From Aquisalimonas sp. 2447 (lineage in GTDB: Bacteria; Pseudomonadota; Gammaproteobacteria; Nitrococcales; Aquisalimonadaceae), in assembly GCF_012044895.1 (NCBI RefSeq), contig NZ_CP050695.1, forward strand, positions 588,501 to 652,500: DNA of 64,000 nt, given 5' to 3'. A program made the translations under genes and the position numbers. Shown one piece after another: positions 1 through 64,000 of the stretch. Each line of letters starts with the position of its first letter. Position 1 is the first letter of the stretch. Under the pieces are notes generated by a model. It did not search any database. It worked only from the letters and a program-made list of their open reading frames with translations, and was not told where the DNA came from.

Positions 1-1085
1 TCCAGCTCTTGCTTGTTGCCGTGATCGCGGGCCTCGCCGCGATGGGGTGGGTCTGGCTCCAGCAGCAGGAAGAGGAGTCCGGCGGTCCGGGCGCCGGTGG
101 CCCCGGGGGCGGCGATGGTGGCGGGACACCCGTGCAGGTGGCCCACGCTGAACGTCGTGCCGTACAGGATGAGGTCCAGGCCGTGGGTACGCTGCTGGCG
201 CGGGAGTCGGTGGAGATCGTCACCGAGGTTGCCGGCCGCATCGTCGAGGCGCCGGTGCGCGAAGGTCAGCAGGTGGAACAGGGCGAGCCCCTGTTCATCC
301 TGGACCAGGTGCGCGAACGGGCCGACCTGCGGGAAGCCATTGCCGAGCGGGATGACGCCAGATCGAAGTACCGGCGGGCCGCGGCACTGTACGAGAACCG
401 CGATGTCCCCGAATCCGAGGTAGATGAGCGCCGTGCGGCCCTGGAGGTGGCCGAGGCGCGCGTGGAAGTGGCGGAGAGCCGAGTTCGGGATCGCACCATC
501 CGCGCGCCCTTCGATGGTGTGGTGGGGTTGCGTGAAGTCAGCCCGGGGGCCTACGTGGAGCCGGGAACCGAGCTGACCACCCTGGATGACCTGTCCGTGG
601 TGCGGCTGGATTTCGCCGTCCCCGAGCGTTTCCTCGCCGGCCTGGTGCCGGGCCTCACCGTTGAGGCGCGCAGTCTCGGTTTCGGTGATCGCGTGTTCGA
701 GGGCACTGTCACGCGGACCGGTTCGCGGGTTGATCCCATCACCCGCACCGTGCGCGTCCAGGCCGAGTTCGACAACGAAGAGCGGCGCCTGCGCGCCGGC
801 ATGTTCCTCACCGCACGCCTGGTCCTGGAGGAACGCGAAGCAGTCATGGTTCCCGAGGAGGCGCTGTTACAGGAGGGGCGCGGCAGCTTCGTGTTCGTCA
901 TCGAGGACGCGACCGCGCGCCGGCTGGAGGTTTCCACCGGCCGGCGCATGGACGGCCGCGTGGAAGTTGTCGGCGATGTCGAACACGGGGACCGGGTCGT
1001 GGTGCGCGGTCTGCAGCGCGTGCGCGATGGCCGTGAGGTCCGGCTGCTGGAGGAGGATGCCGATGGCGATCTCGCAGCCCGGTAA
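1..1085 (+). CDS. RND efflux periplasmic adaptor (membrane fusion protein), 5' end outside window
   Basis: Periplasmic adaptor that couples an inner-membrane RND pump to an outer-membrane channel. The frame is open to the left edge, so the true start is probably upstream; the first in-window start is a TTG at 9. A hydrophobic N-terminal segment (VAVIAGLAAMGWVWL) acts as signal or anchor and is followed by a Gly-rich linker. The split lipoyl (barrel-sandwich) domain is visible as VEIVTEVAGRIVEAPV and, after a helical hairpin, RTIRAPFDGVVG; the beta-barrel and membrane-proximal domains follow. The pump gene starts 24 bp downstream, so the two form an operon. No outer-membrane TolC-type gene follows. 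Substrate cannot be told from sequence. Confidence 0.9.
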   Translation, partial: QLLLVAVIAGLAAMGWVWLQQQEEESGGPGAGGPGGGDGGGTPVQVAHAERRAVQDEVQAVGTLLARESVEIVTEVAGRIVEAPVREGQQVEQGEPLFILDQVRERADLREAIAERDDARSKYRRAAALYENRDVPESEVDERRAALEVAEARVEVAESRVRDRTIRAPFDGVVGLREVSPGAYVEPGTELTTLDDLSVVRLDFAVPERFLAGLVPGLTVEARSLGFGDRVFEGTVTRTGSRVDPITRTVRVQAEFDNEERRLRAGMFLTARLVLEEREAVMVPEEALLQEGRGSFVFVIEDATARRLEVSTGRRMDGRVEVVGDVEHGDRVVVRGLQRVRDGREVRLLEEDADGDLAAR

Positions 1086-1109
1086 TGGTGCCGGCCCGGA
1101 GGACGTACG

Positions 1110-4100
1110 ATGATCATTTCGGACATTTCCGTACGCCGGCCGGTACTGGCCACCGTGGTCAGCCTGCTGATCGTGGTGCTTGGCATCGCCTCGCTGACGC
1201 AGTTGCCGGTGCGCGAGTACCCCAACATCGATCCGCCCATCATCTCCGTGACCACCGAATACGTGGGCGCCGCACCGCAGGTGATCGACACCGAGATTAC
1301 CGAGCGCATCGAGGGTGCCATCAGCCGCGTGGACGGCATCCGTTCAATGAACTCCGAAAGCCGGGATGGCCGCGGTGAGACCACCGTCGAGTTCGAGCTC
1401 GGCCGCGACATCGATAACGCCGCCAATGACGTTCGCGACGCCATCGCCCGCATTGCCGACAACCTGCCCGATGACGCCGAGGCGCCGGTGGTCACCAAGA
1501 CCGAGGCCGACGCCCGGCCGATGATGTGGCTGGCCATGACCTCCGACCGCCTGGACCCCGCGGAGATGAGCGACCTCATCGAGCGCCAGGTGGAGGAGCG
1601 GCTGTCGGTGCTGGAAGGCGTGGCGGACATACGCATCGGCGGCCAGCGACGCTACGCCATGCGCGTGTGGCTGGACCGCCAGGCCATGGCCGCGCGCAAT
1701 GTCACCGTGGACGAGGTCGAGAACGCCCTGCGGCGGAACAACGTGGAATTGCCCGCCGGCCGCGTCGAGTCCCTGATGCGGGACCTCACCGTGCGCACCG
1801 ACACCCGGCTGAGCGAGCCCGGCGAGTTCGAGAACCTGGTGCTGCGTTACCAGGGTGACGTACCCATCCGGCTTGGCGAGGTGGCGCGTGTGGAGCGCGG
1901 CGTGGAGGACGATCGCGCCGTGCTGCGCAACAACCGCGTGCCGGCGGTAGGGCTGGGCATCATCCGCCAGTCCCAGGCCAACGTGATCACGGTCTCCGAC
2001 GCCGTGCAGGAGGAGCTGGAGCGCATCCGGCCGACGCTGCCCGAGGGTGTGGACATCCAGGTCAGCTACGACGAGTCGGTCTTCATCCGCGAGTCCATCC
2101 GCGAGGTGCTGATCACCCTGAGCATTGCCGTGTCGCTGGTGGTGCTGGTGATCTTCGTGTTCCTGCGCTCCTTCCGCGCCACCTTCATACCGGCGGTGAC
2201 CATCCCCGTGGCCGTGATCGGCGCGTTCTCGGTGATGGCGCCGCTGGGCTTCTCCGTGAACGTGCTCACCTTGCTGGCGCTGATCCTGGCCATCGGGCTG
2301 GTGGTGGACGACGCCATCGTCATGCTGGAGAACGTCCAGCGACGGATCGACGACGGCGAGCCCCCCCTGCTGGCTGCCTACCGAGGCGCGCGCCAGGTCG
2401 GTTTCGCCATCGTCGCCACCACGTTGACGCTGATTGCCGTGTTCGTGCCCATTGCCTTCATGGAAGGCAATGTCGGGCGGCTGTTCACCGAGTTCGGCCT
2501 GGTCCTGGCGGCGGCGGTGGCCTTCTCCAGTATCGTTGCGCTCACTCTGGCGCCGGTGCTGTGTTCCAAGTGGCTGCGACCGCCCACCGGCGAAGGGCGT
2601 CTGCACCGGGCCACGGAGCGGTTCTTTGCCGGGCTGACCAACGGCTATCAGGCCGTGCTCAAGCGGGCCCTGGCCATGCCGCTGGTGGTGCTTGCGGCGT
2701 GCGCGGCGGCGGCGCTGATGGCATTGCAGCTGTTCCAGGTGCTGCCGCAGGAGCTCACGCCCACGGAGGATCGCAGCGTCATCATCATCCCCGGCAGTGC
2801 GCCGCAGGGCTCCACCTCTGCCTACACCGACGAGCAGGTGCGGCAGATCGAGGACATGCTCGAGCAGTACGTGGAGCAGGGCGAAGCGTGGCGCGTGTTC
2901 TCCATTATCGGCTTCCGCGGCCGGGTGGACAGTGCCTTCACCATTCTCGGCCTGACGCCCTGGGACGAGCGGGAGCGCTCGCAGCAGGAGATCGCCCAGG
3001 AAATCCGGCCGCAGCTCAACGAGATCCCCGGCATCCGTGCCTTCGCCGTGAACCCGCCCGGGCTTGGCCAGAGCAGCTTCCAGCAGCCGGTGCAGTTCGT
3101 CATCGGCGGCTCCACCTATGATCAGCTCGGCGAATGGAGTGAACGCATCCTCGAGCGTGCCCGGGAGAACCCGGACCTCCAGGGCCTGGATGCCGACTAC
3201 GAGGAGACCCGGCCGCAGCTCAACGTCAGCATCAACCGCGAGCTGGCGGCGGACCTGGACGTCGGCGTCGAGGACGTGGGGCGCACCCTGCAGACCATGC
3301 TTGCCTCGCGGCAGGTCACCAGTTACCTGGACCGGGGGCGCGAGTACGACGTCATCCTCCAGGCCGAGGACGCCGACCGCGCCTCGCCGCAGGACCTGGA
3401 GAACATCTTCGTGCGGGGTGGCAACAGCGACAGCCTGATCCCGCTGTCCAGCCTGCTCAGTCTGGAGGAGATCGGCTCGCCGCCGGTGCTCACCCGGGTC
3501 AACCGCCTGCCATCGGTCACCATTGAGGCGTCCCTGGCCGAGGGGTACGACCTGGGCAGTGCCCTGGAGTACCTGCAGCGCATCGCCGGCGAGGAACTGC
3601 CCGACGAGGCGCAGATCAGCTATCTGGGGCAGTCCCAGGAGTTCATGGAGACCTCCGACGCCATCTACATCACCTTCGCACTGGCGCTGCTGGTAGTGTT
3701 CCTGGTGCTGGCGGCGCAGTTCGAGAGCTTCATCCACCCGGCCATCATCATGGTCTCGGTGCCGCTGGCGGTGACCGGGGCGCTGGGCGCGCTGTTCTTC
3801 ACCGGCATCAGTCTGAACATCTACAGCCAGATCGGCATGATCCTGCTCATCGGCCTGATGGCGAAAAACGGCATTCTCATGGTGGAGTTCGCCAACCAGC
3901 TCCGGGACCAGGGCCGCACCGTGCGCGAGGCGATCCTCGAAGGTGCCACCCTGCGCTTCCGGCCCATCCTGATGACGGCGGTATCCACGGTGTTCGGCGC
4001 CCTGCCGCTGGTGCTCTCCACCGGCGCCGGTGCCGAGAGCCGCGGCGCCATCGGTATCGTCATCATTGGGGGGTTGAGCTTCGCCACCCTGCTGACGCTG

Positions 4101-4214
4101 TTCCTGACTCCGGTTCTCTACGACCTGTTCGCCCGCTTCGCCCGCTCCACCAACGCGGTGAGCCATGATCTCCATGCGCTGGAGGCGGACGAGCGGGCAC
4201 GGGAGCCGGCCTGA
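1110..4214 (+). CDS. RND multidrug efflux permease (AcrB/MexB type)
   Basis: Proton-driven inner-membrane exporter of 1034 residues, the usual length of the HAE1 family. It begins with the typical cytoplasmic/TM1 segment (ISVRRPVLATVVSLL). The proton-relay residues are visible: the paired aspartates in TM4 (GLVVDDAIVMLENV) and the TM10 lysine (GLMAKNGILMVEFANQ). Two large periplasmic porter loops separate TM1-TM2 and TM7-TM8. It lies 24 bp after the adaptor gene and should assemble with it and an outer-membrane channel encoded elsewhere. The sequence favours the branch found in many environmental proteobacteria rather than AcrB itself; the substrate is unknown. Confidence 0.95.
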   Translation: MIISDISVRRPVLATVVSLLIVVLGIASLTQLPVREYPNIDPPIISVTTEYVGAAPQVIDTEITERIEGAISRVDGIRSMNSESRDGRGETTVEFELGRDIDNAANDVRDAIARIADNLPDDAEAPVVTKTEADARPMMWLAMTSDRLDPAEMSDLIERQVEERLSVLEGVADIRIGGQRRYAMRVWLDRQAMAARNVTVDEVENALRRNNVELPAGRVESLMRDLTVRTDTRLSEPGEFENLVLRYQGDVPIRLGEVARVERGVEDDRAVLRNNRVPAVGLGIIRQSQANVITVSDAVQEELERIRPTLPEGVDIQVSYDESVFIRESIREVLITLSIAVSLVVLVIFVFLRSFRATFIPAVTIPVAVIGAFSVMAPLGFSVNVLTLLALILAIGLVVDDAIVMLENVQRRIDDGEPPLLAAYRGARQVGFAIVATTLTLIAVFVPIAFMEGNVGRLFTEFGLVLAAAVAFSSIVALTLAPVLCSKWLRPPTGEGRLHRATERFFAGLTNGYQAVLKRALAMPLVVLAACAAAALMALQLFQVLPQELTPTEDRSVIIIPGSAPQGSTSAYTDEQVRQIEDMLEQYVEQGEAWRVFSIIGFRGRVDSAFTILGLTPWDERERSQQEIAQEIRPQLNEIPGIRAFAVNPPGLGQSSFQQPVQFVIGGSTYDQLGEWSERILERARENPDLQGLDADYEETRPQLNVSINRELAADLDVGVEDVGRTLQTMLASRQVTSYLDRGREYDVILQAEDADRASPQDLENIFVRGGNSDSLIPLSSLLSLEEIGSPPVLTRVNRLPSVTIEASLAEGYDLGSALEYLQRIAGEELPDEAQISYLGQSQEFMETSDAIYITFALALLVVFLVLAAQFESFIHPAIIMVSVPLAVTGALGALFFTGISLNIYSQIGMILLIGLMAKNGILMVEFANQLRDQGRTVREAILEGATLRFRPILMTAVSTVFGALPLVLSTGAGAESRGAIGIVIIGGLSFATLLTLFLTPVLYDLFARFARSTNAVSHDLHALEADERAREPA

Positions 4215-4232
4215 TGTTGCACCGGCGGGGTG

Positions 4233-5405
4233 CTAGCGGGAGTCGGCCGTCACCACTGCTGGCTCCGGATCGATGCCCGCCGCCCTGTCGGTGCCGGCCT
4301 CCCCTTCAAGGGCGGCCACGACCCGGTTCCGTCCGGTCGTCTTGCCCTGGTACAGGCAGGTGTCAGCGCGGCTCACCAACTGGTGGGGTTGCTCGCCGTG
4401 GCGGTGTTGGGCGATACCGGCGGTGACCGAGCATTGCACCCCCGCCAGCGGCTGCTGTTCCACCGCCCGCCTTATGCGCTCACCGATGCGGCTGGCTTCG
4501 TGGGTGTCCGCACTGGGGGCTATGATCAGGAATTCCTCACCACCCCAGCGTGTTACCAGATCCTCCTGGCGCACGCCTTCCGCGAGCCTCGCTGCAACGT
4601 CCACAAGGACTGCATCGCCCACGGCATGACCTTTGGTGTCGTTGATGCGTTTGAACCGGTCGATGTCCAGCAGCAATACCGACAGGGGGCTGGCGTCCTC
4701 GGTGGCCCGGGCCGTCTGCTCCTGCAGGAAGTGCTCGCCGGCCCGGCGGTTGGCAAGCCCGGTGAGCGGGTCGGTGTTGGCCCAGCGCTGCCAGCTCTCC
4801 GCCCGGGCCATGGCGCTGCGGAGTTGGTCCCGCAGCAGGGCGACGGAGGCCACCAGTGCCAGCATCGCCAGCAGGAAGATGTGAACCCGCACCAGCTTCA
4901 TGACCGTCTCGCCGGCGACCAGTGCATGGCTCGCCTCCACGAGCAGCCCCGATCCCGCCAGGATGGCCGAGGCCGTGATGATCAGCAGCCCGAAGAGGAG
5001 GCCGCGGTGCCGGTCGAGAATGCCGACGGTGGCGACGATGAGCAGTGCCACGGCCCAGTAATGGCCGCCGATGAGGTCCAGAAGCCGCTCCTCGATGCTC
5101 CCCGGGCTGTGAAAATGCCACGCCAGACGGCTGAGAACCACGGCCGTGCCGAAGCCCAGCAGCAGCATTTCCATGCTGCGCATGGGTACTGTGCGCCGCC
5201 ACAACGGCACCAGCAGGACCATGCATGCCACGGCAACGGCGGGGTAGACGTAGGCCAGGAACAAGTCCTCTGGAGAGCGGAACCACCAGCTCAGGAGAAC
5301 GATCGCTGCGGCGCAGACCAGCGTCCACGAGTAGACGCGCCGCTTGCTCAGGGCAACGCGGCGGAGCTCGTCGATCCGGCTGCTGGCACTGGTATCCGGC
5401 ACCAT
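4233..5405 (-). CDS. membrane-bound diguanylate cyclase (GGDEF)
   Basis: Makes cyclic di-GMP from two GTP. The N-terminal half carries about six hydrophobic segments and acts as a membrane sensor module of unrecognised type. The C-terminal half is a complete GGDEF domain: it opens with NTDPLTGLANRR, has the metal site LLLDIDRFKRIND, the active-site motif GGEEF, and an inhibitory I-site RQED exactly five residues before it. It should therefore be active and feedback-inhibited. Start choice is uncertain: an in-frame ATG at 5462 would add 19 residues, but the ATG at 5405 has the better upstream purine stretch. It is convergent with the RND operon, with 18 bp between stops. Confidence 0.88.
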   Translation of the reverse strand: MVPDTSASSRIDELRRVALSKRRVYSWTLVCAAAIVLLSWWFRSPEDLFLAYVYPAVAVACMVLLVPLWRRTVPMRSMEMLLLGFGTAVVLSRLAWHFHSPGSIEERLLDLIGGHYWAVALLIVATVGILDRHRGLLFGLLIITASAILAGSGLLVEASHALVAGETVMKLVRVHIFLLAMLALVASVALLRDQLRSAMARAESWQRWANTDPLTGLANRRAGEHFLQEQTARATEDASPLSVLLLDIDRFKRINDTKGHAVGDAVLVDVAARLAEGVRQEDLVTRWGGEEFLIIAPSADTHEASRIGERIRRAVEQQPLAGVQCSVTAGIAQHRHGEQPHQLVSRADTCLYQGKTTGRNRVVAALEGEAGTDRAAGIDPEPAVVTADSR

Positions 5406-5501
5406 TCCCGCCCCTGATATGGAATTCTTATTCGTGTCTCGGGAGTCGAAGGTTCGAACCATACCGGTTCAGGGGCGGAAATTCCGTCGACAAGTTATCA
5501 G

Positions 5502-8201
5502 TCAAGAGGCGTTGCCGGATTCCTCTGCCATGGCCGCGACGCGCTGTTGCAAGGCGCGGGCGATCCGCTCCTGGGGCTGGTCCCCGGTCCCTTCCTGCTC
5601 CAACTCCTCCACGGTGGCCGGGGTGCCGAAGGTGACGGTGACGGGATGGCGGCGCGGCCAGCGGTGCCTGGGCGGCATGGCGGCGTAGGTGCCGTGGATG
5701 TGCACGGGTACGGCAACGGCCGCCTGGGATCGAAGCAACAGCCCGATGCCCGGCTGGAAGGGTTGCAGCTGCCCGTCGGGGGAGCGGCCACCCTCGGCGA
5801 ACCAGGTGAGGCTGTGTCCCCGGCCCAGGGCGGCGGCCGCCAGCCCAAGCGCCGTGGCCGGACCGCCGTAGGGGTCCACGGGCAGGACGTTGGTGCAGCG
5901 GCTCAGCCAGCGCCGGATCGCCGAACTGAACATGATGCCGGTCCAGCCACCCCAATAGAAGCGCGGCACCATGGATTGCGGCAGCGCGGCTGCCAGCGCC
6001 AGGGCATCCAGCGCGCTCTGGTGGTTCGGCACCAGGACCAACGGGCCGTCGGGGAGGTCCGGAACCTCCGGGTGCACGCGCAGCCGGAACCAGGCCCGCA
6101 TGAGCGCCCGATCCATGGTCAGCAGCACCTGTCCGGTTAGGCGCTCATGCCGGCGTTGCGGTTCGAGCAGCGCTAGCTGTGTCTCGTTCAGGAGCAACTC
6201 GGGCTGGCGCAGTTGCTCCTCCAGGGTGGTGCCTGTGGCGGCGGCTTCCTCGGCCTCGGCCACCTCCCGCAGCAGATCGCGGACCGTTTCGATGCGGGCG
6301 AGGGCCTCTTCGGCCAGCAGCACGCCGCAGCGCTCCCGCAGTTCCAGGGTGAGATCCACCCAGCCCAGGGAGTCGACACCGAGGTCCAGGTGCATGCTGC
6401 TGTCAGGGGTCAGGCGCCGGTCCCGGAAGTGCTCGGCCAGGTTGTTCCACACGCGCCGGACCACGCCGATCTGCAGCAGTTGCTGGTCTTCGCCGGCCAT
6501 CTGCTCTTCGGGCAACGGGCCGGGGGCCAGCGCAGCCTGTAGATCACCCCGGGCAAGTTCAGTGAAACGCTCGCGCAGCTTGTGCCGCCGCAGCTTGCCC
6601 AGGCGGGTTCGCGGCAGAGGGTCGGGGCTGACGCGGTAGTGGCCGACCTGGTGGTGGCTGGGCAGGGCGCCGTTGGCCTCGCCCAGGGCTTGCTGCATGC
6701 GGGCCTCTACCTGTTCTGCATCCAGGCCGCGGATGACACTCTGCTCCGGATGCAGCACGGCGGCCAGGCGCCCTTCGTGCTCTAGCACGCCGGCGTCACG
6801 GATGCCGTCCACGGCCACAAGGGCATGTTCCACCCGTTCCGGGTCGATGTTCTCGCCCCCGGGCAGCACGATCATCTCCGAGGCCCGCCCCTCCAGATAG
6901 AGGTAACCGTCGGCATCGAACCGGCCGAGATCCCCGGTGCGGTAGTAGCCGTCTTCGGTGAAGGCCCGGGCGGTCTTGTCCGGGAGCTTCCAGTAGCCGG
7001 CGAACACGTTCGGACCCCGCGCCTGGACCTCACCCAGACCCTGTTCGTCCGGGGTGGCCACCCGGAGGTCGACTCCGGGCAGGGGCAGGCCGGCGGAGCC
7101 GATCCGCACTTTCTCTGGTGGATTGTAGGTCAGGATGGGCGAGGTCTCCGTCAGCCCGTAACCGGTACCCACCTCCCAGCCCAGCGCCTGCAGGCGCTCG
7201 GCCAGATCGGCATCCAGAGCGGCTCCGCCGGCTACCACCAGGCGCAGGGACGGCGCCATGCGCTTGTGCAGGCCGCGAAACAGCAACGGTCCCGCGCGCC
7301 AGCCCAGATACCGCCGTGCCAGGCGGGAGCCCCGCAGCATGCCCTGGAAAAGCAGTCGCGGGATCTTGCCCCTCTCTGCGACGCGATTGTGGATTGCGGC
7401 ATCCAGCGCCTGGTAGAGGCGGGGTACGCCGAGAAGCACCGTGGCGTCCCCTTCACGCATGGCGCGGACAATCTGGGGGCCCAGCACCGAATGCGGCAGC
7501 ACCGTGGTGGCGCCCAGGGCCAGAACCACGATGATGCCGATGGTGAAGGGGTACACGTGGTGAAAGGGAAGCGGGACGAGAATGCGGTCATCCGGGCGGC
7601 CCACTTCCACGCCCAGCAGCCCGCCCGCGTTGGCGGCAATGTTGCCGTGGGTGAGCGGGACGCCCTTGGGCGGGCCCGTGGTGCCGGAGGTATAGAACAG
7701 CGCAGCCTGGTCCGCTGCGGTGATCGAGGGAAGGCGGTCCGGTTCCGGGCGGTCCGCACACCAGGCGCGCCAGCCCTCGGGAGCGTCCGGCGCTGCATCC
7801 AGGTGAATGGCCCTGGGCGGCGCATCCAGTTGCAACTCCTCCAGCCGCCGGGCTGCTTCGCCGGCGGTGAAGACATGGCGAATGCCGCTGTCCTGAATGG
7901 CGTGGGTGAGTTCCGTCGCCGGCATCTGGGTGTCCAGCGGGGTGACCACGGCCCCGGCATCGAGAATGGCCAGGCAGGCGACCATCCACTCGGCGGAATT
8001 GGGGGCCAGCAAGCCCACCGGTTCGCCCCGGGTGATGCCCGCCCGCGCCAGCCCGGCGGACAGGCACTGGCTGGTGAAGCCCAGTTCACGATACCGCCAG
8101 GAGATCAGTTCATCCCGCGTCAGTGCGCGAATGGCGTGACGTTGATCGCCGTCCTCAAGGGCGCGGACCAGCGTCTGCAGCGTCTCCAGGGTATCTGTCA
8201 T
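5502..8201 (-). CDS. acyl-AMP ligase / acyl carrier / acyltransferase fusion
   Basis: An 899-residue three-part protein. Residues 1 to about 540 form an ANL-family adenylating enzyme: AMP-binding motif YTSGTTGPPKG near residue 170, GYGLTE, and YRTGDLGRFDADG. Around residue 610 lies an acyl-carrier-like domain with the phosphopantetheine serine in LGVDSLGW. The C-terminal third is a PlsC-type acyltransferase with the H-x4-D motif NHQSALD near residue 727 and FAEGGRSPDG. The order suggests that a fatty acid is activated, loaded on the built-in carrier and passed to an acceptor such as a lysophospholipid; the acceptor is inference. The open frame extends to 9188, but only the ATG at 8201 gives a normal ANL N-terminus. 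Related architecture: Aas (2-acyl-GPE acyltransferase/acyl-ACP synthetase), with the domain order reversed. Confidence 0.85.
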   Translation of the reverse strand: MTDTLETLQTLVRALEDGDQRHAIRALTRDELISWRYRELGFTSQCLSAGLARAGITRGEPVGLLAPNSAEWMVACLAILDAGAVVTPLDTQMPATELTHAIQDSGIRHVFTAGEAARRLEELQLDAPPRAIHLDAAPDAPEGWRAWCADRPEPDRLPSITAADQAALFYTSGTTGPPKGVPLTHGNIAANAGGLLGVEVGRPDDRILVPLPFHHVYPFTIGIIVVLALGATTVLPHSVLGPQIVRAMREGDATVLLGVPRLYQALDAAIHNRVAERGKIPRLLFQGMLRGSRLARRYLGWRAGPLLFRGLHKRMAPSLRLVVAGGAALDADLAERLQALGWEVGTGYGLTETSPILTYNPPEKVRIGSAGLPLPGVDLRVATPDEQGLGEVQARGPNVFAGYWKLPDKTARAFTEDGYYRTGDLGRFDADGYLYLEGRASEMIVLPGGENIDPERVEHALVAVDGIRDAGVLEHEGRLAAVLHPEQSVIRGLDAEQVEARMQQALGEANGALPSHHQVGHYRVSPDPLPRTRLGKLRRHKLRERFTELARGDLQAALAPGPLPEEQMAGEDQQLLQIGVVRRVWNNLAEHFRDRRLTPDSSMHLDLGVDSLGWVDLTLELRERCGVLLAEEALARIETVRDLLREVAEAEEAAATGTTLEEQLRQPELLLNETQLALLEPQRRHERLTGQVLLTMDRALMRAWFRLRVHPEVPDLPDGPLVLVPNHQSALDALALAAALPQSMVPRFYWGGWTGIMFSSAIRRWLSRCTNVLPVDPYGGPATALGLAAAALGRGHSLTWFAEGGRSPDGQLQPFQPGIGLLLRSQAAVAVPVHIHGTYAAMPPRHRWPRRHPVTVTFGTPATVEELEQEGTGDQPQERIARALQQRVAAMAEESGNAS

Positions 8202-8345
8202 CGGGCATCCTCCGGTTGTATCCGCCCAGACTGCCAGTCTGGATCGCGCAGGCGCTTGATGTGGATCAACGTCCGGCGACGGGGAAGGCCGGGGGACGGT
8301 TCCTGTGCAAGAATGACCCGGGTCGACCACATGCGGAGGATCATC

Positions 8346-9104
8346 ATGACGGGCACCATTCTCATCACCGGGGGCACATCCGGTTTCGGCGCCGCCACCG
8401 CGCAGCGCTTCAGCGAGCAGGGCTGGAAGGTCATCATCACAGGCCGCCGCGGGGACCGGCTGCAGGCCATGCAGGAGCAGCTCGGCGGCCCCGAGCGGGT
8501 GCACACCCTGCAGTTCGACATCAGCGACCGCGCCGCCACCGAGCAGGCCATGACCAGTCTGCCCGAGGCGTTTGCCGACGTGGACGTGCTGGTCAACAAC
8601 GCCGGCCTGGCTCTTGGCCGCGAGCCCGCCCACGAGTGCAGCATGGACGAGTGGGAGACCATGGTGGACACCAACATCAAGGGCCTTCTCTGCGCCACCC
8701 GCTGCATTCTTCCCGGGATGGTGGAGCGCAACCGCGGCCACGTGGTGAACCTTGGTTCCGTGGCCGGCAACTGGCCCTACCCCGGCGGCAATGTCTACTG
8801 CGGCACCAAGGCGTTCGTGCAGCAGTTCAGCCGCGCCATGCGCTCCGACCTCCAGGGCACTCGCGTGCGCGTCACCAACTTGGAGCCCGGCCTGTGCGAG
8901 ACCGAGTTCTCCGTGGTGCGCTTCCGCGGCGACCAGGACAAGGCGGACAGCCTCTACGAAGGCAACGACCCCATGCTCCCCGAGGACATTGCCGAGATCA
9001 TCTGGTGGGTCACCAGCCTCCCGGCCCGGGTCAACGTCAACAGCCTCGAGGTCATGCCCGTCACCCAGAGCTGGAACCCGCTGGCGGTGAAGCCGGTGAG
9101 ATGA
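8346..9104 (+). CDS. ydfG: YdfG-like NADP-dependent 3-hydroxy acid dehydrogenase (SDR)
   Basis: Classical short-chain dehydrogenase of 252 residues. The cofactor loop reads TGGTSGFG, followed by TGRRGDR (arginines suit NADPH), NNAG, the catalytic Ser in NLGSVAG and the YCGTK Tyr-Lys pair. Long stretches match E. coli YdfG as I remember it, including LVNNAGLALG, ILPGMVERN, WPYPGGNVY and the tail LEVMPVTQSW. YdfG oxidises L-allo-threonine and serine and reduces malonic semialdehyde. Start: ATG at 8346, preceded by GGAGG at about 8336. It is divergent from the ligase fusion with about 145 bp between the starts. Confidence 0.88.
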   Translation: MTGTILITGGTSGFGAATAQRFSEQGWKVIITGRRGDRLQAMQEQLGGPERVHTLQFDISDRAATEQAMTSLPEAFADVDVLVNNAGLALGREPAHECSMDEWETMVDTNIKGLLCATRCILPGMVERNRGHVVNLGSVAGNWPYPGGNVYCGTKAFVQQFSRAMRSDLQGTRVRVTNLEPGLCETEFSVVRFRGDQDKADSLYEGNDPMLPEDIAEIIWWVTSLPARVNVNSLEVMPVTQSWNPLAVKPVR

Positions 9105-9136
9105 AGACGTAGTCCCCGACATTGCCGATGGCACAC

Positions 9137-9223
9137 GTAGGGTGCATCTTGATGCACCGTCCCCGACAGGCCGGCCGCGGTGGTCCATCCGCGGCCGTCA
9201 CGGTGCATCAAGATGCACCCTAC
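9137..9223. repeat. REP-like palindrome pair (GTAGGG head)
   Basis: Two identical 22-bp arms in opposite orientation, 9137-9158 and 9202-9223, separated by 43 bp. Each arm starts GTAGG and contains the hairpin GGTGCATC-TT-GATGCACC. The same 22-bp arm pair recurs at 50041-50129. A GTAG head plus a palindrome, arranged as an inverted pair, is the layout of REP doublets mobilised by RAYT transposases. Confidence 0.75.
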
Positions 9224-9238
9224 TGTCCGGTCCCGCGC

Positions 9239-9259
9239 GGGAGCGACGTCAGTCGCGAC
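9239..9259. repeat. single degenerate REP-like unit
   Basis: Bases 9239-9259 (core GAGCGACGTCAGTCGCGAC) resemble the GTGGGAGCGACGTGAGTCGCG arm found at 50171-50256, but without a partner arm. The rest of the 9105-9386 gap holds no gene that I can recognise; it ends with the GAAGGAGGG ribosome binding site of pncA. Confidence 0.5.
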
Positions 9260-9386
9260 ATCACCCTGACACTTCGTCCCCACACACCGCCCCGCCCCCT
9301 TGTGACCTCTTCCCACCACCCTGATACTCACCCATAGGAACACCCCACCGACGACGGACCGCATCATCTCCGAAGGAGGGCGATGC

Positions 9387-10049
9387 ATGGCACGGCACGA
9401 GCTGCTCAACGACCCCGACCACACGGCACTGCTGCTGGTGGACATCCAGCCGGACTTCATGAACGCCGGCCCGCTCGCCACCGCCGATGGTGACGCCATC
9501 ATCCCCGGGGTGCGCGAACTCATGCAGGCCCCGCCCTGTGGCGTCCTGGTCGCCACCCAGGACTGGCACCCGGCCGGGCACGTTTCCTTCGCCAGCTCCC
9601 ACGCGGGCCGGGATCCGTTCGATACCATCGAACTCCACGGCCACGACCAGGTGCTCTGGCCCGATCACTGCGTCCAGGGCACCGCCGGCGCCGAACTGGC
9701 GCCGAGCCTGCCGTGGGACCACGTGGACCTCATCCTGCGCAAGGGCTGCGACCCGCAGGTGGACTCCTACAGTGGTTTCCGCAACAACTGGGGTCCGGAC
9801 GGCAAGCGTCCGCCCACCGGGCTGGCCGGTTACCTGCGCGAGCGTGGCGTGCACACCGTGCTGGTCTGCGGCCTGGCCCGGGATGTCTGCGTGCAGTGGA
9901 CCGCGCAGGACGCCGTCGACGCCGGCTTCCACGCCGGCTTCATCTGGGACCTCACCCGGCCGGTGACCCACGACAACGACCAGGCGTGCCAGCAGGCGCT
10001 CAAGGCCGCCGGCGTGCACATCGTGGAGGCGGCGGACCTGACGGCATGA
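9387..10049 (+). CDS. pncA: nicotinamidase / pyrazinamidase
   Basis: Isochorismatase-fold hydrolase converting nicotinamide to nicotinate and ammonia in NAD salvage. The catalytic triad is visible: Asp in LLLVDIQPDF, Lys in LILRKGCDP and Cys in GLARDVCVQWTA. The metal-binding D-x-H-x3-H site is present in ATQDWHPAGHVSF, and WPDHCVQGT is the conserved substrate-pocket segment. At 220 residues it is the usual size. A strong GAAGGAGGG precedes the ATG by six bases. Its stop overlaps the start of the patatin gene (ATGA), so the two are translationally coupled. Confidence 0.93.
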   Translation: MARHELLNDPDHTALLLVDIQPDFMNAGPLATADGDAIIPGVRELMQAPPCGVLVATQDWHPAGHVSFASSHAGRDPFDTIELHGHDQVLWPDHCVQGTAGAELAPSLPWDHVDLILRKGCDPQVDSYSGFRNNWGPDGKRPPTGLAGYLRERGVHTVLVCGLARDVCVQWTAQDAVDAGFHAGFIWDLTRPVTHDNDQACQQALKAAGVHIVEAADLTA

Positions 10050-11245
10050 GCCAGGAAGGCAGTGCTCCCTGTGCAGGGTTGATTCTCTCCGGCGGCGGCG
10101 CCCGCGCCGCCTATCAGGTGGGTGTGCTCAAAGCCATCCGGCGGCTATTGCCCCACGGCGCACCCAACCCGTTCCCGGTGATCTGCGGCACCTCTGCCGG
10201 CGCCATCAACGCCGCCGCCATTGCCACCCACGCCACCCACTTCGGCCAGGGGGTCCGCGGCCTGGAAGCGGTGTGGTCGGGGTTCCGCGCCGAACAGGTC
10301 TACCGCACGGATGCCTGGGGCGTGTCCCGGCGGGCCCTGAAATGGTTGAGCGCCCTGTTCCTTGGCGGGGTCGGCGCTCACAACCCGGTGTCCCTGCTGG
10401 ACAACCGCCCCCTGCGGGAGCTCCTGGGCCAGGTGCTGCGCTTTCAGCGGCTGGAGCAGGCCATCGCCAGCGGTGATCTGCGCGGGCTCAGCATCACCGC
10501 CTCGCGCTACACCGGCGGCGAGTCCGTCTCCTTCTTCCAGGGCCACCAGAGCATCCCCGAATGGGGTCGGGCCCGGCGGGTGGGGGTACGCACCCAGCTC
10601 GGGCTGCAGCACCTGCTGGCTTCCAGCGCCATTCCGGTGGTGTTCCCGGCAGTGCGCATCGGCGACAACTTCTACGGTGACGGCTCCGTGCGCCAGCTCG
10701 CCCCCATCAGCCCGGCCCTGCACATGGGCGCCGACCGGGTGCTGGTCATCGGCGTCAGCGGCCGGGTGGGTGTGGCGGGGGACGAGCAGGTACCGCAGCG
10801 CTACCCCAGCGTCGCCGAGATCCTCGGCCATGTGCTGGACTCCGCCTTCATCGACATGCTCGAAGGCGACCTGGAGCGCCTGGAGCGCGTCAACCGAACG
10901 CTGGAGTACATCCCGGAGAAGGCCCGCCGCCGGGAAGGCCCGGACCTGCGCCATATTCAGGCCCTGCACATCTCGCCCAGCGAGGAGCTGGACGACATCG
11001 CCGCCGCCCACGCCCACGAACTGCCCCGCAGCCTGCGCTTCTTCCTCCGTGGCAGCGGTGCCACCACCGGCGCCGGCTCCACCATTGCCAGCTATCTCCT
11101 GTTCGAACGCGGTTTCACCCGCGCCCTCATCGATCTCGGCTACCGCGATGCCCTGCAGCGGGAGAACGAAATCCTGCGTTTCCTCGGCTACGACCCGGAG
11201 CAGCTCTATGGCCGCTCGGGCACCGTTCCCGTGGATCTCTGGTAG
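10046..11245 (+). CDS. patatin-like phospholipase
   Basis: Serine acyl hydrolase of 399 residues with a patatin fold. Visible elements are the oxyanion loop SGGGARAAYQVG near the N-terminus, the nucleophile elbow GTSAG, and the catalytic aspartate in YGDGSVRQ, which completes the Ser-Asp dyad. No signal peptide is evident, so it is probably cytoplasmic or membrane-associated. Its ATG overlaps the pncA stop. It is likely a phospholipase or lysophospholipase of the RssA/YchK-like group with an extended C-terminal part; the physiological lipid is not predictable. Confidence 0.9.
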   Translation: MSQEGSAPCAGLILSGGGARAAYQVGVLKAIRRLLPHGAPNPFPVICGTSAGAINAAAIATHATHFGQGVRGLEAVWSGFRAEQVYRTDAWGVSRRALKWLSALFLGGVGAHNPVSLLDNRPLRELLGQVLRFQRLEQAIASGDLRGLSITASRYTGGESVSFFQGHQSIPEWGRARRVGVRTQLGLQHLLASSAIPVVFPAVRIGDNFYGDGSVRQLAPISPALHMGADRVLVIGVSGRVGVAGDEQVPQRYPSVAEILGHVLDSAFIDMLEGDLERLERVNRTLEYIPEKARRREGPDLRHIQALHISPSEELDDIAAAHAHELPRSLRFFLRGSGATTGAGSTIASYLLFERGFTRALIDLGYRDALQRENEILRFLGYDPEQLYGRSGTVPVDLW

Positions 11246-11342
11246 CCGTTATACTGTTCATATATATAGTGATCGAGTTGTGCATTCGGGCAAGTCAACC
11301 GTTGACTTGACCACCGTATGTTCTACCATGAGCGACATTCCA

Positions 11343-11389
11343 CCCCAAGATATTGGGGTTTTCTGGAAAAACCTGTAGACATGTTGTGG
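11343..11389 (+). promoter_or_regulatory. candidate NrdR box pair upstream of nrdJa
   Basis: Two imperfect palindromes, CCCCAAGATATTGGGG (11343-11358) and TGTAGACATGTTGTGG (11374-11389), start exactly 31 bp apart. That is three helical turns and the spacing expected for paired NrdR boxes ahead of ribonucleotide reductase operons. TGTGGATAG just downstream resembles a DnaA box. NrdR would repress nrdJab when dATP is high. Assigned from spacing and partial consensus only. Confidence 0.5.
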
Positions 11390-11452
11390 AACAGCCTGTG
11401 GATAGATAGGCCAAGTTCCTGATCTCAAAAAGACCAACAGGGGAGCCCACGA

Positions 11453-14400
11453 ATGACCGATGCAGCCGAGGCACGGGATCTGCCGAAGGACGTCACAGAG
11501 ATCGCCATCCAGAGCGCATCCTGGGACATCTGGGACAAGAAGTACCGCCTGAAGGCGAAGGACGGCCGTGTCATCGACGAAACCGTCGACGACACCTACA
11601 AGCGCGTGGCCTGGTCCCTGGCCCAGGTGGAAGAGACCGAGGCCAAGCGCCACGAGTGGTACGAGAAGTTCGTCTGGGCGCTGCGCCAGGGCGCGATCCC
11701 CGCCGGCCGCATCACCTCCAACGCCGGCGCCCAGGAGCACAAGCCGGCCACCAGCACCATCAACTGCACCGTCTCCGGCACCGTCGGCGACTCCATGGAC
11801 GACATCCTGCAGAAGGTGCATGAGGCGGGCCTGACGCTGAAGGCCGGCTGCGTTGCTCCCGACACGACAGTCGTGACCGAAAAGGGAGCGGTGACCGCGA
11901 AGCGCGCCGTGGATGAGAAGCATCAGCAGATGCTGTGTTACGACCGTGACACCGGGCGTTTCGAGATGCGCGCCATTGAGGAGCACATGGTCACCCATGT
12001 GCCTCGCTCCGAGAACATCGAGATTCGCTCCAACGGGGCTTCCCTGAAGACGTCCATCAAGCACCCGGTCCTGGTTTACCGGGATGATCGTGCGGTGTAC
12101 GTCCGCGCGGACGAGGTCAGGCCGGACGATGCGCTGGTCCATTACACCATGGCGTGGACGGCGGACTCCGCGACGGCCATGCAGGCTTGGTTTGCGGGAG
12201 CGCATCTGGGCGACGGTAGTGCCTACGAAAAGAGGTACGAATACAAGTCGACACGCACCGTCTGGAAGGAAAAGGCGCAGGCCGCAGGCAAGCGATTCAT
12301 CTTCAAGATCCGCGCAGCCGAAAAGGAAGTGGTGGAACGCTATGCGGAATTTTTCCGCGCATTCTGCGGGTCCCGTGCTCAGGTCGTACCAACTGCCACG
12401 GAGAATGGCACACCGGTGTGGGACTACACCGTCGCCAGTTTCGAAGCGAGTGGTGCCGCAGAATTCATCGACCACCAGATCGGCAGCAAGACCGGCGCAC
12501 TCCGTGTGCCGTCCTGGGTTGCCGAGAATCCGCAAACGCACTTCCTGCCGTTTCTCGCGGGTCTGATCGATACCGATGGCACGGTGTCGAAAGAGCGGGG
12601 CAGTGTCACCATTGCCACCCAGAACGTAGCGTTCGCCGAGCAGCTTCAGCAGCTTCTTGGGCTGTTTGGCGTCCATGGCGGAATCACGCTGCGTAAGCCT
12701 CGTGAGCATACCTACCGAGGCAACCCGGTCCGCGATTCCGGGGGCGCGATGCTCAAGATCTCCGATTCGGATTTCCTGGGGCAGGTTGTCGCTTTCATGG
12801 CCGATACCGGCAAGCGCAGGCGCATTGCCGAGCACGGCTCCCAGTCCGGGCAGTACGACCGCTACGTGATGCCCTATGGGCTGCGTTGTGGTCTGGAGCG
12901 GGAAGCCGGGAACATTGGGCATAAGGAGCGCCAAAACCTCGGTTTCTATCACGGCTACCATCGCCGTTCCGTGGTTAGCAGGATCTGGCTGGAACGCTGG
13001 CGAGAGCGCTTCCCGCATCTGGCCGAATGGATTGATCTGGCCCGTACGCTTCGTCCTGTGGACGAGATCAATCGGGAGCTGGATGTCGGCGAGACGTTCT
13101 ATGACTTCACCGTCGAGGAGCACCACAACTACGTGGCCGGTGAAGCAGGCCTGATGGTCATCCACAACTGCGGCATCGGCTACGAATTCTCCACTTTGCG
13201 GCACAAGGGCGCCTACGTCTCCGGCGCCGGCGCCTACACCAGCGGCGCCCTGTCGTTCATGGATATCTACGACCGCATGTGCTTCACCGTCTCCAGCGCC
13301 GGCGGCCGCCGCGGCGCGCAGATGGCCACCTTCGACGTGGGCCACCCGGACGTGCTCGACTTCATCCGCGCCAAGCGCGAAGACGGCCGGCTGCGCCAGT
13401 TCAACCTGTCGCTGCTGATCACCGACGAGTTCATCGAGGCCGTACGCAACGACGCCGACTGGCCGCTGGCCTTCCCGGTGAGCCCGCGCGAAGTGGAAGT
13501 GGACGGCATCGACGTCAACGACCCCAGCGTCATCCGCTGGCGCTACTGGCCGCGCAAGGAAGGTTACGTGGTCAACGATGACGGCCTGGTCGCCTGCCGC
13601 ATCGAGCGCACCGTGAAAGCGAAGCGCCTTTGGGACATGATCATGACCTCCACCTACGACTTCGCCGAACCGGGCTTCATCCTCATTGACCGCGTCAACG
13701 AGATGAACAACAACTGGTTCGACGAAGACATCCGGGCGACTAACCCCTGCGGCGAACAGCCCTTGCCGCCCTACGGCGCATGCCTCCTTGGCTCCGTGAA
13801 CCTCACCAAGTTCGTGCGTGAGCCGTTCACCGAGAACGCCCACTTCGACTGGGATACCTACCGCGACGTGGTGGCCATCTTCACCCGCATGCTGGACAAC
13901 GTGGTGGAGGTCAACGGCCTGCCCCTGCCCGAGCAGCAGAAGGAGATCATGCGCAAGCGCCGTCACGGCATGGGCTTCCTGGGCCTGGGCTCCACGGTGA
14001 CCATGCTGCGCATGAAGTACGGCGATGCCGACTCCGTGGCCTTCACAGAGGAAGCGTCCAAGCAGATGGCCCTGCAGGGCTGGCGCACCGCCGTGGATCT
14101 GGCCGACGAGAAGGGCCCGGCGCCGATCATGGACGAGGACTTCACCGTCACCGCCGAGATGCTGGCCAAGCGTCCGCGCATGGCCGAGGACGGCTACAAG
14201 GTGGGCGACCAGGTCAAGGGCCGCGTGCTCATGGCCCGCTACAGCCAGTACATGGAGAAGGTCGCCGACGCCGATCCGGAGACCGTGGACGCCATCGTCG
14301 AGAAGGGCGCGCGTTTCACCCACCACAGCTCCATCGCGCCCACCGGCACCATCTCCCTGTCCCTGGCCAACAACGCGAGCAACGGCATCGAGCCCAGCTT

Positions 14401-14932
14401 TGCGCACCACTACTACCGCAACGTGATCCGCGAAGGGCGCAAGTCGAAAGAGAAGGTGGACGTGTTCAGCTTCGAGCTGCTGGCCTACCGCTCCTTCATC
14501 GACGCCGAGGGCCTGCCCCAGGCGGCGGATGCCGACAGCGCCGGCCTGCCGGATTACTTCATCACCGCCGATGATGTCACGCCCAAGCAGCACGTGGACA
14601 TCCAGGGCGCGGCCCAGAAGTGGGTGGACTCCTCCATCTCCAAGACGGCCAACGTGCCCACGGACTACCCCTACGAGGACTTCAAGGACATCTACCTCTA
14701 CGCCTACGAACAGGGGCTCAAGGGCTGCACCACTTTCCGCTTCAACCCGGAAGCGTTCCAGGGCGTGCTGGTGAAGGAAGAAGACCTTGCCAACACCACC
14801 TACCGCTTCGAACTGGCCGACGGCACCACCGTCGAAGCGCAGGGCGGTGACGAAATCGAGTACGACGGCGAGATGCACACCGCCGCCAACCTCTACGACG
14901 CCCTGAAAGAAGGCTACTACGGCAAGTTCTGA
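11453..14932 (+). CDS. nrdJa: adenosylcobalamin-dependent ribonucleotide reductase, NrdJa part, intein-containing
   Basis: Catalytic subunit of class II ribonucleotide reductase, converting ribonucleotides to deoxyribonucleotides with a coenzyme B12 radical. The 1159-residue precursor holds a 440-residue intein (residues 133-572); splicing leaves a 719-residue enzyme. Extein features are the redox cysteine in TINCTVSG, the substrate loop AG-CGIGYEFS that flanks the insertion, and the thiyl-radical cysteine with its carboxylate partner in NPCGEQ. The TSCPD/zinc-ribbon C-terminus is absent because it is encoded by the next gene, as in the split NrdJa/NrdJb of Pseudomonas. Activity needs cobalamin and correct protein splicing. 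Confidence 0.95.
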   Translation: MTDAAEARDLPKDVTEIAIQSASWDIWDKKYRLKAKDGRVIDETVDDTYKRVAWSLAQVEETEAKRHEWYEKFVWALRQGAIPAGRITSNAGAQEHKPATSTINCTVSGTVGDSMDDILQKVHEAGLTLKAGCVAPDTTVVTEKGAVTAKRAVDEKHQQMLCYDRDTGRFEMRAIEEHMVTHVPRSENIEIRSNGASLKTSIKHPVLVYRDDRAVYVRADEVRPDDALVHYTMAWTADSATAMQAWFAGAHLGDGSAYEKRYEYKSTRTVWKEKAQAAGKRFIFKIRAAEKEVVERYAEFFRAFCGSRAQVVPTATENGTPVWDYTVASFEASGAAEFIDHQIGSKTGALRVPSWVAENPQTHFLPFLAGLIDTDGTVSKERGSVTIATQNVAFAEQLQQLLGLFGVHGGITLRKPREHTYRGNPVRDSGGAMLKISDSDFLGQVVAFMADTGKRRRIAEHGSQSGQYDRYVMPYGLRCGLEREAGNIGHKERQNLGFYHGYHRRSVVSRIWLERWRERFPHLAEWIDLARTLRPVDEINRELDVGETFYDFTVEEHHNYVAGEAGLMVIHNCGIGYEFSTLRHKGAYVSGAGAYTSGALSFMDIYDRMCFTVSSAGGRRGAQMATFDVGHPDVLDFIRAKREDGRLRQFNLSLLITDEFIEAVRNDADWPLAFPVSPREVEVDGIDVNDPSVIRWRYWPRKEGYVVNDDGLVACRIERTVKAKRLWDMIMTSTYDFAEPGFILIDRVNEMNNNWFDEDIRATNPCGEQPLPPYGACLLGSVNLTKFVREPFTENAHFDWDTYRDVVAIFTRMLDNVVEVNGLPLPEQQKEIMRKRRHGMGFLGLGSTVTMLRMKYGDADSVAFTEEASKQMALQGWRTAVDLADEKGPAPIMDEDFTVTAEMLAKRPRMAEDGYKVGDQVKGRVLMARYSQYMEKVADADPETVDAIVEKGARFTHHSSIAPTGTISLSLANNASNGIEPSFAHHYYRNVIREGRKSKEKVDVFSFELLAYRSFIDAEGLPQAADADSAGLPDYFITADDVTPKQHVDIQGAAQKWVDSSISKTANVPTDYPYEDFKDIYLYAYEQGLKGCTTFRFNPEAFQGVLVKEEDLANTTYRFELADGTTVEAQGGDEIEYDGEMHTAANLYDALKEGYYGKF
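11849..13168 (+). other. intein with LAGLIDADG homing endonuclease inside NrdJa
   Basis: In-frame insertion of 440 residues. The first residue is Cys (block A: CVAPDTTVV), block B is visible as SIKHPV, block F as FYDFTVEEHHNYVA, and block G ends in LMVIHN before the +1 Cys of the extein. Removing it restores the uninterrupted sequence LKAGCGIGYEF. The endonuclease core has both dodecapeptide motifs, FAGAHLGDGS (about residue 247) and LAGLIDTDGT (about 368), each with its acidic residue, so both splicing and homing may still work. Confidence 0.93.
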
Positions 14933-14952
14933 GCCCACGGAGGATGAGTACC

Positions 14953-15672
14953 ATGGCTATCAAGATCGACAAGCCCATCGTGGGCTACGAAGTGGCCAAG
15001 CCCGAGGACGAGCAGGCGAAGAACAACGCCCCCGCTCCGGGCCAGGCCGCCAACGCTGAAGACATCGAGCACATGCACGAGTCGGTGCAACGGCCCAACG
15101 AGCTCGAGGGCAGCACCTACAAGATCAAGACGCCGCTGTCCGAGCACGCGCTGTACGTCACCATCAACGACATCGTGCTCAACCCCGGCACGGATCACGA
15201 GATCCGGCGGCCGTTCGAGATCTTCATCAACTCCAAGAACATGGACCACTTCCAGTGGATCGTGGCGCTCACGCGGATCATCTCCTCGGTGTTCCGCAAG
15301 GGCGGCGACTGCACCTTCCTGGTGGAAGAGCTGCGCTCCGTGTTCGACCCGCGCGGCGGCTACTTCAAGAAGGGCGGGCGCTTCATGCCCTCCCTGGTGG
15401 CCGAGCTGGGAGACGTCATCGAGACGCACCTGAAGAAGATCGGCATGATCGAGCCCGAGGAAATGGACGAGCACCAGAAGGCCTTCATCGACAAGAAGAA
15501 GGCCGAGTTCGCCGGCCATAACCCGGCCCTGGACGCCGCCGCCGCGGAGGCCCCGGAGGAAGGCGACTTCCCCGCCAACTCCGCCCTCTGCGGCAAGTGC
15601 AACGTCAAGGCCATGGTGCAGATGGACGGCTGCATGACGTGCCTGAACTGCGGCGATAGCAAGTGCGGCTAA
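14953..15672 (+). CDS. nrdJb: ribonucleotide reductase NrdJb (TSCPD plus zinc-ribbon part)
   Basis: Second half of the split class II reductase, 239 residues. It carries the TSCPD-type domain (ITLxPL-like PLSEHALYVTIND, then RRPFEIFINSKN) and a cysteine-rich tail, CGKCN and CLNCGDSKCG, which is probably both a metal ribbon and the redox shuttle that re-reduces the active-site disulfide of NrdJa. Start: the ATG at 14953 lies eight bases after GGAGGA (14939-14944); an ATG at 14944 would overlap that site. It sits 20 bp after nrdJa and is followed by a terminator, so the two genes form one operon. Confidence 0.92.
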   Translation: MAIKIDKPIVGYEVAKPEDEQAKNNAPAPGQAANAEDIEHMHESVQRPNELEGSTYKIKTPLSEHALYVTINDIVLNPGTDHEIRRPFEIFINSKNMDHFQWIVALTRIISSVFRKGGDCTFLVEELRSVFDPRGGYFKKGGRFMPSLVAELGDVIETHLKKIGMIEPEEMDEHQKAFIDKKKAEFAGHNPALDAAAAEAPEEGDFPANSALCGKCNVKAMVQMDGCMTCLNCGDSKCG

Positions 15673-15700
15673 GGTAGGCCGCACTGTGGCAGGAATGACG

Positions 15701-15737
15701 AACCCCGGTCATCGCAAGGTGCCGGGGTTTCGTTTTT
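15701..15737 (+). terminator. intrinsic terminator of nrdJab
   Basis: Perfect 8-bp stem AACCCCGG (15701-15708) with CCGGGGTT (15722-15729), then CGTTTTT. It lies 29 bp after the nrdJb stop codon. Confidence 0.85.
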
Positions 15738-15870
15738 AGAGAGGCCGAACGTGACACCAACAGACCGATTGTTTGGCACAGGGCCGGAATTTCGCTACCG
15801 CCGCAATAGGGCTACACACGAGAACCGCGCCATGGACCCAGGCCAACACACCAGCCGGAAGCCTCCACCG

Positions 15871-16221
15871 TCACGCCATGTCGAGCGGGCTCCGCGTGTG
15901 AACAGTGGGCAGCCGCTCCGGCTTTTTCGCTCGCTCCACGCTGGCAACGGCCTCAAGCTGCTGGCCGAGCACATTCCGGTAGAGGAAAAGCAGAGCGCTG
16001 AATGCCTGGTTCTGGGTCGAGGCGGCAACGTCGCCGTTCGTTGCCAGATGCGTCAGAAAGGCCTGCACCTCCGGCGCCCCCATTGTGGTTGGGTGGCGCT
16101 TGCCATGGAAGAGAATAAAGCGGCGAATCCACTGAACGTAGGCCCGCTCCGTGCGGATGCTGTAGTGCTTGAATCGAATGCGCTCCCGGACCTGGTCCAA
16201 GAGCTTCGGCGCCTGATCCAT
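15871..16221 (-). pseudogene. integron integrase with internal deletion (intI remnant)
   Basis: Tyrosine recombinase of the integron type that should cut and join attI/attC sites. The N-terminal SAM-like domain is intact: LLDQVRERIRFKHYSIRTE, YVQWIRRFILFHGKRHP, and ALLFLYRNVLGQ through to RAKKPERLPTV. The frame then jumps straight to TRSPLDMA and a stop. In complete integron integrases RLPTV is followed by about 200 residues of catalytic domain, and the protein ends near GVRSPLD. The R-H-R-Y core is therefore missing through an internal deletion, leaving 116 residues, and the protein cannot recombine. It points away from the cassette-like genes to its right, as expected for an integron. Confidence 0.8.
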
Positions 16222-16358
16222 GGCGTCTATGCTCCCTGCGGTTGTCGGCGTGTAAACCCAGAAGAAGCTACCTGTGACGCGGTCCGAAGGCAAGAGACCG
16301 AGCGTTACACACCAGAAGCGGCGTGTTTTAACACACCATTATTGGTGTCTACTTTTAG

Positions 16359-17836
16359 TACTACTTTGTTATTTATGGACCATCACGAGCCCGAGACGCC
16401 TCGATGACGACTTGCTCAAACAAGGCCTCCAGCACACGGCGCCGCAGGGCGGTGATGCTCGTGCGTGTCCGTGGGGGGGAAACCCCCGGGGCCGGGGGCT
16501 GCCTGCGGCGAGGCAGCCTCATCGGGTGGTGCGTCATGGAAAGGCCCATAAGCGCGCTGCAGGGCGAGGTAGCTGTGCGCGAGCATGACCAGCGCCACGT
16601 GCCGGTGCAGTCCCGGCCAGCGGCGGCCCTCGTAGTCGTCGAGCCCAAGCTCGCCCTTGGCGTCCTGGTAGAAGCGCTCGATCGCCCAGCGCACGTGAAT
16701 GAGTGCCACCAGCTCGGGCAGACGCATGGCGTCGAGACCCCAGGCGAAGTAGTACTTCACATCGCCCCGATGCCCTGGGCAGGGGCGCTCGCCGATGAGC
16801 ACGCCGCGACTGGGCAGATGCTTGCCACGCCATCCGCTGCGATGGACGGGGATGGACACGAACTCCCGGGTCAGCGCCCCTTTATGGCCCTGACGCCAGG
16901 CCACCCGGCGCCAGGCGCGCTCCGGCTGGGCGGCCACCAGCGCCTCGGCGCTTTGCTTCTCGACACGCTCTTCGAGCCGGCTTGCCTTGCGGGGCCGCCC
17001 CCGGCCTTGCCGGGGCGGAGGCGGTGGGTCGCCGGGGTCGGCGGCAACCTGCACGGCATCCCGGAAGTGCACTCGCCGCGCCACAGCCACCGCATACGGC
17101 TGGTCACGCTGCTCAAGCCCGTCGAGAAACGCCCCCTGATCGCCGTAGCCCGCATCAGCCACCACCGCGCCGACCGCCAGGCCCGCCTCGCGGGCCTGGT
17201 CGAACAGATCCAGCGCGATCTCGCCCTTGGTCTGAAAACCCGTCCCGGACGGCACCTGCGCCTTCGCGAGCCGCTGCGGGTCGTCGCACCAGCGCCGGGG
17301 CAGATACAGCCGGGCGTTGACCGGCCAGTCGAAGGCGCGGTCGACGTAGTGGCTGCTCACCAGCACCTGGCAGTTGTCCACGCGCCCGAGCGTGCCCGAG
17401 TACTGCCGATCCACGCCCACCGAGGCGTCGCCTTTCTTCGGCAGGCCCGTGTCATCAAAGATCAACGCCCCGGCCCCTGTGCGGGCATGAACGCTCATAT
17501 GCGCGATCCGTATCCGGTCCATGGCCGCGACATCCCACTGCGTGCGCGTGAGCAGCTCCTGGAGCCGCTGGCCGTTGGTCCCCGGCAACGCCTCGCCCAT
17601 GGCCATGGCGGTCTTGTGCGGGATGTTCGCCAGAAGCCCGGTTGTGTAGCGCTCCAGCGCATGCCGACTCTCGGCACGCCGCAGCAGCGCACCGAACGGC
17701 TCCAAGAACGCCTCGAGGTCTGTGAGCGGTTGCATGCCGGCCTGTGGAATCGCCATCGCACCCCCTGTTGGGTTGCAGGGTACGAGGCGCAGCATGCACC
17801 GCAAAGCAGTAACTTGCAATATCTAACAAAGTAGTA
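16359..17836. mobile_element. IS701-family insertion sequence
   Basis: Terminal inverted repeats share TACTACTTTGTTA: left end 16359-16371, and right end as its complement at 17824-17836. Further inward, ATTTAT and GATAT also match in part. The flanks read TTAG on the left and TTAA on the right, a possible degenerate 4-bp target duplication. The element separates the integrase remnant from the OsmC-like gene and so probably split the attI or first-cassette region. Confidence 0.8.
16416..17756 (-). CDS. IS701-family DDE transposase, C-terminus probably frameshifted
   Basis: Transposase with the family segments IFDDTGLPKKG, VADAGYG and ERFYQDAKGELGLDDYEGR, which carry the DDE residues. The start is placed at the ATG at 17756, preceded by AGGGGG. 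The frame ends in a run rich in Pro and His. A second frame, read from the G/C homopolymer at about 16472-16490 to a stop at 16373, instead gives ALRRRVLEALFEQVV, which looks like a normal family C-terminus and ends two bases from the inverted repeat. A one-base slip in the homopolymer is the simplest reading; the catalytic residues lie before it. Confidence 0.85.
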   Translation of the reverse strand: MAIPQAGMQPLTDLEAFLEPFGALLRRAESRHALERYTTGLLANIPHKTAMAMGEALPGTNGQRLQELLTRTQWDVAAMDRIRIAHMSVHARTGAGALIFDDTGLPKKGDASVGVDRQYSGTLGRVDNCQVLVSSHYVDRAFDWPVNARLYLPRRWCDDPQRLAKAQVPSGTGFQTKGEIALDLFDQAREAGLAVGAVVADAGYGDQGAFLDGLEQRDQPYAVAVARRVHFRDAVQVAADPGDPPPPPRQGRGRPRKASRLEERVEKQSAEALVAAQPERAWRRVAWRQGHKGALTREFVSIPVHRSGWRGKHLPSRGVLIGERPCPGHRGDVKYYFAWGLDAMRLPELVALIHVRWAIERFYQDAKGELGLDDYEGRRWPGLHRHVALVMLAHSYLALQRAYGPFHDAPPDEAASPQAAPGPGGFPPTDTHEHHRPAAPCAGGLV

Positions 17837-17852
17837 TTAAGACGGGGCATTA

Positions 17853-18332
17853 ATGTCGAAAAAAGGAGAGCACGATTATTCCGCTACTGTTGTCTGGACA
17901 GGTAATGCAGGCGAAGGTACCAGGAATCATCGCGCATTCTCGCGTGACCACGAAATAACGTGCGGCAGTAAACCGACAATATTCGGTTCGGCAGACCCAG
18001 CATTTCTAGGCGACTCGTCTCGTTACAACCCGGAAGAGCTGTTGCTAAGTGCGCTTTCGGCATGCCACATGCTTTGGTATCTGCATCTGTGCGCCAACGC
18101 CGGAATTGCTGTAACGGAGTATGTAGACAATGCTACGGGTAGAATGATTGAAACGAAAAGCGGCAGTGGCTATTTTGAGAATGTAACGTTGAAGCCAAGT
18201 ATCCGAATAGGGGCAACTGACGACAGCGAGCTGGCGAAATCTCTACACGATAAAGCGCATTCGTTCTGCTTTATTGCAAATTCCGTAAATTTTGAGGTCC
18301 GGTGTGCCCAAGTTCCGCAGCTAATGACGTAA
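17853..18332 (+). CDS. OsmC-like protein, probable integron cassette gene
   Basis: OsmC/Ohr-fold protein of 159 residues. The family core is visible as NPEELLLSALSACHMLWYLHLC with its reactive cysteine, and a second Cys follows in AHSFCFIAN. OsmC-type proteins reduce organic hydroperoxides with two cysteines; here the spacing is of the general OsmC family type and the substrate is not certain. Base composition is clearly lower in GC (about 50%) than in the surrounding genes. A good ribosome binding site is not obvious. It lies on the strand expected for a cassette next to the integrase remnant, and the attC at 20231 would be its recombination site once the IS1634 element is removed. Confidence 0.85.
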   Translation: MSKKGEHDYSATVVWTGNAGEGTRNHRAFSRDHEITCGSKPTIFGSADPAFLGDSSRYNPEELLLSALSACHMLWYLHLCANAGIAVTEYVDNATGRMIETKSGSGYFENVTLKPSIRIGATDDSELAKSLHDKAHSFCFIANSVNFEVRCAQVPQLMT

Positions 18333-18365
18333 CCCGTTGATTCGCTGAACCTGGGTGAAGCGAAA

Positions 18366-20091
18366 ATGACACTACAAGCGCATTGTCAGGGCTTCGGCAG
18401 CTCCAGGGCGCCGAACAGGTCAAGCTGCTCCTTGGTGGTCTTGCTGGTGCCGGTGTAGACGTGCTCGCCGATGGTGGCGCGGTGTTTCTGGATGCGGGCG
18501 AGGAGTTCCAGTGCCGTCTTGGGACTGGTGCTGCTCCCATTGGCCTTGAGGCGCATACGCATGACCCGGTAGAGCACCAGCGCCAGGAAGCAGATCAGCG
18601 CATGGGCCCGGATGCGATCAGGGAGCCGGTGGTAGACCGGGGCGATCTCCAGATCGCTCTTGAGCACCCGGAAGCCGCGCTCGATATCGGCGAGACTCTT
18701 GTAGCGCGTGACGATCTCCTCGGCGCTGAAGTCAGGGACATTGGTCAGTAGCACCAGTTTGCCGTCGAAGACCTCCGCCCGCTCGAGTGCCTCCTCGTCG
18801 ATGCTGTAGCTGAACCGCTCGGCATGGTAGTCCGCCTTGATGAAGCGGGTGAGCTCCGCATCGGCTACGGCGCGCTGGAAGCGGCTGTAGGCACCGCGGT
18901 CGGTGGCACGACGACCGCGCTCGCTGACTCCCTCGTCCTGGGCGTCGAGTTTACCGACGAGCTTCTCAGTGAACTCCTCGAGCTCAGTAATGCGCGCCCG
19001 CCGGCGCGCCGCCTGCTCGGCGGCCCGATCCGGGTCGTGCGCGACCACCAGGCGGTGGCCTGCGAAACGCCCCTCGGCCAGCCCGTCGGTGAAGTCCATC
19101 CCCTCGAGGGTGCCGCCGAGTTCCGCGTAGCGTCGCGCCGGCGCCGCCAGGATGAACTGCAGCTTGCGCGCACTCGTGGCAGCCAGTTCGGTGAGATCGG
19201 CCACGTTATCCAGACTCAGCAACCCCCGGTCGGCGACCAGGATCACTCGCTCGATCGGGAAACGCGCCAGCACCTCGCGGAGCATCCGCTCCAGCGTGCG
19301 CGTCTCGGCGACGTTGCCGGCATGGACGGTGTGCATCAGCGGCAACCCGTCCGCACTCTGGACGACACCGAGCACGAACTGGCGAGCAATACCGCCGGTG
19401 TCCTTGCTCATGCCGTAGGCGCGCACATCGCCAGGAACATCGCCATGGCCGTGAATGCGCACCGTGGTCAGATCGTAGAACATCACCGAGACCTGCTGGT
19501 CGAGCATGGGGCGCAACTGCTTCGCCACACAGCCCTCCACGGCCTCAGCGCGATCCATGAGCGCATCCATGGCGCGCAGGAGCTGATCGTGGGTCACCGC
19601 CTCCGGCATGCCTGGCATGGCCACCGTCTCCAGCCATTCCAGGCACCCGAGCTTGGAGTCCGGTGCGCAGAGCCGGTTGAAGACCATGGCGCGCACCAGT
19701 GCCTCGGCGTCGAAATGCCGCCGCGAGGAACGAAGTGCCCGGCGAATCGCCTGGCCCAAACCGAGATCCTGCCAGAGTTCATGTAGGGCGTAGACATCGC
19801 CGAAGGCCTTGGCGCTGTCGTACTCCACGGTTTGTGCGATTGTGGGTGCACGGCCCAGCGCCCGGTTGAGACCGCCGATCAGTGGATCGAGATGCTTGGG
19901 CTCGAGTTTGTCCAGGCGCCCGAAATTGGCCACCACCCGCTGGCGCACCGCGCCGGCGTCGGTGCGATAGGACTCGACGAGTTGCAAATAGTGGCGATCG
20001 CCGGAGCGGGTGATGCGCGTGTACATGGAACGACATTAGCACCACCAAAGATCTATGGGTAGACCGTTGCGGGCCTCGGCGTGACACTACA
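18366..20091. mobile_element. IS1634-family insertion sequence (ends approximate)
   Basis: Spans the transposase gene plus short flanks. The ten bases TGACACTACA occur in direct orientation on both sides (18367-18376 and 20082-20091) and may be a target duplication or part of the ends. I found no convincing terminal inverted repeat, so the exact borders stay open. It sits between the OsmC-like gene and the attC site. Confidence 0.6.
18386..20026 (-). CDS. IS1634-family DDE transposase
   Basis: Intact 546-residue transposase. The DDE residues fall in VMFYDLTTVRI, VILVADRGLLS and the C-terminal ADIERGFRVLKSDLEI, with the family segment PVYHRLPDRIRAHALICFLALVLYR split around it. There is no frameshift, so this element may be the most recent arrival in the island. 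It is oriented opposite to the putative cassettes. Confidence 0.92.
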   Translation of the reverse strand: MYTRITRSGDRHYLQLVESYRTDAGAVRQRVVANFGRLDKLEPKHLDPLIGGLNRALGRAPTIAQTVEYDSAKAFGDVYALHELWQDLGLGQAIRRALRSSRRHFDAEALVRAMVFNRLCAPDSKLGCLEWLETVAMPGMPEAVTHDQLLRAMDALMDRAEAVEGCVAKQLRPMLDQQVSVMFYDLTTVRIHGHGDVPGDVRAYGMSKDTGGIARQFVLGVVQSADGLPLMHTVHAGNVAETRTLERMLREVLARFPIERVILVADRGLLSLDNVADLTELAATSARKLQFILAAPARRYAELGGTLEGMDFTDGLAEGRFAGHRLVVAHDPDRAAEQAARRRARITELEEFTEKLVGKLDAQDEGVSERGRRATDRGAYSRFQRAVADAELTRFIKADYHAERFSYSIDEEALERAEVFDGKLVLLTNVPDFSAEEIVTRYKSLADIERGFRVLKSDLEIAPVYHRLPDRIRAHALICFLALVLYRVMRMRLKANGSSTSPKTALELLARIQKHRATIGEHVYTGTSKTTKEQLDLFGALELPKP

Positions 20092-20230
20092 GGGGTCTGC
20101 CAAAATCACGCCTTCTCAGCCGGTAAGTCATTGTTCCGCAAACACCCGACTCGGCTCCGAACCCCGGAAATCGGCTCTGAACTGCGGAACTTGGGGGTGT
20201 GAGCCTGAAATCCGTGCCGGGTAATAGGCT

Positions 20231-20290
20231 GTCTAACAGATGCGGTCAAGGGACGCTCCTGACGTCGCGCCCCTGCCGCTGGCGTTGAGC
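20231..20290 (+). other. attC site (59-base element) of an integron cassette
   Basis: Bounded by GTCTAAC (fits RYYYAAC) at 20231-20237 and GTTGAGC (fits GTTRRRY) at 20284-20290, 60 bp in all. The inner arms pair imperfectly: GCGGTCAAGGGACGC on the left against the complement of GCGCCCCTGCCGC on the right, with unpaired bases as in folded attC sites. Orientation fits the adjacent integrase remnant. Confidence 0.75.
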
Positions 20291-20330
20291 GCCTGAAAAG
20301 CAGCCTCCGCCTGGCACCACAGTCGCCGCA

Positions 20331-20459
20331 CTACGGCTGCCCGACCACGACCTCGCTGATCTGGATGGCAGGCGTCAAGTCGGTGTAGTTCGGGATGTCA
20401 GCCATGATCTCCTTGGCGTGGGGGCCAAAGCCGTCCTGAAATGACTCGACAGAATCTCC
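20331..20459 (-). pseudogene. C-terminal fragment of an EthD-family protein
   Basis: Forty-two codons and a stop in the minus frame give a tail typical of small EthD-domain proteins: GDSVESFQDGFGPHAKE, then IMADIPNYTDLTP and AIQISEVVVG. The upstream part of the frame (beyond 20459) does not continue the family sequence, so the gene is cut. The rest of the 20027-20661 interval holds only the IS1634 end, the attC site and the leader of the GNAT gene. Confidence 0.6.
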
Positions 20460-20661
20460 CCGCGCCGCCTTTCCCGGTAAAGTCCGATGAACCTTTTTTC
20501 TCTACGAAGAGTTTATTGGTCGGGTCGCATTCGCAGCTTAGCGGCGACGCATCAGGTCGTCCGACTGGGTAGAGTATCCGACGACAATGACTCTGGCCGG
20601 TTGACGAGCTACGCAGCCGGGTACAGTTTTAGCCCAGAGTCAGCCACGGAGAGAGCAGCCG

Positions 20662-21153
20662 GTGAGAATCGAGCGCATTGATCCGGGATTGTCGTCAGTC
20701 GGGGCCTTGCTGGAAGAGTCCGATCAGTACATGGCGGCGCTCTATCCGGCGGAGAGCAATCATCTTGAGAGCGTGGATGACCTTTGTCGGCCGAACGTGG
20801 CTCTGTTCGGATGCTTTGTTGATGGTGAGCTCGCAGCGTGTGGGGCGGTAAAGGTGATCGATGACGGGGAGGGGCGCTACGGCGAGGTCAAGCGGCTGTT
20901 CGTGGGGGCGCCGTACCGTCGGCGCGGCATCTCGGCTGCACTCATGGCGCGGCTTGAGCAGCGACTTGTCGAGGCCGGGGTGGGAGTGGCCAGGCTTGAA
21001 GTGGGTGTCAGCCAGCCCGAGGCGCTCTCGCTGTATCGGCAACTCGGTTACGTGGAACGTAGTCGGTTCGGTGCCTACGGTCCTGATCCCCTCAGCGTGT
21101 TCATGGAGAAGAAGCTTCCGTCGAGGGAGAGCGCGGCGGCACAGCGGCGCTGA
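20662..21153 (+). CDS. GNAT-family N-acetyltransferase
   Basis: Acetyl-CoA-dependent acetyltransferase of 163 residues. The acetyl-CoA loop is visible as VKRLFVGAPYRRRGISAALM, and the C-terminal half has VGVSQPEALSLYRQLGYVER. The family members nearest in layout are called putative acetyltransferases of the PhnO/YpeA-like kind; the substrate is unknown. It starts with GTG at 20662, 14 bp after GGAGAG. It lies downstream of the attC site on the cassette strand, but I see no attC after it, so cassette status is unproved. Confidence 0.85.
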   Translation: MRIERIDPGLSSVGALLEESDQYMAALYPAESNHLESVDDLCRPNVALFGCFVDGELAACGAVKVIDDGEGRYGEVKRLFVGAPYRRRGISAALMARLEQRLVEAGVGVARLEVGVSQPEALSLYRQLGYVERSRFGAYGPDPLSVFMEKKLPSRESAAAQRR

Positions 21154-21424
21154 TCTAATTGCGGACCCTGCCCTCTTGATGGTGGCTTGGACCGCCCCGA
21201 ACAACGCTACGGTGGGATGTTTGACAGATCCTGGGCCAGTTGGGCGCGATCATGGTCCCATTTTCGCTCAGTGTGACAACGCACGGACGCAACTTTCTGC
21301 ATCCCTCATGGTTGGGGGCGAAACAGTCGTCTGATCGCCCCTGCAGAATGCAGCAGCCGCGATCAGAGCCAACTGTTCCTCCGGACAACCATTGCTGAAG
21401 GAGGGATGTCAGAAGGAGATTGCA

Positions 21425-22360
21425 ATGCTGGACGCCCTGACAGGATTCGGATCCGACCCGGGGTCGCTGCGCGCGAATACATACATCCCGGAGGGGTTCC
21501 CGGATAACGGTCCGCTCGTCGTCGTCCTGCATGGTTGTGGCCAGTCAGCAGAGAGCTATAACAATGGCTCGGGCTGGTCGACGCTCGCCGAGGAATGTGG
21601 GGTCGCGCTCCTGTTTCCCGAGCAGCGGCGGATCAACAACCTCCTTGGTGGCTTCAACTGGTTCGAGCCGGGCGACAGCCACCGTGGTCTTGGAGAGCCG
21701 CTCTCGATCCGCCAGATGATCAGGCAGGTCGTCGACGATTATGCCATCGACCCGACGCGCGTGTTCATAACGGGGCTGTCCGCGGGCGGCGCCATGACAT
21801 CCGTGATGCTGGCGACCTATCCGGAAGTCTTCGCGGGAGGCGCGATTATCGGCGGACTGCCCTACCGCACCGCAGACACGCTGATGCAGGCGATCTTCCG
21901 CATGAAGGGATATGGCGGCCCTTCGGACCGCAGGCTCGGCGCACTTGTACGCGGGGCCTCGATGGGCGCCGGTGGCTGGCCGACGATCTCGGTCTGGCAT
22001 GGTGGCCGGGACACGATCATCCACCGCTCCAACGCGGAATCCATCATTTGGCAATGGCAGAGGATCCACAAGGTCAAGGGGCCGCCCACCCGGGTGGAGC
22101 AGGTCGACGGGTTTCCCCGGCGGGTCTGGTGCAACGCGGGCAAGCGGGTGGTGATCGAGGAATACATCATCCGCAGAATGGGCCACGGCACACCGATCAG
22201 CTCACGAGGAGACGACGGTCTCGGCGAAGAAGGGAAGTACATGCTGGAAGTCGGCATATCTTCGACCCGCCACATAGCGCGTTTCTGGGGCCTGACTCCC
22301 GAAACCCCACGTTCCGTCCGCCGCGAACGGCCGACAGTCTTTTACAAATCAACCGCTTAA
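21425..22360 (+). CDS. PHB-depolymerase-family esterase
   Basis: Alpha/beta-hydrolase of 311 residues. It has the N-terminal oxyanion segment VVVLHGCGQSAESY, the nucleophile elbow GLSAGGAM, and a later WHGGRDTIIH carrying the Asp, with a His in RRMGHGTP. The family includes poly(3-hydroxybutyrate) depolymerases and acetylxylan or feruloyl esterases. No export signal is seen, so intracellular action is more likely. The start at 21425 follows AGAAGGAGAT by five bases. It is flanked by IS1595 on the right. The 270-bp gap before it contains no gene that I recognise. Confidence 0.85.
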   Translation: MLDALTGFGSDPGSLRANTYIPEGFPDNGPLVVVLHGCGQSAESYNNGSGWSTLAEECGVALLFPEQRRINNLLGGFNWFEPGDSHRGLGEPLSIRQMIRQVVDDYAIDPTRVFITGLSAGGAMTSVMLATYPEVFAGGAIIGGLPYRTADTLMQAIFRMKGYGGPSDRRLGALVRGASMGAGGWPTISVWHGGRDTIIHRSNAESIIWQWQRIHKVKGPPTRVEQVDGFPRRVWCNAGKRVVIEEYIIRRMGHGTPISSRGDDGLGEEGKYMLEVGISSTRHIARFWGLTPETPRSVRRERPTVFYKSTA

Positions 22361-22390
22361 GCTCGACTCCTGCCGCCCATCAAAACGAAA

Positions 22391-23442
22391 CCTAATTAGC
22401 AACGAGCCTCAGCACGGATGATTCGCTGAGGTTGTGGAGCGCAGTTGGCGGCGGCGACCAGCAGCCGCTTGGGCAAGGCGGCGAGGTCGAAGCGGCGGTT
22501 GAAGCGATAGGCGAACGCTGCGAGGTAGCGGTCGGCGTACTTGCGAAAACCCAGAGCATGGTGACAGCCGGAGAGGCTGGTTTTGAGATTACCGAGCACG
22601 GTGTTGATCCACTGGAACGCGGGCAGCTCTCTGGGCTTGCGCCCGGCGACCACGGTTGGGTGATGCGTGCAGCCGGCGGCGGTGACGCCGCGAAAGCACG
22701 CCAGGCCGTCGGAGGACACGCTGCTGCCGGGCACCAGACTCGCCTGGGCCCAGCGCGTCACCGCCTCGGTGGTGAACGTCGACACGGGAGTGAGACGGAT
22801 ACGCAGCGGATGGCCATCGGCGTTGAGCGAGACTGCCGCGAAGAAGGCAACCTTGTTCTCCGAGCCCCGGCCGGCCTTGCCGCCACGGCGCTCGCCGCCG
22901 AGGTAGGCGTCGTCGAGCTGCACGTGGCCGTCGAGGCGGTAGCGCTGCTCGCGCTCGGTCATCGCCTGCATCAGCTTGTGGTGCAGCAGCCAGGCAGTGG
23001 GGTAGCTCACACCGAGCTGGCGCGACAGAGCGAGTGCCGAGAGCCCGGTCTTGGCCTGGCTGAGGAGATAGATGGCGAGAAACCACACCGTCAGTGGCAG
23101 CTTGGTGCCCTGCATCACGGTGCCGGCGATCAGCGAGGTCTGGCGCCGGCAGCCGCGGCACTGGAACAGCGTCCGAGTGCGCCCCTGCACGCGGCCGTGG
23201 GCGGCACTGTGGCAGCGTGGGCAGCGAAAGCCGTTGGGCCAGCGCGCTTGTTCCAGGGCGGCTGCGCACTGCGCCTCCTGGGCGAAGCGCCTGGTGAACT
23301 CGGGCAACGACAGGCCTGGCTGGAACTGGATGCGGTTCATGGGCATGGGGCGATCCTCGGGGTAAGCACTGTATATAACCCCAGCATACACCAACGCCAG
23401 ACGCCCCGTACCCCACCTGGCTGACGTTCGTTGCTAATCAGG
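22391..23442. mobile_element. IS1595-family insertion sequence
   Basis: Inverted ends share CCT-R-ATTAGCAACGA followed by a partly matching TCAGC: left end from 22391, right end to about 23442. The single gene inside is an IS1595-type transposase whose stop overlaps the left repeat. No matching 8-bp target duplication is visible, which suggests that rearrangement followed insertion. Confidence 0.8.
22396..23346 (-). CDS. IS1595-family (ISXO2-like) transposase
   Basis: 316 residues. The N-terminal zinc finger reads CPRC and then CRGC, followed by the helix-turn-helix ALSRQLGVSYPTAWLLHHKL and the ISXO2-like DDE domain, which opens with VQLDDAYLGGERRGGKAGRG and has SSDGLACF and FQWINTVLGNLKTSL. 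The start at 23346 is preceded by GAGGA; the frame itself opens at 23394. It appears intact. Confidence 0.9.
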   Translation of the reverse strand: MPMNRIQFQPGLSLPEFTRRFAQEAQCAAALEQARWPNGFRCPRCHSAAHGRVQGRTRTLFQCRGCRRQTSLIAGTVMQGTKLPLTVWFLAIYLLSQAKTGLSALALSRQLGVSYPTAWLLHHKLMQAMTEREQRYRLDGHVQLDDAYLGGERRGGKAGRGSENKVAFFAAVSLNADGHPLRIRLTPVSTFTTEAVTRWAQASLVPGSSVSSDGLACFRGVTAAGCTHHPTVVAGRKPRELPAFQWINTVLGNLKTSLSGCHHALGFRKYADRYLAAFAYRFNRRFDLAALPKRLLVAAANCAPQPQRIIRAEARC

Positions 23443-23513
23443 ATAATGATTGATCAGTGCCCCACACTGCCGTGTCGCCGTGCACGTCGCCGCAAACCAA
23501 CGGGAGGAGGTCG

Positions 23514-23951
23514 ATGGACGAGTATCTGGATGCGGCCATTGCCGAGGCTGCCCTCGGTCTGAGAGAGGGCGGGATTCCCATAGGCTCGATTCTGGTTCAC
23601 GACGGCAGGATCATTGGCCGTGGTCACAACCGACGTGTGCAACAGGGTAGTGCGATCCTCCACGGAGAGATGGACGCCCTTGAGAACGCGGGCCGACTTC
23701 CAGCCGACGTCTACGCGCGGAGCACCTTGTACACGACCTTGTCTCCATGTGCTATGTGCTCGGGGGCGATCCTCCTGTACGGCATCTCTCGCGTCGTGAT
23801 TGGTGAGAGCGTCACGTTTCGTGGAGAGGAGGAGCTTCTGCGTGGGCGTGGGGTGTCGATCGACGTGGTGCAGGACCCGCGCTGCATTGAGATGATGGAG
23901 CGATTCATTCAGGAGCATCCAGCCATTTGGAACGAAGATATTGGTGAGTGA
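23514..23951 (+). CDS. cytosine deaminase, Fcy1-like (fungal type)
   Basis: Zinc-dependent deaminase of 145 residues converting cytosine to uracil. The zinc site is complete: HGEMDALEN supplies His and the proton-shuttling Glu, and TTLSPCAMCSGAI supplies both cysteines. The rest follows yeast cytosine deaminase closely as I recall it: EAALGLREGGIPIG, GRGHNRR, GSAILHGE, YGISRVVIGE and the tail W-NEDIGE, whose Trp closes the yeast active site. Bacterial CodA is an unrelated amidohydrolase, so this is the small-type enzyme. ATG at 23514 follows GGGAGGAGG. It lies in the accessory island next to IS1595. Confidence 0.87.
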   Translation: MDEYLDAAIAEAALGLREGGIPIGSILVHDGRIIGRGHNRRVQQGSAILHGEMDALENAGRLPADVYARSTLYTTLSPCAMCSGAILLYGISRVVIGESVTFRGEEELLRGRGVSIDVVQDPRCIEMMERFIQEHPAIWNEDIGE

Positions 23952-24073
23952 ACCCCCGTGGGGGCGCACGTCGTTGAGCACTTTGGACGGGTGACTGCGA
24001 TGGGATCTGACAACACATTCTGCCCGGGACTCCTGCGTGCCCCCGGTGGGCGTTCGAATGATGGGAGTACACC

Positions 24074-24817
24074 ATGACAGCACCGCAAGTCACCCTGGTT
24101 ACCGGCGCCGCCCGCGGTATTGGCTTTGGCATCGCGCGACGACTGGTGGCCGATGGCGGGCGAGTGGTGATCGCCGATGTCGCGGGCGCCGAGGCCGCGG
24201 CTCGTGCCCTGGGTGCTGCGGCACGGCCGATGACTCTGGACGTCAGCGACGAGAAGTCCGTTCAGGGCGGCATCCGATCAGTGCTGGAAACGGAGGGGCG
24301 GCTGGACGGCCTGGTGAACAATGCCGGGATCAGCAACCCGGTCAGCGGCCCCGTGGAGCACCTGGAGCGGGCCGACTGGGAGCGGTGGCTGGCGGTGAAC
24401 CTCACCGGCGCCTTTCTTCTGGCCAAGCACGCACTGCCCGCGCTGCGGGATAGCGGCGGGGCGATCGTCAACATCGCCTCCAGCCGCGCCCACCAGTCGG
24501 AGCCGGACACGGAGGCTTACGCGGCTAGCAAGGGCGGCGTGGTGGCGCTCACCCACGCGCTGGCGGTGAGCGTGGGGCCCGAGGTGCGGGTGAACAGTAT
24601 CAGTCCCGGCTGGGTCGACGTCCGGCCACCGGAGGAACAGGTTGCCGACCCGCTGCCAGCCACGGACCACGCCCAGCACCCGGCCGGTCGAGTGGGCACG
24701 CCGGCGGATGTTGCCGCTCTGGCCGCGTTCCTCCTGGGGCCGGAGGCGGGCTTCGTCACCGGCCAGGATTGGGTGGTGGACGGTGGCATGACGCGGAAGA
24801 TGATTTACGCGGAGTAG
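24074..24817 (+). CDS. SDR-family oxidoreductase
   Basis: Classical short-chain dehydrogenase of 247 residues. The cofactor motif is TGAARGIG, followed by VIADVAG (the Asp favours NAD(H)), LVNNAGIS, the catalytic Ser in NIASSRAHQ and YAASKGG. The C-terminus ends in QDWVVDGGMTRKMIY, as in the FabG-like clan. The substrate is unknown. It lies downstream of the cytosine deaminase with a 120-bp gap, on the same strand. Confidence 0.88.
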   Translation: MTAPQVTLVTGAARGIGFGIARRLVADGGRVVIADVAGAEAAARALGAAARPMTLDVSDEKSVQGGIRSVLETEGRLDGLVNNAGISNPVSGPVEHLERADWERWLAVNLTGAFLLAKHALPALRDSGGAIVNIASSRAHQSEPDTEAYAASKGGVVALTHALAVSVGPEVRVNSISPGWVDVRPPEEQVADPLPATDHAQHPAGRVGTPADVAALAAFLLGPEAGFVTGQDWVVDGGMTRKMIYAE

Positions 24818-25192
24818 CTGCCAGGAAAAGAGCGTCTTGCGGGCGCTGCAGCCGATGCCTGGCCCGAATCCGTGGTTTGGCCCATCGCTGCAAAGACCGC
24901 TGAACTCTCGGTCGCCGCACCGCAGGTTGTCGCCCATCGCCTGACCCGTATGGCGGCGTCTGGTCCTACTCTTTCTGAGCGCGACCGCTCAACTGCAAAA
25001 TGCCGCCCTTGGTGTTTTGAGCAAAGGAGTCGCCCCGGTTCATCGCAAGGCTACGTCCAATTCCAAACGCCTGGCACGCACCAAGCGTCGCTAAGCCCAA
25101 CGTCGGTCATTGTGCCGGCGCACAAGAGGCTGGCCTGATTCGTGAGCCCGCGCTGATCGGTCAGAGGCGCGCGCGAATTGTTCAGCGCTTCC
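24818..25192. other. intergenic stretch without recognised features
   Basis: About 375 bp between the SDR and the secreted protein gene. Short open frames here show no family resemblance, and I see no repeat, tRNA or clear terminator. Confidence 0.6.
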
Positions 25193-25738
25193 TCAAGGCG
25201 ACGAGGCCTTCGAGTCCGCTGCCGGATCAGTGAACAGCAGCTGATGGGCCATTGCCATGTGCTCCCGCTGCAGGGTCATGACGATCTGCACTTCGCCGGT
25301 GTCCCAGGCCGTGAATAGCGTGAGCTGCCCGCCGGCGAGACCCATGCCCTCCATGCCGTGTTGTTCCCTGAGCGTGTCGTTCCGCCATTGGCGTACATCT
25401 CTTTCCGGCTCACCGTATTGCTCCGTGAGCTGTGCCTGCCAGCGTTGGTAATCCTCCAGGAAGGCGGCCGGCTCATCGTGCCCCGAGCGATTGAAATAGC
25501 GAACCTGCCACAGGCCGTCTTCGTTGAAGCGGCGGTTCACCGTCACCGGCGTGTTCTGGTAGTCGGTGTGATGGACGAGCATGCCCGGCGCGTCCAGGAC
25601 GGGTGACTCCATGGCCTGCGCGCGGACGGCCTCCCGGCTGCTGCCCCAGGTGTCCTCGGGAGGTGTGCTCGCGACGGCCGCGGTCGCCAGGGCAAGGCTG
25701 AGCGCGGTGCTGCAGGGCAGGGTGAGGCGGCGACGCAT
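25193..25738 (-). CDS. hypothetical exported protein
   Basis: I do not recognise this family. The 181-residue product starts with a clear signal peptide (MRRRLTLPC, then a hydrophobic LSLALATAAVA, cleavage near VAS-TPP). The mature part is acidic and predicted soluble, with no cysteines or known motif; its middle section (HHTDYQNTPVTVNRRF, then LWQVRYF) looks like a small beta-sheet domain. The ATG at 25738 is preceded by GGAGG; a longer frame to 25810 lacks the signal peptide at its start. It is divergent from the guanidine operon. Confidence 0.7.
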   Translation of the reverse strand: MRRRLTLPCSTALSLALATAAVASTPPEDTWGSSREAVRAQAMESPVLDAPGMLVHHTDYQNTPVTVNRRFNEDGLWQVRYFNRSGHDEPAAFLEDYQRWQAQLTEQYGEPERDVRQWRNDTLREQHGMEGMGLAGGQLTLFTAWDTGEVQIVMTLQREHMAMAHQLLFTDPAADSKASSP

Positions 25739-26200
25739 GGAAACCTCCGGGGCATGGGCGACATTCAGCGTCGCTACGCCATGATGACTAACTCCCTTAC
25801 ACTTCCGCAATCAGGTTGTTCTTGCAGGCTCCCGAAGTCCGCCCATCGGGCTCGTTCCTGATCTGCAACCGGTGACAGTGACATCGCGTTTACGCCGGGG
25901 AAGAAATGTCCTTCGACGCGGCGACGGTCGAAAGGTTTGGAACCTGCCCGGAGCAGGGAGTTCAGGGGGGCGGCATTAGCCGTGGCGCACAAATGGTGCA
26001 TAAAGCGGCGAAAACGCATTGTTTTGGTGCGAAGCGGTTCGGCTATTGACGTTCTTGAGTTTCGTAAGACTGAGAAAATAAAAAGAAAAGAGACATTGGC
26101 CCCATACTTGCTTTTATCTGATTGCACAGTAAGGAGCTCGGGTCGCCTGTCTGGTGACCAGGAAGGGATTCGCGTTCCGGACAATTTGGTTTCAATGGGT
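25739..26200. other. intergenic region upstream of the guanidine-I riboswitch
   Basis: About 460 bp with no convincing gene. The part 26030-26130 is AT-richer than its surroundings and probably contains the operon promoter, but no pair of -10/-35 hexamers with good spacing stands out. Confidence 0.5.
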
Positions 26201-26295
26201 CGCTAGGGTTCCGGTCCGCAGATGCGGATGGCTGGTCCGAGAGCAACCGACCTCTCCTTGAGAGGTTACACGGCGGGACAAAAGCCCGGGAGGTC
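26201..26295 (+). promoter_or_regulatory. guanidine-I riboswitch (ykkC class)
   Basis: The conserved blocks of this class appear in order: CTAGGGTTCCG (26203-26213), CTGGTCCGAGAG (26232-26243), then ACACGGCGGGACAAAAGCCC and GGGAGG (about 26268-26293). A hairpin CCTCTCCTTGAGAGG lies between the last two. The aptamer binds guanidinium and switches expression on. The ABC importer start codon follows 50 bp later, so translation or early termination could be controlled. Confidence 0.9.
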
Positions 26296-26345
26296 GTCAA
26301 CGAGCTCCTGTGCTGTGTCCACCTGTAGCTTGACGGGAGAGAGTC

Positions 26346-27437
26346 ATGATTCGTCGCACACCTGCCTTACTTCGCCGCCTTGCCGCGGTCGCCACTGCCA
26401 CTGCGCTGTTTGTGGGCATGACCCTGCCTGGCGTCTCCGTCGCCCAGGAGCGGGACAGTTTCCGTATTGCCTGGAGCATCTATGTGGGCTGGATGCCCTG
26501 GTCGTACGGTGACGCCGAGGGCATCGTCGACAAATGGGCCGACAAGTACGACATCGAGATCGACGTGGTCCAGATCAACGACTACATCGAATCGATCAAC
26601 CTGTATAACGCCGGTGAGTTCGATGGCGTCACCATCACCAACATGGACGCCCTGACCATTCCGGCCGCCGGCGGCGTGGATACCACGCTGCTGATCATTG
26701 GCGATTTCTCCGATGGCAATGACGGTGTGGTGCTCAAGGGCACCGACGATCTCGCGGACATCGAAGGCCAGCGCGTCAACCTGGTCGAGCTGTCCGTCTC
26801 TCACTATCTGCTGGCACGCGCCCTGGAGTCGGTGGGACTCACCGAACGCGATATTTCCGTGGTGAACACCGCCGATGCGGACATTGTCGGCGCCTTCTCC
26901 AGCGACGACGTCACCGCGGTCACTGCCTGGAATCCGCAGCTTGGGGAAATCCGGGCCATGGATAACGCCAACGTGGTCTTCGACTCCTCGGATATCCCGG
27001 GCGAGATCATCGACACTCTCGCTGTGAACACCGAGACGCTGGAAGCCAATCCCAAACTGGGCAAGGCGCTGGTGGGTGCATGGTACGAGATCATGAGCAT
27101 CATGGAAGGTGACGATGAGGCCGCCAAGGAAGCGCGCGCCGACATGGGCGATGCCGCCGGCACCGATCGCGAAGGCTACGAAGCGCAGCTCGCCAGCACC
27201 ACCATGTTCTACGATCCCGCTGACGCCGTGGCGTTCGTGACCAGCGACCAGCCCCAAGAGACCATGGAGAACGTCCGGCAGTTCGCCTTCGAACACGGTC
27301 TTCTGGGCGACACCGCCCCCAGCCCCGATTTCGTGGGGATTGAGTTCACGGACGGTTCCGTGCTCGGTAACGCCGGAAACGTGAAGCTGCGTTTCAATGC
27401 CGAGTACATGCGCATGGCCGCCGACGGCGAACTCTGA
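26346..27437 (+). CDS. ABC transporter substrate-binding protein (guanidine operon)
   Basis: Periplasmic binding protein of 363 residues in the NrtA/SsuA/TauA-like class. It has a cleavable signal peptide (hydrophobic ATATALFVGMTLPGVSVA, then QERD). The mature start IAWSIYVGWMPW and the TNMDALTIPAAGG region belong to the nitrate/sulfonate fold. Placement directly after a guanidine-I riboswitch and before the carboxylase genes suggests that guanidine is the ligand; that is an inference from context. A GGGAGAGAG site precedes the ATG. Confidence 0.9.
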   Translation: MIRRTPALLRRLAAVATATALFVGMTLPGVSVAQERDSFRIAWSIYVGWMPWSYGDAEGIVDKWADKYDIEIDVVQINDYIESINLYNAGEFDGVTITNMDALTIPAAGGVDTTLLIIGDFSDGNDGVVLKGTDDLADIEGQRVNLVELSVSHYLLARALESVGLTERDISVVNTADADIVGAFSSDDVTAVTAWNPQLGEIRAMDNANVVFDSSDIPGEIIDTLAVNTETLEANPKLGKALVGAWYEIMSIMEGDDEAAKEARADMGDAAGTDREGYEAQLASTTMFYDPADAVAFVTSDQPQETMENVRQFAFEHGLLGDTAPSPDFVGIEFTDGSVLGNAGNVKLRFNAEYMRMAADGEL

Positions 27438-27503
27438 TACGGCCGGGGGGGCGGTGCCGCCGCTCCCCCGAATGCCTTGCCCGGCTGGCGAAGGGGCCCC
27501 CCC

Positions 27504-28325
27504 ATGAAACGAGTCATCAACCAACACCCCAATCGCGTGCTCAGGGTCGGACTGGCCATACTGCCGTTCGCCATTGTGCTGCTGCTCTACGTTGTTGCCT
27601 CCAACGCGCGGTTGGCGGAAAACCCGGACGACAAGCTCCTGCCGTCGCTCATGACCATGGCGGAGTCGGTGCAGCGCCTGGCGACGGAGCCGAGCCGCCG
27701 CACGGGGGACCTGCTGCTGTGGGTGGATACCGGCGCAAGCCTCACACGTCTGGGGATTGGTGTGTCCATCAGCATGCTCGTGGGGCTGGTGGTGGGCATG
27801 GTGACGGGGTTGATCCCGTACGTGCGCCGTACGATGTCGCCGTTCATCACCGCCGTCGCGATGATTCCGCCGCTGGCGATTCTGCCAATCCTGTTCATCT
27901 CTTTCGGTGTCGGCGAGTTGTCCAAGGTGATGCTGATCATCTTCGGCATCCTGCCGTTCATCATCCGGGATCTGCAGCAGCGGGTGGAGGAACTGCCCAA
28001 CGAACAGCTGGTAAAGGCGCAGACACTGGGCGCATCCACATGGCAGCTCCTCTTGCGGGTGGTCCTGCCGCAGACCGTCCCGCGACTGCTGGACGCCACG
28101 CGCCTGGCGCTGGGTGCCGCGTGGCTGTTCCTGATTGCCTCGGAAGCCATCGCTGCCCAGGAAGGGCTGGGTTACCGCATCTTCCTGGTCCGACGCTACC
28201 TGGATATGCAGGTCATCCTGCCCTATGTCGCCTGGATTACGCTGCTTGCCTTCCTGTTCGACTGGGTGCTGCGCAAGATCAACCAGGTGTGCTTCCCCTG
28301 GTACGGCGCCGGGAGGTCCGCATGA
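27504..28325 (+). CDS. ABC transporter permease (guanidine operon)
   Basis: Inner-membrane permease of 273 residues with about six transmembrane segments, BPD_transp_1 family. The coupling-helix EAA-like region reads LPNEQLVKAQTLGAS and contacts the ATPase. The start at 27504 is chosen because GAAGGGG lies seven bases upstream; an earlier ATG at 27477 would add nine residues. Its stop overlaps the ATPase start (ATGA). It pairs with the preceding binding protein. Confidence 0.92.
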   Translation: MKRVINQHPNRVLRVGLAILPFAIVLLLYVVASNARLAENPDDKLLPSLMTMAESVQRLATEPSRRTGDLLLWVDTGASLTRLGIGVSISMLVGLVVGMVTGLIPYVRRTMSPFITAVAMIPPLAILPILFISFGVGELSKVMLIIFGILPFIIRDLQQRVEELPNEQLVKAQTLGASTWQLLLRVVLPQTVPRLLDATRLALGAAWLFLIASEAIAAQEGLGYRIFLVRRYLDMQVILPYVAWITLLAFLFDWVLRKINQVCFPWYGAGRSA

Positions 28326-29116
28326 CGGCCGTCGAGGCGAAGAAGCTCTGGAAAGAGTACGGCGACGACGTCGTGCTCGAGAATATTGATCTCAAGGTCG
28401 CCTCCGGTGAGTTCGTGACCATCGTGGGCGCTTCCGGCTGCGGCAAGACGACCTTTCTGCGCATGCTCCTGGGCGAGGAGCAGCAAACGCGCGGGCAGCT
28501 TTTGCTGGACGGCGAGCCGATGCCGGCAGAGCCGGGCCCGGACCGCGGCGTCGTTTTCCAGAAGTATTCCGTGTTTCCCCATCTCACGGCACTGAAAAAC
28601 GTCATGCTCGGTGACGAGTTCCAGCAGTCTCCGTTCGCCGCACGGCTGCTGGGGGCAGCACGGCGCCGGGCGCGGGAACGGGCCATGTCCATGCTGGAGA
28701 ACGTGGGGCTGGAGGATGCCCGTGACAAATACCCCACCGAGCTTTCCGGTGGCATGCAGCAGCGCCTGGCGATTGCCCAGGCACTCATGAAGGACCCGGG
28801 GGTGCTGCTGCTGGACGAACCCTTCGGCGCGCTGGATCCGGGCATCCGCAAGGACATGCACGGCATGATTCTGGATCTCTGGCGTCGCACGGGCATCACC
28901 ATTTTCATGATCACGCACGATCTCAAGGAAGGTTTTGATCTTGGTACGCGTCTGCTTGTGTTCGACAAGGTGCGGCACGATCCCCAGGCACCCAACGCGT
29001 ACGGCGCCCAGATTACCTACGACATACCGCTGGGCAAGACCGACCAGGAGACCTGGACCGAACTGACCCAGTCTGTGGACCCGGCGCTCGTGGGAACTCA
29101 AGCGACGGTGGATTGA
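28322..29116 (+). CDS. ABC transporter ATP-binding protein (guanidine operon)
   Basis: Nucleotide-binding subunit of 264 residues. Walker A is GASGCGKTT (about residues 36-44), the signature LSGGMQQR, Walker B VLLLDEPFGAL, and the switch histidine lies in MITHDLKEG. Sequence type is that of nitrate/taurine importers. Its ATG overlaps the permease stop, so the two are coupled. The C-terminal 35 residues extend past the usual domain. Confidence 0.93.
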   Translation: MTAVEAKKLWKEYGDDVVLENIDLKVASGEFVTIVGASGCGKTTFLRMLLGEEQQTRGQLLLDGEPMPAEPGPDRGVVFQKYSVFPHLTALKNVMLGDEFQQSPFAARLLGAARRRARERAMSMLENVGLEDARDKYPTELSGGMQQRLAIAQALMKDPGVLLLDEPFGALDPGIRKDMHGMILDLWRRTGITIFMITHDLKEGFDLGTRLLVFDKVRHDPQAPNAYGAQITYDIPLGKTDQETWTELTQSVDPALVGTQATVD

Positions 29117-29145
29117 TGACAACAAGCTTTGCAGGAGGAAGCGCG

Positions 29146-29883
29146 ATGTATCCAACACCCATCGCAGAAAACCGGGTCGTGCTGCGGGACGCCGTTCCCG
29201 GCGGCCGTTATTGGTCCATGGTGGTCAAGCGCGGCTACACGCTGCGGCTCACGGACCGGGACGGGGGCGGCAACGCCGCGGTGCTGCTGTTCAACCCGCA
29301 CAACCCGCTGGAGCGCTACAGCATGGCGGATACCCTGAAGGGGCAGCACGTCTCCCGACTGCAGCGGGGCAACATGCTGTTCTCGGACATGGGCAGGACC
29401 ATGTTCTCCATCGTGGGCGACACCGTCGGCTGGCATGACCCCATCGGCGGGATCACCGATGCGGACATGATCCTGAAACAGTATGGCGAGGCCACGTTCC
29501 AGGACCACTGGAACGACTTCTACCGCAACGGGCGTGAGCTGTTCCTGATCGAACTGGGCAAGTGGGGCCTTGGGAAGCGCGACCTGGTCCCGAACATCAA
29601 CTTCTTCAGCAAGGTCGTGGTCGGCGATGACGGTGGCATGAATTACGTGCCGGAAAACAGCCAGGCCGGCGACAGCGTTGATCTGCGCGCCGAGAGTGAC
29701 ACCCTGGTGGTGCTGAATACCGCACCGCATCCCATGGTCCCGGGCAGCACCTACGCACCCTCGCCGGTGGATCTCATGATCTACCGCTCGGCGCCGGTGG
29801 CGGACGATGACTACTGCCTCCATCACAGTCCCGAGAACGCCCGCGCCTACGCCAACACACTGATTGCCAACTGTCAGGGGTGA
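29146..29883 (+). CDS. urea carboxylase-associated protein 1 (DUF1989), carboxyguanidine deiminase subunit
   Basis: 245-residue DUF1989 protein of the UAAP1 type. In guanidine pathways the UAAP1/UAAP2 pair forms the carboxyguanidine deiminase (CgdAB), which turns carboxyguanidine into allophanate. Here the position equivalent to the Cys-containing CGRHD site of the partner reads VGWHDPIGG, so the cysteine is missing and this is probably the structural half. Shared family blocks include [14 protein letters not shown] and PSPVDLMIY. Start: ATG at 29146, after AGGAGG at 29131-29136; an ATG at 29113 overlaps the ATPase stop. I leave the A/B assignment open. Confidence 0.85.
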
Positions 29884-29888
29884 ACAGC

Positions 29889-30539
29889 ATGAACGGAATG
29901 AACCTGGTCGAGAGTGAGCGCATGCCGGAACACGCGGTAATGCGGGAAAAGGTCCTCGCCGGTGCCCACTGGATGGGAGAGGTGAAGAAGGGCCAGACCC
30001 TGCGCATCCTGGATGTGGAAGGGAACCAGGCCGCAGACACCCTGTTCTACAGCCTGGCCGACCCGCAAGGCGAGAAGTACAGCGCCGTGGACACGGTGCG
30101 CGAGCAGGGCAACGTCTACCTGACCACGGGCACGAAACTGCTCTCCAACGAAGGCAACGTGATGCTCACCATCACCGCGGACACCTGCGGCCGGCACGAC
30201 ACCCTCGGTGGCGCCTGTTCGGCGGAAGCCAACCAGATGCGCTACGCCCTGGACAAAAAGCCCATGCACTCCTGCCGCGACAACTTCGTCCACGCCATCC
30301 AGGAGAGCGGCTACGACCTGACCAAGCGGGACGTCGTCAGCAACATCAACTTCTTCATGAACGTGCCGCTGACGCCGGAGGGTGGCCTGAGTTTCCAGGA
30401 CGGGATCTCCGGGCCGGGCAAGTACGTGGAAATGCGCGCTGAAATGGACGTCATCGTGCTGCTCTCCAACTGCCCGCAGCTCAACAACCCGTGCAGCGGC
30501 TTCAACCCGACGCCGCTGGAGATGATCGTCTGGGACTGA
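29889..30539 (+). CDS. urea carboxylase-associated protein 2 (DUF1989), carboxyguanidine deiminase subunit
   Basis: 216-residue DUF1989 protein, partner of the preceding gene, which ends six bases before it. It keeps the probable metal site in [17 protein letters not shown] and a third Cys in [11 protein letters not shown], so it is the likely catalytic half. The family blocks [12 protein letters not shown] and [13 protein letters not shown] are clear. Start at the ATG at 29889; a GTG at 29880 overlaps the upstream stop and is possible. Many databases would call it urea amidolyase associated. Confidence 0.86.
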
Positions 30540-30620
30540 GGGAGCCACAAGGGCTGACCAGCGAGTCCGTGCATTGACGGCGCCCCTTGATTGCCGCTGC
30601 GCGATACCCTCCGAGGCCCC

Positions 30621-30683
30621 CGCAGGAGCGACGCGAGTCGCGACGGAGACCAGCAGAACGTTGCGACTCGCGTCGCTCTCTAC
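30621..30683. repeat. REP-like palindrome pair between UAAP2 and carboxylase genes
   Basis: Left arm with GGAGCGACGCGAGTCGCG (about 30624-30641) and an inverted right arm with GCGACTCGCGTCGCTCTC ending in TAC (30663-30683). The reversed right arm has a GTAG head. It lies in the middle of the operon and may act as a processing or partial termination site. Confidence 0.7.
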
Positions 30684-30776
30684 GGAGAAGGGGCTCCACA
30701 AGGGCATAGCGGCCAGGGACGACCCTGGCGCAAGCACCATGCTGCGGGACGACCCGCTGACGGAGAATCAAAACGC

Positions 30777-33700
30777 ATGTTCAGCAAGGTCCTGATCGCC
30801 AACCGCGGCGCCATCGCCTGCCGCATCATCCGCACCCTCAAGCGGTTGGGCGTGCACTCGGTGGCTGTCTACTCCGAGGCGGATCGCCACTCCCTGCACG
30901 TGCACCAGGCCGACGAAGCCGTCCACATCGGTGACTCCGCTGCCAGCGCCTCTTACCTGGACGCCGACCGCATCCTGCGTGTCGCCCGGGAGACCGGCGC
31001 CGAGGCCATTCACCCCGGCTATGGCTTTCTCTCCGAAAACGCGGAATTCGCCGAGGCGTGCGAGGCTGCGGGCATCGCGTTTATCGGCCCCACGGGCCAG
31101 CAGATGCGCGACTTCGGCCTCAAACACACGGCACGCAGTCTCGCCGAAGCCAACGACGTGCCCATGCTGCCCGGCACCGGGCTGCTGGAGAGCCTGAACG
31201 AGGCGGTGGGCGAGGCGGAGCGCATTGGTTATCCGGTGATGCTCAAGAGCACTGCAGGTGGCGGCGGCATCGGCATGCAGCTCTGCCACAGCGAGGCCGA
31301 GTTGCGCGACGCCTACGACTCCGTCAAACGGCTCTCCCAGAACAATTTCTCCAACAGCGGCATCTTCCTGGAGAAATTCGTCCGGCGCGCTCGCCACATC
31401 GAGGTGCAGCTCTTCGGTGACGGGCAGGGTGGCGTGATCGCCCTGGGTGAGCGGGACTGCTCCCTGCAGCGGCGCAACCAGAAGGTGGTGGAGGAGACCC
31501 CGGCGCCCAACATCACCGACGCCGTTCGTGCGGATCTGCTCACCGCCGCCGAGAAGCTGGGCCGGGGTGTGAACTACCGCTCGGCGGGGACGGTGGAGTA
31601 CATCTTCGACGCCGACACCGGCGAGTTCTACTTTCTGGAGGTGAATACCCGGCTGCAGGTGGAGCACGGAGTTACGGAGGAGGTGACCGGCGTCGATCTG
31701 GTGGAGTGGATGGTGCGGGGTGCCGCCGGCGATCTGCCGGACCTGGAGCGCCTGCGGCCCGGTCCGCCCGAAGGCCACTCCATACAGGTGCGCCTGTACG
31801 CCGAGGATCCGGGCAAGAACTTCCAGCCTTCCACGGGGCTGCTCACCGAGGCGGTCTTCCCCGAGGGTGTCCGGGTGGATACCTGGGTGGAGCGGGGGAG
31901 TGAGATCTCGCCTTACTACGACCCAATGATCGCCAAGGTGATCGTGCACGCGGCCGATCGCGCCGCGGCGATCGAGAAAATGCAGACGGCGCTGGCGGCC
32001 ACCGAGCTGCATGGGCTGGAGACCAACCTGCTCTACCTGCGCCAGGTGATCGCCGACCACACCTTTGGCAAGGGTGAGGCGACCACCCAGTATCTGAACA
32101 GCTTTACCTATCACGCCCCCACCATCGACGTGGTCAGCCCCGGAACCCAGACCACCGTGCAGGACTGGCCCGGCCGGGTGGGCTACTGGGACATCGGTGT
32201 GCCGCCCTCCGGCCCCATGGACATGCTTGCCTTCCGCATGGGCAACCGCATTGTCGGCAACGACGAAGGCGCCGCGGGTCTGGAGCTGACCGTCACGGGA
32301 CCGAGCCTGCGCTTCAACACCGACGCCGTGATCGCGCTCACGGGGGCGGCCATGCGCGCGAAACTGGACGGTGAACCGCTGACGTTCTGGCGGCCCGTGA
32401 TGGTCACCGCCGGACAGACTTTGAAGCTCGGGCCAGTGCAGGGTGCCGGCACTCGGGCCTACCTGCTGGTGGCCGGCGGCATCGACGTGCCCCTGCACAT
32501 GGGCAGTCGCGCCACATTTACCCTGGGGCAAATGGGTGGTCACGGCGCCCGCGCGTTGCAGCCGGGCGATGTGCTGCATATCGGTGACACCGATACAGTG
32601 GACGCGGTCACCCCCAAGGAAGGCGCCGTGCCCGAGTACGGCAACCACTGGAACATTCGTACCGTCTACGGCCCCCACGGCGCGCCGGATTTCTTCACCC
32701 AGAGGGATGTCGATACCTTCTTCGGCACAGACTGGGAGATCCACTACAACTCCAGCCGTACTGGTGTGCGCCTGGTGGGTCCGAAGCCGGAGTGGGCGCG
32801 GGAAGACGGCGGCGAGGCAGGGCTGCACCCGTCCAACATCCACGACAATGCCTACGCCATTGGCACCATCGACTTCACCGGCGACATGCCGGTCATCCTC
32901 GGCCCCGACGGGCCGAGCCTGGGTGGCTTCGTTTGTCCGGCCACCATCATCAGTGCCGATCTCTGGAAAATGGGGCAGCTGAATCCCGGCGACAGCGTGC
33001 GTTTCCTGCCGGTGTCCGTGGCGGAGGCCAACCGGCTGGAGGCAGCACAGGACGCGGCGATTGCCGCGTTGCAGTCGGCGGAGAGCGAGGCCGAAGCGGT
33101 GCCGGTGACCACGCCGATCCTGAAAAACGAGCGTGGCAATGGCCATCCGCTGGGCGTCACCTACCGGCCCGCCGGCGATAAGTATCTGCTGGTGGAGTAC
33201 GGACCCATCGAGCTGGATCTGAATCTGCGCTTCCGCGTGCAGGCCCTGCTGGAGTGGCTCACGGAGCAGCGCATCACCGGAATCACCGAAATGACCCCGG
33301 GAGTGCGCAGCCTGCAGATCCACTACGAGCCGAAGCAGTTGCCCTTGGCGCAGCTCATGCAGTTGCTGGAGCAGGCCGAGGCCGAGCTCAAGGATCTCTC
33401 CGAGGCCGAGCTCCCTTCGCGCATCATTCATCTGCCGCTGGCCTGGGATGACAGCCAGACGCAACTTGCCACCCGGAAGTACATGCAATCCGTGCGCAGT
33501 GACGCCCCCTGGTGTCCGCGCAACATCGAGTTCATCCGCCGCATCAACGGGCTGGACAGCGAGGAGGACGTCAAACGTATTGTCTTCGACGCCTCTTATC
33601 TGGTCATGGGCCTGGGGGATGTCTACCTGTCCGCGCCGTTGGCTACACCGGTGGACCCGCGTCACCGTCTGGTGACTACCAAGTACAATCCGGCGCGCAC

Positions 33701-34370
33701 CTGGACGCCGGAGAACGCCGTGGGCATCGGCGGCTCGTACATGTGCATCTACGGCATGGAGGGTCCGGGGGGTTACCAGTTCGTGGGCCGCACCCTGCAG
33801 ATCTGGAACCGCTACAAGGTCACGCCAGAATTCCAGCAGCCGTGGCTGCTGCGCTTCTTTGACCAGATCCGCTTCTACGAGGTCACCGAGGAGGAGCTGC
33901 TCGCCATGCGCGATGCCTTCCCCAAGGGCGGGCTGCGCATCGACATCGAGGAGACCACGTTCTCGCTCAAGCGCTACAACGCGTTCCTCGCGGCCAATCG
34001 CGACAGCATCGACACCTTCAAGACGCAGCAACAGGCCGCTTTTGAGGCCGAGCGCCAGCGCTGGATCGAGACCGGACAGGCCAACTATGAGGCGGATGCC
34101 GAGCCGCCGGCTCCGGAGCCGGACGCGGTGGAACTGGCCGACGGGGAGTATGCCGTGGAAGGCCATGTTCACGGCAGCCTCTGGGCGCTGGATGTGAAAG
34201 AGGGCGATCGCGTGGAGGAAGACCAGCAGTTGCTGGTGCTGGAGTCCATGAAAATGGAGATCCCCGTGCTGGCCGAGTCCGCGGGCACGGTGAAGCGCGT
34301 GCTTGGCAGCGAAGGCAGCCAGGTGACTCCGGGTCAGGTGCTGCTGGTCATCGCGGAGGACGTCCAGTAA
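30777..34370 (+). CDS. guanidine carboxylase (urea carboxylase family, biotin-dependent)
   Basis: ATP- and biotin-dependent carboxylase of 1197 residues. Residues 1-445 are biotin carboxylase ([18 protein letters not shown]; glycine loop [28 protein letters not shown]). From about 447 follows the carboxyltransferase part made of the AHS2/KipA-like ([22 protein letters not shown]) and AHS1/KipI-like domains. The C-terminal biotinyl domain carries the modified lysine at 1159 in [10 protein letters not shown]. Enzymes of this layout act on urea or guanidine; the guanidine riboswitch and the two DUF1989 partners argue for guanidine, giving carboxyguanidine. Start at ATG 30777, after GGAG at 30762. 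Confidence 0.9.
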
Positions 34371-34382
34371 CGACGCCTGCCT

Positions 34383-34451
34383 GTAGGAGCGGCGCGAGCC
34401 GCGACAGCAGCCGAAAATCGGAACCGCAACCGCGGCTCGCGCCGCTCTCAT
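34383..34451. repeat. REP-like palindrome pair after the carboxylase gene
   Basis: Left arm GTAGGAGCGGCGCGAGCCGC (34383-34402), and an inverted arm GCGGCTCGCGCCGCTCTCAT (34432-34451). It is adjacent to the IS110-family element; several IS110-family elements target REP sequences. Confidence 0.7.
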
Positions 34452-34499
34452 CAAACATCTGCCAGGTCGTTGTTTTGACAGGGGCGGTTTCATATTGAG

Positions 34500-35833
34500 T
34501 CATGCTGCTGGCACCAGATCGAGGCCGAGTTTGCGGGCCTTGCGCTGGAGTGCCCGCAGTTGGCGATCATGGCGTGTGGCCTCGAAGGCCTCGATGCCTT
34601 TCTCGACGTAGGGCTGGCCACGGGTGAGCATGGCGTAGATCAGCCGGGCGAGCTGGTGAGCGGTGGCCTTGATCGCTTTGGCGGTGTCCATGCGTGTCAG
34701 TCTTGCGCGATGGGCGGCGCCGATGAAGCTGCGACTCGATCGCGCGTTCGAGGCGGCTTGGCGGAGTGCCTGGGCGGCGATGTTGTTGACCTTCGTCCCC
34801 GGCCCGCTGAGGGCTTTGCCACCCGAGATCCGGGTCGGTGGCGCGAGCCCGAGCCAGGAGCAGAAGTGCGCCTGGGAGGGAAAGCGCGAGAGGTCGGGGC
34901 CGATTTCTCCGGCGATCACCAGCACGGTGTCGACACCCAGCGATGGGATGGCGCTGAGATCGACCCCCATGACCTGGAGGAGTGCCTGTTGGAGCCGGCG
35001 CTGCTCGGCCGCGCTGCGGTGGGCGCTGCGCGAGGGGGTGGCGAGTTCAGTCGGGGCACAGGCACGCACGGGCAGTGCCTCGAGTGCCGAGAGGATCGCC
35101 CGATCACAGGCGCCGATCTGCTGCTCGAGAAAATCAAAGTGCGCCAGTGCCTGCTCGAGGGCAAAGAGATGCTCGACGCGCCAGTTGCCATGCAGGCTGC
35201 GCGCGACCGTCGCCTCGTCGGCGCGCAGCCGCCGATCGCGTAGCGTGGCGAGCTGCCACGGATCCCGCTCACCGGCGACAATCGCCCGCAGGATGCGCAT
35301 CGCCGTCTTGCCCTTGAGGTCGCTGACGACATGGCCCAGATGCACGTTCATCTGCGCCAGCGCCTTGTGCATGTGGTTCAGACACCACGACTGGGCCTGG
35401 ATCCGGCGACTGCGCTGGCGCACGAACGCACGCAGCGTGCACACCGCATCACCCGGGCGAAAGGCACCGCTCAACAAACCGTGGCTCATCAACTGCCAGA
35501 TCCACTGACAGTCGAGCACATCGGACTTGCGCCCCGAGACCTGCCGCGTGGCCCGGGAGTTGACCAGCAGAACCTCAAAGCCCCGTGCATCAAGCACCTC
35601 AAAGGGCGCAATCCAGTACACCCCGTCGCCTCCATCGCCACCTGGGTGATCCCCAGCGACTCCAGCCAGTCGGCCAGCGCCTGCAGATCGTCGGTGAAAC
35701 CGCTGAAACACCGCACCGAGACCTCGCAACGCCCGGGATCCACCGCCACCCAATGCTCGTGACCCCCGACATCGATACCGGCACAATCCGGATGCACCAC
35801 CTCCAACCGCCGCTTCTGCCTCTTGCCTGCCAT
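34500..35833 (-). pseudogene. IS110-family transposase, single-base frameshift
   Basis: DEDD recombinase of about 444 residues when both frames are joined. The N-terminal part starts at ATG 35833 and holds the first Asp (GIDVGGHEHWVAV) and the Glu (VAMEATG). The rest, in the next frame from VYWIAPFEVLDARG, holds KSDVLD and the transposase_20 region PSLGVDTVLVIAGEIG, with the Ser/Gly segment RISGGKALSG. The frames break at the C run 35621-35624 (G run on the coding strand); one extra G restores VAMEATGVYWIAPF. This may be an inactivating mutation or a sequencing slip. The element lies inside the guanidine operon, antisense to it. Confidence 0.85.
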
Positions 35834-36115
35834 GTCCGTTCCTCACATGATGATCACAAGGGCGTACGGGGAGACACGGCGGCGGTAGGGCTCACTCTCT
35901 CATACGAGGTCACGGCCAGTGCCGTGCCTTCAACGACTCCACGCCGATGCCGTGCGGGCCACTCTCCTACGCGGGTGCATGCACACCAGTGCGGCGTCTG
36001 GCCTCTGCTCTCCGTGCGCCCGCCTATCTTGCACCATGTTTGCTGCGCGACAGCGCACCAACAGCGTTGATGCGCAATCTCCTACAAAGACAAACAAACA
36101 TGACGAGGTGCCACT
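35834..36115. other. noncoding 5' end of the IS110 element and leader of atzF
   Basis: About 280 bp upstream of the transposase start and before the hydrolase start. IS110-family elements of one group carry their bridge RNA in this position; CAGTGCCGTGC and GATGCCGTGC are repeated here and short palindromes are frequent, but I cannot fold the region. The right border of the element is not defined. The atzF ribosome binding site is probably GACGAGGTG at 36102-36110. Confidence 0.4.
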
Positions 36116-37915
36116 ATGCAGACGCTCACCGAACTACTGGACGCCTACCGCGGCGGCCACAAGCGCCTTCGCCGGCACATCACCGAGGTCATGGAAACGG
36201 CGCGCTCCGGCGACGACCGCAACATCTGGATTACCGTGCTTACCGACGCGCAGCTGGAACCCTACCTGCAGCGTCTGGAAGCGGCTGACCCGACGGAGCT
36301 GCCGCTCTACGGCGTGCCGTTCGCAATGAAGGACAACATCGACCTGGCGGGCATTCCCACCACTGCGGGGTGTCCGGACTACACGTATACCCCGGAGTCC
36401 TCTGCGTTCTTGGTGCAGCAGCTCATCGATGCCGGCGCCGTGCCCGTGGGCAAGACCAACCTCGACCAGTTCGCCACCGGTCTGGTGGGCACCCGCTCGC
36501 CGTACGGCGCCTGTGGCAATGCGTTCGATCCGGATTACGTCTCCGGTGGCTCCAGTTCCGGTTCTGCGGTCAGCGTCGCGCTGGGCCAGGTCTGCTTCTC
36601 GCTGGGGACTGATACGGCCGGCTCAGGTAGGGTGCCTGCCGCGTTCAACAACCTGGTTGGCGTCAAACCCACCTGCGGGCTGCTCAGCGCCAGTGGCGTG
36701 GTGCCGGCCTGCCGCACCATCGACACCATCTCCATCTTCGCCACGACAGTAGCTGATGCCCAGCAGGTCCTGGATGTCGCCGCGGCCTTCGATGTCGATG
36801 ACGCTTATTCGCGTCCGGACAGTGTGCCGTCGCTCGGGCATGGCAGCATCCCGGTGGCGGGTTTTCGCTTCGGCGTACCGAAAGCGGAACAACTCGCCTT
36901 CTTTGGTAACCGCGAGTCGGAAAAGCTGTTCTTCCAGGCCGTTGAACGGCTGGAAGCGCTCGGCGGCAAGCGGGTGGAACTGGACTTCGAGCCTTTCCTG
37001 GAAGCGGCCCGCCTGTTGTACGAAGGGCCCTGGGTCTCCGAGCGCTACACGGCCATCCGCGAGTTCATCGAGCGTGCGCCGGAGTCATTGTTCCCAGTAA
37101 CGCGGGAGATCATCGGTGGCGGCGGCAAACCGCTGGCCACTGATGCTTTTGCTGCCCAGTACCGGCTCAAGGCCCTGAAGCGCCGCACCGAGGCCACCTG
37201 GGACGACGTGGACCTGGTGATCACGCCGTCAGCCGGGACGATTTACACCACCGACGCGGTCAACGCCGATCCGGTGCAGCTCAACAGTAACCTCGGCTAC
37301 TACACCAACTTCATGAACCTGCTGGACTTCAGCGCTCTGGCGGTGCCGGCCGGATTTCAGTCCGACGGTTTGCCCTTCGGCGTGACCCTGTTCGCCCCCG
37401 CTTTCTACGATCAGGATCTGCTGGCCATCGGTGATCGGCTGCATCGGGATCAGGCCCTGCCGCTCGGCGCTACGGGTGCGGCCATGCCAAAAGGCGAACC
37501 GGTGGCGGCCCGCCATGCCCACACCATTCCGGTGGCGGTTTGCGGTGCGCATATGCATGGTTTGCCGCTCAACTGGCAGCTCACCCAGCGTAACGCGCGT
37601 TTCGTGGAGGCGACGCGCTCGGCGCCCGAATACCGCTTCTATGCATTGCCCGGCGGTCCACCCCATCGGCCGGGCATGGTGCACGTGGGCGCAGGAGGCG
37701 GTGCCGTGGAACTGGAGGTATGGGAGGTGCCCGCCGATCGTTTCGGGTCCTTCGTCGCGGGCATTCCCGCGCCGCTGGGTATCGGCAAGGTGCGCCTCGC
37801 GTCCGGCGCGGAGGTGCCCGGTTTCGTTTGTGAGGCCAGCGCGGCGAATCAGGCCGAGGACATCACTGCACTGGGTTCCTGGCGCACCTGGCTGAAGGAG
37901 CAAGCGGCGAAGTAG
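36116..37915 (+). CDS. atzF: allophanate hydrolase
   Basis: Amidase-signature enzyme of 599 residues that splits allophanate into two ammonium and two CO2. The Ser-cisSer-Lys triad lies in VPFAMKDNIDLAG (Lys) and SGGSSSGSAVSVALG (the two serines). The C-terminal domain, from about residue 460 (AVCGAHMHGLPLNWQL onward), is the extra domain specific to AtzF/DUR1,2-type hydrolases. It would complete the pathway started by the carboxylase and deiminase. The IS110 element separates it from those genes, so it may now need its own promoter or read-through. Confidence 0.93.
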   Translation: MQTLTELLDAYRGGHKRLRRHITEVMETARSGDDRNIWITVLTDAQLEPYLQRLEAADPTELPLYGVPFAMKDNIDLAGIPTTAGCPDYTYTPESSAFLVQQLIDAGAVPVGKTNLDQFATGLVGTRSPYGACGNAFDPDYVSGGSSSGSAVSVALGQVCFSLGTDTAGSGRVPAAFNNLVGVKPTCGLLSASGVVPACRTIDTISIFATTVADAQQVLDVAAAFDVDDAYSRPDSVPSLGHGSIPVAGFRFGVPKAEQLAFFGNRESEKLFFQAVERLEALGGKRVELDFEPFLEAARLLYEGPWVSERYTAIREFIERAPESLFPVTREIIGGGGKPLATDAFAAQYRLKALKRRTEATWDDVDLVITPSAGTIYTTDAVNADPVQLNSNLGYYTNFMNLLDFSALAVPAGFQSDGLPFGVTLFAPAFYDQDLLAIGDRLHRDQALPLGATGAAMPKGEPVAARHAHTIPVAVCGAHMHGLPLNWQLTQRNARFVEATRSAPEYRFYALPGGPPHRPGMVHVGAGGGAVELEVWEVPADRFGSFVAGIPAPLGIGKVRLASGAEVPGFVCEASAANQAEDITALGSWRTWLKEQAAK

Positions 37916-38025
37916 AACCGCGTCGGCGGTGTCTCGTGTGACATCGCTGATCGTTGTCGCCAGACTGTGGTCGTGGTGTTCTGGTTGCGAATTCGTAGCG
38001 AGCCGGTGTGCCAGGAGAGCCCTGC

Positions 38026-38487
38026 TTGGAATGCCTTTTCTGCCGAATCATTGCCGGTGAGGAACCCTGTGCACAGGTGTATGCTGATGACCTGTGCGTG
38101 GCGTTCATGGACATCTATCCGCTCGGCGAGGGCCACGTGCTGCTGATCCCGCGGCAGCACGTTGTGCAGCTCGAGGAACTGGATGCCGGAACGCGGGCGC
38201 ACATGTACACGGTGTTCGACCGGCTGTTGGCGGCGCAACGCCGCGCGGGGCTGGGTGTGGAAGGCACCCACTTTCTGGTTAATGACGGCAAGGCGGCCAA
38301 CCAGCATATCCCCCACGCGCATATGCACCTTATCCCGCGTCGGCGGGGCGATGGTCTACGCTTCCTTTACCGGTTGTCGTTGCACCTGACGGGTCTGTTC
38401 GGGTTCGCGAAGCCAATGAGCACGCTGCGTGAGCAGGCCGCGCGGATTGCGGCCGGAATGCGATCTTCGGATCAGGAGGCGGAATGA
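38026..38487 (+). CDS. HIT-family protein
   Basis: Histidine-triad nucleotide-binding hydrolase or transferase of 153 residues. The triad HIPHAHMHL is complete and the N-terminal CLFCRIIAGE is the typical zinc-binding start. I choose the TTG at 38026, six bases after AGGAGAG; a GTG at 38008 would add six residues but has no good site upstream. The 30-residue C-terminal tail after the triad is longer than in the shortest HIT proteins. Its stop overlaps the GNAT start by four bases, so the two are coupled. Confidence 0.85.
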   Translation: MECLFCRIIAGEEPCAQVYADDLCVAFMDIYPLGEGHVLLIPRQHVVQLEELDAGTRAHMYTVFDRLLAAQRRAGLGVEGTHFLVNDGKAANQHIPHAHMHLIPRRRGDGLRFLYRLSLHLTGLFGFAKPMSTLREQAARIAAGMRSSDQEAE

Positions 38488-38945
38488 GCGAGGTGGATTA
38501 CACGGTGGCTTTCGTCACCGGGGCCGACAAGGACGAATGGCGCCGCCTTTTCGAAGGCTACGCGGTGTTCTACGGCGTACCGATGAGCGACACGGTGGCT
38601 GATCAGGTCTGGTCCTGGCTGCTGGACCCATCCCATGAGCTTGAGGGACTGATCGCCCACGACGAGGCCTACAATGGCGTGGGGATCATTCACGTGCGCG
38701 CCTGCCCGCGGCCGCTGAGCGGCTGCAATATTGGGTTTGTGGACGACATGTTCGTGGTCCCCGACGCGCGCGGCAGCGGTGCGTCAGACGCCATGGTGGA
38801 GCGGTTGCAGGCCCTGGCCCGGGAACGGGGTTGGCCGGCATTGCGCTGGTTGACGCAACAGCACAATGAGCGCGGCCGCGCCTTTTACGACCGCTATGCC
38901 GGCGGCCCCACCGATTTCATTCTGTACCACCTGCGCATGGGCTGA
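38484..38945 (+). CDS. GNAT-family N-acetyltransferase
   Basis: 153-residue acetyltransferase. The central strand and acetyl-CoA loop read FVDDMFVVPDARGSGASDAMV, followed by ALRWLTQQHNERGRAFYDRY, a pattern seen in the RimI-like group acting on small molecules or peptides. The start overlaps the HIT gene stop (ATGA). The substrate is unknown. Confidence 0.88.
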   Translation: MSEVDYTVAFVTGADKDEWRRLFEGYAVFYGVPMSDTVADQVWSWLLDPSHELEGLIAHDEAYNGVGIIHVRACPRPLSGCNIGFVDDMFVVPDARGSGASDAMVERLQALARERGWPALRWLTQQHNERGRAFYDRYAGGPTDFILYHLRMG

Positions 38946-39082
38946 CCACGTTATTTGGCGGGCTCATCACCAGGTGACCTGGCCGCCTTGACCCTGCCGA
39001 TGTTCGCGCTCATTGTTCGTTCTCGTACAACCCGGCGCGCGCTATGCTTTCGTATTCAGTTCTTTAACCCTGGGAGATCCGA

Positions 39083-39961
39083 ATGTCCGACAACAACGGA
39101 ACCTACACTCCGCCGAAAGTCTGGACGTGGGACAGGGAGAGCGGTGGCAAATTCGCCAGCATCAACCGGCCCATCGCCGGACCGACCCACGACAAGGAAC
39201 TGCCGGTGGGGAAGCATCCGTTGCAGCTCTACTCCCTGGCCACGCCCAATGGTGTGAAAGTCACCATCATGCTGGAGGAGCTGCTGGGGCTCGGTCACAC
39301 GGGGGCGGAGTACGATGCCCATCTGATTCGCATTGGTGACGGCGAGCAGTTCGGCAGCGGCTTCGTCGCCGTCAACCCGAACTCGAAGATCCCTGCCATG
39401 ATGGACCAGAGCACCACGCCGCCGACGCGGGTCTTCGAGTCCGGTTCCATCCTGTTCTACCTGGCTGAGAAGTTCGGGGCCTTCCTGCCCACCGACATCC
39501 CCGCGCGCACGGAGTGCATGAACTGGCTGTTCTGGCAGATGGGCATGGCGCCGTTGCTGGGCGGCGGCTTCGGTCACTTCTACGCCTACGCACCGGAGTC
39601 CTACGAGTACCCCATCAACCGCTTCGCCATGGAGGTCAAGCGCCAGTTGGATGTGCTGGACCGGGAACTGGCGGACAAGCGCTACATCGTCGGTGACGAC
39701 TACACCATTGCGGACATGGCGATCTGGCCCTGGTACGGCGCCCTGTCTCTCGGGCGGCTGTACAACGCCGGCGAGTTCCTGCAGGTGCATACGTACGAGA
39801 ATGTGGTGCGCTGGGCCAGGGAGATCGATGAGAGGCCGGCCGCGCAGCGCGGCCGCATGGTCAACCGCGTCTGGGGTGAGCCTCACCACCAGTTGCCGGA
39901 ACGCCACGACGCCAGCGATTTCGAGCACCGCACCCAGGACAAGCTGGACGCCGCGAACTGA
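39083..39961 (+). CDS. yghU: YghU-type glutathione-dependent disulfide-bond oxidoreductase
   Basis: Glutathione transferase-like protein of 292 residues, Nu class. The N-terminal extension YTPPKVWTWD, then the KFASINRPIAGPTH segment, is characteristic of YghU, which binds two glutathiones and reduces disulfides rather than conjugating. The thioredoxin-fold part has VNPNSKIPAM and FESGSILFYLAEK; the helical C-domain has GDDYTIADMAIWPWYG. It is monocistronic and followed by a GC-rich hairpin. Confidence 0.92.
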   Translation: MSDNNGTYTPPKVWTWDRESGGKFASINRPIAGPTHDKELPVGKHPLQLYSLATPNGVKVTIMLEELLGLGHTGAEYDAHLIRIGDGEQFGSGFVAVNPNSKIPAMMDQSTTPPTRVFESGSILFYLAEKFGAFLPTDIPARTECMNWLFWQMGMAPLLGGGFGHFYAYAPESYEYPINRFAMEVKRQLDVLDRELADKRYIVGDDYTIADMAIWPWYGALSLGRLYNAGEFLQVHTYENVVRWAREIDERPAAQRGRMVNRVWGEPHHQLPERHDASDFEHRTQDKLDAAN

Positions 39962-40028
39962 GGAGAGCATTCGCGCGCGCGTCCGACGCTTGAACCGAAT
40001 CCCGCCCGATACAGTCAAACAATGTAGT

Positions 40029-40052
40029 GGCGGCACTCGCCCGAGTGCCGCC
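40029..40052 (+). terminator. GC-rich hairpin after yghU
   Basis: Stem GGCGGCACTC with GAGTGCCGCC around a four-base loop. No strong T run follows, so it is a terminator candidate or a mRNA-stabilising end. Confidence 0.4.
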
Positions 40053-40087
40053 GTTCACGGGTTTGCCTGACGGTTCGAGGTGACATC

Positions 40088-40651
40088 ATGCGTTGGTGGA
40101 CGCTGTTGATCGTGGTCGGTCCGTCGCTGCTGCTGGTGATGCCCGCGCAGGGCAGCGATCGCTATGGCTACTGGGGCTTCGATCTGCTTTCCACGGAGCT
40201 TGCCGAGGATGACGGGGCTTTCGGTGCGGAGCTTGATGACACCAGCGCAGCGCTGCGGATCCACGGTGGTTATCGTGCCAACCGCTGGTTGGGTATAGAG
40301 GGCGCCCTGCAGGGGCTGGGGAATTATCATGACAATGGCAACCGCTTCGATTACAGCGCCTTGACCCTGGCGGGGATGCTGTATCTCCCGGTATCCCGGA
40401 GCTTCGAGTTCTATGCCCGGGCGGGTGGTGGTGTCGGCTGGGTCCGTGATCAGAACCGGCGCGAGACCAACAACAAGCCCATCGGCATGGTGGGCGTGGG
40501 CGCCAAGGCGCACGTTTCCCCGGTGCTGGCGTTGCGCGGCGGGGTGGACGCCTACGCCATCAGCCCCCGGATCGTTGATGCCGACGGCAATGCCGAGACC
40601 CGTGACCAAGGCATCGGGGTGGGGTATGTGGGTTTGAGCTTTCTCTTCTAG
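40088..40651 (+). CDS. small outer-membrane beta-barrel protein
   Basis: 187 residues with a signal peptide (hydrophobic LLIVVGPSLLLVMPAQG, then SDRYG). Alternating strands and the terminal aromatic residue (GLSFLF) are typical of OmpA-like eight-stranded barrels that are inserted by BAM. Gly-rich AGGGVGW and turn motifs support this. Function is not predictable; porin-like or adhesin-like roles are both possible. It lies alone between yghU and the AbiTii-like gene. Confidence 0.8.
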   Translation: MRWWTLLIVVGPSLLLVMPAQGSDRYGYWGFDLLSTELAEDDGAFGAELDDTSAALRIHGGYRANRWLGIEGALQGLGNYHDNGNRFDYSALTLAGMLYLPVSRSFEFYARAGGGVGWVRDQNRRETNNKPIGMVGVGAKAHVSPVLALRGGVDAYAISPRIVDADGNAETRDQGIGVGYVGLSFLF

Positions 40652-40804
40652 CGTGACGTACGCCGCAATTCGCTATCGGCCAGAGCACGGGTGGCCGGGG
40701 CCTGGTGGTCCTGGACTTCGACGATTGAGTGCGGCAAGGGCCGCCGGGGCGCTCTCCGGCGGGCGGTGACGCCGGCCGGAGAACGGGCAATTCTGTCCGG
40801 AGTG

Positions 40805-41464
40805 TCAGGTCCGCCCGAACAGCCGCGCCATGAAGCCGGGGGCCGTGGGCGGCGGCAACTCCGCCTGCAGTGCCGTCGCTTCGGCAAGAATCTCCTCGAG
40901 CTGGTCACCGATGGGCTGGGCCAGTTTTTTCTCCTCGCTGGTGAATGCGGAGCCGTGCCCTTCGATCCCTGCCTCGATGAGCCGGTCCGACCAGACCCTA
41001 ACGGCCAGACGCAGGGTGTCCAGGATGCGAACATAGCTCCGTGCGGGGACCGCCAGGGCGAGCCGTGTATCCAGATTGGTCTCGGCCTGGAGTCGCTCGT
41101 GCAGGGCACCTTCCAGTTCCTGGCGCACGCCGCCGTCACTGATGATCCGCTCCCGCTTTCGCACCAGATCAAGCACGTCCGTGCGCAACTCTGCGGCGGT
41201 GAGGCCGGCGATTTTGATCTCGTCCACCGGCGCCTGTATCCAGCCGGCGCCAGGACGCCAGGCCAGCAGCGTGCTCTCTTCTGCGCGCCGGTAATCGGGA
41301 ACCGGTTCGTCGGCCGCGTAACCGTCACGTTCCCGGCGAAGCCACTGCTGAATGGGCTTCTGCCGCAGCACGGTGGCCTGGAACAGAGCCTTCTCCAGAA
41401 TATCCGCTGGTGACGCCTGCGGGTCCTCGGCGATCTCCCTTAACGTGTGCATTGTGGAACCCAT
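40805..41464 (-). CDS. AbiTii-domain-like protein
   Basis: 219-residue cytoplasmic protein. The N-terminal 60 residues, DILEKALFQATVLRQKPIQQW then LRRERDGYAADEPVPDYRR, fit the AbiTii pattern (helical start, W-x2-x-E-x-x-GY, P-x-YR) named after the abortive phage infection gene of Lactococcus. The rest is helical with many Glu, Leu and Arg residues and no known motif. The start at 41464 is preceded by AAGGAGG. A defence role is possible but not shown; AbiTii domains also occur without a toxin partner. Confidence 0.6.
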   Translation of the reverse strand: MGSTMHTLREIAEDPQASPADILEKALFQATVLRQKPIQQWLRRERDGYAADEPVPDYRRAEESTLLAWRPGAGWIQAPVDEIKIAGLTAAELRTDVLDLVRKRERIISDGGVRQELEGALHERLQAETNLDTRLALAVPARSYVRILDTLRLAVRVWSDRLIEAGIEGHGSAFTSEEKKLAQPIGDQLEEILAEATALQAELPPPTAPGFMARLFGRT

Positions 41465-41727
41465 GCTGTCTCCTCCTTGTCGTGCCTCGGGTGGCCGTGC
41501 CATCGGTACGGCTCCTTCCTGGGTGCGGACCTGTTTTTTATCTCGGACGAGCCACAACAACAGAATCCCCGGGAAGAGTGTGTGAAATGGCTCGCACGAT
41601 TTCCCAGGGACGGCCGGCTGGTTCTTCGGCAGACATGCTCCGCTGCTTGCCCTTTCGTCCGCTGCTCGCCGACACTCTTGCCACTGGCACCAAGGGGTGC
41701 GGCGGCACGACGCGAGGAAGAGGGCGT

Positions 41728-42105
41728 ATGAACGCGGAAACACGGCTTGAGCGCGCAATGGCGATAGTGGAAGAAGTTCGGCAGGCGGGGCAGGTGGATG
41801 CGGAGACGCGGGCGCAATGCCTCGACGCCCTGGACGGTGAGCTCGCCGGTGTCCGTGGCGAGGTGGAGGCACTGCGACGGGAGGTCGACGGGTTGAAGGC
41901 AGAAAACCGTCGCCTGCGGCAATCCAGGGGCGGCGGTGAGGAGGAGCCCGTAGCCACCCGGGTGGGCTGCTATCAGTTCGCCAACGACGACACGCTGTAC
42001 TGTCCGCACTGCTGGGACAGGAACAAGCAGAAATCCGCGACCACCCGGATCACTGCCCGGCACAGGGTGTGTCCGGCATGCAGCACGCCGCTTAGCGGCC
42101 GTTAA
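41728..42105 (+). CDS. hypothetical protein with coiled coil and zinc ribbon
   Basis: 125 residues. The first 65 form a heptad-rich helix (GELAGVRGEVEALRREVDG), and the last 40 hold two CxxC knuckles, CPHC and CPAC, typical of a treble-clef or rubredoxin-like ribbon. I do not recognise the family. It is divergent from the AbiTii-like gene with 263 bp between the starts. The ATG at 41728 follows GAGGAAGAGG. A regulatory or nucleic-acid-binding role is a guess only. Confidence 0.7.
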   Translation: MNAETRLERAMAIVEEVRQAGQVDAETRAQCLDALDGELAGVRGEVEALRREVDGLKAENRRLRQSRGGGEEEPVATRVGCYQFANDDTLYCPHCWDRNKQKSATTRITARHRVCPACSTPLSGR

Positions 42106-42125
42106 GGCTCCCGGCTCGTTCAGGC

Positions 42126-42217
42126 GTAGGGTGGACCTTCAGGTCCACCATTACGGGCTTTGATGAACCACCTCGGTTTGCATGTCGGGGGAAGGCGGAC
42201 CTGAAGGTCCGCCCTAC
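42126..42217. repeat. REP-like palindrome pair with compensatory base changes
   Basis: Arms 42126-42149 and 42194-42217 (inverted) both start GTAGGG and contain the hairpin GGACCT-TC-AGGTCC. They differ at two positions, T/C and A/G, which pair with each other within each hairpin. Such covariation supports selection for the structure. They lie between two convergent genes. Confidence 0.8.
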
Positions 42218-42269
42218 GCATGCACCCAGCGATGGTTGCAGCGCCCGTCGGGCGCCGCTTGATGCCCCC

Positions 42270-42692
42270 TCACCGTGTTGGCCACACGCCCGGCGTTGCC
42301 AGTTCCAGCAGGTGGCCATCCGGGTCGCGGAAGTAAATGCTCTCTCCGCCCCGGGGCCAGTGCGTTCTGCCTTCGATAGCGATGCCGTGGTGCTGCAGCC
42401 GGGCCTCCCAGGCGGGCAGGTCTGCGGCGCTGATGGCAAAGGCGACATGGAGACGCCCTTCGCCGTCGTGGGGAGGGATGGTGCCCATGTCCTTTGGCAG
42501 AACCACCGTTTCCTGTGTCGCTCCCTGCAGGAACAGCAACAGCACCGTGCTGCCACCGGCATCGTAGGCGGTGAAGCGGTGGTCCGCCGTGAAGGGCTCG
42601 AGCGCCATGACTTCCTCGAAGAATGCGCGGGCGCGGTCCATATCCTCCACGTAGAGCGCCGTCTCCAGGACACCGTTCAGTCCGGGCATCAC
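42270..42692 (-). CDS. VOC-superfamily protein (glyoxalase/bleomycin resistance fold)
   Basis: 140-residue single-domain member of the vicinal oxygen chelate superfamily. Two beta-alpha-beta-beta-beta modules are visible: ETALYVEDMDRARAFFEEVM and, in the second half, ESIYFRDPDGHLLELATP. Metal ligands are plausible at the HVAFAI His and the final Glu. Substrate is unknown; the family includes fosfomycin-resistance and glyoxalase enzymes. A second ATG at 42689 is also possible as start. Confidence 0.85.
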   Translation of the reverse strand: MMPGLNGVLETALYVEDMDRARAFFEEVMALEPFTADHRFTAYDAGGSTVLLLFLQGATQETVVLPKDMGTIPPHDGEGRLHVAFAISAADLPAWEARLQHHGIAIEGRTHWPRGGESIYFRDPDGHLLELATPGVWPTR

Positions 42693-42800
42693 GCACCTCC
42701 CGTATCCTTCTCCTGCAGGTTCAGGTTAGCACGCTGCGGCGCGTCGTTGCCTTCCGACGGGGCGGGGAAGGCCCCGTGCCGGGGGCCACGGGGGGCGGGG

Positions 42801-43745
42801 TCAGAATTCCCAGCGGGCGGGGAAGCCGCGCACGTCTACATGGACGAACGGCCCGCGGTGCGGGGCGCTGCCATAGATGCCGATGCCGCCCTCGACGTCC
42901 ATTTCGGCCATGACGCGTTCGGCGATTGCGGCCAGGACGCGGGCGTCGGCGATGGTGCTGCGGTTGTCACCCGTGAGGTCATCCATGCGGCCGCGCGGGC
43001 GGTGTTGGTCGATGTAGATGTCCGCGGCGCCACCCCACTGGTGACGGCTGTGCCGCCCGTTGCCGATGGCGGTGTTGTAGAACGGGGTGCGGTAGCCGCT
43101 CATGACCACGAATCCGTCGGTCCGGATGCCTTCCTCGTTCACCGTCTCCAGCAGCTGCTCCAGGACCAGCATGAGCTCGGGCCGAATCAGCACGAAACGT
43201 GGCCAGCCCGCCTGCTGCTTGGACAGGAACTGCCCAAGGGTGAAGTGCGGTGAGACCGCAAGCTTGGCCAGTGCCGGATCCACGCGGATGAATCCCTCCG
43301 GCGGCAGGTAGGCGTCCAGCCCGCGAAACGGCTTGCTGGGGTAGCGGCCGATGCGGTAGTTCTCGATGCGGCCGTTGGCCTTGGCGGACCGCGGCGTCAT
43401 CACCAGCATGTTGAAGGTCATGGTTTCGCCGGTGGCATCCTGCCGGAAGGTCAGCGGGTAGTGGCCCGGGGTCGGGGGGGCATGCCATGACCAGCCGCGA
43501 TCCCCGCGCGCTGTCAGGGTGCCCTTGTCCGTCTTGCCCGAGAGTGCAGCCGCCGGCAGGTCGGGGCTGTGGAATCGCACGCTGGCTTCCGGCATGACCG
43601 GAATCGCCAGGACACGGTACGGGTTGTCCATGCCGTCCACACTGATGCGAAAGCCCGTCCGGCCAGGATCGAATGTGCTGGCGAAGCTGGCCGTGCACGC
43701 CAGTAGAAGCAATGCGGCGGTCAGCCACCGCAACCGTGTGGTCAT
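42801..43745 (-). CDS. exported M15-like peptidase (DUF882-type)
   Basis: 314 residues with a signal peptide (LLLLACTASFA). The C-terminal 170 residues match the peptidase M15A/DUF882 pattern: SGYRTPFYNTAIG, the metal motif HSRHQWGGAADIY and HVDVRG. Such proteins cut or bind peptidoglycan peptides in the periplasm. Its ATG overlaps the stop of the L,D-transpeptidase gene upstream, so both would be translated together, and both act on the cell wall. The N-terminal 130 residues are a beta-rich domain I do not recognise. Confidence 0.82.
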   Translation of the reverse strand: MTTRLRWLTAALLLLACTASFASTFDPGRTGFRISVDGMDNPYRVLAIPVMPEASVRFHSPDLPAAALSGKTDKGTLTARGDRGWSWHAPPTPGHYPLTFRQDATGETMTFNMLVMTPRSAKANGRIENYRIGRYPSKPFRGLDAYLPPEGFIRVDPALAKLAVSPHFTLGQFLSKQQAGWPRFVLIRPELMLVLEQLLETVNEEGIRTDGFVVMSGYRTPFYNTAIGNGRHSRHQWGGAADIYIDQHRPRGRMDDLTGDNRSTIADARVLAAIAERVMAEMDVEGGIGIYGSAPHRGPFVHVDVRGFPARWEF

Positions 43746-44794
43746 CGTCCGGTCCTTACGGGGTGCGGCGGCAGCGCCGCCAGGGCGGCACGGACCGGTT
43801 CGTCGCGGCTGTAGATATCCTCCCGGAACTGGACCCGGCCATCGTCGTTCACCCAGGTGGTGGCGTACTGCATGTGAGTCTGCACCGGACGCCGCAGGGG
43901 GACGGTCTGTTCACGTTTGCCGTCGATGATGCGGTCGATGGCGGCGCGGTCCCAGCGACTGCTGTTGTCCAGCAGAACGCGGGTCAGTTCCATGGGGTTC
44001 TCCACCCGGAGGCAGCCGGAGCTGAAGTCCCGCCGTGCGCGATCGAACAGGTTTCGCGCCGGGGTATCGTGCAGGTAGACGTTGAAGCGGTTCGGGGACA
44101 TGAATTTCACCTGACCCAGAGCGTTCAGCGGCCCCGGGGACTGATGGAAACGGAAAGGCATGTTATTGCGCCCCATGCGGTTCCAGTCGACGGTGGTCGG
44201 GTCGACTTCGCGTTCATCCGCCCCCCAGCCGCGAAGCACGCGGAAGCCCATGCGGTCCAGGTAGTCCGGGTCCAGGCGGCCCAGGGCGAGATGGGAGGTC
44301 AGCAGCAGATAGCTGTCGGTGACCAGCAGATCCAGGTCCGCCAGCCAGCCCGCAGTTGGGTCTTCCGGTGCCTGCTCCAGCAAGGCGTCGATGGCCTCCG
44401 CGTGGTAGTCGGCAACGGACAGGCCGTGGACGTCGGCCAGCTCCAGCAGATCGCGCACGGTGGTGACGCGGTCCACGCGGGCACCGTCGTCGTCGGACCA
44501 GGCCGGGGCAAACAGCCGTTCGGTGTAGAACGCGCGCAGCGCCCGCTCCGCATGAATGGCCTCCCCGGACGCCGCTAGGCGCTCGCTACCCTCGGGCAGC
44601 GCCTCGAGGCGTTCCCGGAGCTGCTCGCCCACCGGGGTGGCGAGAACGGGGGTGCGAGAAGAAGGCCCCCGATCGCCACTGTGAGCAGAGTCAGGTACAC
44701 GACTGCCCGTGGCCGCGGTTTCGACAGAAGACGCATCATCAGCGAGGTGCTCCGGGAAGGGTGGGGGGTGCATCGCATCACCGTGGTGCTGCAA
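43742..44794 (-). CDS. L,D-transpeptidase (YcbB/LdtD-like) with internal deletion and shifted N-terminus
   Basis: Periplasmic cross-linking enzyme of the YkuD family. The catalytic block is present: VYLHDTPARNLFDRA with the His, and FSSGCLRVENP with the Cys. However, the sequence runs from the N-terminal helical domain (TSHLALGRLDP) straight into YLDRMGFRVLRGWG, which normally follows some 200 to 250 residues later, so the peptidoglycan-binding domain and the first half of the YkuD fold are missing. The signal sequence is also in another frame: MMRLLSKPRPRAVVYL and IGGLLLAPP start at 44739 and meet this frame at about 44650. Either the gene is decaying or the product is not exported. 350 residues instead of roughly 550-600. 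Confidence 0.7.
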   Translation of the reverse strand: MQHHGDAMHPPPFPEHLADDASSVETAATGSRVPDSAHSGDRGPSSRTPVLATPVGEQLRERLEALPEGSERLAASGEAIHAERALRAFYTERLFAPAWSDDDGARVDRVTTVRDLLELADVHGLSVADYHAEAIDALLEQAPEDPTAGWLADLDLLVTDSYLLLTSHLALGRLDPDYLDRMGFRVLRGWGADEREVDPTTVDWNRMGRNNMPFRFHQSPGPLNALGQVKFMSPNRFNVYLHDTPARNLFDRARRDFSSGCLRVENPMELTRVLLDNSSRWDRAAIDRIIDGKREQTVPLRRPVQTHMQYATTWVNDDGRVQFREDIYSRDEPVRAALAALPPHPVRTGR

Positions 44795-44935
44795 TGCTCA
44801 GGCAAGTAAGCCGCAGGACCCGTCCGGCGTCAAGACGAGTCATTCATCCGGTCCTCAATGGGGCGGCGAACCCCACCGGGAGGCATACGGGGCGGCAACG
44901 GTCCGGGTGGTTGAGCAGGTGTCGTGCCCGGCGCG

Positions 44936-44965
44936 TGGACACCGTTGACTACGGTCGCGTAGAAT
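44936..44965 (+). promoter_or_regulatory. carA: probable sigma-70 promoter of carAB
   Basis: TGGACA (44936-44941) and TAGAAT (44960-44965) with an 18-bp spacer. Transcription would start near 44972, about 130 bp before the carA start codon. Confidence 0.5.
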
Positions 44966-45005
44966 ACCGCGCACTTCGCGGGCGGGCGATACGGCATCAA
45001 TATGG

Positions 45006-45040
45006 CGGGAGGGGTCACGTGGTTGATTCCTCCCGTTTTT
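45006..45040 (+). terminator. attenuator-like hairpin in the carA leader
   Basis: Perfect 7-bp stem CGGGAGG (45006-45012) with CCTCCCG (45029-45035), then TTTTT. It lies between the predicted promoter and the carA start, so it can only be a conditional terminator. A 42-codon frame (ATG 45002 to TGA 45128) runs through it and overlaps the carA start; it could be a leader peptide. Confidence 0.55.
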
Positions 45041-45101
45041 GCGCGCACACGAACCGTGTTCGCCACCGCCTTCGGCACCGGTACAGTCGGGAGAAGCGCA
45101 G

Positions 45102-46244
45102 TTGAGCAGGCCAGCTATTCTTGCACTTGAGGACGGGACCCTGTTCCACGGTGAGGCCATCGGCGTCGATGGCACCAGTGTGGGGGAGGTGGTGTTCAAC
45201 ACCGCCATGACGGGGTACCAGGAGATCTGTACCGACCCGTCCTACAGTCGTCAGCTGGTGACGCTGACATACCCCCATATCGGCAATACCGGCACCAACC
45301 CGGTGGACGAGGAGTCCGACGGGCCCAAGCTGGCCGGTCTGATCATCCGGGATCTGCCGTTGCGCTCAAGCAGCTGGCGCAACGCCGAGGATCTGAGCGG
45401 CTATCTCCAGAGCCGCAACGTGGTGGCCATTGCGGGGATTGATACCCGCAGGCTCACGCGTATTCTCCGCGAGAAGGGCGCCCAGGACGGCTGCATCATG
45501 GCCGGCGATGTGAACCCGGAGCAGGCGGTGCAGGCCGCGCGGGACTTCCCCGGGCTCAAGGGCATGGACCTTGCTGCGACCGCCTCTACGGAGGAGCGCT
45601 ACGAGTGGCGCCAGGGTTCCTGGACATTGCCCCTGGGGCGCGCCGATGCCGGTGACCGCACGGATGCCGACCTGCCCTGGCACGTGGTGGCCTACGATTA
45701 CGGCATCAAGCGCAACATCCTGCGCATGCTGGTGGATCATGGCTGCCGGATTACCGTGGTGCCGGCAAAGACACCCGCCGAGGAGGTGCTGGCCATGGAG
45801 CCGGACGGGGTGTTTTTCTCTAACGGCCCCGGTGATCCCGAGCCCTGCGATTACGCCATCGAGGCCATCCGCACCCTGGTGGAGGCCGGTGTGCCGAGCT
45901 TCGGCATCTGCCTCGGGCACCAGCTCCTGGGGCTGGCCAGTGGCGCCCGTTCGGTGAAGATGAAGTTCGGTCACCACGGTGCCAACCACCCGGTGCAGGA
46001 TCTGGACTCCGGCCAGGTGATGATCTCCAGTCAGAACCACGGCTTTGCGGTGGACGAGGAAAGCCTGCCGGCCAACGTGCGGGCAACCCAGCGTTCGCTG
46101 TTCGATGGCTCGCTGCAGGGGATTCACCGCACCGACAAGCCGGCGTTCAGCTTCCAGGGACACCCGGAGGCCAGCCCGGGGCCGCACGACGTGCGCACGC
46201 TGTTTGCCCACTTCGTGGATCTGATCCGCGAATACCGCGCCTGA
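45102..46244 (+). CDS. carA: carbamoyl-phosphate synthase small subunit
   Basis: Glutaminase subunit of 380 residues that supplies ammonia to CarB for carbamoyl phosphate, the precursor of arginine and pyrimidines. The N-terminal CPSase_sm domain has [15 protein letters not shown]; the class I amidotransferase domain has the nucleophile in [11 protein letters not shown] and the His-Glu pair in [12 protein letters not shown]. Start at TTG 45102, which gives the normal [12 protein letters not shown]-terminus and is preceded by GGGAGAAG; an ATG at 45039 would add 21 unlike residues. Confidence 0.96.
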
Positions 46245-46305
46245 ATCGGCTCCCGTTTGCCCGAATCGTCCGCAAGCGCGCACCGCGACATACGAGCAGG
46301 AAACC

Positions 46306-49523
<3,218 letters not shown>

Positions 49524-49527
<4 letters not shown>

Positions 49528-50003
49528 GCAAGGTGCCATTGACCGCTCGTGGGGCCGAGAAGCTGCGTGAAGAGCTTAACCGTCTCAAGTACGAGGAGCG
49601 CCCGCGCATCATCGAGGCCATTGCGGATGCGCGGGAACACGGTGATCTCAAGGAGAATGCCGAGTACCACGCCGCCCGCGAGCAGCAGAGTTTCACTGAG
49701 GGGCGGATCAAGGACATCGAGGCCAAACTGTCCAACGCCCAGATCATCGATGTCACCAGCATGCCCAACAACGGTCGGGTGATTTTCGGTGCTACGGTGG
49801 ATCTCGTGGACGTGGATACCGAGGAAGCGCTGACGTACCGGATCGTCGGCGAGGACGAGGCGGATATCAAGCAGGGGCTGCTGTCGGTGCAGTCGCCCTT
49901 CGCCCGCGCGCTGATCGGCAAGGACGAGGGTGACATCGCCGCCGTGGAAGCGCCCGGCGGCACCCGTGAGCTGGAAATCGTGAAGGTGCGCTACGAGGGC
50001 TGA
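49524..50003 (+). CDS. greA: transcription elongation factor GreA
   Basis: 159 residues. The N-terminal coiled-coil hairpin enters the RNA polymerase secondary channel and carries the acidic tip [22 protein letters not shown] (split here as [14 protein letters not shown] and HAAREQQ), and the C-terminal FKBP-like domain ends in LEIVKVRY. It restarts backtracked polymerase by stimulating transcript cleavage. Its start overlaps the carB stop (ATGA), a carAB-greA linkage common in gammaproteobacteria. Confidence 0.97.
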
Positions 50004-50040
50004 GGGCGCGCCGAACGGCTGTCGGCCTGGTGGGATCGGC

Positions 50041-50129
50041 GTAGGGTGCATCTTGATGCACCTTTTCCTGACATGCTGCCTGAGGCGGTTTGTCTGAGGC
50101 CGATTGCGGTGCATCAAGATGCACCCTAC
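50041..50129. repeat. REP-like palindrome pair (GTAGGG head)
   Basis: Arms 50041-50062 and 50108-50129 (inverted) are identical to each other and to the 22-bp arms at 9137-9223. Spacing is 45 bp, close to the other copy. Confidence 0.8.
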
Positions 50130-50170
50130 GTCTGAGCCCCTGCTCCACCGCGTGGGAGCGCCCCCTCCCT

Positions 50171-50256
50171 GTGGGAGCGACGTGAGTCGCGACAGGTCGG
50201 CGCCGACTCGGCGCATTTGTCGGTCCGCCGGGCATCGCGACTCACGTCGCTCCCAC
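50171..50256. repeat. REP-like palindrome pair (GTGGGAG head)
   Basis: Arms from 50171 and ending at 50256 (inverted) share GTGGGAGCGACGTGAGTCGC. Related but diverged arms occur at 9239, 30621 and 34383. Together with the preceding pair it fills the greA-yhbY gap between convergent genes, 50004-50319, where I see no gene. Confidence 0.8.
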
Positions 50257-50319
50257 AGGGGGCGGGGCTCCCGCGATGGTGTGCCCGGGCGTCGGCGGTG
50301 GGTGGGTTGGGCCGGGTCG

Positions 50320-50619
50320 CTACGGCAACGCGATGCGCTGTTTCTTGTCGATGCGCGAGCGGCGGAACAGCAGGGCGATGTTGCCCATGGCCTGCACCAG
50401 CTCCGCGCCGGTCTCGTCGCAGATCTGCTGGATGCGCGCCCGGCGGTCGGGACGATCGTCGGCGACGACCTTGACCTTGACCAGCTCGTGATCGTCCAGC
50501 GCCTGGTCGATTTCGTGCATCACGTTCGGGGTCAGGCCGGCGGCGCCGGTGAGCACCACCGGCTTGAGCGAGTGGCCGAGGCGGCGCAGGTGACGTTTCT
50601 GCTGTTGTTTCAGCGACAT
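50320..50619 (-). CDS. yhbY: ribosome assembly RNA-binding protein YhbY (CRS1-YhbY domain)
   Basis: CRM-domain protein of 99 residues that binds pre-50S ribosomal RNA. The fold is marked by LKPVVLTGAAGLTPNV, HELVKVKV and GNIALLFRRS, close to E. coli YhbY. I start at 50619 (MSLKQQQKRHL), which matches family N-termini; an ATG at 50637 adds six residues. It is divergent from rlmE, the usual neighbour, with a small membrane protein frame between. Confidence 0.92.
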   Translation of the reverse strand: MSLKQQQKRHLRRLGHSLKPVVLTGAAGLTPNVMHEIDQALDDHELVKVKVVADDRPDRRARIQQICDETGAELVQAMGNIALLFRRSRIDKKQRIALP

Positions 50620-50713
50620 GACGGCGAATTGATCCATGGGTGAGGAAAAGCGGAGCGAGAGTCTAGCACGGGCCGACGGCAGTTCTCATCGCATTGTCCT
50701 CCCCGGGGTGAAG

Positions 50714-50917
50714 ATGGATCTGGCCGTGGTCCTGCTGGTGCTGGGCTGTCTCTGGTTTCTGGTGATGGCGACGGACCTCTCCCGGGTGGGGGAGGTCGTG
50801 GTGCTGCTGGGCGGCTCCGTGGCGGCCTGCGGCTGGTTGATCTGGCGCACACGGCGGGCAGTGAACCGCGCGGCACGGCACCGTGGTGATCCGGAGCGAG
50901 ACGATGGCACGGAGTAA
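50714..50917 (+). CDS. possible small membrane protein
   Basis: 67-codon frame with two hydrophobic stretches ([17 protein letters not shown] and [18 protein letters not shown]) and a basic tail. It overlaps rlmE by 14 bp in another frame, and the start is preceded by a weak CGGGGTGA. I know no family for it. It may be real and coupled to rlmE, or a chance frame. Confidence 0.4.
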
Positions 50918-51524
50918 GAGCAGCAGTCGCTGGCTCCAGGAGCACTTCAGCGACAACTGGGTCAAGGAAGCGCAGAAGCGTGGCTACCGCTCGCGGGCGG
51001 CCTTCAAGCTGCTGGAGATCCAGAAGAAGGACAACATCCTGCGCCCGGGCATGCAGGTGGTGGACCTGGGTGCCGCGCCCGGTGGCTGGTCCCAGGTGGC
51101 CGGGGAACTCCTCGGCGGCAAAGGCCAGGTGGTGGCCCTGGACATTCTGCCCATGGATGCCCTGGTGGATGTCACGGTGCTGCAGGCGGATTTCACCACC
51201 GACGAGGGCCTGCAGTTGCTGCGCGATAGTGTCGGTGACAGGCAGGCGGACCTTGTAATGTCCGACATGGCCCCCAATCTCAGCGGTGTGAACGCCGTGG
51301 ATCAACCACGGGCCATGCATCTGGCAGAGCTGGCCCTGGAATTCGCCCGGGAAAATCTGAAACCTGGCGGCGATTTTCTGGTCAAGACCTTTCAGGGGGA
51401 AGGCTTTGATGCCTTCCTGCGTGAACTGCGCGCCGGCTTTGGCCGCGTGGTCACCCGCAAGCCGGACGCATCGCGCGATCGTAGCCGGGAAGTGTATTTG
51501 TTGGCCCGGCAATCGCGCCTGTAG
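50904..51524 (+). CDS. rlmE: 23S rRNA (uridine-2'-O-)-methyltransferase RlmE
   Basis: 206-residue SAM-dependent enzyme that methylates U2552 of 23S rRNA in the 50S subunit (FtsJ/RrmJ). SAM site [15 protein letters not shown], catalytic K-D-K-E residues in [28 protein letters not shown] and the final [11 protein letters not shown] at 50904 is chosen from the normal [11 protein letters not shown] start. It lies 82 bp upstream of ftsH, the classic linkage. Confidence 0.96.
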
Positions 51525-51606
51525 TAGTGTTCGGCTCAGATTTCTTTTCGCAAGCCTCTCCGCCGTCCATGGTCGCCGGGGAGTTAACCAGCCGAGGTGT
51601 ATCACC

Positions 51607-53553
<1,947 letters not shown>

Positions 53554-53571
53554 CGGCGACGAGGTGAGCCC

Positions 53572-54435
53572 ATGACGCGCGCGCAGGCGCCCGTCCTCGA
53601 CCTGGCTGGCCGGCAGCTGACGCTGGACCGGCCCCGGGTCATGGGTGTGCTCAATATCACCCCCGATTCCTTTTCGGACGGGGGTGATTTCTTTGCGCCG
53701 GACACCGCCCTGGAGCGGGCGCAGGAACTGGTGGCGGCAGGGGCGGACATCATCGACATCGGCGGCGAATCCACTCGCCCGGGAGCCGAGGAAGTGCCGG
53801 TGGAAGAAGAGCTGCACCGGATCCTGCCAGTACTCGGCCTGCTGGCCACCGAACTGGACGTGCCGGTGTCCGTGGATACCACCAAGCCCGAGGTCATGGA
53901 GGCCGCCGCCGACGCTGGCGCCGGCATGATCAATGACGTCATGGCGTTGCGGCGGCCGGGTGCCCCCGAGGCGGCGGCTGCCACCGGCCTGCCGGTGTGT
54001 CTGATGCACATGCAGGGCGAGCCGCGGACCATGCAGCGCAACCCGGTGTACGACAACGTGGTCACGGATGTGCGCGATTTCCTCGCCGAGCGCGTTGCGG
54101 TCTGCGAGGCGGCGGGTATTCCGCGGCAGCGTCTCGTGCTGGACCCGGGATTCGGTTTCGGCAAGACACTGGCGCATAACTACGAACTCCTGGGCCGGCT
54201 CGACGCGCTCCACGCACTCGGGCTGCCCCTGCTGGCGGGCATGTCCCGCAAGTCCATGCTGGGGAAGCTCGTGGACCGGCCGGTGCATGAGCGGCTGGCG
54301 GCGGGCACCGCCGCGGCGACGATTGCCGCCTGGCTGGGCGCGCGGATCATTCGTGTCCATGATGTTGCCGCCACCGTGGATGCCATGTCGGTGGTGGCCG
54401 CGGCGTTGGCGCCGGAGCAGATTCGGGAGCGATAA
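53572..54435 (+). CDS. folP: dihydropteroate synthase
   Basis: 287-residue TIM-barrel enzyme joining p-aminobenzoate to the pterin pyrophosphate in folate synthesis; sulfonamide target. Signatures are [27 protein letters not shown] and the C-terminal [10 protein letters not shown]. It starts 18 bp after ftsH, in the ftsH-folP-glmM cluster typical of gammaproteobacteria. Confidence 0.96.
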
Positions 54436-54490
54436 TGTCGCGGCGGAGTGCGCGTGCACTCGGCGCAGGCACGGGAAGGGATCGGGGATA

Positions 54491-55828
54491 ATGACACGCA
54501 GATATTTTGGCACCGACGGCATTCGTGGACGGGTCGGTGAGACGCCCATTACGCCCGACTTCATGCTCAAGCTGGGCTGGGCCCTCGGGCAGGTGCTGGC
54601 CCAGCGGGACCGGCGACTTGTACTCATCGGCAAGGACACGCGGATTTCCGGGTACATGTTCGAGTCCGCGCTGGAGGCGGGGCTTTCCGCGGCGGGCGCC
54701 GACATTCGCCTGCTCGGCCCGATGCCGACGCCAGCCATCGCCTACCTGACATCGACCCTGCGTGCCGGTGCCGGCATTGTCATCAGCGCCTCGCACAACC
54801 CTCACGAGGACAACGGCATCAAGTTCTTCTCCGAAGAGGGGGAGAAGCTGGACGATGCCGCCGAAGCTGCCATCGAAGACATCATCGAGCAGCCCCTGAC
54901 CACCGTGGCGTCGGCGGAACTGGGCAAGGTGACCCGCCTGAACGACGCGCCGGGGCGCTACATCGAGTTCTGCAAGAGCACCATCGGTCGGGATGTGCGC
55001 CTCCAGGGTTTGAAGCTGGTGGTGGATTGCGCCAACGGTGCCACTTACCAGGTGGGGCCCGAGGTCTTCCGTGAACTGGGCGCGGAAGTGGTGACGCTGG
55101 GCGATGAGCCCGACGGGCTCAACATCAATGTCGAGTGCGGGTCAACGCACCCGGACGCCATGCAGGACGCGGTGCGGCGGACCGGCGCGGATGCCGGTGT
55201 CGCCTTCGATGGTGATGGCGATCGGGTGATCATGTGCGATGCCGACGGCGATCTGGTGGATGGCGACGAGGTGCTCTACATCATCGCCAGTGCCCGGCAG
55301 GCCGCCGGGCGCTTGCAGGGGCCGGTGGTGGGCACACTCATGAGCAATCTCGGCCTGGAGCACGCCCTGGAGCGGGACGGCATCGGTTTTCTCCGCGCCA
55401 AGGTCGGCGACCGCTATGTCCTCGAGCTGCTGCGCCGGGAAAGCGGGCTCATCGGCGGCGAATCCTCCGGTCACGTGGTCTGCCTGGACCGCACCACCAC
55501 GGGTGACGGCATCGTCTCCGCGCTACAGGTGCTCGAACGCATGGTGCGAACCGGGCTGCCTTTGACGGAATTGCGCGCCGGCATGCGCAAGTACCCCCAG
55601 CACATGATCAATGTCCCGGTGGCACGCCGCGCCTCCGACGGCGATCTGCGGGCGCTGGACGGCGATGTCGCGGCGGTGGAGCGGGAGCTGGACGGTCGCG
55701 GCCGGGTGCTACTGCGGCCCTCCGGGACCGAGCCGGTGATCCGGGTCATGGTCGAGGGCCAGGAGCGGGATCTGGTGGAGCACTTCAGCCAGCGGCTCGC
55801 CGCAGCAGTGGAACGCGCCCTGCGCTGA
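54491..55828 (+). CDS. glmM: phosphoglucosamine mutase
   Basis: 445 residues. It interconverts glucosamine 6- and 1-phosphate for UDP-GlcNAc, hence for peptidoglycan and lipid A. The active serine lies in [13 protein letters not shown], the metal loop is DGDGDRVI, the sugar-binding loop GGESSGHV, and the phosphate loop [12 protein letters not shown]. The start at 54491 gives [12 protein letters not shown], the family N-terminus; the open frame continues far upstream inside folP and is not used. Confidence 0.96.
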
Positions 55829-55866
55829 TCGGGGGGCTTGTCCAGGCAGCGCCGGAATACTTTGAC

Positions 55867-55896
55867 GTGACAAGGCCTTGGCCTGTCGGCTATGAT
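55867..55896 (+). promoter_or_regulatory. probable promoter of tpiA-secG
   Basis: GTGACA (55867-55872) and TATGAT (55891-55896) with an 18-bp spacer, just ahead of tpiA. Confidence 0.45.
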
Positions 55897-55929
55897 CCCC
55901 GGCTGTTTTCTCCTCGCGGAGCGACCCTG

Positions 55930-56694
55930 ATGCGACGCCCTCTGATTGCCGGTAACTGGAAGATGCATGGCTCCCGGGGCACGGTGCGCGCGCTCCTGAC
56001 CGCGCTGCGGGACGGTCTGGACGGGACGGATGGCGTGGATGTCATGGTGCTGCCGCCCGCCATTTACATCCCGGATGCCGTACGACAGCTTGACGGCGGC
56101 CCCGTCAGGGTCGGCGCCCAGAACGTGGCGGACCAGGAACAGGGCGCATTCACCGGTGAGATCGCCGCGGATATGCTGACCGACTTCGGCTGCACCCACG
56201 CACTGGTGGGGCACTCCGAGCGGCGCTCCCTGTACGGCGAGAGTGATGCCCTGGTGGCGGCGCGCTTCGCTGCGGCGCAACGCCACGGTGTCACCCCGAT
56301 CCTGTGCGTGGGTGAGACCCTGCAGGAGCGCGAAAGCGGGGCGACGGAGACGGTGGTGGCTGCGCAGATCGATGCGGTGGCCGACGTCGCCGGCAGAGAG
56401 GCGCTGGCGGATGCCGTCGTTGCCTATGAGCCCGTATGGGCTATCGGTACGGGCGTGAGTGCGTCGCCGGAGCAGGCGCAGGGGATGCACGCATTCATCC
56501 GGGCGCGGTTGGCTCATCACGGGGTCAGCGCCACGGCGGTGCGGTTGCTCTACGGCGGCAGCGTCAAGCCGGATTCCGCCGCTGAACTGTTTGCACAGCC
56601 GGACATTGATGGCGCCCTTGTGGGTGGCGCTTCGCTCAAGGCTGACGATTTTCTCGGTATCATTGCGCGGGCCCGCGAGGCGCGCGTTTCGTAG
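55930..56694 (+). CDS. tpiA: triose-phosphate isomerase
   Basis: 254-residue TIM barrel interconverting glyceraldehyde 3-phosphate and dihydroxyacetone phosphate. Catalytic residues are Lys in AGNWKMHG, His in VGHSERR and Glu in AYEPVWAIGTG; the phosphate loop is YGGSVKPD. The start at 55930 is preceded by GCGGAGCGA; an ATG at 55867 is rejected because it adds 21 residues unlike the family. It is followed by secG after 17 bp. Confidence 0.96.
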   Translation: MRRPLIAGNWKMHGSRGTVRALLTALRDGLDGTDGVDVMVLPPAIYIPDAVRQLDGGPVRVGAQNVADQEQGAFTGEIAADMLTDFGCTHALVGHSERRSLYGESDALVAARFAAAQRHGVTPILCVGETLQERESGATETVVAAQIDAVADVAGREALADAVVAYEPVWAIGTGVSASPEQAQGMHAFIRARLAHHGVSATAVRLLYGGSVKPDSAAELFAQPDIDGALVGGASLKADDFLGIIARAREARVS

Positions 56695-56711
56695 AGTTTC
56701 CAGAGGGTTGC

Positions 56712-57080
56712 ATGGCACAGATTATCCTGATTTTTCACGTGGCCATCGCCGTGGCGCTGGTGGTGCTGGTCCTGCTGCAGCAGGGCAAGGGCGCCGACGC
56801 CGGTGCGGCTTTCGGTAGTGGCGCGTCGGCAACGGTGTTCGGCGCACGCGGCTCGGCGTCATTCCTTTCCCGGGTGACCGGCATGCTGGCCACGGGCTTC
56901 TTCCTCACCAGCCTGACTCTGGCGATGCTGGCGGCGCGGGATGCCGGCCCCGGCAGTGTGGTGGACCGCGCCGGCGACGAGCCTGCACCGGCGGTGGAAG
57001 AGGAGATGCCCGCCGACGACGAACCCGACGCGCCCGAGGCGCCGGATGGTGACGCCCCCGCCGCCCCGCCGGAGGAGTGA
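56712..57080 (+). CDS. secG: preprotein translocase subunit SecG
   Basis: 122-residue inner-membrane protein of the SecYEG channel. Two transmembrane segments flank the conserved cytoplasmic loop LQQGKGADAGAAFGSGASATVFGA (here as LLQQGKGADAGAAFG and SGASATVFGARG). The C-terminal 45 residues are an acidic, Pro/Ala-rich tail. tpiA-secG-tRNA-Leu-nuo is a standard order in gammaproteobacteria. Confidence 0.93.
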   Translation: MAQIILIFHVAIAVALVVLVLLQQGKGADAGAAFGSGASATVFGARGSASFLSRVTGMLATGFFLTSLTLAMLAARDAGPGSVVDRAGDEPAPAVEEEMPADDEPDAPEAPDGDAPAAPPEE

Positions 57081-57144
57081 TCAGGTTCAGGCCCGGGTCA
57101 CTTGGTCCCCGGCCCGGATTCTGATACGCTTCCGGTCCCTTTCA

Positions 57145-57229
57145 GCGGATGTGGTGGAACTGGTAGACACGCTGTCTTGAGGGGGCAGTGGCGCAAGCCG
57201 TGCCGGTTCGAGTCCGGCCATCCGCACCA
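57145..57229 (+). tRNA. tRNA-Leu (anticodon GAG)
   Basis: 85 nt with encoded CCA. Acceptor GCGGATG pairs with CATCCGC. The anticodon stem CTGTC/GGCAG encloses TTGAGGG, so the anticodon is GAG. A long variable arm (TGGCGCAAGCC) marks a class II tRNA, and the T arm reads GCCGGTTCGAGTCCGGC. Confidence 0.96.
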
Positions 57230-57239
57230 GATCTCCGGA

Positions 57240-57275
57240 GCCCGGTTCCGACCGGGCCCGATCCCATATTTTCCC
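57240..57275 (+). terminator. hairpin after tRNA-Leu
   Basis: Stem GCCCGGT (57240-57246) with ACCGGGC (57251-57257), loop TCCG, followed by a T-rich stretch ATATTTTCCCTTT. It probably ends the secG-tRNA transcript. Confidence 0.5.
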
Positions 57276-57297
57276 TTTATAATCAGTTAGTTGTAAG

Positions 57298-57327
57298 TTG
57301 ACAGTGCGCTGCGCGCTGCTCTACACT
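57298..57327 (+). promoter_or_regulatory. probable sigma-70 promoter of the nuo operon
   Basis: TTGACA (57298-57303) and TACACT (57322-57327) with an 18-bp spacer, 89 bp before nuoA. Confidence 0.55.
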
Positions 57328-57415
57328 GCGCGCGGTATTTCGAAACCGCGGTGGCGGGGTGGGCGTGTGTGCGGTGTCACGCTGACGTCCCCCGGGTGCG
57401 CAAGGAAACCGGCAC

Positions 57416-57772
57416 ATGCTTGCAGAATTCGTTCCGATTCTTCTTTTCATTATTGTCGGCCTCGGTCTTGGTGCCGTTCTGGTCGTGGCCGGTTTCGTTC
57501 TCGGGCCGCAACGCCCCAACGACGAGAAGCTCTCTCCCTACGAGTGCGGCTTCGAGGCTTTCGAGGACACGCGCATGCGCTTCGACGTGCGTTACTACCT
57601 CGTGGCCCTGCTGTTCATTATCTTCGATCTGGAAATCGCGTTTCTCTTCCCCTGGGCCATCGTGCTTGAAGACATCGGTCTGTTCGGTGTGGCGGCCATG
57701 GGGCTGTTCCTGTTCATCCTGCTGATCGGTTTTCTCTACGAGTGGAAGAAGGGGGCCCTGGAATGGGAGTAG
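57416..57772 (+). CDS. nuoA: NADH-quinone oxidoreductase subunit A
   Basis: 118-residue membrane subunit of complex I with three transmembrane helices. The conserved loop between TM1 and TM2 is [24 protein letters not shown], seen here as [11 protein letters not shown] and [13 protein letters not shown]. It helps to form the quinone cavity. It overlaps nuoB by 10 bp. Confidence 0.95.
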
Positions 57773-58239
57773 AGGGCGTTCTCGAAAAGGGCTATGTCAC
57801 CACCTCGGCGGACAAGCTCATCAACTGGGCCCGCACAGGTTCCATGTGGCCCATGACCTTCGGTCTTGCCTGCTGTGCGGTGGAAATGATGCATTGCGGG
57901 GCTGCCCGCTATGACATGGACCGACTGGGCGTGATTTTCCGTCCCAGTCCCCGGCAGTCCGATGTCATGATCGTTGCCGGCACCCTGTGCAACAAGATGG
58001 CGCCGGCACTGCGCAAGGTCTACGACCAGATGGCGGACCCCAAGTGGGTCATCTCCATGGGCTCCTGCGCCAACGGCGGCGGCTACTATCATTATTCCTA
58101 CGCGGTGACGCGGGGCTGTGACCGGATTGTGCCCGTGGATATCTACGTGCCGGGCTGTCCGCCCACGGCGGAAGCGCTGCTCTACGGCATTGTTCAGTTG
58201 CAGAACAAGATCCACCGCACCAACACCATCGCCCGTTAA
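57763..58239 (+). CDS. nuoB: NADH-quinone oxidoreductase subunit B
   Basis: 158 residues, carrying the terminal N2 [4Fe-4S] cluster next to the quinone site. Cluster ligands are the tandem Cys in LACCAVEMM, the Cys in GSCANGGG and that in [14 protein letters not shown] at 57763 overlaps the end of nuoA and fits the family; an ATG at 57742 adds seven residues. Confidence 0.95.
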
Positions 58240-58256
58240 AGCAGAGAGCTCAGCTC

Positions 58257-58985
58257 ATGGCCGAAGCGCAACACGCACTTGCGGAACGCCTGCAGCAGGC
58301 GTTCGGGGAGACACTGCAGAACTGGCAGGTCCACGTCGGGGATCTCACCATCGAGGTGGCGCAGTCGGACCTCTACCGGGTGATGCTGTCCCTGCGGGAC
58401 GACTTCCGTTTCGAGCAGCTCATCGACGTCTGCGGCGTGGACTACGCCGCCTGGAAGCAGGATGAGTGGATCACCGAGGACGCCTCCGGGGCCGGTTTCT
58501 CCCGTGGCGTGCGCGGCAACCAGTTCGCCCGCCTCGGCCTGACCGGGGTCTACGGTCTGGAGCCGGTGACCACCAACACCGGCCGGCGCTTTGCCGCCGT
58601 CTACCACCTCTTGTCCGTGAGCCGTAACGAGCGGTTGCGGGTGCGGGTGTTCTGCGACAATGACGACTTCCCGGTGATCGACTCCGTGGTCAGCGTCTGG
58701 GCTGGGGCCAACTGGTTCGAGCGCGAGACCTTCGATCTCTACGGCATCATCTTCGATGGCCACCCGGATCTGCGCCGCATCCTCACCGACTACGGCTTTG
58801 TCGGCCACCCGTTCCGCAAGGATTTCCCGCTGATCGGCAACGTCGAGGTGCGCTACAACGAGGAGAAGGGCCGCGTGGTCTACGAGCCCGTCTCCATCCA
58901 GCCGCGTGTACTGGTGCCGCGCGTCATCCGCGAGGATAACCGCTACGCCGAGCCGGACGCCCAGGAGGACGCCAGCAATGGCTGA
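58257..58985 (+). CDS. nuoC: NADH-quinone oxidoreductase subunit C
   Basis: 242-residue peripheral-arm subunit (30-kDa subunit). Markers are [13 protein letters not shown]-type [12 protein letters not shown] and [15 protein letters not shown]. Its stop overlaps the nuoD start, so C and D are separate here, unlike the NuoCD fusion of E. coli. Confidence 0.95.
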
Positions 58986-60231
58986 TATCCAGTCCTACAC
59001 CATGAACTTCGGCCCCCAGCATCCGGCCGCCCACGGCGTACTGCGCATGGTGCTGGAGATGGAGGGTGAGGTCATCCGCCGCGCGGACCCGCACATCGGG
59101 CTGCTGCACCGGGCCACCGAGAAGCTCGCCGAGAGCAAGCCCTACAACCAGAGCATCGGTTACATGGACCGGCTCGATTACGTGTCCATGATGTGCAACG
59201 AGCACGGTTACGTCATGGCCATCGAGAAGCTCCTGGGTGTGGAGCCGCCGCTGCGGGCGCAGTACATCCGGGTGATGTTCGACGAGATCACCCGTCTGCT
59301 CAATCACCTCATGTGGCTCGGCACGCACAGCCTGGATGTGGGTGCCATGACCATGTTCCTGTACTGCTTCCGCGAGCGCGAACTGCTCATGGACCTCTAC
59401 GAGGCCGTCTCCGGGACGCGCATGCACGCGACCTACTACCGCCCGGGCGGCGTGTACCGTGATTTGCCCGAGCGCATGCCGCAGTTCGAGGCCTCCCGTT
59501 TCCGCAGCGAGAAGGACCTGGAGTGGCTCAACAAGGACCGGCAGGGGTCCATGCTCGATTTCATTGACTCCTTCTGTGAGCGCTTTCCCAGCTCCATCGA
59601 CGAGTACGAGACCCTGCTCACGGACAACCGCATCTGGAAGCAGCGGCTGGTGGGGATCGGCCAGGTGTCCGCCGAACGCGCGCTGCAGCTGGGTTTCACC
59701 GGCCCCATGCTGCGCGGCTCCGGCGTTGAATGGGACCTGCGCAAGACGCAGCCCTACGCCGTCTACGACCGGCTCGATTTCGACGTGCCCATCGGCACCA
59801 ACGGTGACTGCTACGATCGCTACGTGGTGCGGGTCGAGGAGATGCGCCAGTCCACCCGGATCATCAAGCAGTGCGTCGACTGGCTGCGGCAGAATCCGGG
59901 TCCCGTGATGCTCGACGATCACAAGATCGCACCGCCCACCCGGGAAGAGATGAAGGACGACATGGAGTCCCTCATCCACCACTTCAAGCTCTTCACCGAG
60001 GGCTACAGTGTGCCGGAAGGCGAGGCCTACGCCGCGGTGGAGGCGCCCAAGGGCGAGTTCGGGGTTTACATGGTGTCCGACGGTGCCAACAAACCCTACC
60101 GCGTGAAGGTGCGCGCGCCCGGCTTCGCGCATCTCGCAGCCATGGACGAAATGGCCAGTGGCCACATGCTGGCGGACGTGGTGGCGCTGATTGGCACCAT
60201 GGACATTGTATTCGGGGAGATCGACCGTTGA
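58978..60231 (+). CDS. nuoD: NADH-quinone oxidoreductase subunit D
   Basis: 417-residue 49-kDa subunit that forms most of the quinone chamber with NuoB. Diagnostic parts are [26 protein letters not shown] and [13 protein letters not shown] (here [12 protein letters not shown]). ATG at 58978 overlaps the nuoC stop. Confidence 0.95.
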
Positions 60232-60731
60232 ACGAGCAACGCCTGAGTGACCGCGTGCTCACCCGGGAGCAGCGCGAGCAGATCGACCACTGGCTGGCCA
60301 AGTTCCCGGACGAGGGCAAGAAGTCGGCCGTGATTCCGGCCCTGCACATTGCCCAGGACGGCAATGGTGGCTATCTCACCGACGAACTGATGGACGCGGT
60401 GGCCGAGTACATCGGCATTCCGCCGGTGGCCGTCTATGAAGTGGCGACCTTCTACAGCATGTTCGACACCGCCCCGGTGGGCCGGCACAAGGTGAACATC
60501 TGCACCAACATCGCCTGCATGCTCATGGGCTCCGACGAGATCGTGGCCCATTGCGAGAAGCGGCTCGGCATCAAGCTCGGTGAGACCACGGACGACAAAC
60601 GCATCACCCTGAAGGTGGAAGAGGAGTGCCTGGCCGGCTGCGTCGGGGGGCCGATGATGGTAGTGGACGGCCACTATCACACGCACCTCACGCCCGAGAA
60701 GGTCGACGAAATCCTCGATAATCTGGAGTGA
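60228..60731 (+). CDS. nuoE: NADH-quinone oxidoreductase subunit E
   Basis: 167 residues with the N1a [2Fe-2S] cluster: C-x4-C in [11 protein letters not shown] and C-x3-C in [12 protein letters not shown]. The start is a TTG at 60228 overlapping the nuoD stop, with GGGGAGA six bases upstream. It delivers electrons near the flavin with NuoF. Confidence 0.93.
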
Positions 60732-60734
60732 CCC

Positions 60735-62027
60735 ATGGTCAACGAGGTCTGTTATCAGACGCTGTCCTTTGATGAGCCCTGGAGCCTGGAGACCTACCGC
60801 AAGCTCGGTGGGTATGAGGCCTGGCGCAAGGTCCTGAGCGAGCAAACGCCGCCGGAGGACATCATCGAGACCATGAAAAAGGCCTCGTTGCGCGGCCGTG
60901 GTGGCGCCGGTTTTCCGGCCGGGGTGAAGTGGAGCTTCATGCCCCGCAAGGCGCCGGTGCAGAAGTACCTGCTGTGCAATTCCGACGAATCCGAGCCGGG
61001 CACCTGCAAGGACCGCGACATCCTGCGCTACAACCCGCATGCGCTGGTGGAGGGCATGGCCATCGCCGCCTATTCCATGGGCGCCACCGTGGGTTACAAC
61101 TACCTCCGCGGCGAGTTCCATCACGAGCCCTTCGAGCGCATGGAGCAGGCCGTGAAGGAGGCCTATGCCGAAGGGCTGCTGGGCAAGAACATCCTCGGCT
61201 CCGGCGTGGATTTCGACCTCTACAATTACTATGGCGCCGGCGCCTACATCTGCGGTGAAGAGAGTGCGCTGATGGAGTCCCTGGAGGGCAAGAAGGGGCA
61301 GCCGCGCTACAAGCCGCCGTTCCCGGCGCAGGTGGGTCTCTATGGCAAGCCCACCACCATCAACAACACCGAGACGCTGGCGTCGGTGCCCGCCATCATG
61401 CGCAATGGTCCCGACTGGTTCCTGGAGAAGGGCAAGCCGAACAACGGTGGCACCAAGATCTTCTGTGTCTCCGGGCACGTCGAGAAACCGGGCAACTTCG
61501 AGATCCCGCTGGGGACCCCGTTCAGTGAACTCCTGGAGATGGCCGGCGGTGTGCGCGGTGGGCGCAAGCTCAAGGCCGTGATCCCGGGTGGGTCCTCCAT
61601 GCCGGTGATCCCCGGTGACACCATGATGGATCTGACCATGGACTACGACAGCATCGCCCAGGCTGGCTCCGGCCTTGGCTCTGGCGGTGTCATGGTCATG
61701 GACGAGACCACGGACATGGTCAAGGCCATCTGCCGCATCTCCCGCTTTTATTACGCCGAGTCCTGCGGCCAGTGCACACCCTGCCGCGAGGGTACGGGCT
61801 GGATGTACCGGGTGCTGAGACGCATCGTGAATGGCGAGGGCCGGCCGGAAGACCTGGATCTGCTGGAGGCCGCCGCCGGACAGATCGCGGGGCACACGAT
61901 CTGCGCCTTCGGCGAGGCCGCTGCCTGGCCGGTGCAGGGGTTCCTCAAGCACTTCCGGCACGAGTTCGAGTACTACATCGAGCACAAGCGGTCCATCGTT
62001 GATGATTCCCCAGGGGCTGCCGCATGA
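60735..62027 (+). CDS. nuoF: NADH-quinone oxidoreductase subunit F
   Basis: 430-residue subunit that binds NADH and FMN. The glycine-rich site is [13 protein letters not shown], the FMN loop includes [14 protein letters not shown], and the N3 [4Fe-4S] ligands are in [12 protein letters not shown] plus a later Cys in HTICAFGEA. It starts three bases after nuoE and overlaps nuoG. Confidence 0.96.
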
Positions 62028-64000
62028 CAGACAAGGCTGAAGCGAACAACCCGGACATGGTCACCATCGAGGTGGACGGCGTCGAGCTGGAAGCGCCAAA
62101 GGGGTCCATGCTCATCGAGGCCACCGACAACGCGGACATCCATGTGCCGCGGTTCTGCTACCACCGCAAGCTGTCGGTGGTGGCCAACTGCCGCATGTGC
62201 CTGGTGGACGTGGAAAAGGCGCCCAAGCCCCTGCCGGCGTGTGCGACACCCGTCGCCGACGGCATGAAAGTGCGCACCCGCTCCGAGCGTGCGCTGAAGG
62301 CGCAGAAGGGCGTGATGGAGTTCCTGCTGATCAACCATCCGCTGGACTGCCCCATCTGCGATCAGGGCGGCGAGTGCGAGCTGCAGGATCTGGCGCTGGG
62401 CTACGGGCGCGGCGTCTCGCGCTTCACCGAGCGCAAGCGCGTGGTGGAGGACGAGGATCTCGGTCCGCTCATCGAGACCGAGATGACGCGCTGCATCCAC
62501 TGCACCCGCTGCGTGCGCTTCCTGGATGAAGTCGCCGGCTTCCGCGAGCTGGGCGGCATGGGCCGCGGCGAGCACACGGAAATCGGTACCTTCGTTGAGG
62601 CTGGGGTGCACTCGGAGATGTCGGGCAACATCATCGACCTCTGCCCTGTGGGTGCGCTCACCTCCAAACCCTACCGTTTCAGCGCGCGCGCCTGGGAGAT
62701 GCTGAGCCACCCGGCGGTGTCGCCCCACGACTGTGTCGGCTCGAATCTGCAGCTCCACCATGTGCGCGGGGCCGTCAAGCGCGTGGTGCCGCGGGAAAAT
62801 GAATCCGTCAACGAGTGCTGGATCGCCGACCGCGACCGCTTCGCCTACGAGGGCGTGAAGAGCCCGGATCGCCTGGAAGTCCCCATGGTGCGTGACACCG
62901 GCGGCGAGTGGCGCGAGGTGGACTGGGAGACCGCCCTTGAGGCCGCTGGCGAGCATCTCAAGGGCGTGTCCACCCGCGAGGGCGGCGATGCCCTGGGTAC
63001 GCTGGTCTCCCCCAACGCCACGTTGGAGGAGATGTACCTGGCCGGGCAGCTCACTCGCGGACTGTATTCCCGCAACATCGATGCGCGCCTGCGCGAGAGC
63101 GACTTCAGCGATCAGGACCGCATGGGCGCATTCCCGGCCCTGGGGATCGAGATCGAGGCGCTGGAGAGCCTCGAGGCTGCGCTGCTGGTGGGCAGCGAGC
63201 CCCGCTGGGATCAGCCCATCATTAACCATCGCCTGCGCAAGGCGGCGCTGCGCGGTGGCGCAGTGATGTCGCTGAACTACCGTGCCCAGGCGTCGAATTT
63301 CGATCTGGCCGCCGAACATGTGGTGAGCCCGGCCGCCATGGTCGCCGAGTTCGCCGGCGTGGCAAAGGCGCTGCTGGAGGATGCCGGCAAGAAGGCGCCC
63401 AACGGCTTCAATAACCTGCTGGGCAAGCAGAAGGTCACCGACATCCACCGCACCATGGCCGGCCGCCTGAAGGAAACGGCCCGCGCCGCCGTGTTGCTGG
63501 GGCAGGGGGCGCAGGCCCACCCCCGGGCGGCGGACCTGCGCCTGCTGGCCGGCCTGATCGCCGAACTCGCTGACTGCCGGGTGGGCATTCTCACCGACGG
63601 TGCCAACCAGGCCGGTGCCTGGCTTGCCGGCGCAGTCCCGCATCGCCGGGTCGGCGGTGCCGCCGAGGACAAACCTGGCCGCACGGTGGCCGACATGCTC
63701 GCGGAGCCCCGGCAGGCGTACCTGCTGGTGGGGGTCGAGCCCGAACACGACTGCTGGGATGGCGCTGCCGCCCTGGCGGCTCTGAAGCAGGCCCGCAGCG
63801 TGGTCTGCCTGACCCCGTTTGTCACCGACACCATGCGCGAGTACGCCAGCGTCCTGCTGCCGGTGGGCAGCTTCGGTGAGACCCACGGCACGTACGTCAA
63901 CGCCGAGGGCCGCTGGCAGAGCTTTCCCGGAGTGGCCCAGCCGGCGGGCGAGGCGCGGCCGGCGTGGAAAGTGCTGCGGGTGCTCGGCAACGTCCTCGAA
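62024..64000 (+). CDS. nuoG: NADH-quinone oxidoreductase subunit G, cut by the window end
   Basis: First 659 residues of the largest peripheral subunit, running off the right edge. The N-terminal ferredoxin-like domain holds N1b ([16 protein letters not shown] and later PACATP), followed by the His/Cys cluster site [14 protein letters not shown] and the four-Cys motif [10 protein letters not shown] with [11 protein letters not shown]. The molybdopterin-oxidoreductase-like domain follows. Its ATG overlaps the nuoF stop. Confidence 0.95.

Follow-up and report, generated by a model that had tools for sequence, protein, structure and literature searches.

We suspect that the genes with which Aquisalimonas sp. 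2447 would take up and degrade guanidine are governed by three inputs, and that a Guanidine-I riboswitch lying directly ahead of the importer gene is the second of them. The proposal concerns a 64,000-nucleotide stretch of the genome (contig NZ_CP050695.1, positions 588,501 to 652,500), which we call the window and number from its first base. Under nitrogen scarcity, NtrC would activate a sigma-54 promoter whose most likely start lies approximately 70 nt upstream of the Guanidine-I aptamer. As long as guanidine is absent, the 5′ strand of helix P2 (CUCUCC) in the nascent mRNA would pair with the Shine-Dalgarno sequence of the importer, GGGAGAGA, and both strands of P3 would be locked in an alternative hairpin, leaving the importer untranslated; guanidine, by stabilizing P2 and P3, would free the ribosome-binding site. 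A Guanidine-II riboswitch 4.4 kb downstream would license the carboxylase as a second sensor. In other words, the outcome would be an AND gate that responds to nitrogen hunger together with guanidine. We put the probability of the whole model (aptamer and operon, sigma-54 promoter, and Shine-Dalgarno switch taken jointly) at roughly 55%. Established here are the aptamers (from their covariance scores) and the operon, as well as the sequences that resemble a promoter or could pair with one another, along with the extent to which they are conserved. Papers are cited by PMC number, each for part of its text.

Two aptamers and a guanidine operon

A cmscan search of both strands of the whole 64 kb returned a match to the Guanidine-I family, RF00442 (E 1.6e-16; Table 1), that runs the full length of the model (positions 1–107 of 107) and is the only one in the 3,972,634-base genome. 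The preliminary description had recognized a ykkC subtype 1, or Guanidine-I, RNA from three ordered diagnostic blocks, and it had named a covariance score below the family threshold as grounds for abandoning that identification. All three blocks are present in that order (CTAGGGTTCCG from 26203, CTGGTCCGAGAG from 26232, and ACGGCGGGACAAAAGCCCGGGAGG at 26270–26293), and the score, 97.5 bits, exceeds the curated threshold of 63. The RNA had also been placed correctly ahead of the importer, since the match ends 51 nt before the importer ATG at 26346. Its location was right, but the span then given, 26201–26295, begins 9 nt inside the match and omits the first three nucleotides of P1. An alignment of 26 aptamers, the window's among them and all from genomes of the class, shows compensatory changes at 15 of the 27 predicted pairs: at each of these, at least one sequence has replaced the two partners without loss of pairing. 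The element therefore combines a score above threshold, covarying helices, and a site ahead of guanidine transport and degradation genes, as expected of its family; the platform that is usual for Guanidine-I but does not define it, an intrinsic terminator with a U-tract, is missing in that the window hairpin carries no U-tract.

The scan of the whole window also found a second riboswitch, which the preliminary description did not contain. This Guanidine-II (mini-ykkC) element, with the two ACGR-loop hairpins of its family and a score of 41.1 bits against a threshold of 32, lies 19 nt before the carboxylase ATG at 30777, and it too is a single match in the genome. Guanidine-II riboswitches are translational according to the literature, and guanidinium binding and translational control are predicted for this one.

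Table 1. Features of the guanidine operon and its upstream region, in window coordinates
Feature	Position	Strand	Evidence or remark
NtrC-like site GGCGCACAAATGGTGCA	25984..26000	+	8/10 positions of TGCACN7GTGCA; begins 113 nt before the −24 element
Second, weaker NtrC-like site GCATTGTTTTGGTGC	26016..26030	+	by eye
Sigma-54 −24/−12 promoter candidate TGGCCCCATACTTGC	26097..26111	+	9/11; inferred transcription start about 26123
Guanidine-I aptamer (RF00442)	26192..26294	+	97.5 bits, gathering score 63
Helix P2 5′ strand GACCTCTCC, predicted anti-Shine-Dalgarno in the ligand-free fold	26249..26257	+	
Alternative hairpin built from the two strands of P3 and the conserved GGGAG; not followed by a U-tract	26275..26320	+	
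Shine-Dalgarno GGGAGAGA of the importer binding protein	26335..26342	+	unpaired probability 0.13 free, 0.50 with the aptamer enforced
ABC importer substrate-binding protein	26346..27437	+	TIGR03427, 534 bits, cut-off 333.9
ABC permease, TauC/SsuC-like	27504..28325	+	no listed NCBIfam model at cut-off; upstream TTG 27477 also open
ABC ATPase	28328..29116	+	0 of 25 NCBIfam models shown at cut-off; start codon tentative
UAAP1	29140..29883	+	TIGR03425, 315.9 bits, cut-off 205.95; scanned as 29113–29880, start codon tentative
UAAP2	29880..30539	+	TIGR03424, 325.4 bits, cut-off 284.7
Guanidine-II (mini-ykkC) aptamer	30713..30757	+	RF01068, 41.1 bits, gathering score 32
Guanidine carboxylase (predicted)	30777..34370	+	TIGR02712 urea_carbox, 1916.3 bits, cut-off 1303.85; Asp699 at the substrate-specificity position
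IS110-family insertion	34431..36085	-	transposase 34500–35846, NF033542; ends from comparison with other copies
Allophanate hydrolase AtzF	36116..37915	+	TIGR02713, 817.5 bits, cut-off 511.05

The proteins encoded behind the two aptamers include UAAP1 and UAAP2, known as the subunits of carboxyguanidine deiminase. A phmmer alignment sets Asp699 of the carboxylase opposite Asn1330 of the K. lactis urea amidolyase (chain 5i8i), and position 1330 is presumably the active-site residue to which the rule separating the two kinds of carboxylase refers. By that rule, the active site holds an aspartate in guanidine carboxylases and an asparagine in urea carboxylases (PMC12186494); the window enzyme, with Asp for Asn at the specificity position, is predicted to act as a guanidine carboxylase. 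The assignment of guanidine as substrate thus draws on protein evidence, from Asp699 and the guanidine-pathway genes, in addition to the RNA. The riboswitch is informative on the substrate, but calling it the key that fixes it, as had been done, was too strong, given that TIGR03427, UAAP1, UAAP2, Asp699, and Guanidine-II bear on the question independently.

An aptamer of ykkC subtype 2 for some other ligand (PRPP, ppGpp, or nucleoside diphosphates), or an operon for degrading urea, would present some of the same features: subtype-2 RNAs have the ykkC architecture in common (PMC7266159), and family names label the operon's genes urea carboxylase and putative urea transporter. Against this reading, the RNA scores 97.5 bits as Guanidine-I and matched no rival family, subtype-2 models perhaps being absent from the model library, and the guanidine-pathway genes, Asp699, and the Guanidine-II element within the same operon all argue for guanidine. 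Scanned to an E value of 10, positions 26100–26400 yielded, besides Guanidine-I, just one chance-level match of 11.3 bits to an unrelated family; finding no support there for a subtype-2 ligand, we rejected it. We hold the subtype-2 or urea reading to be very improbable and the identification of the aptamer and of a guanidine operon to be practically certain; that the window aptamer binds guanidine we infer from its sequence.

For comparison, named genomes were scanned with an alignment of the importer protein, and the best 80 of at least 519 confirmed places were used. Their hosts are Alcanivorax, Marinobacter, Vreelandella, Neptuniibacter, Thiocapsa, an Ectothiorhodospiraceae bacterium, and others. 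These 80 loci overlap our other sets: L091 is the G009 contig, a source of sequences for models R1 and R2, and L144 may be the contig of G089. With models built here, 71 of these best 80 loci proved to have Guanidine-I within 800 nt upstream of the importer gene; among the nine without one nearby, L114 and L123 have a Guanidine-I on the upstream side at a distance of 5.1 kb, and the sequence of L146 starts with the gene itself. Where the carboxylase start also lay on the stretch (53 of the best 80 loci), 41 loci have Guanidine-II within 300 nt upstream of that start when E values up to 0.1 are admitted, and 27 when the limit is 0.01; the gap to the carboxylase start was 18–24 nt in 29 of the 41. 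Of the 57 carboxylase matches among the related loci, 56 carry Asp at the specificity residue and one carries Asn.

The 1655-bp IS110 element separating the carboxylase and hydrolase genes has four further copies in the genome at 98–100% identity, making five full-length or nearly full-length copies in all. It sits in a palindrome, short copies of which occur at 11 other genome places among the matches listed. The reading frame of the window hydrolase is open. In nine of ten carboxylase-bearing relatives examined, the hydrolase gene comes no more than about 310 nt after that of the carboxylase; L037, the tenth, showed no hydrolase on the stretch examined. Palindromic repeats of the GGAGCGRCGCGAGYCGCGAC type, which look like REP elements, occupy two gaps of the operon, at 30625–30679 and at 34386–34449, the second of which holds the IS110 copy. 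An allophanate hydrolase paralogue of 63% identity is encoded elsewhere in the same genome (L205, 10799–12601), where it adjoins ABC-type genes and an ORF that by eye resembles a carbon-nitrogen hydrolase; a copy of IS110 lies approximately 1 kb away.

Sigma-54-like and NtrC-like sites upstream of Guanidine-I

The promoter candidate upstream of the aptamer has the GG-N10-GC spacing of TGGCACG-N4-TTGC and agrees with the −24/−12 consensus, printed as GGcacg-N4-ttGC in PMC5491218, at 9 of 11 scored positions. The genome encodes both RpoN (473.8 bits, cut-off 277.35) and NtrC (747.8 bits, cut-off 558.6). When 200 nt upstream of 72 Guanidine-I elements (the window's and those of the 71 importer-linked loci from the best 80 of at least 519) were scanned, 56 had a match of at least 9/11 that included GG-N10-GC, compared with 2.8% of the 3500 dinucleotide-shuffled sequences made for 70 of these loci; on the reverse strand of the 72 regions there were no matches at that level. 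The element starts 20–163 nt before the aptamer match, and no more than 135 nt before it in 54 of 55 loci, the window excluded; from the closest one, transcription would start approximately at the first P1 pair. An even sample of the class gave a similar picture, 31 of 36 scored Guanidine-I loci reaching 9/11 after one of 39 loci (L083) had been dropped because the pattern for the aptamer end was unmatched.

Guanidine-II loci served as an exporter control, which thus concerns another riboswitch class, the sample holding no Guanidine-I element with an exporter. Five of 40 loci were dropped for an unmatched aptamer-end pattern, and 35 were scored. None of ten Guanidine-II elements before ORFs of 104–106 aa had a sigma-54 site of at least 9/11, one of them having just 63 nt upstream; the three such ORFs tested are all SMR transporters (PF00893). 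Four of the 35 loci do have such a site, two ahead of desaturase-like ORFs (L181 and L196) and two ahead of carboxylases (L188 and L198), so that sigma-54 sites are not confined to Guanidine-I.

It could be argued that an ordinary housekeeping promoter drives the operon and that the sigma-54-like sequences are coincidental. The transcript start is a prediction, and 16 of the 72 loci lack a match at the 9/11 level. Coincidence, however, accounts poorly for the excess over shuffled sequence, for the restricted position of the element relative to the aptamer, or for its absence before the exporter-size ORFs, and no sigma-70-type promoter was found in 25820–26420. We consider a housekeeping promoter improbable and judge it highly probable, from these sequence comparisons, that the window Guanidine-I lies behind a sigma-54 promoter. 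NtrC-like sites were scored against TGCACN7GTGCA, which we take to be the consensus; upstream of the promoter, 34 of 55 loci have a site of at least 8/10, compared with 11.9% of 1650 shuffled sequences.

Two groups of ORFs met in these surveys deserve mention in their own right. Guanidine-II precedes desaturase-like ORFs in L181 (PF00487), L189 (marginal), and L196 (by eye), which may encode enzymes with a guanidine compound as substrate. In L071, L076, L084, and L085, Guanidine-I is accompanied by sigma-54-like sites of 11, 8, 11, and 9 of 11 positions, respectively, and is followed by ORFs of about 400 aa that by eye resemble guanidinase; the first 110 aa of the ORFs in L076 and L084 gave no Pfam match.

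A Shine-Dalgarno switch or a terminator

Guanidine-I is usually a transcriptional ON switch that works through a terminator (PMC12186494), and this mechanism has been presumed for the Guanidine-I element of Vreelandella boliviensis (PMC12508155). The window leader folds otherwise. In the minimum-energy fold of 26123–26360 (−105 kcal/mol, z −3.27), the 5′ strand of P2 pairs with the Shine-Dalgarno sequence, and both P3 strands pair with a downstream segment. Across 36 leaders, the pairing of P2 5′ strand with its own Shine-Dalgarno is stronger than that obtained by permutation among loci (−12.11 versus −9.89 kcal/mol; 0 of 2000 permutations), whereas control segments gave null results (323 of 2000 for the segment before the Shine-Dalgarno, 1113 for the segment after it, and 629 for the other aptamer hairpin). 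Start codons for this comparison were picked by a script as the best purine run before an in-frame start, and the set was reduced from 93 records to 36 by removing similar proteins and leaders with a gap between aptamer and start below 44 or above 300 nt. A looser set of 71 leaders behaves alike (−11.79 versus −10.06 kcal/mol, 0 of 2000); its strongest pairing, −21.1 kcal/mol, belongs to V. utahensis (L097), a relative of the bench-studied species. Measured against loci of like G+C content, the mean advantage is −1.92 kcal/mol, with the locus's own pairing better in just 21 of 33. Part of the pairing is generic, because Shine-Dalgarno sequences differ little wherever they occur and P2 is rich in pyrimidines. 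A sham control with the 3′ strand of P2 was withdrawn: the 18 nt that it used share bases with the 5′ strand and the loop of P2, and it scored like that strand (z −6.8).

When the aptamer is enforced, the Shine-Dalgarno is unpaired with a mean probability of 0.47, compared with 0.27 in the free leaders; the value increases in 23 and decreases in two of the 36. In only 20 of the 36 is the Shine-Dalgarno paired mainly with P2. For the window leader the enforcement costs 16.9 kcal/mol, so guanidine binding would have to take effect during transcription.

The textbook mechanism is a serious rival, if in our view a somewhat doubtful one. The conserved GGGAG at the 3′ end of the aptamer would form with a downstream CUCC the hairpin of a terminator, intrinsic or Rho-assisted, that guanidine prevents, and the Shine-Dalgarno pairing would be incidental; such a mechanism may be compatible with a sigma-54 promoter. 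Besides being the view of Guanidine-I in the literature cited above, it predicts pairing that is indeed common, 57 of the 72 leaders (best 80 of at least 519 loci) having GGGAG paired further downstream, as in a terminator platform. In only seven of those 57, however, do the 10 nt that follow the hairpin contain at least five T, and the window has neither a U-tract nor any terminator-like site on the + strand of 25820–26420, on which ground an intrinsic terminator in the window was rejected. Nor would termination explain the locus-specific complementarity between P2 and the Shine-Dalgarno. That complementarity, the opening of the Shine-Dalgarno, and the lack of a terminator in the window together suggest translational control by a P2/Shine-Dalgarno switch, a step of the model that we regard as reasonably probable.

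Relatives, meaning, and known guanidine operons

Within the order, Guanidine-I occurs in 14 of 54 genomes and Guanidine-II in 12 of 54, ten of these over the cut-off. Four congeners (G005–G008) yielded neither riboswitch under stricter filters; other genera of the family have them, a pattern that may reflect patchy loss or transfer. Relatives of the importer binding protein appear on 235 plasmid records, mostly from Rhizobium (124) and Pantoea (73). At three loci (L085, L088, and L089), Guanidine-I occurs twice, once on each strand, the two elements being divergent and separated by a few hundred bases.

Ligand binding, promoter use, a role for NtrC, and translational control are what we infer from the sequences described. 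If the promoter and switch model holds, guanidine use would be wired into global nitrogen control, and the presence of guanidine would by itself be insufficient for expression of the importer; the promoter would be the point at which assimilation and detoxification part ways, and the presumed terminator mechanism would need revision for these operons. More tentatively, and with slightly less than even confidence in the joint claim, we suggest that Guanidine-I with sigma-54 and NtrC forms a general proteobacterial AND gate in assimilation operons that guanidine riboswitches of exporters lack, and that many of these elements act by a P2/Shine-Dalgarno switch, so that importer and carboxylase would each be translationally licensed by a different sensor on one nitrogen-controlled transcript.

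Genes called urea carboxylase in NtrC regulons may then be readable as guanidine genes. Among sigma-54-controlled COG3665 genes, 59% of 102 are named urea carboxylase (PMC12316311). Burkholderia cenocepacia H111 has a "urea carboxylase" cluster, I35_7283–7286, with the same gene types as the window by annotation, which is NtrC-dependent under nitrogen limitation and belongs to the NtrC/sigma-54 regulon; its authors grouped it with urea use, and the words "guanidine" and "riboswitch" are absent from the text as far as available, the likeness being one of gene annotation (PMC5491218). A literature search that left subscription papers on guanidine operons outside its scope did not turn up a guanidine riboswitch paired with NtrC, and the papers found in the same scope under guanidine, riboswitch, and sigma54 concern, by their titles, other matters.

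A study of Alcanivorax placed Guanidine-I before the importer gene, which it interpreted in terms of export, and reported Guanidine-II in two species only, before a SugE-like gene (PMC9788540); in the Alcanivorax loci collected here, Guanidine-II also stands before the carboxylase. Like other members of RF00442, the window element is a full-length aptamer with the conserved blocks; unlike the usual member, it has a leader without a U-tract and a predicted platform that hides the Shine-Dalgarno by means of P2.

Guanidine-I and Guanidine-II in one guanidine operon have already been published (PMC12508155, PMC12186494), and novelty for the two-riboswitch arrangement was rejected on that account. 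The operon of V. boliviensis resembles that of the window in having Guanidine-I at its start and Guanidine-II between cgdB and gca, and in its three ABC genes, cgdA/B, gca, and atzF; it differs in that the window has an IS110 copy between gca and atzF, and it also has mgdH and mgdL, the comparison with the window being made on the other genes. The available passages of that account do not mention a sigma-54 promoter, Shine-Dalgarno pairing, or NtrC (PMC12508155). In Raoultella terrigena, Erwinia rhapontici, and Klebsiella michiganensis, as in the window, the importer and deaminase genes stand behind Guanidine-I and the carboxylase and hydrolase genes behind Guanidine-II; these hosts are enterobacteria, a group other than that of the window, and the part available of the review describing their operons mentions neither NtrC nor sigma (PMC12186494). 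The operon with riboswitches as two sensors is thus already known, the promoter and Shine-Dalgarno-switch layers go beyond what our literature search turned up, and what we would add to the known systems is a testable model with three inputs: a nitrogen-controlled promoter, Guanidine-I, and Guanidine-II.
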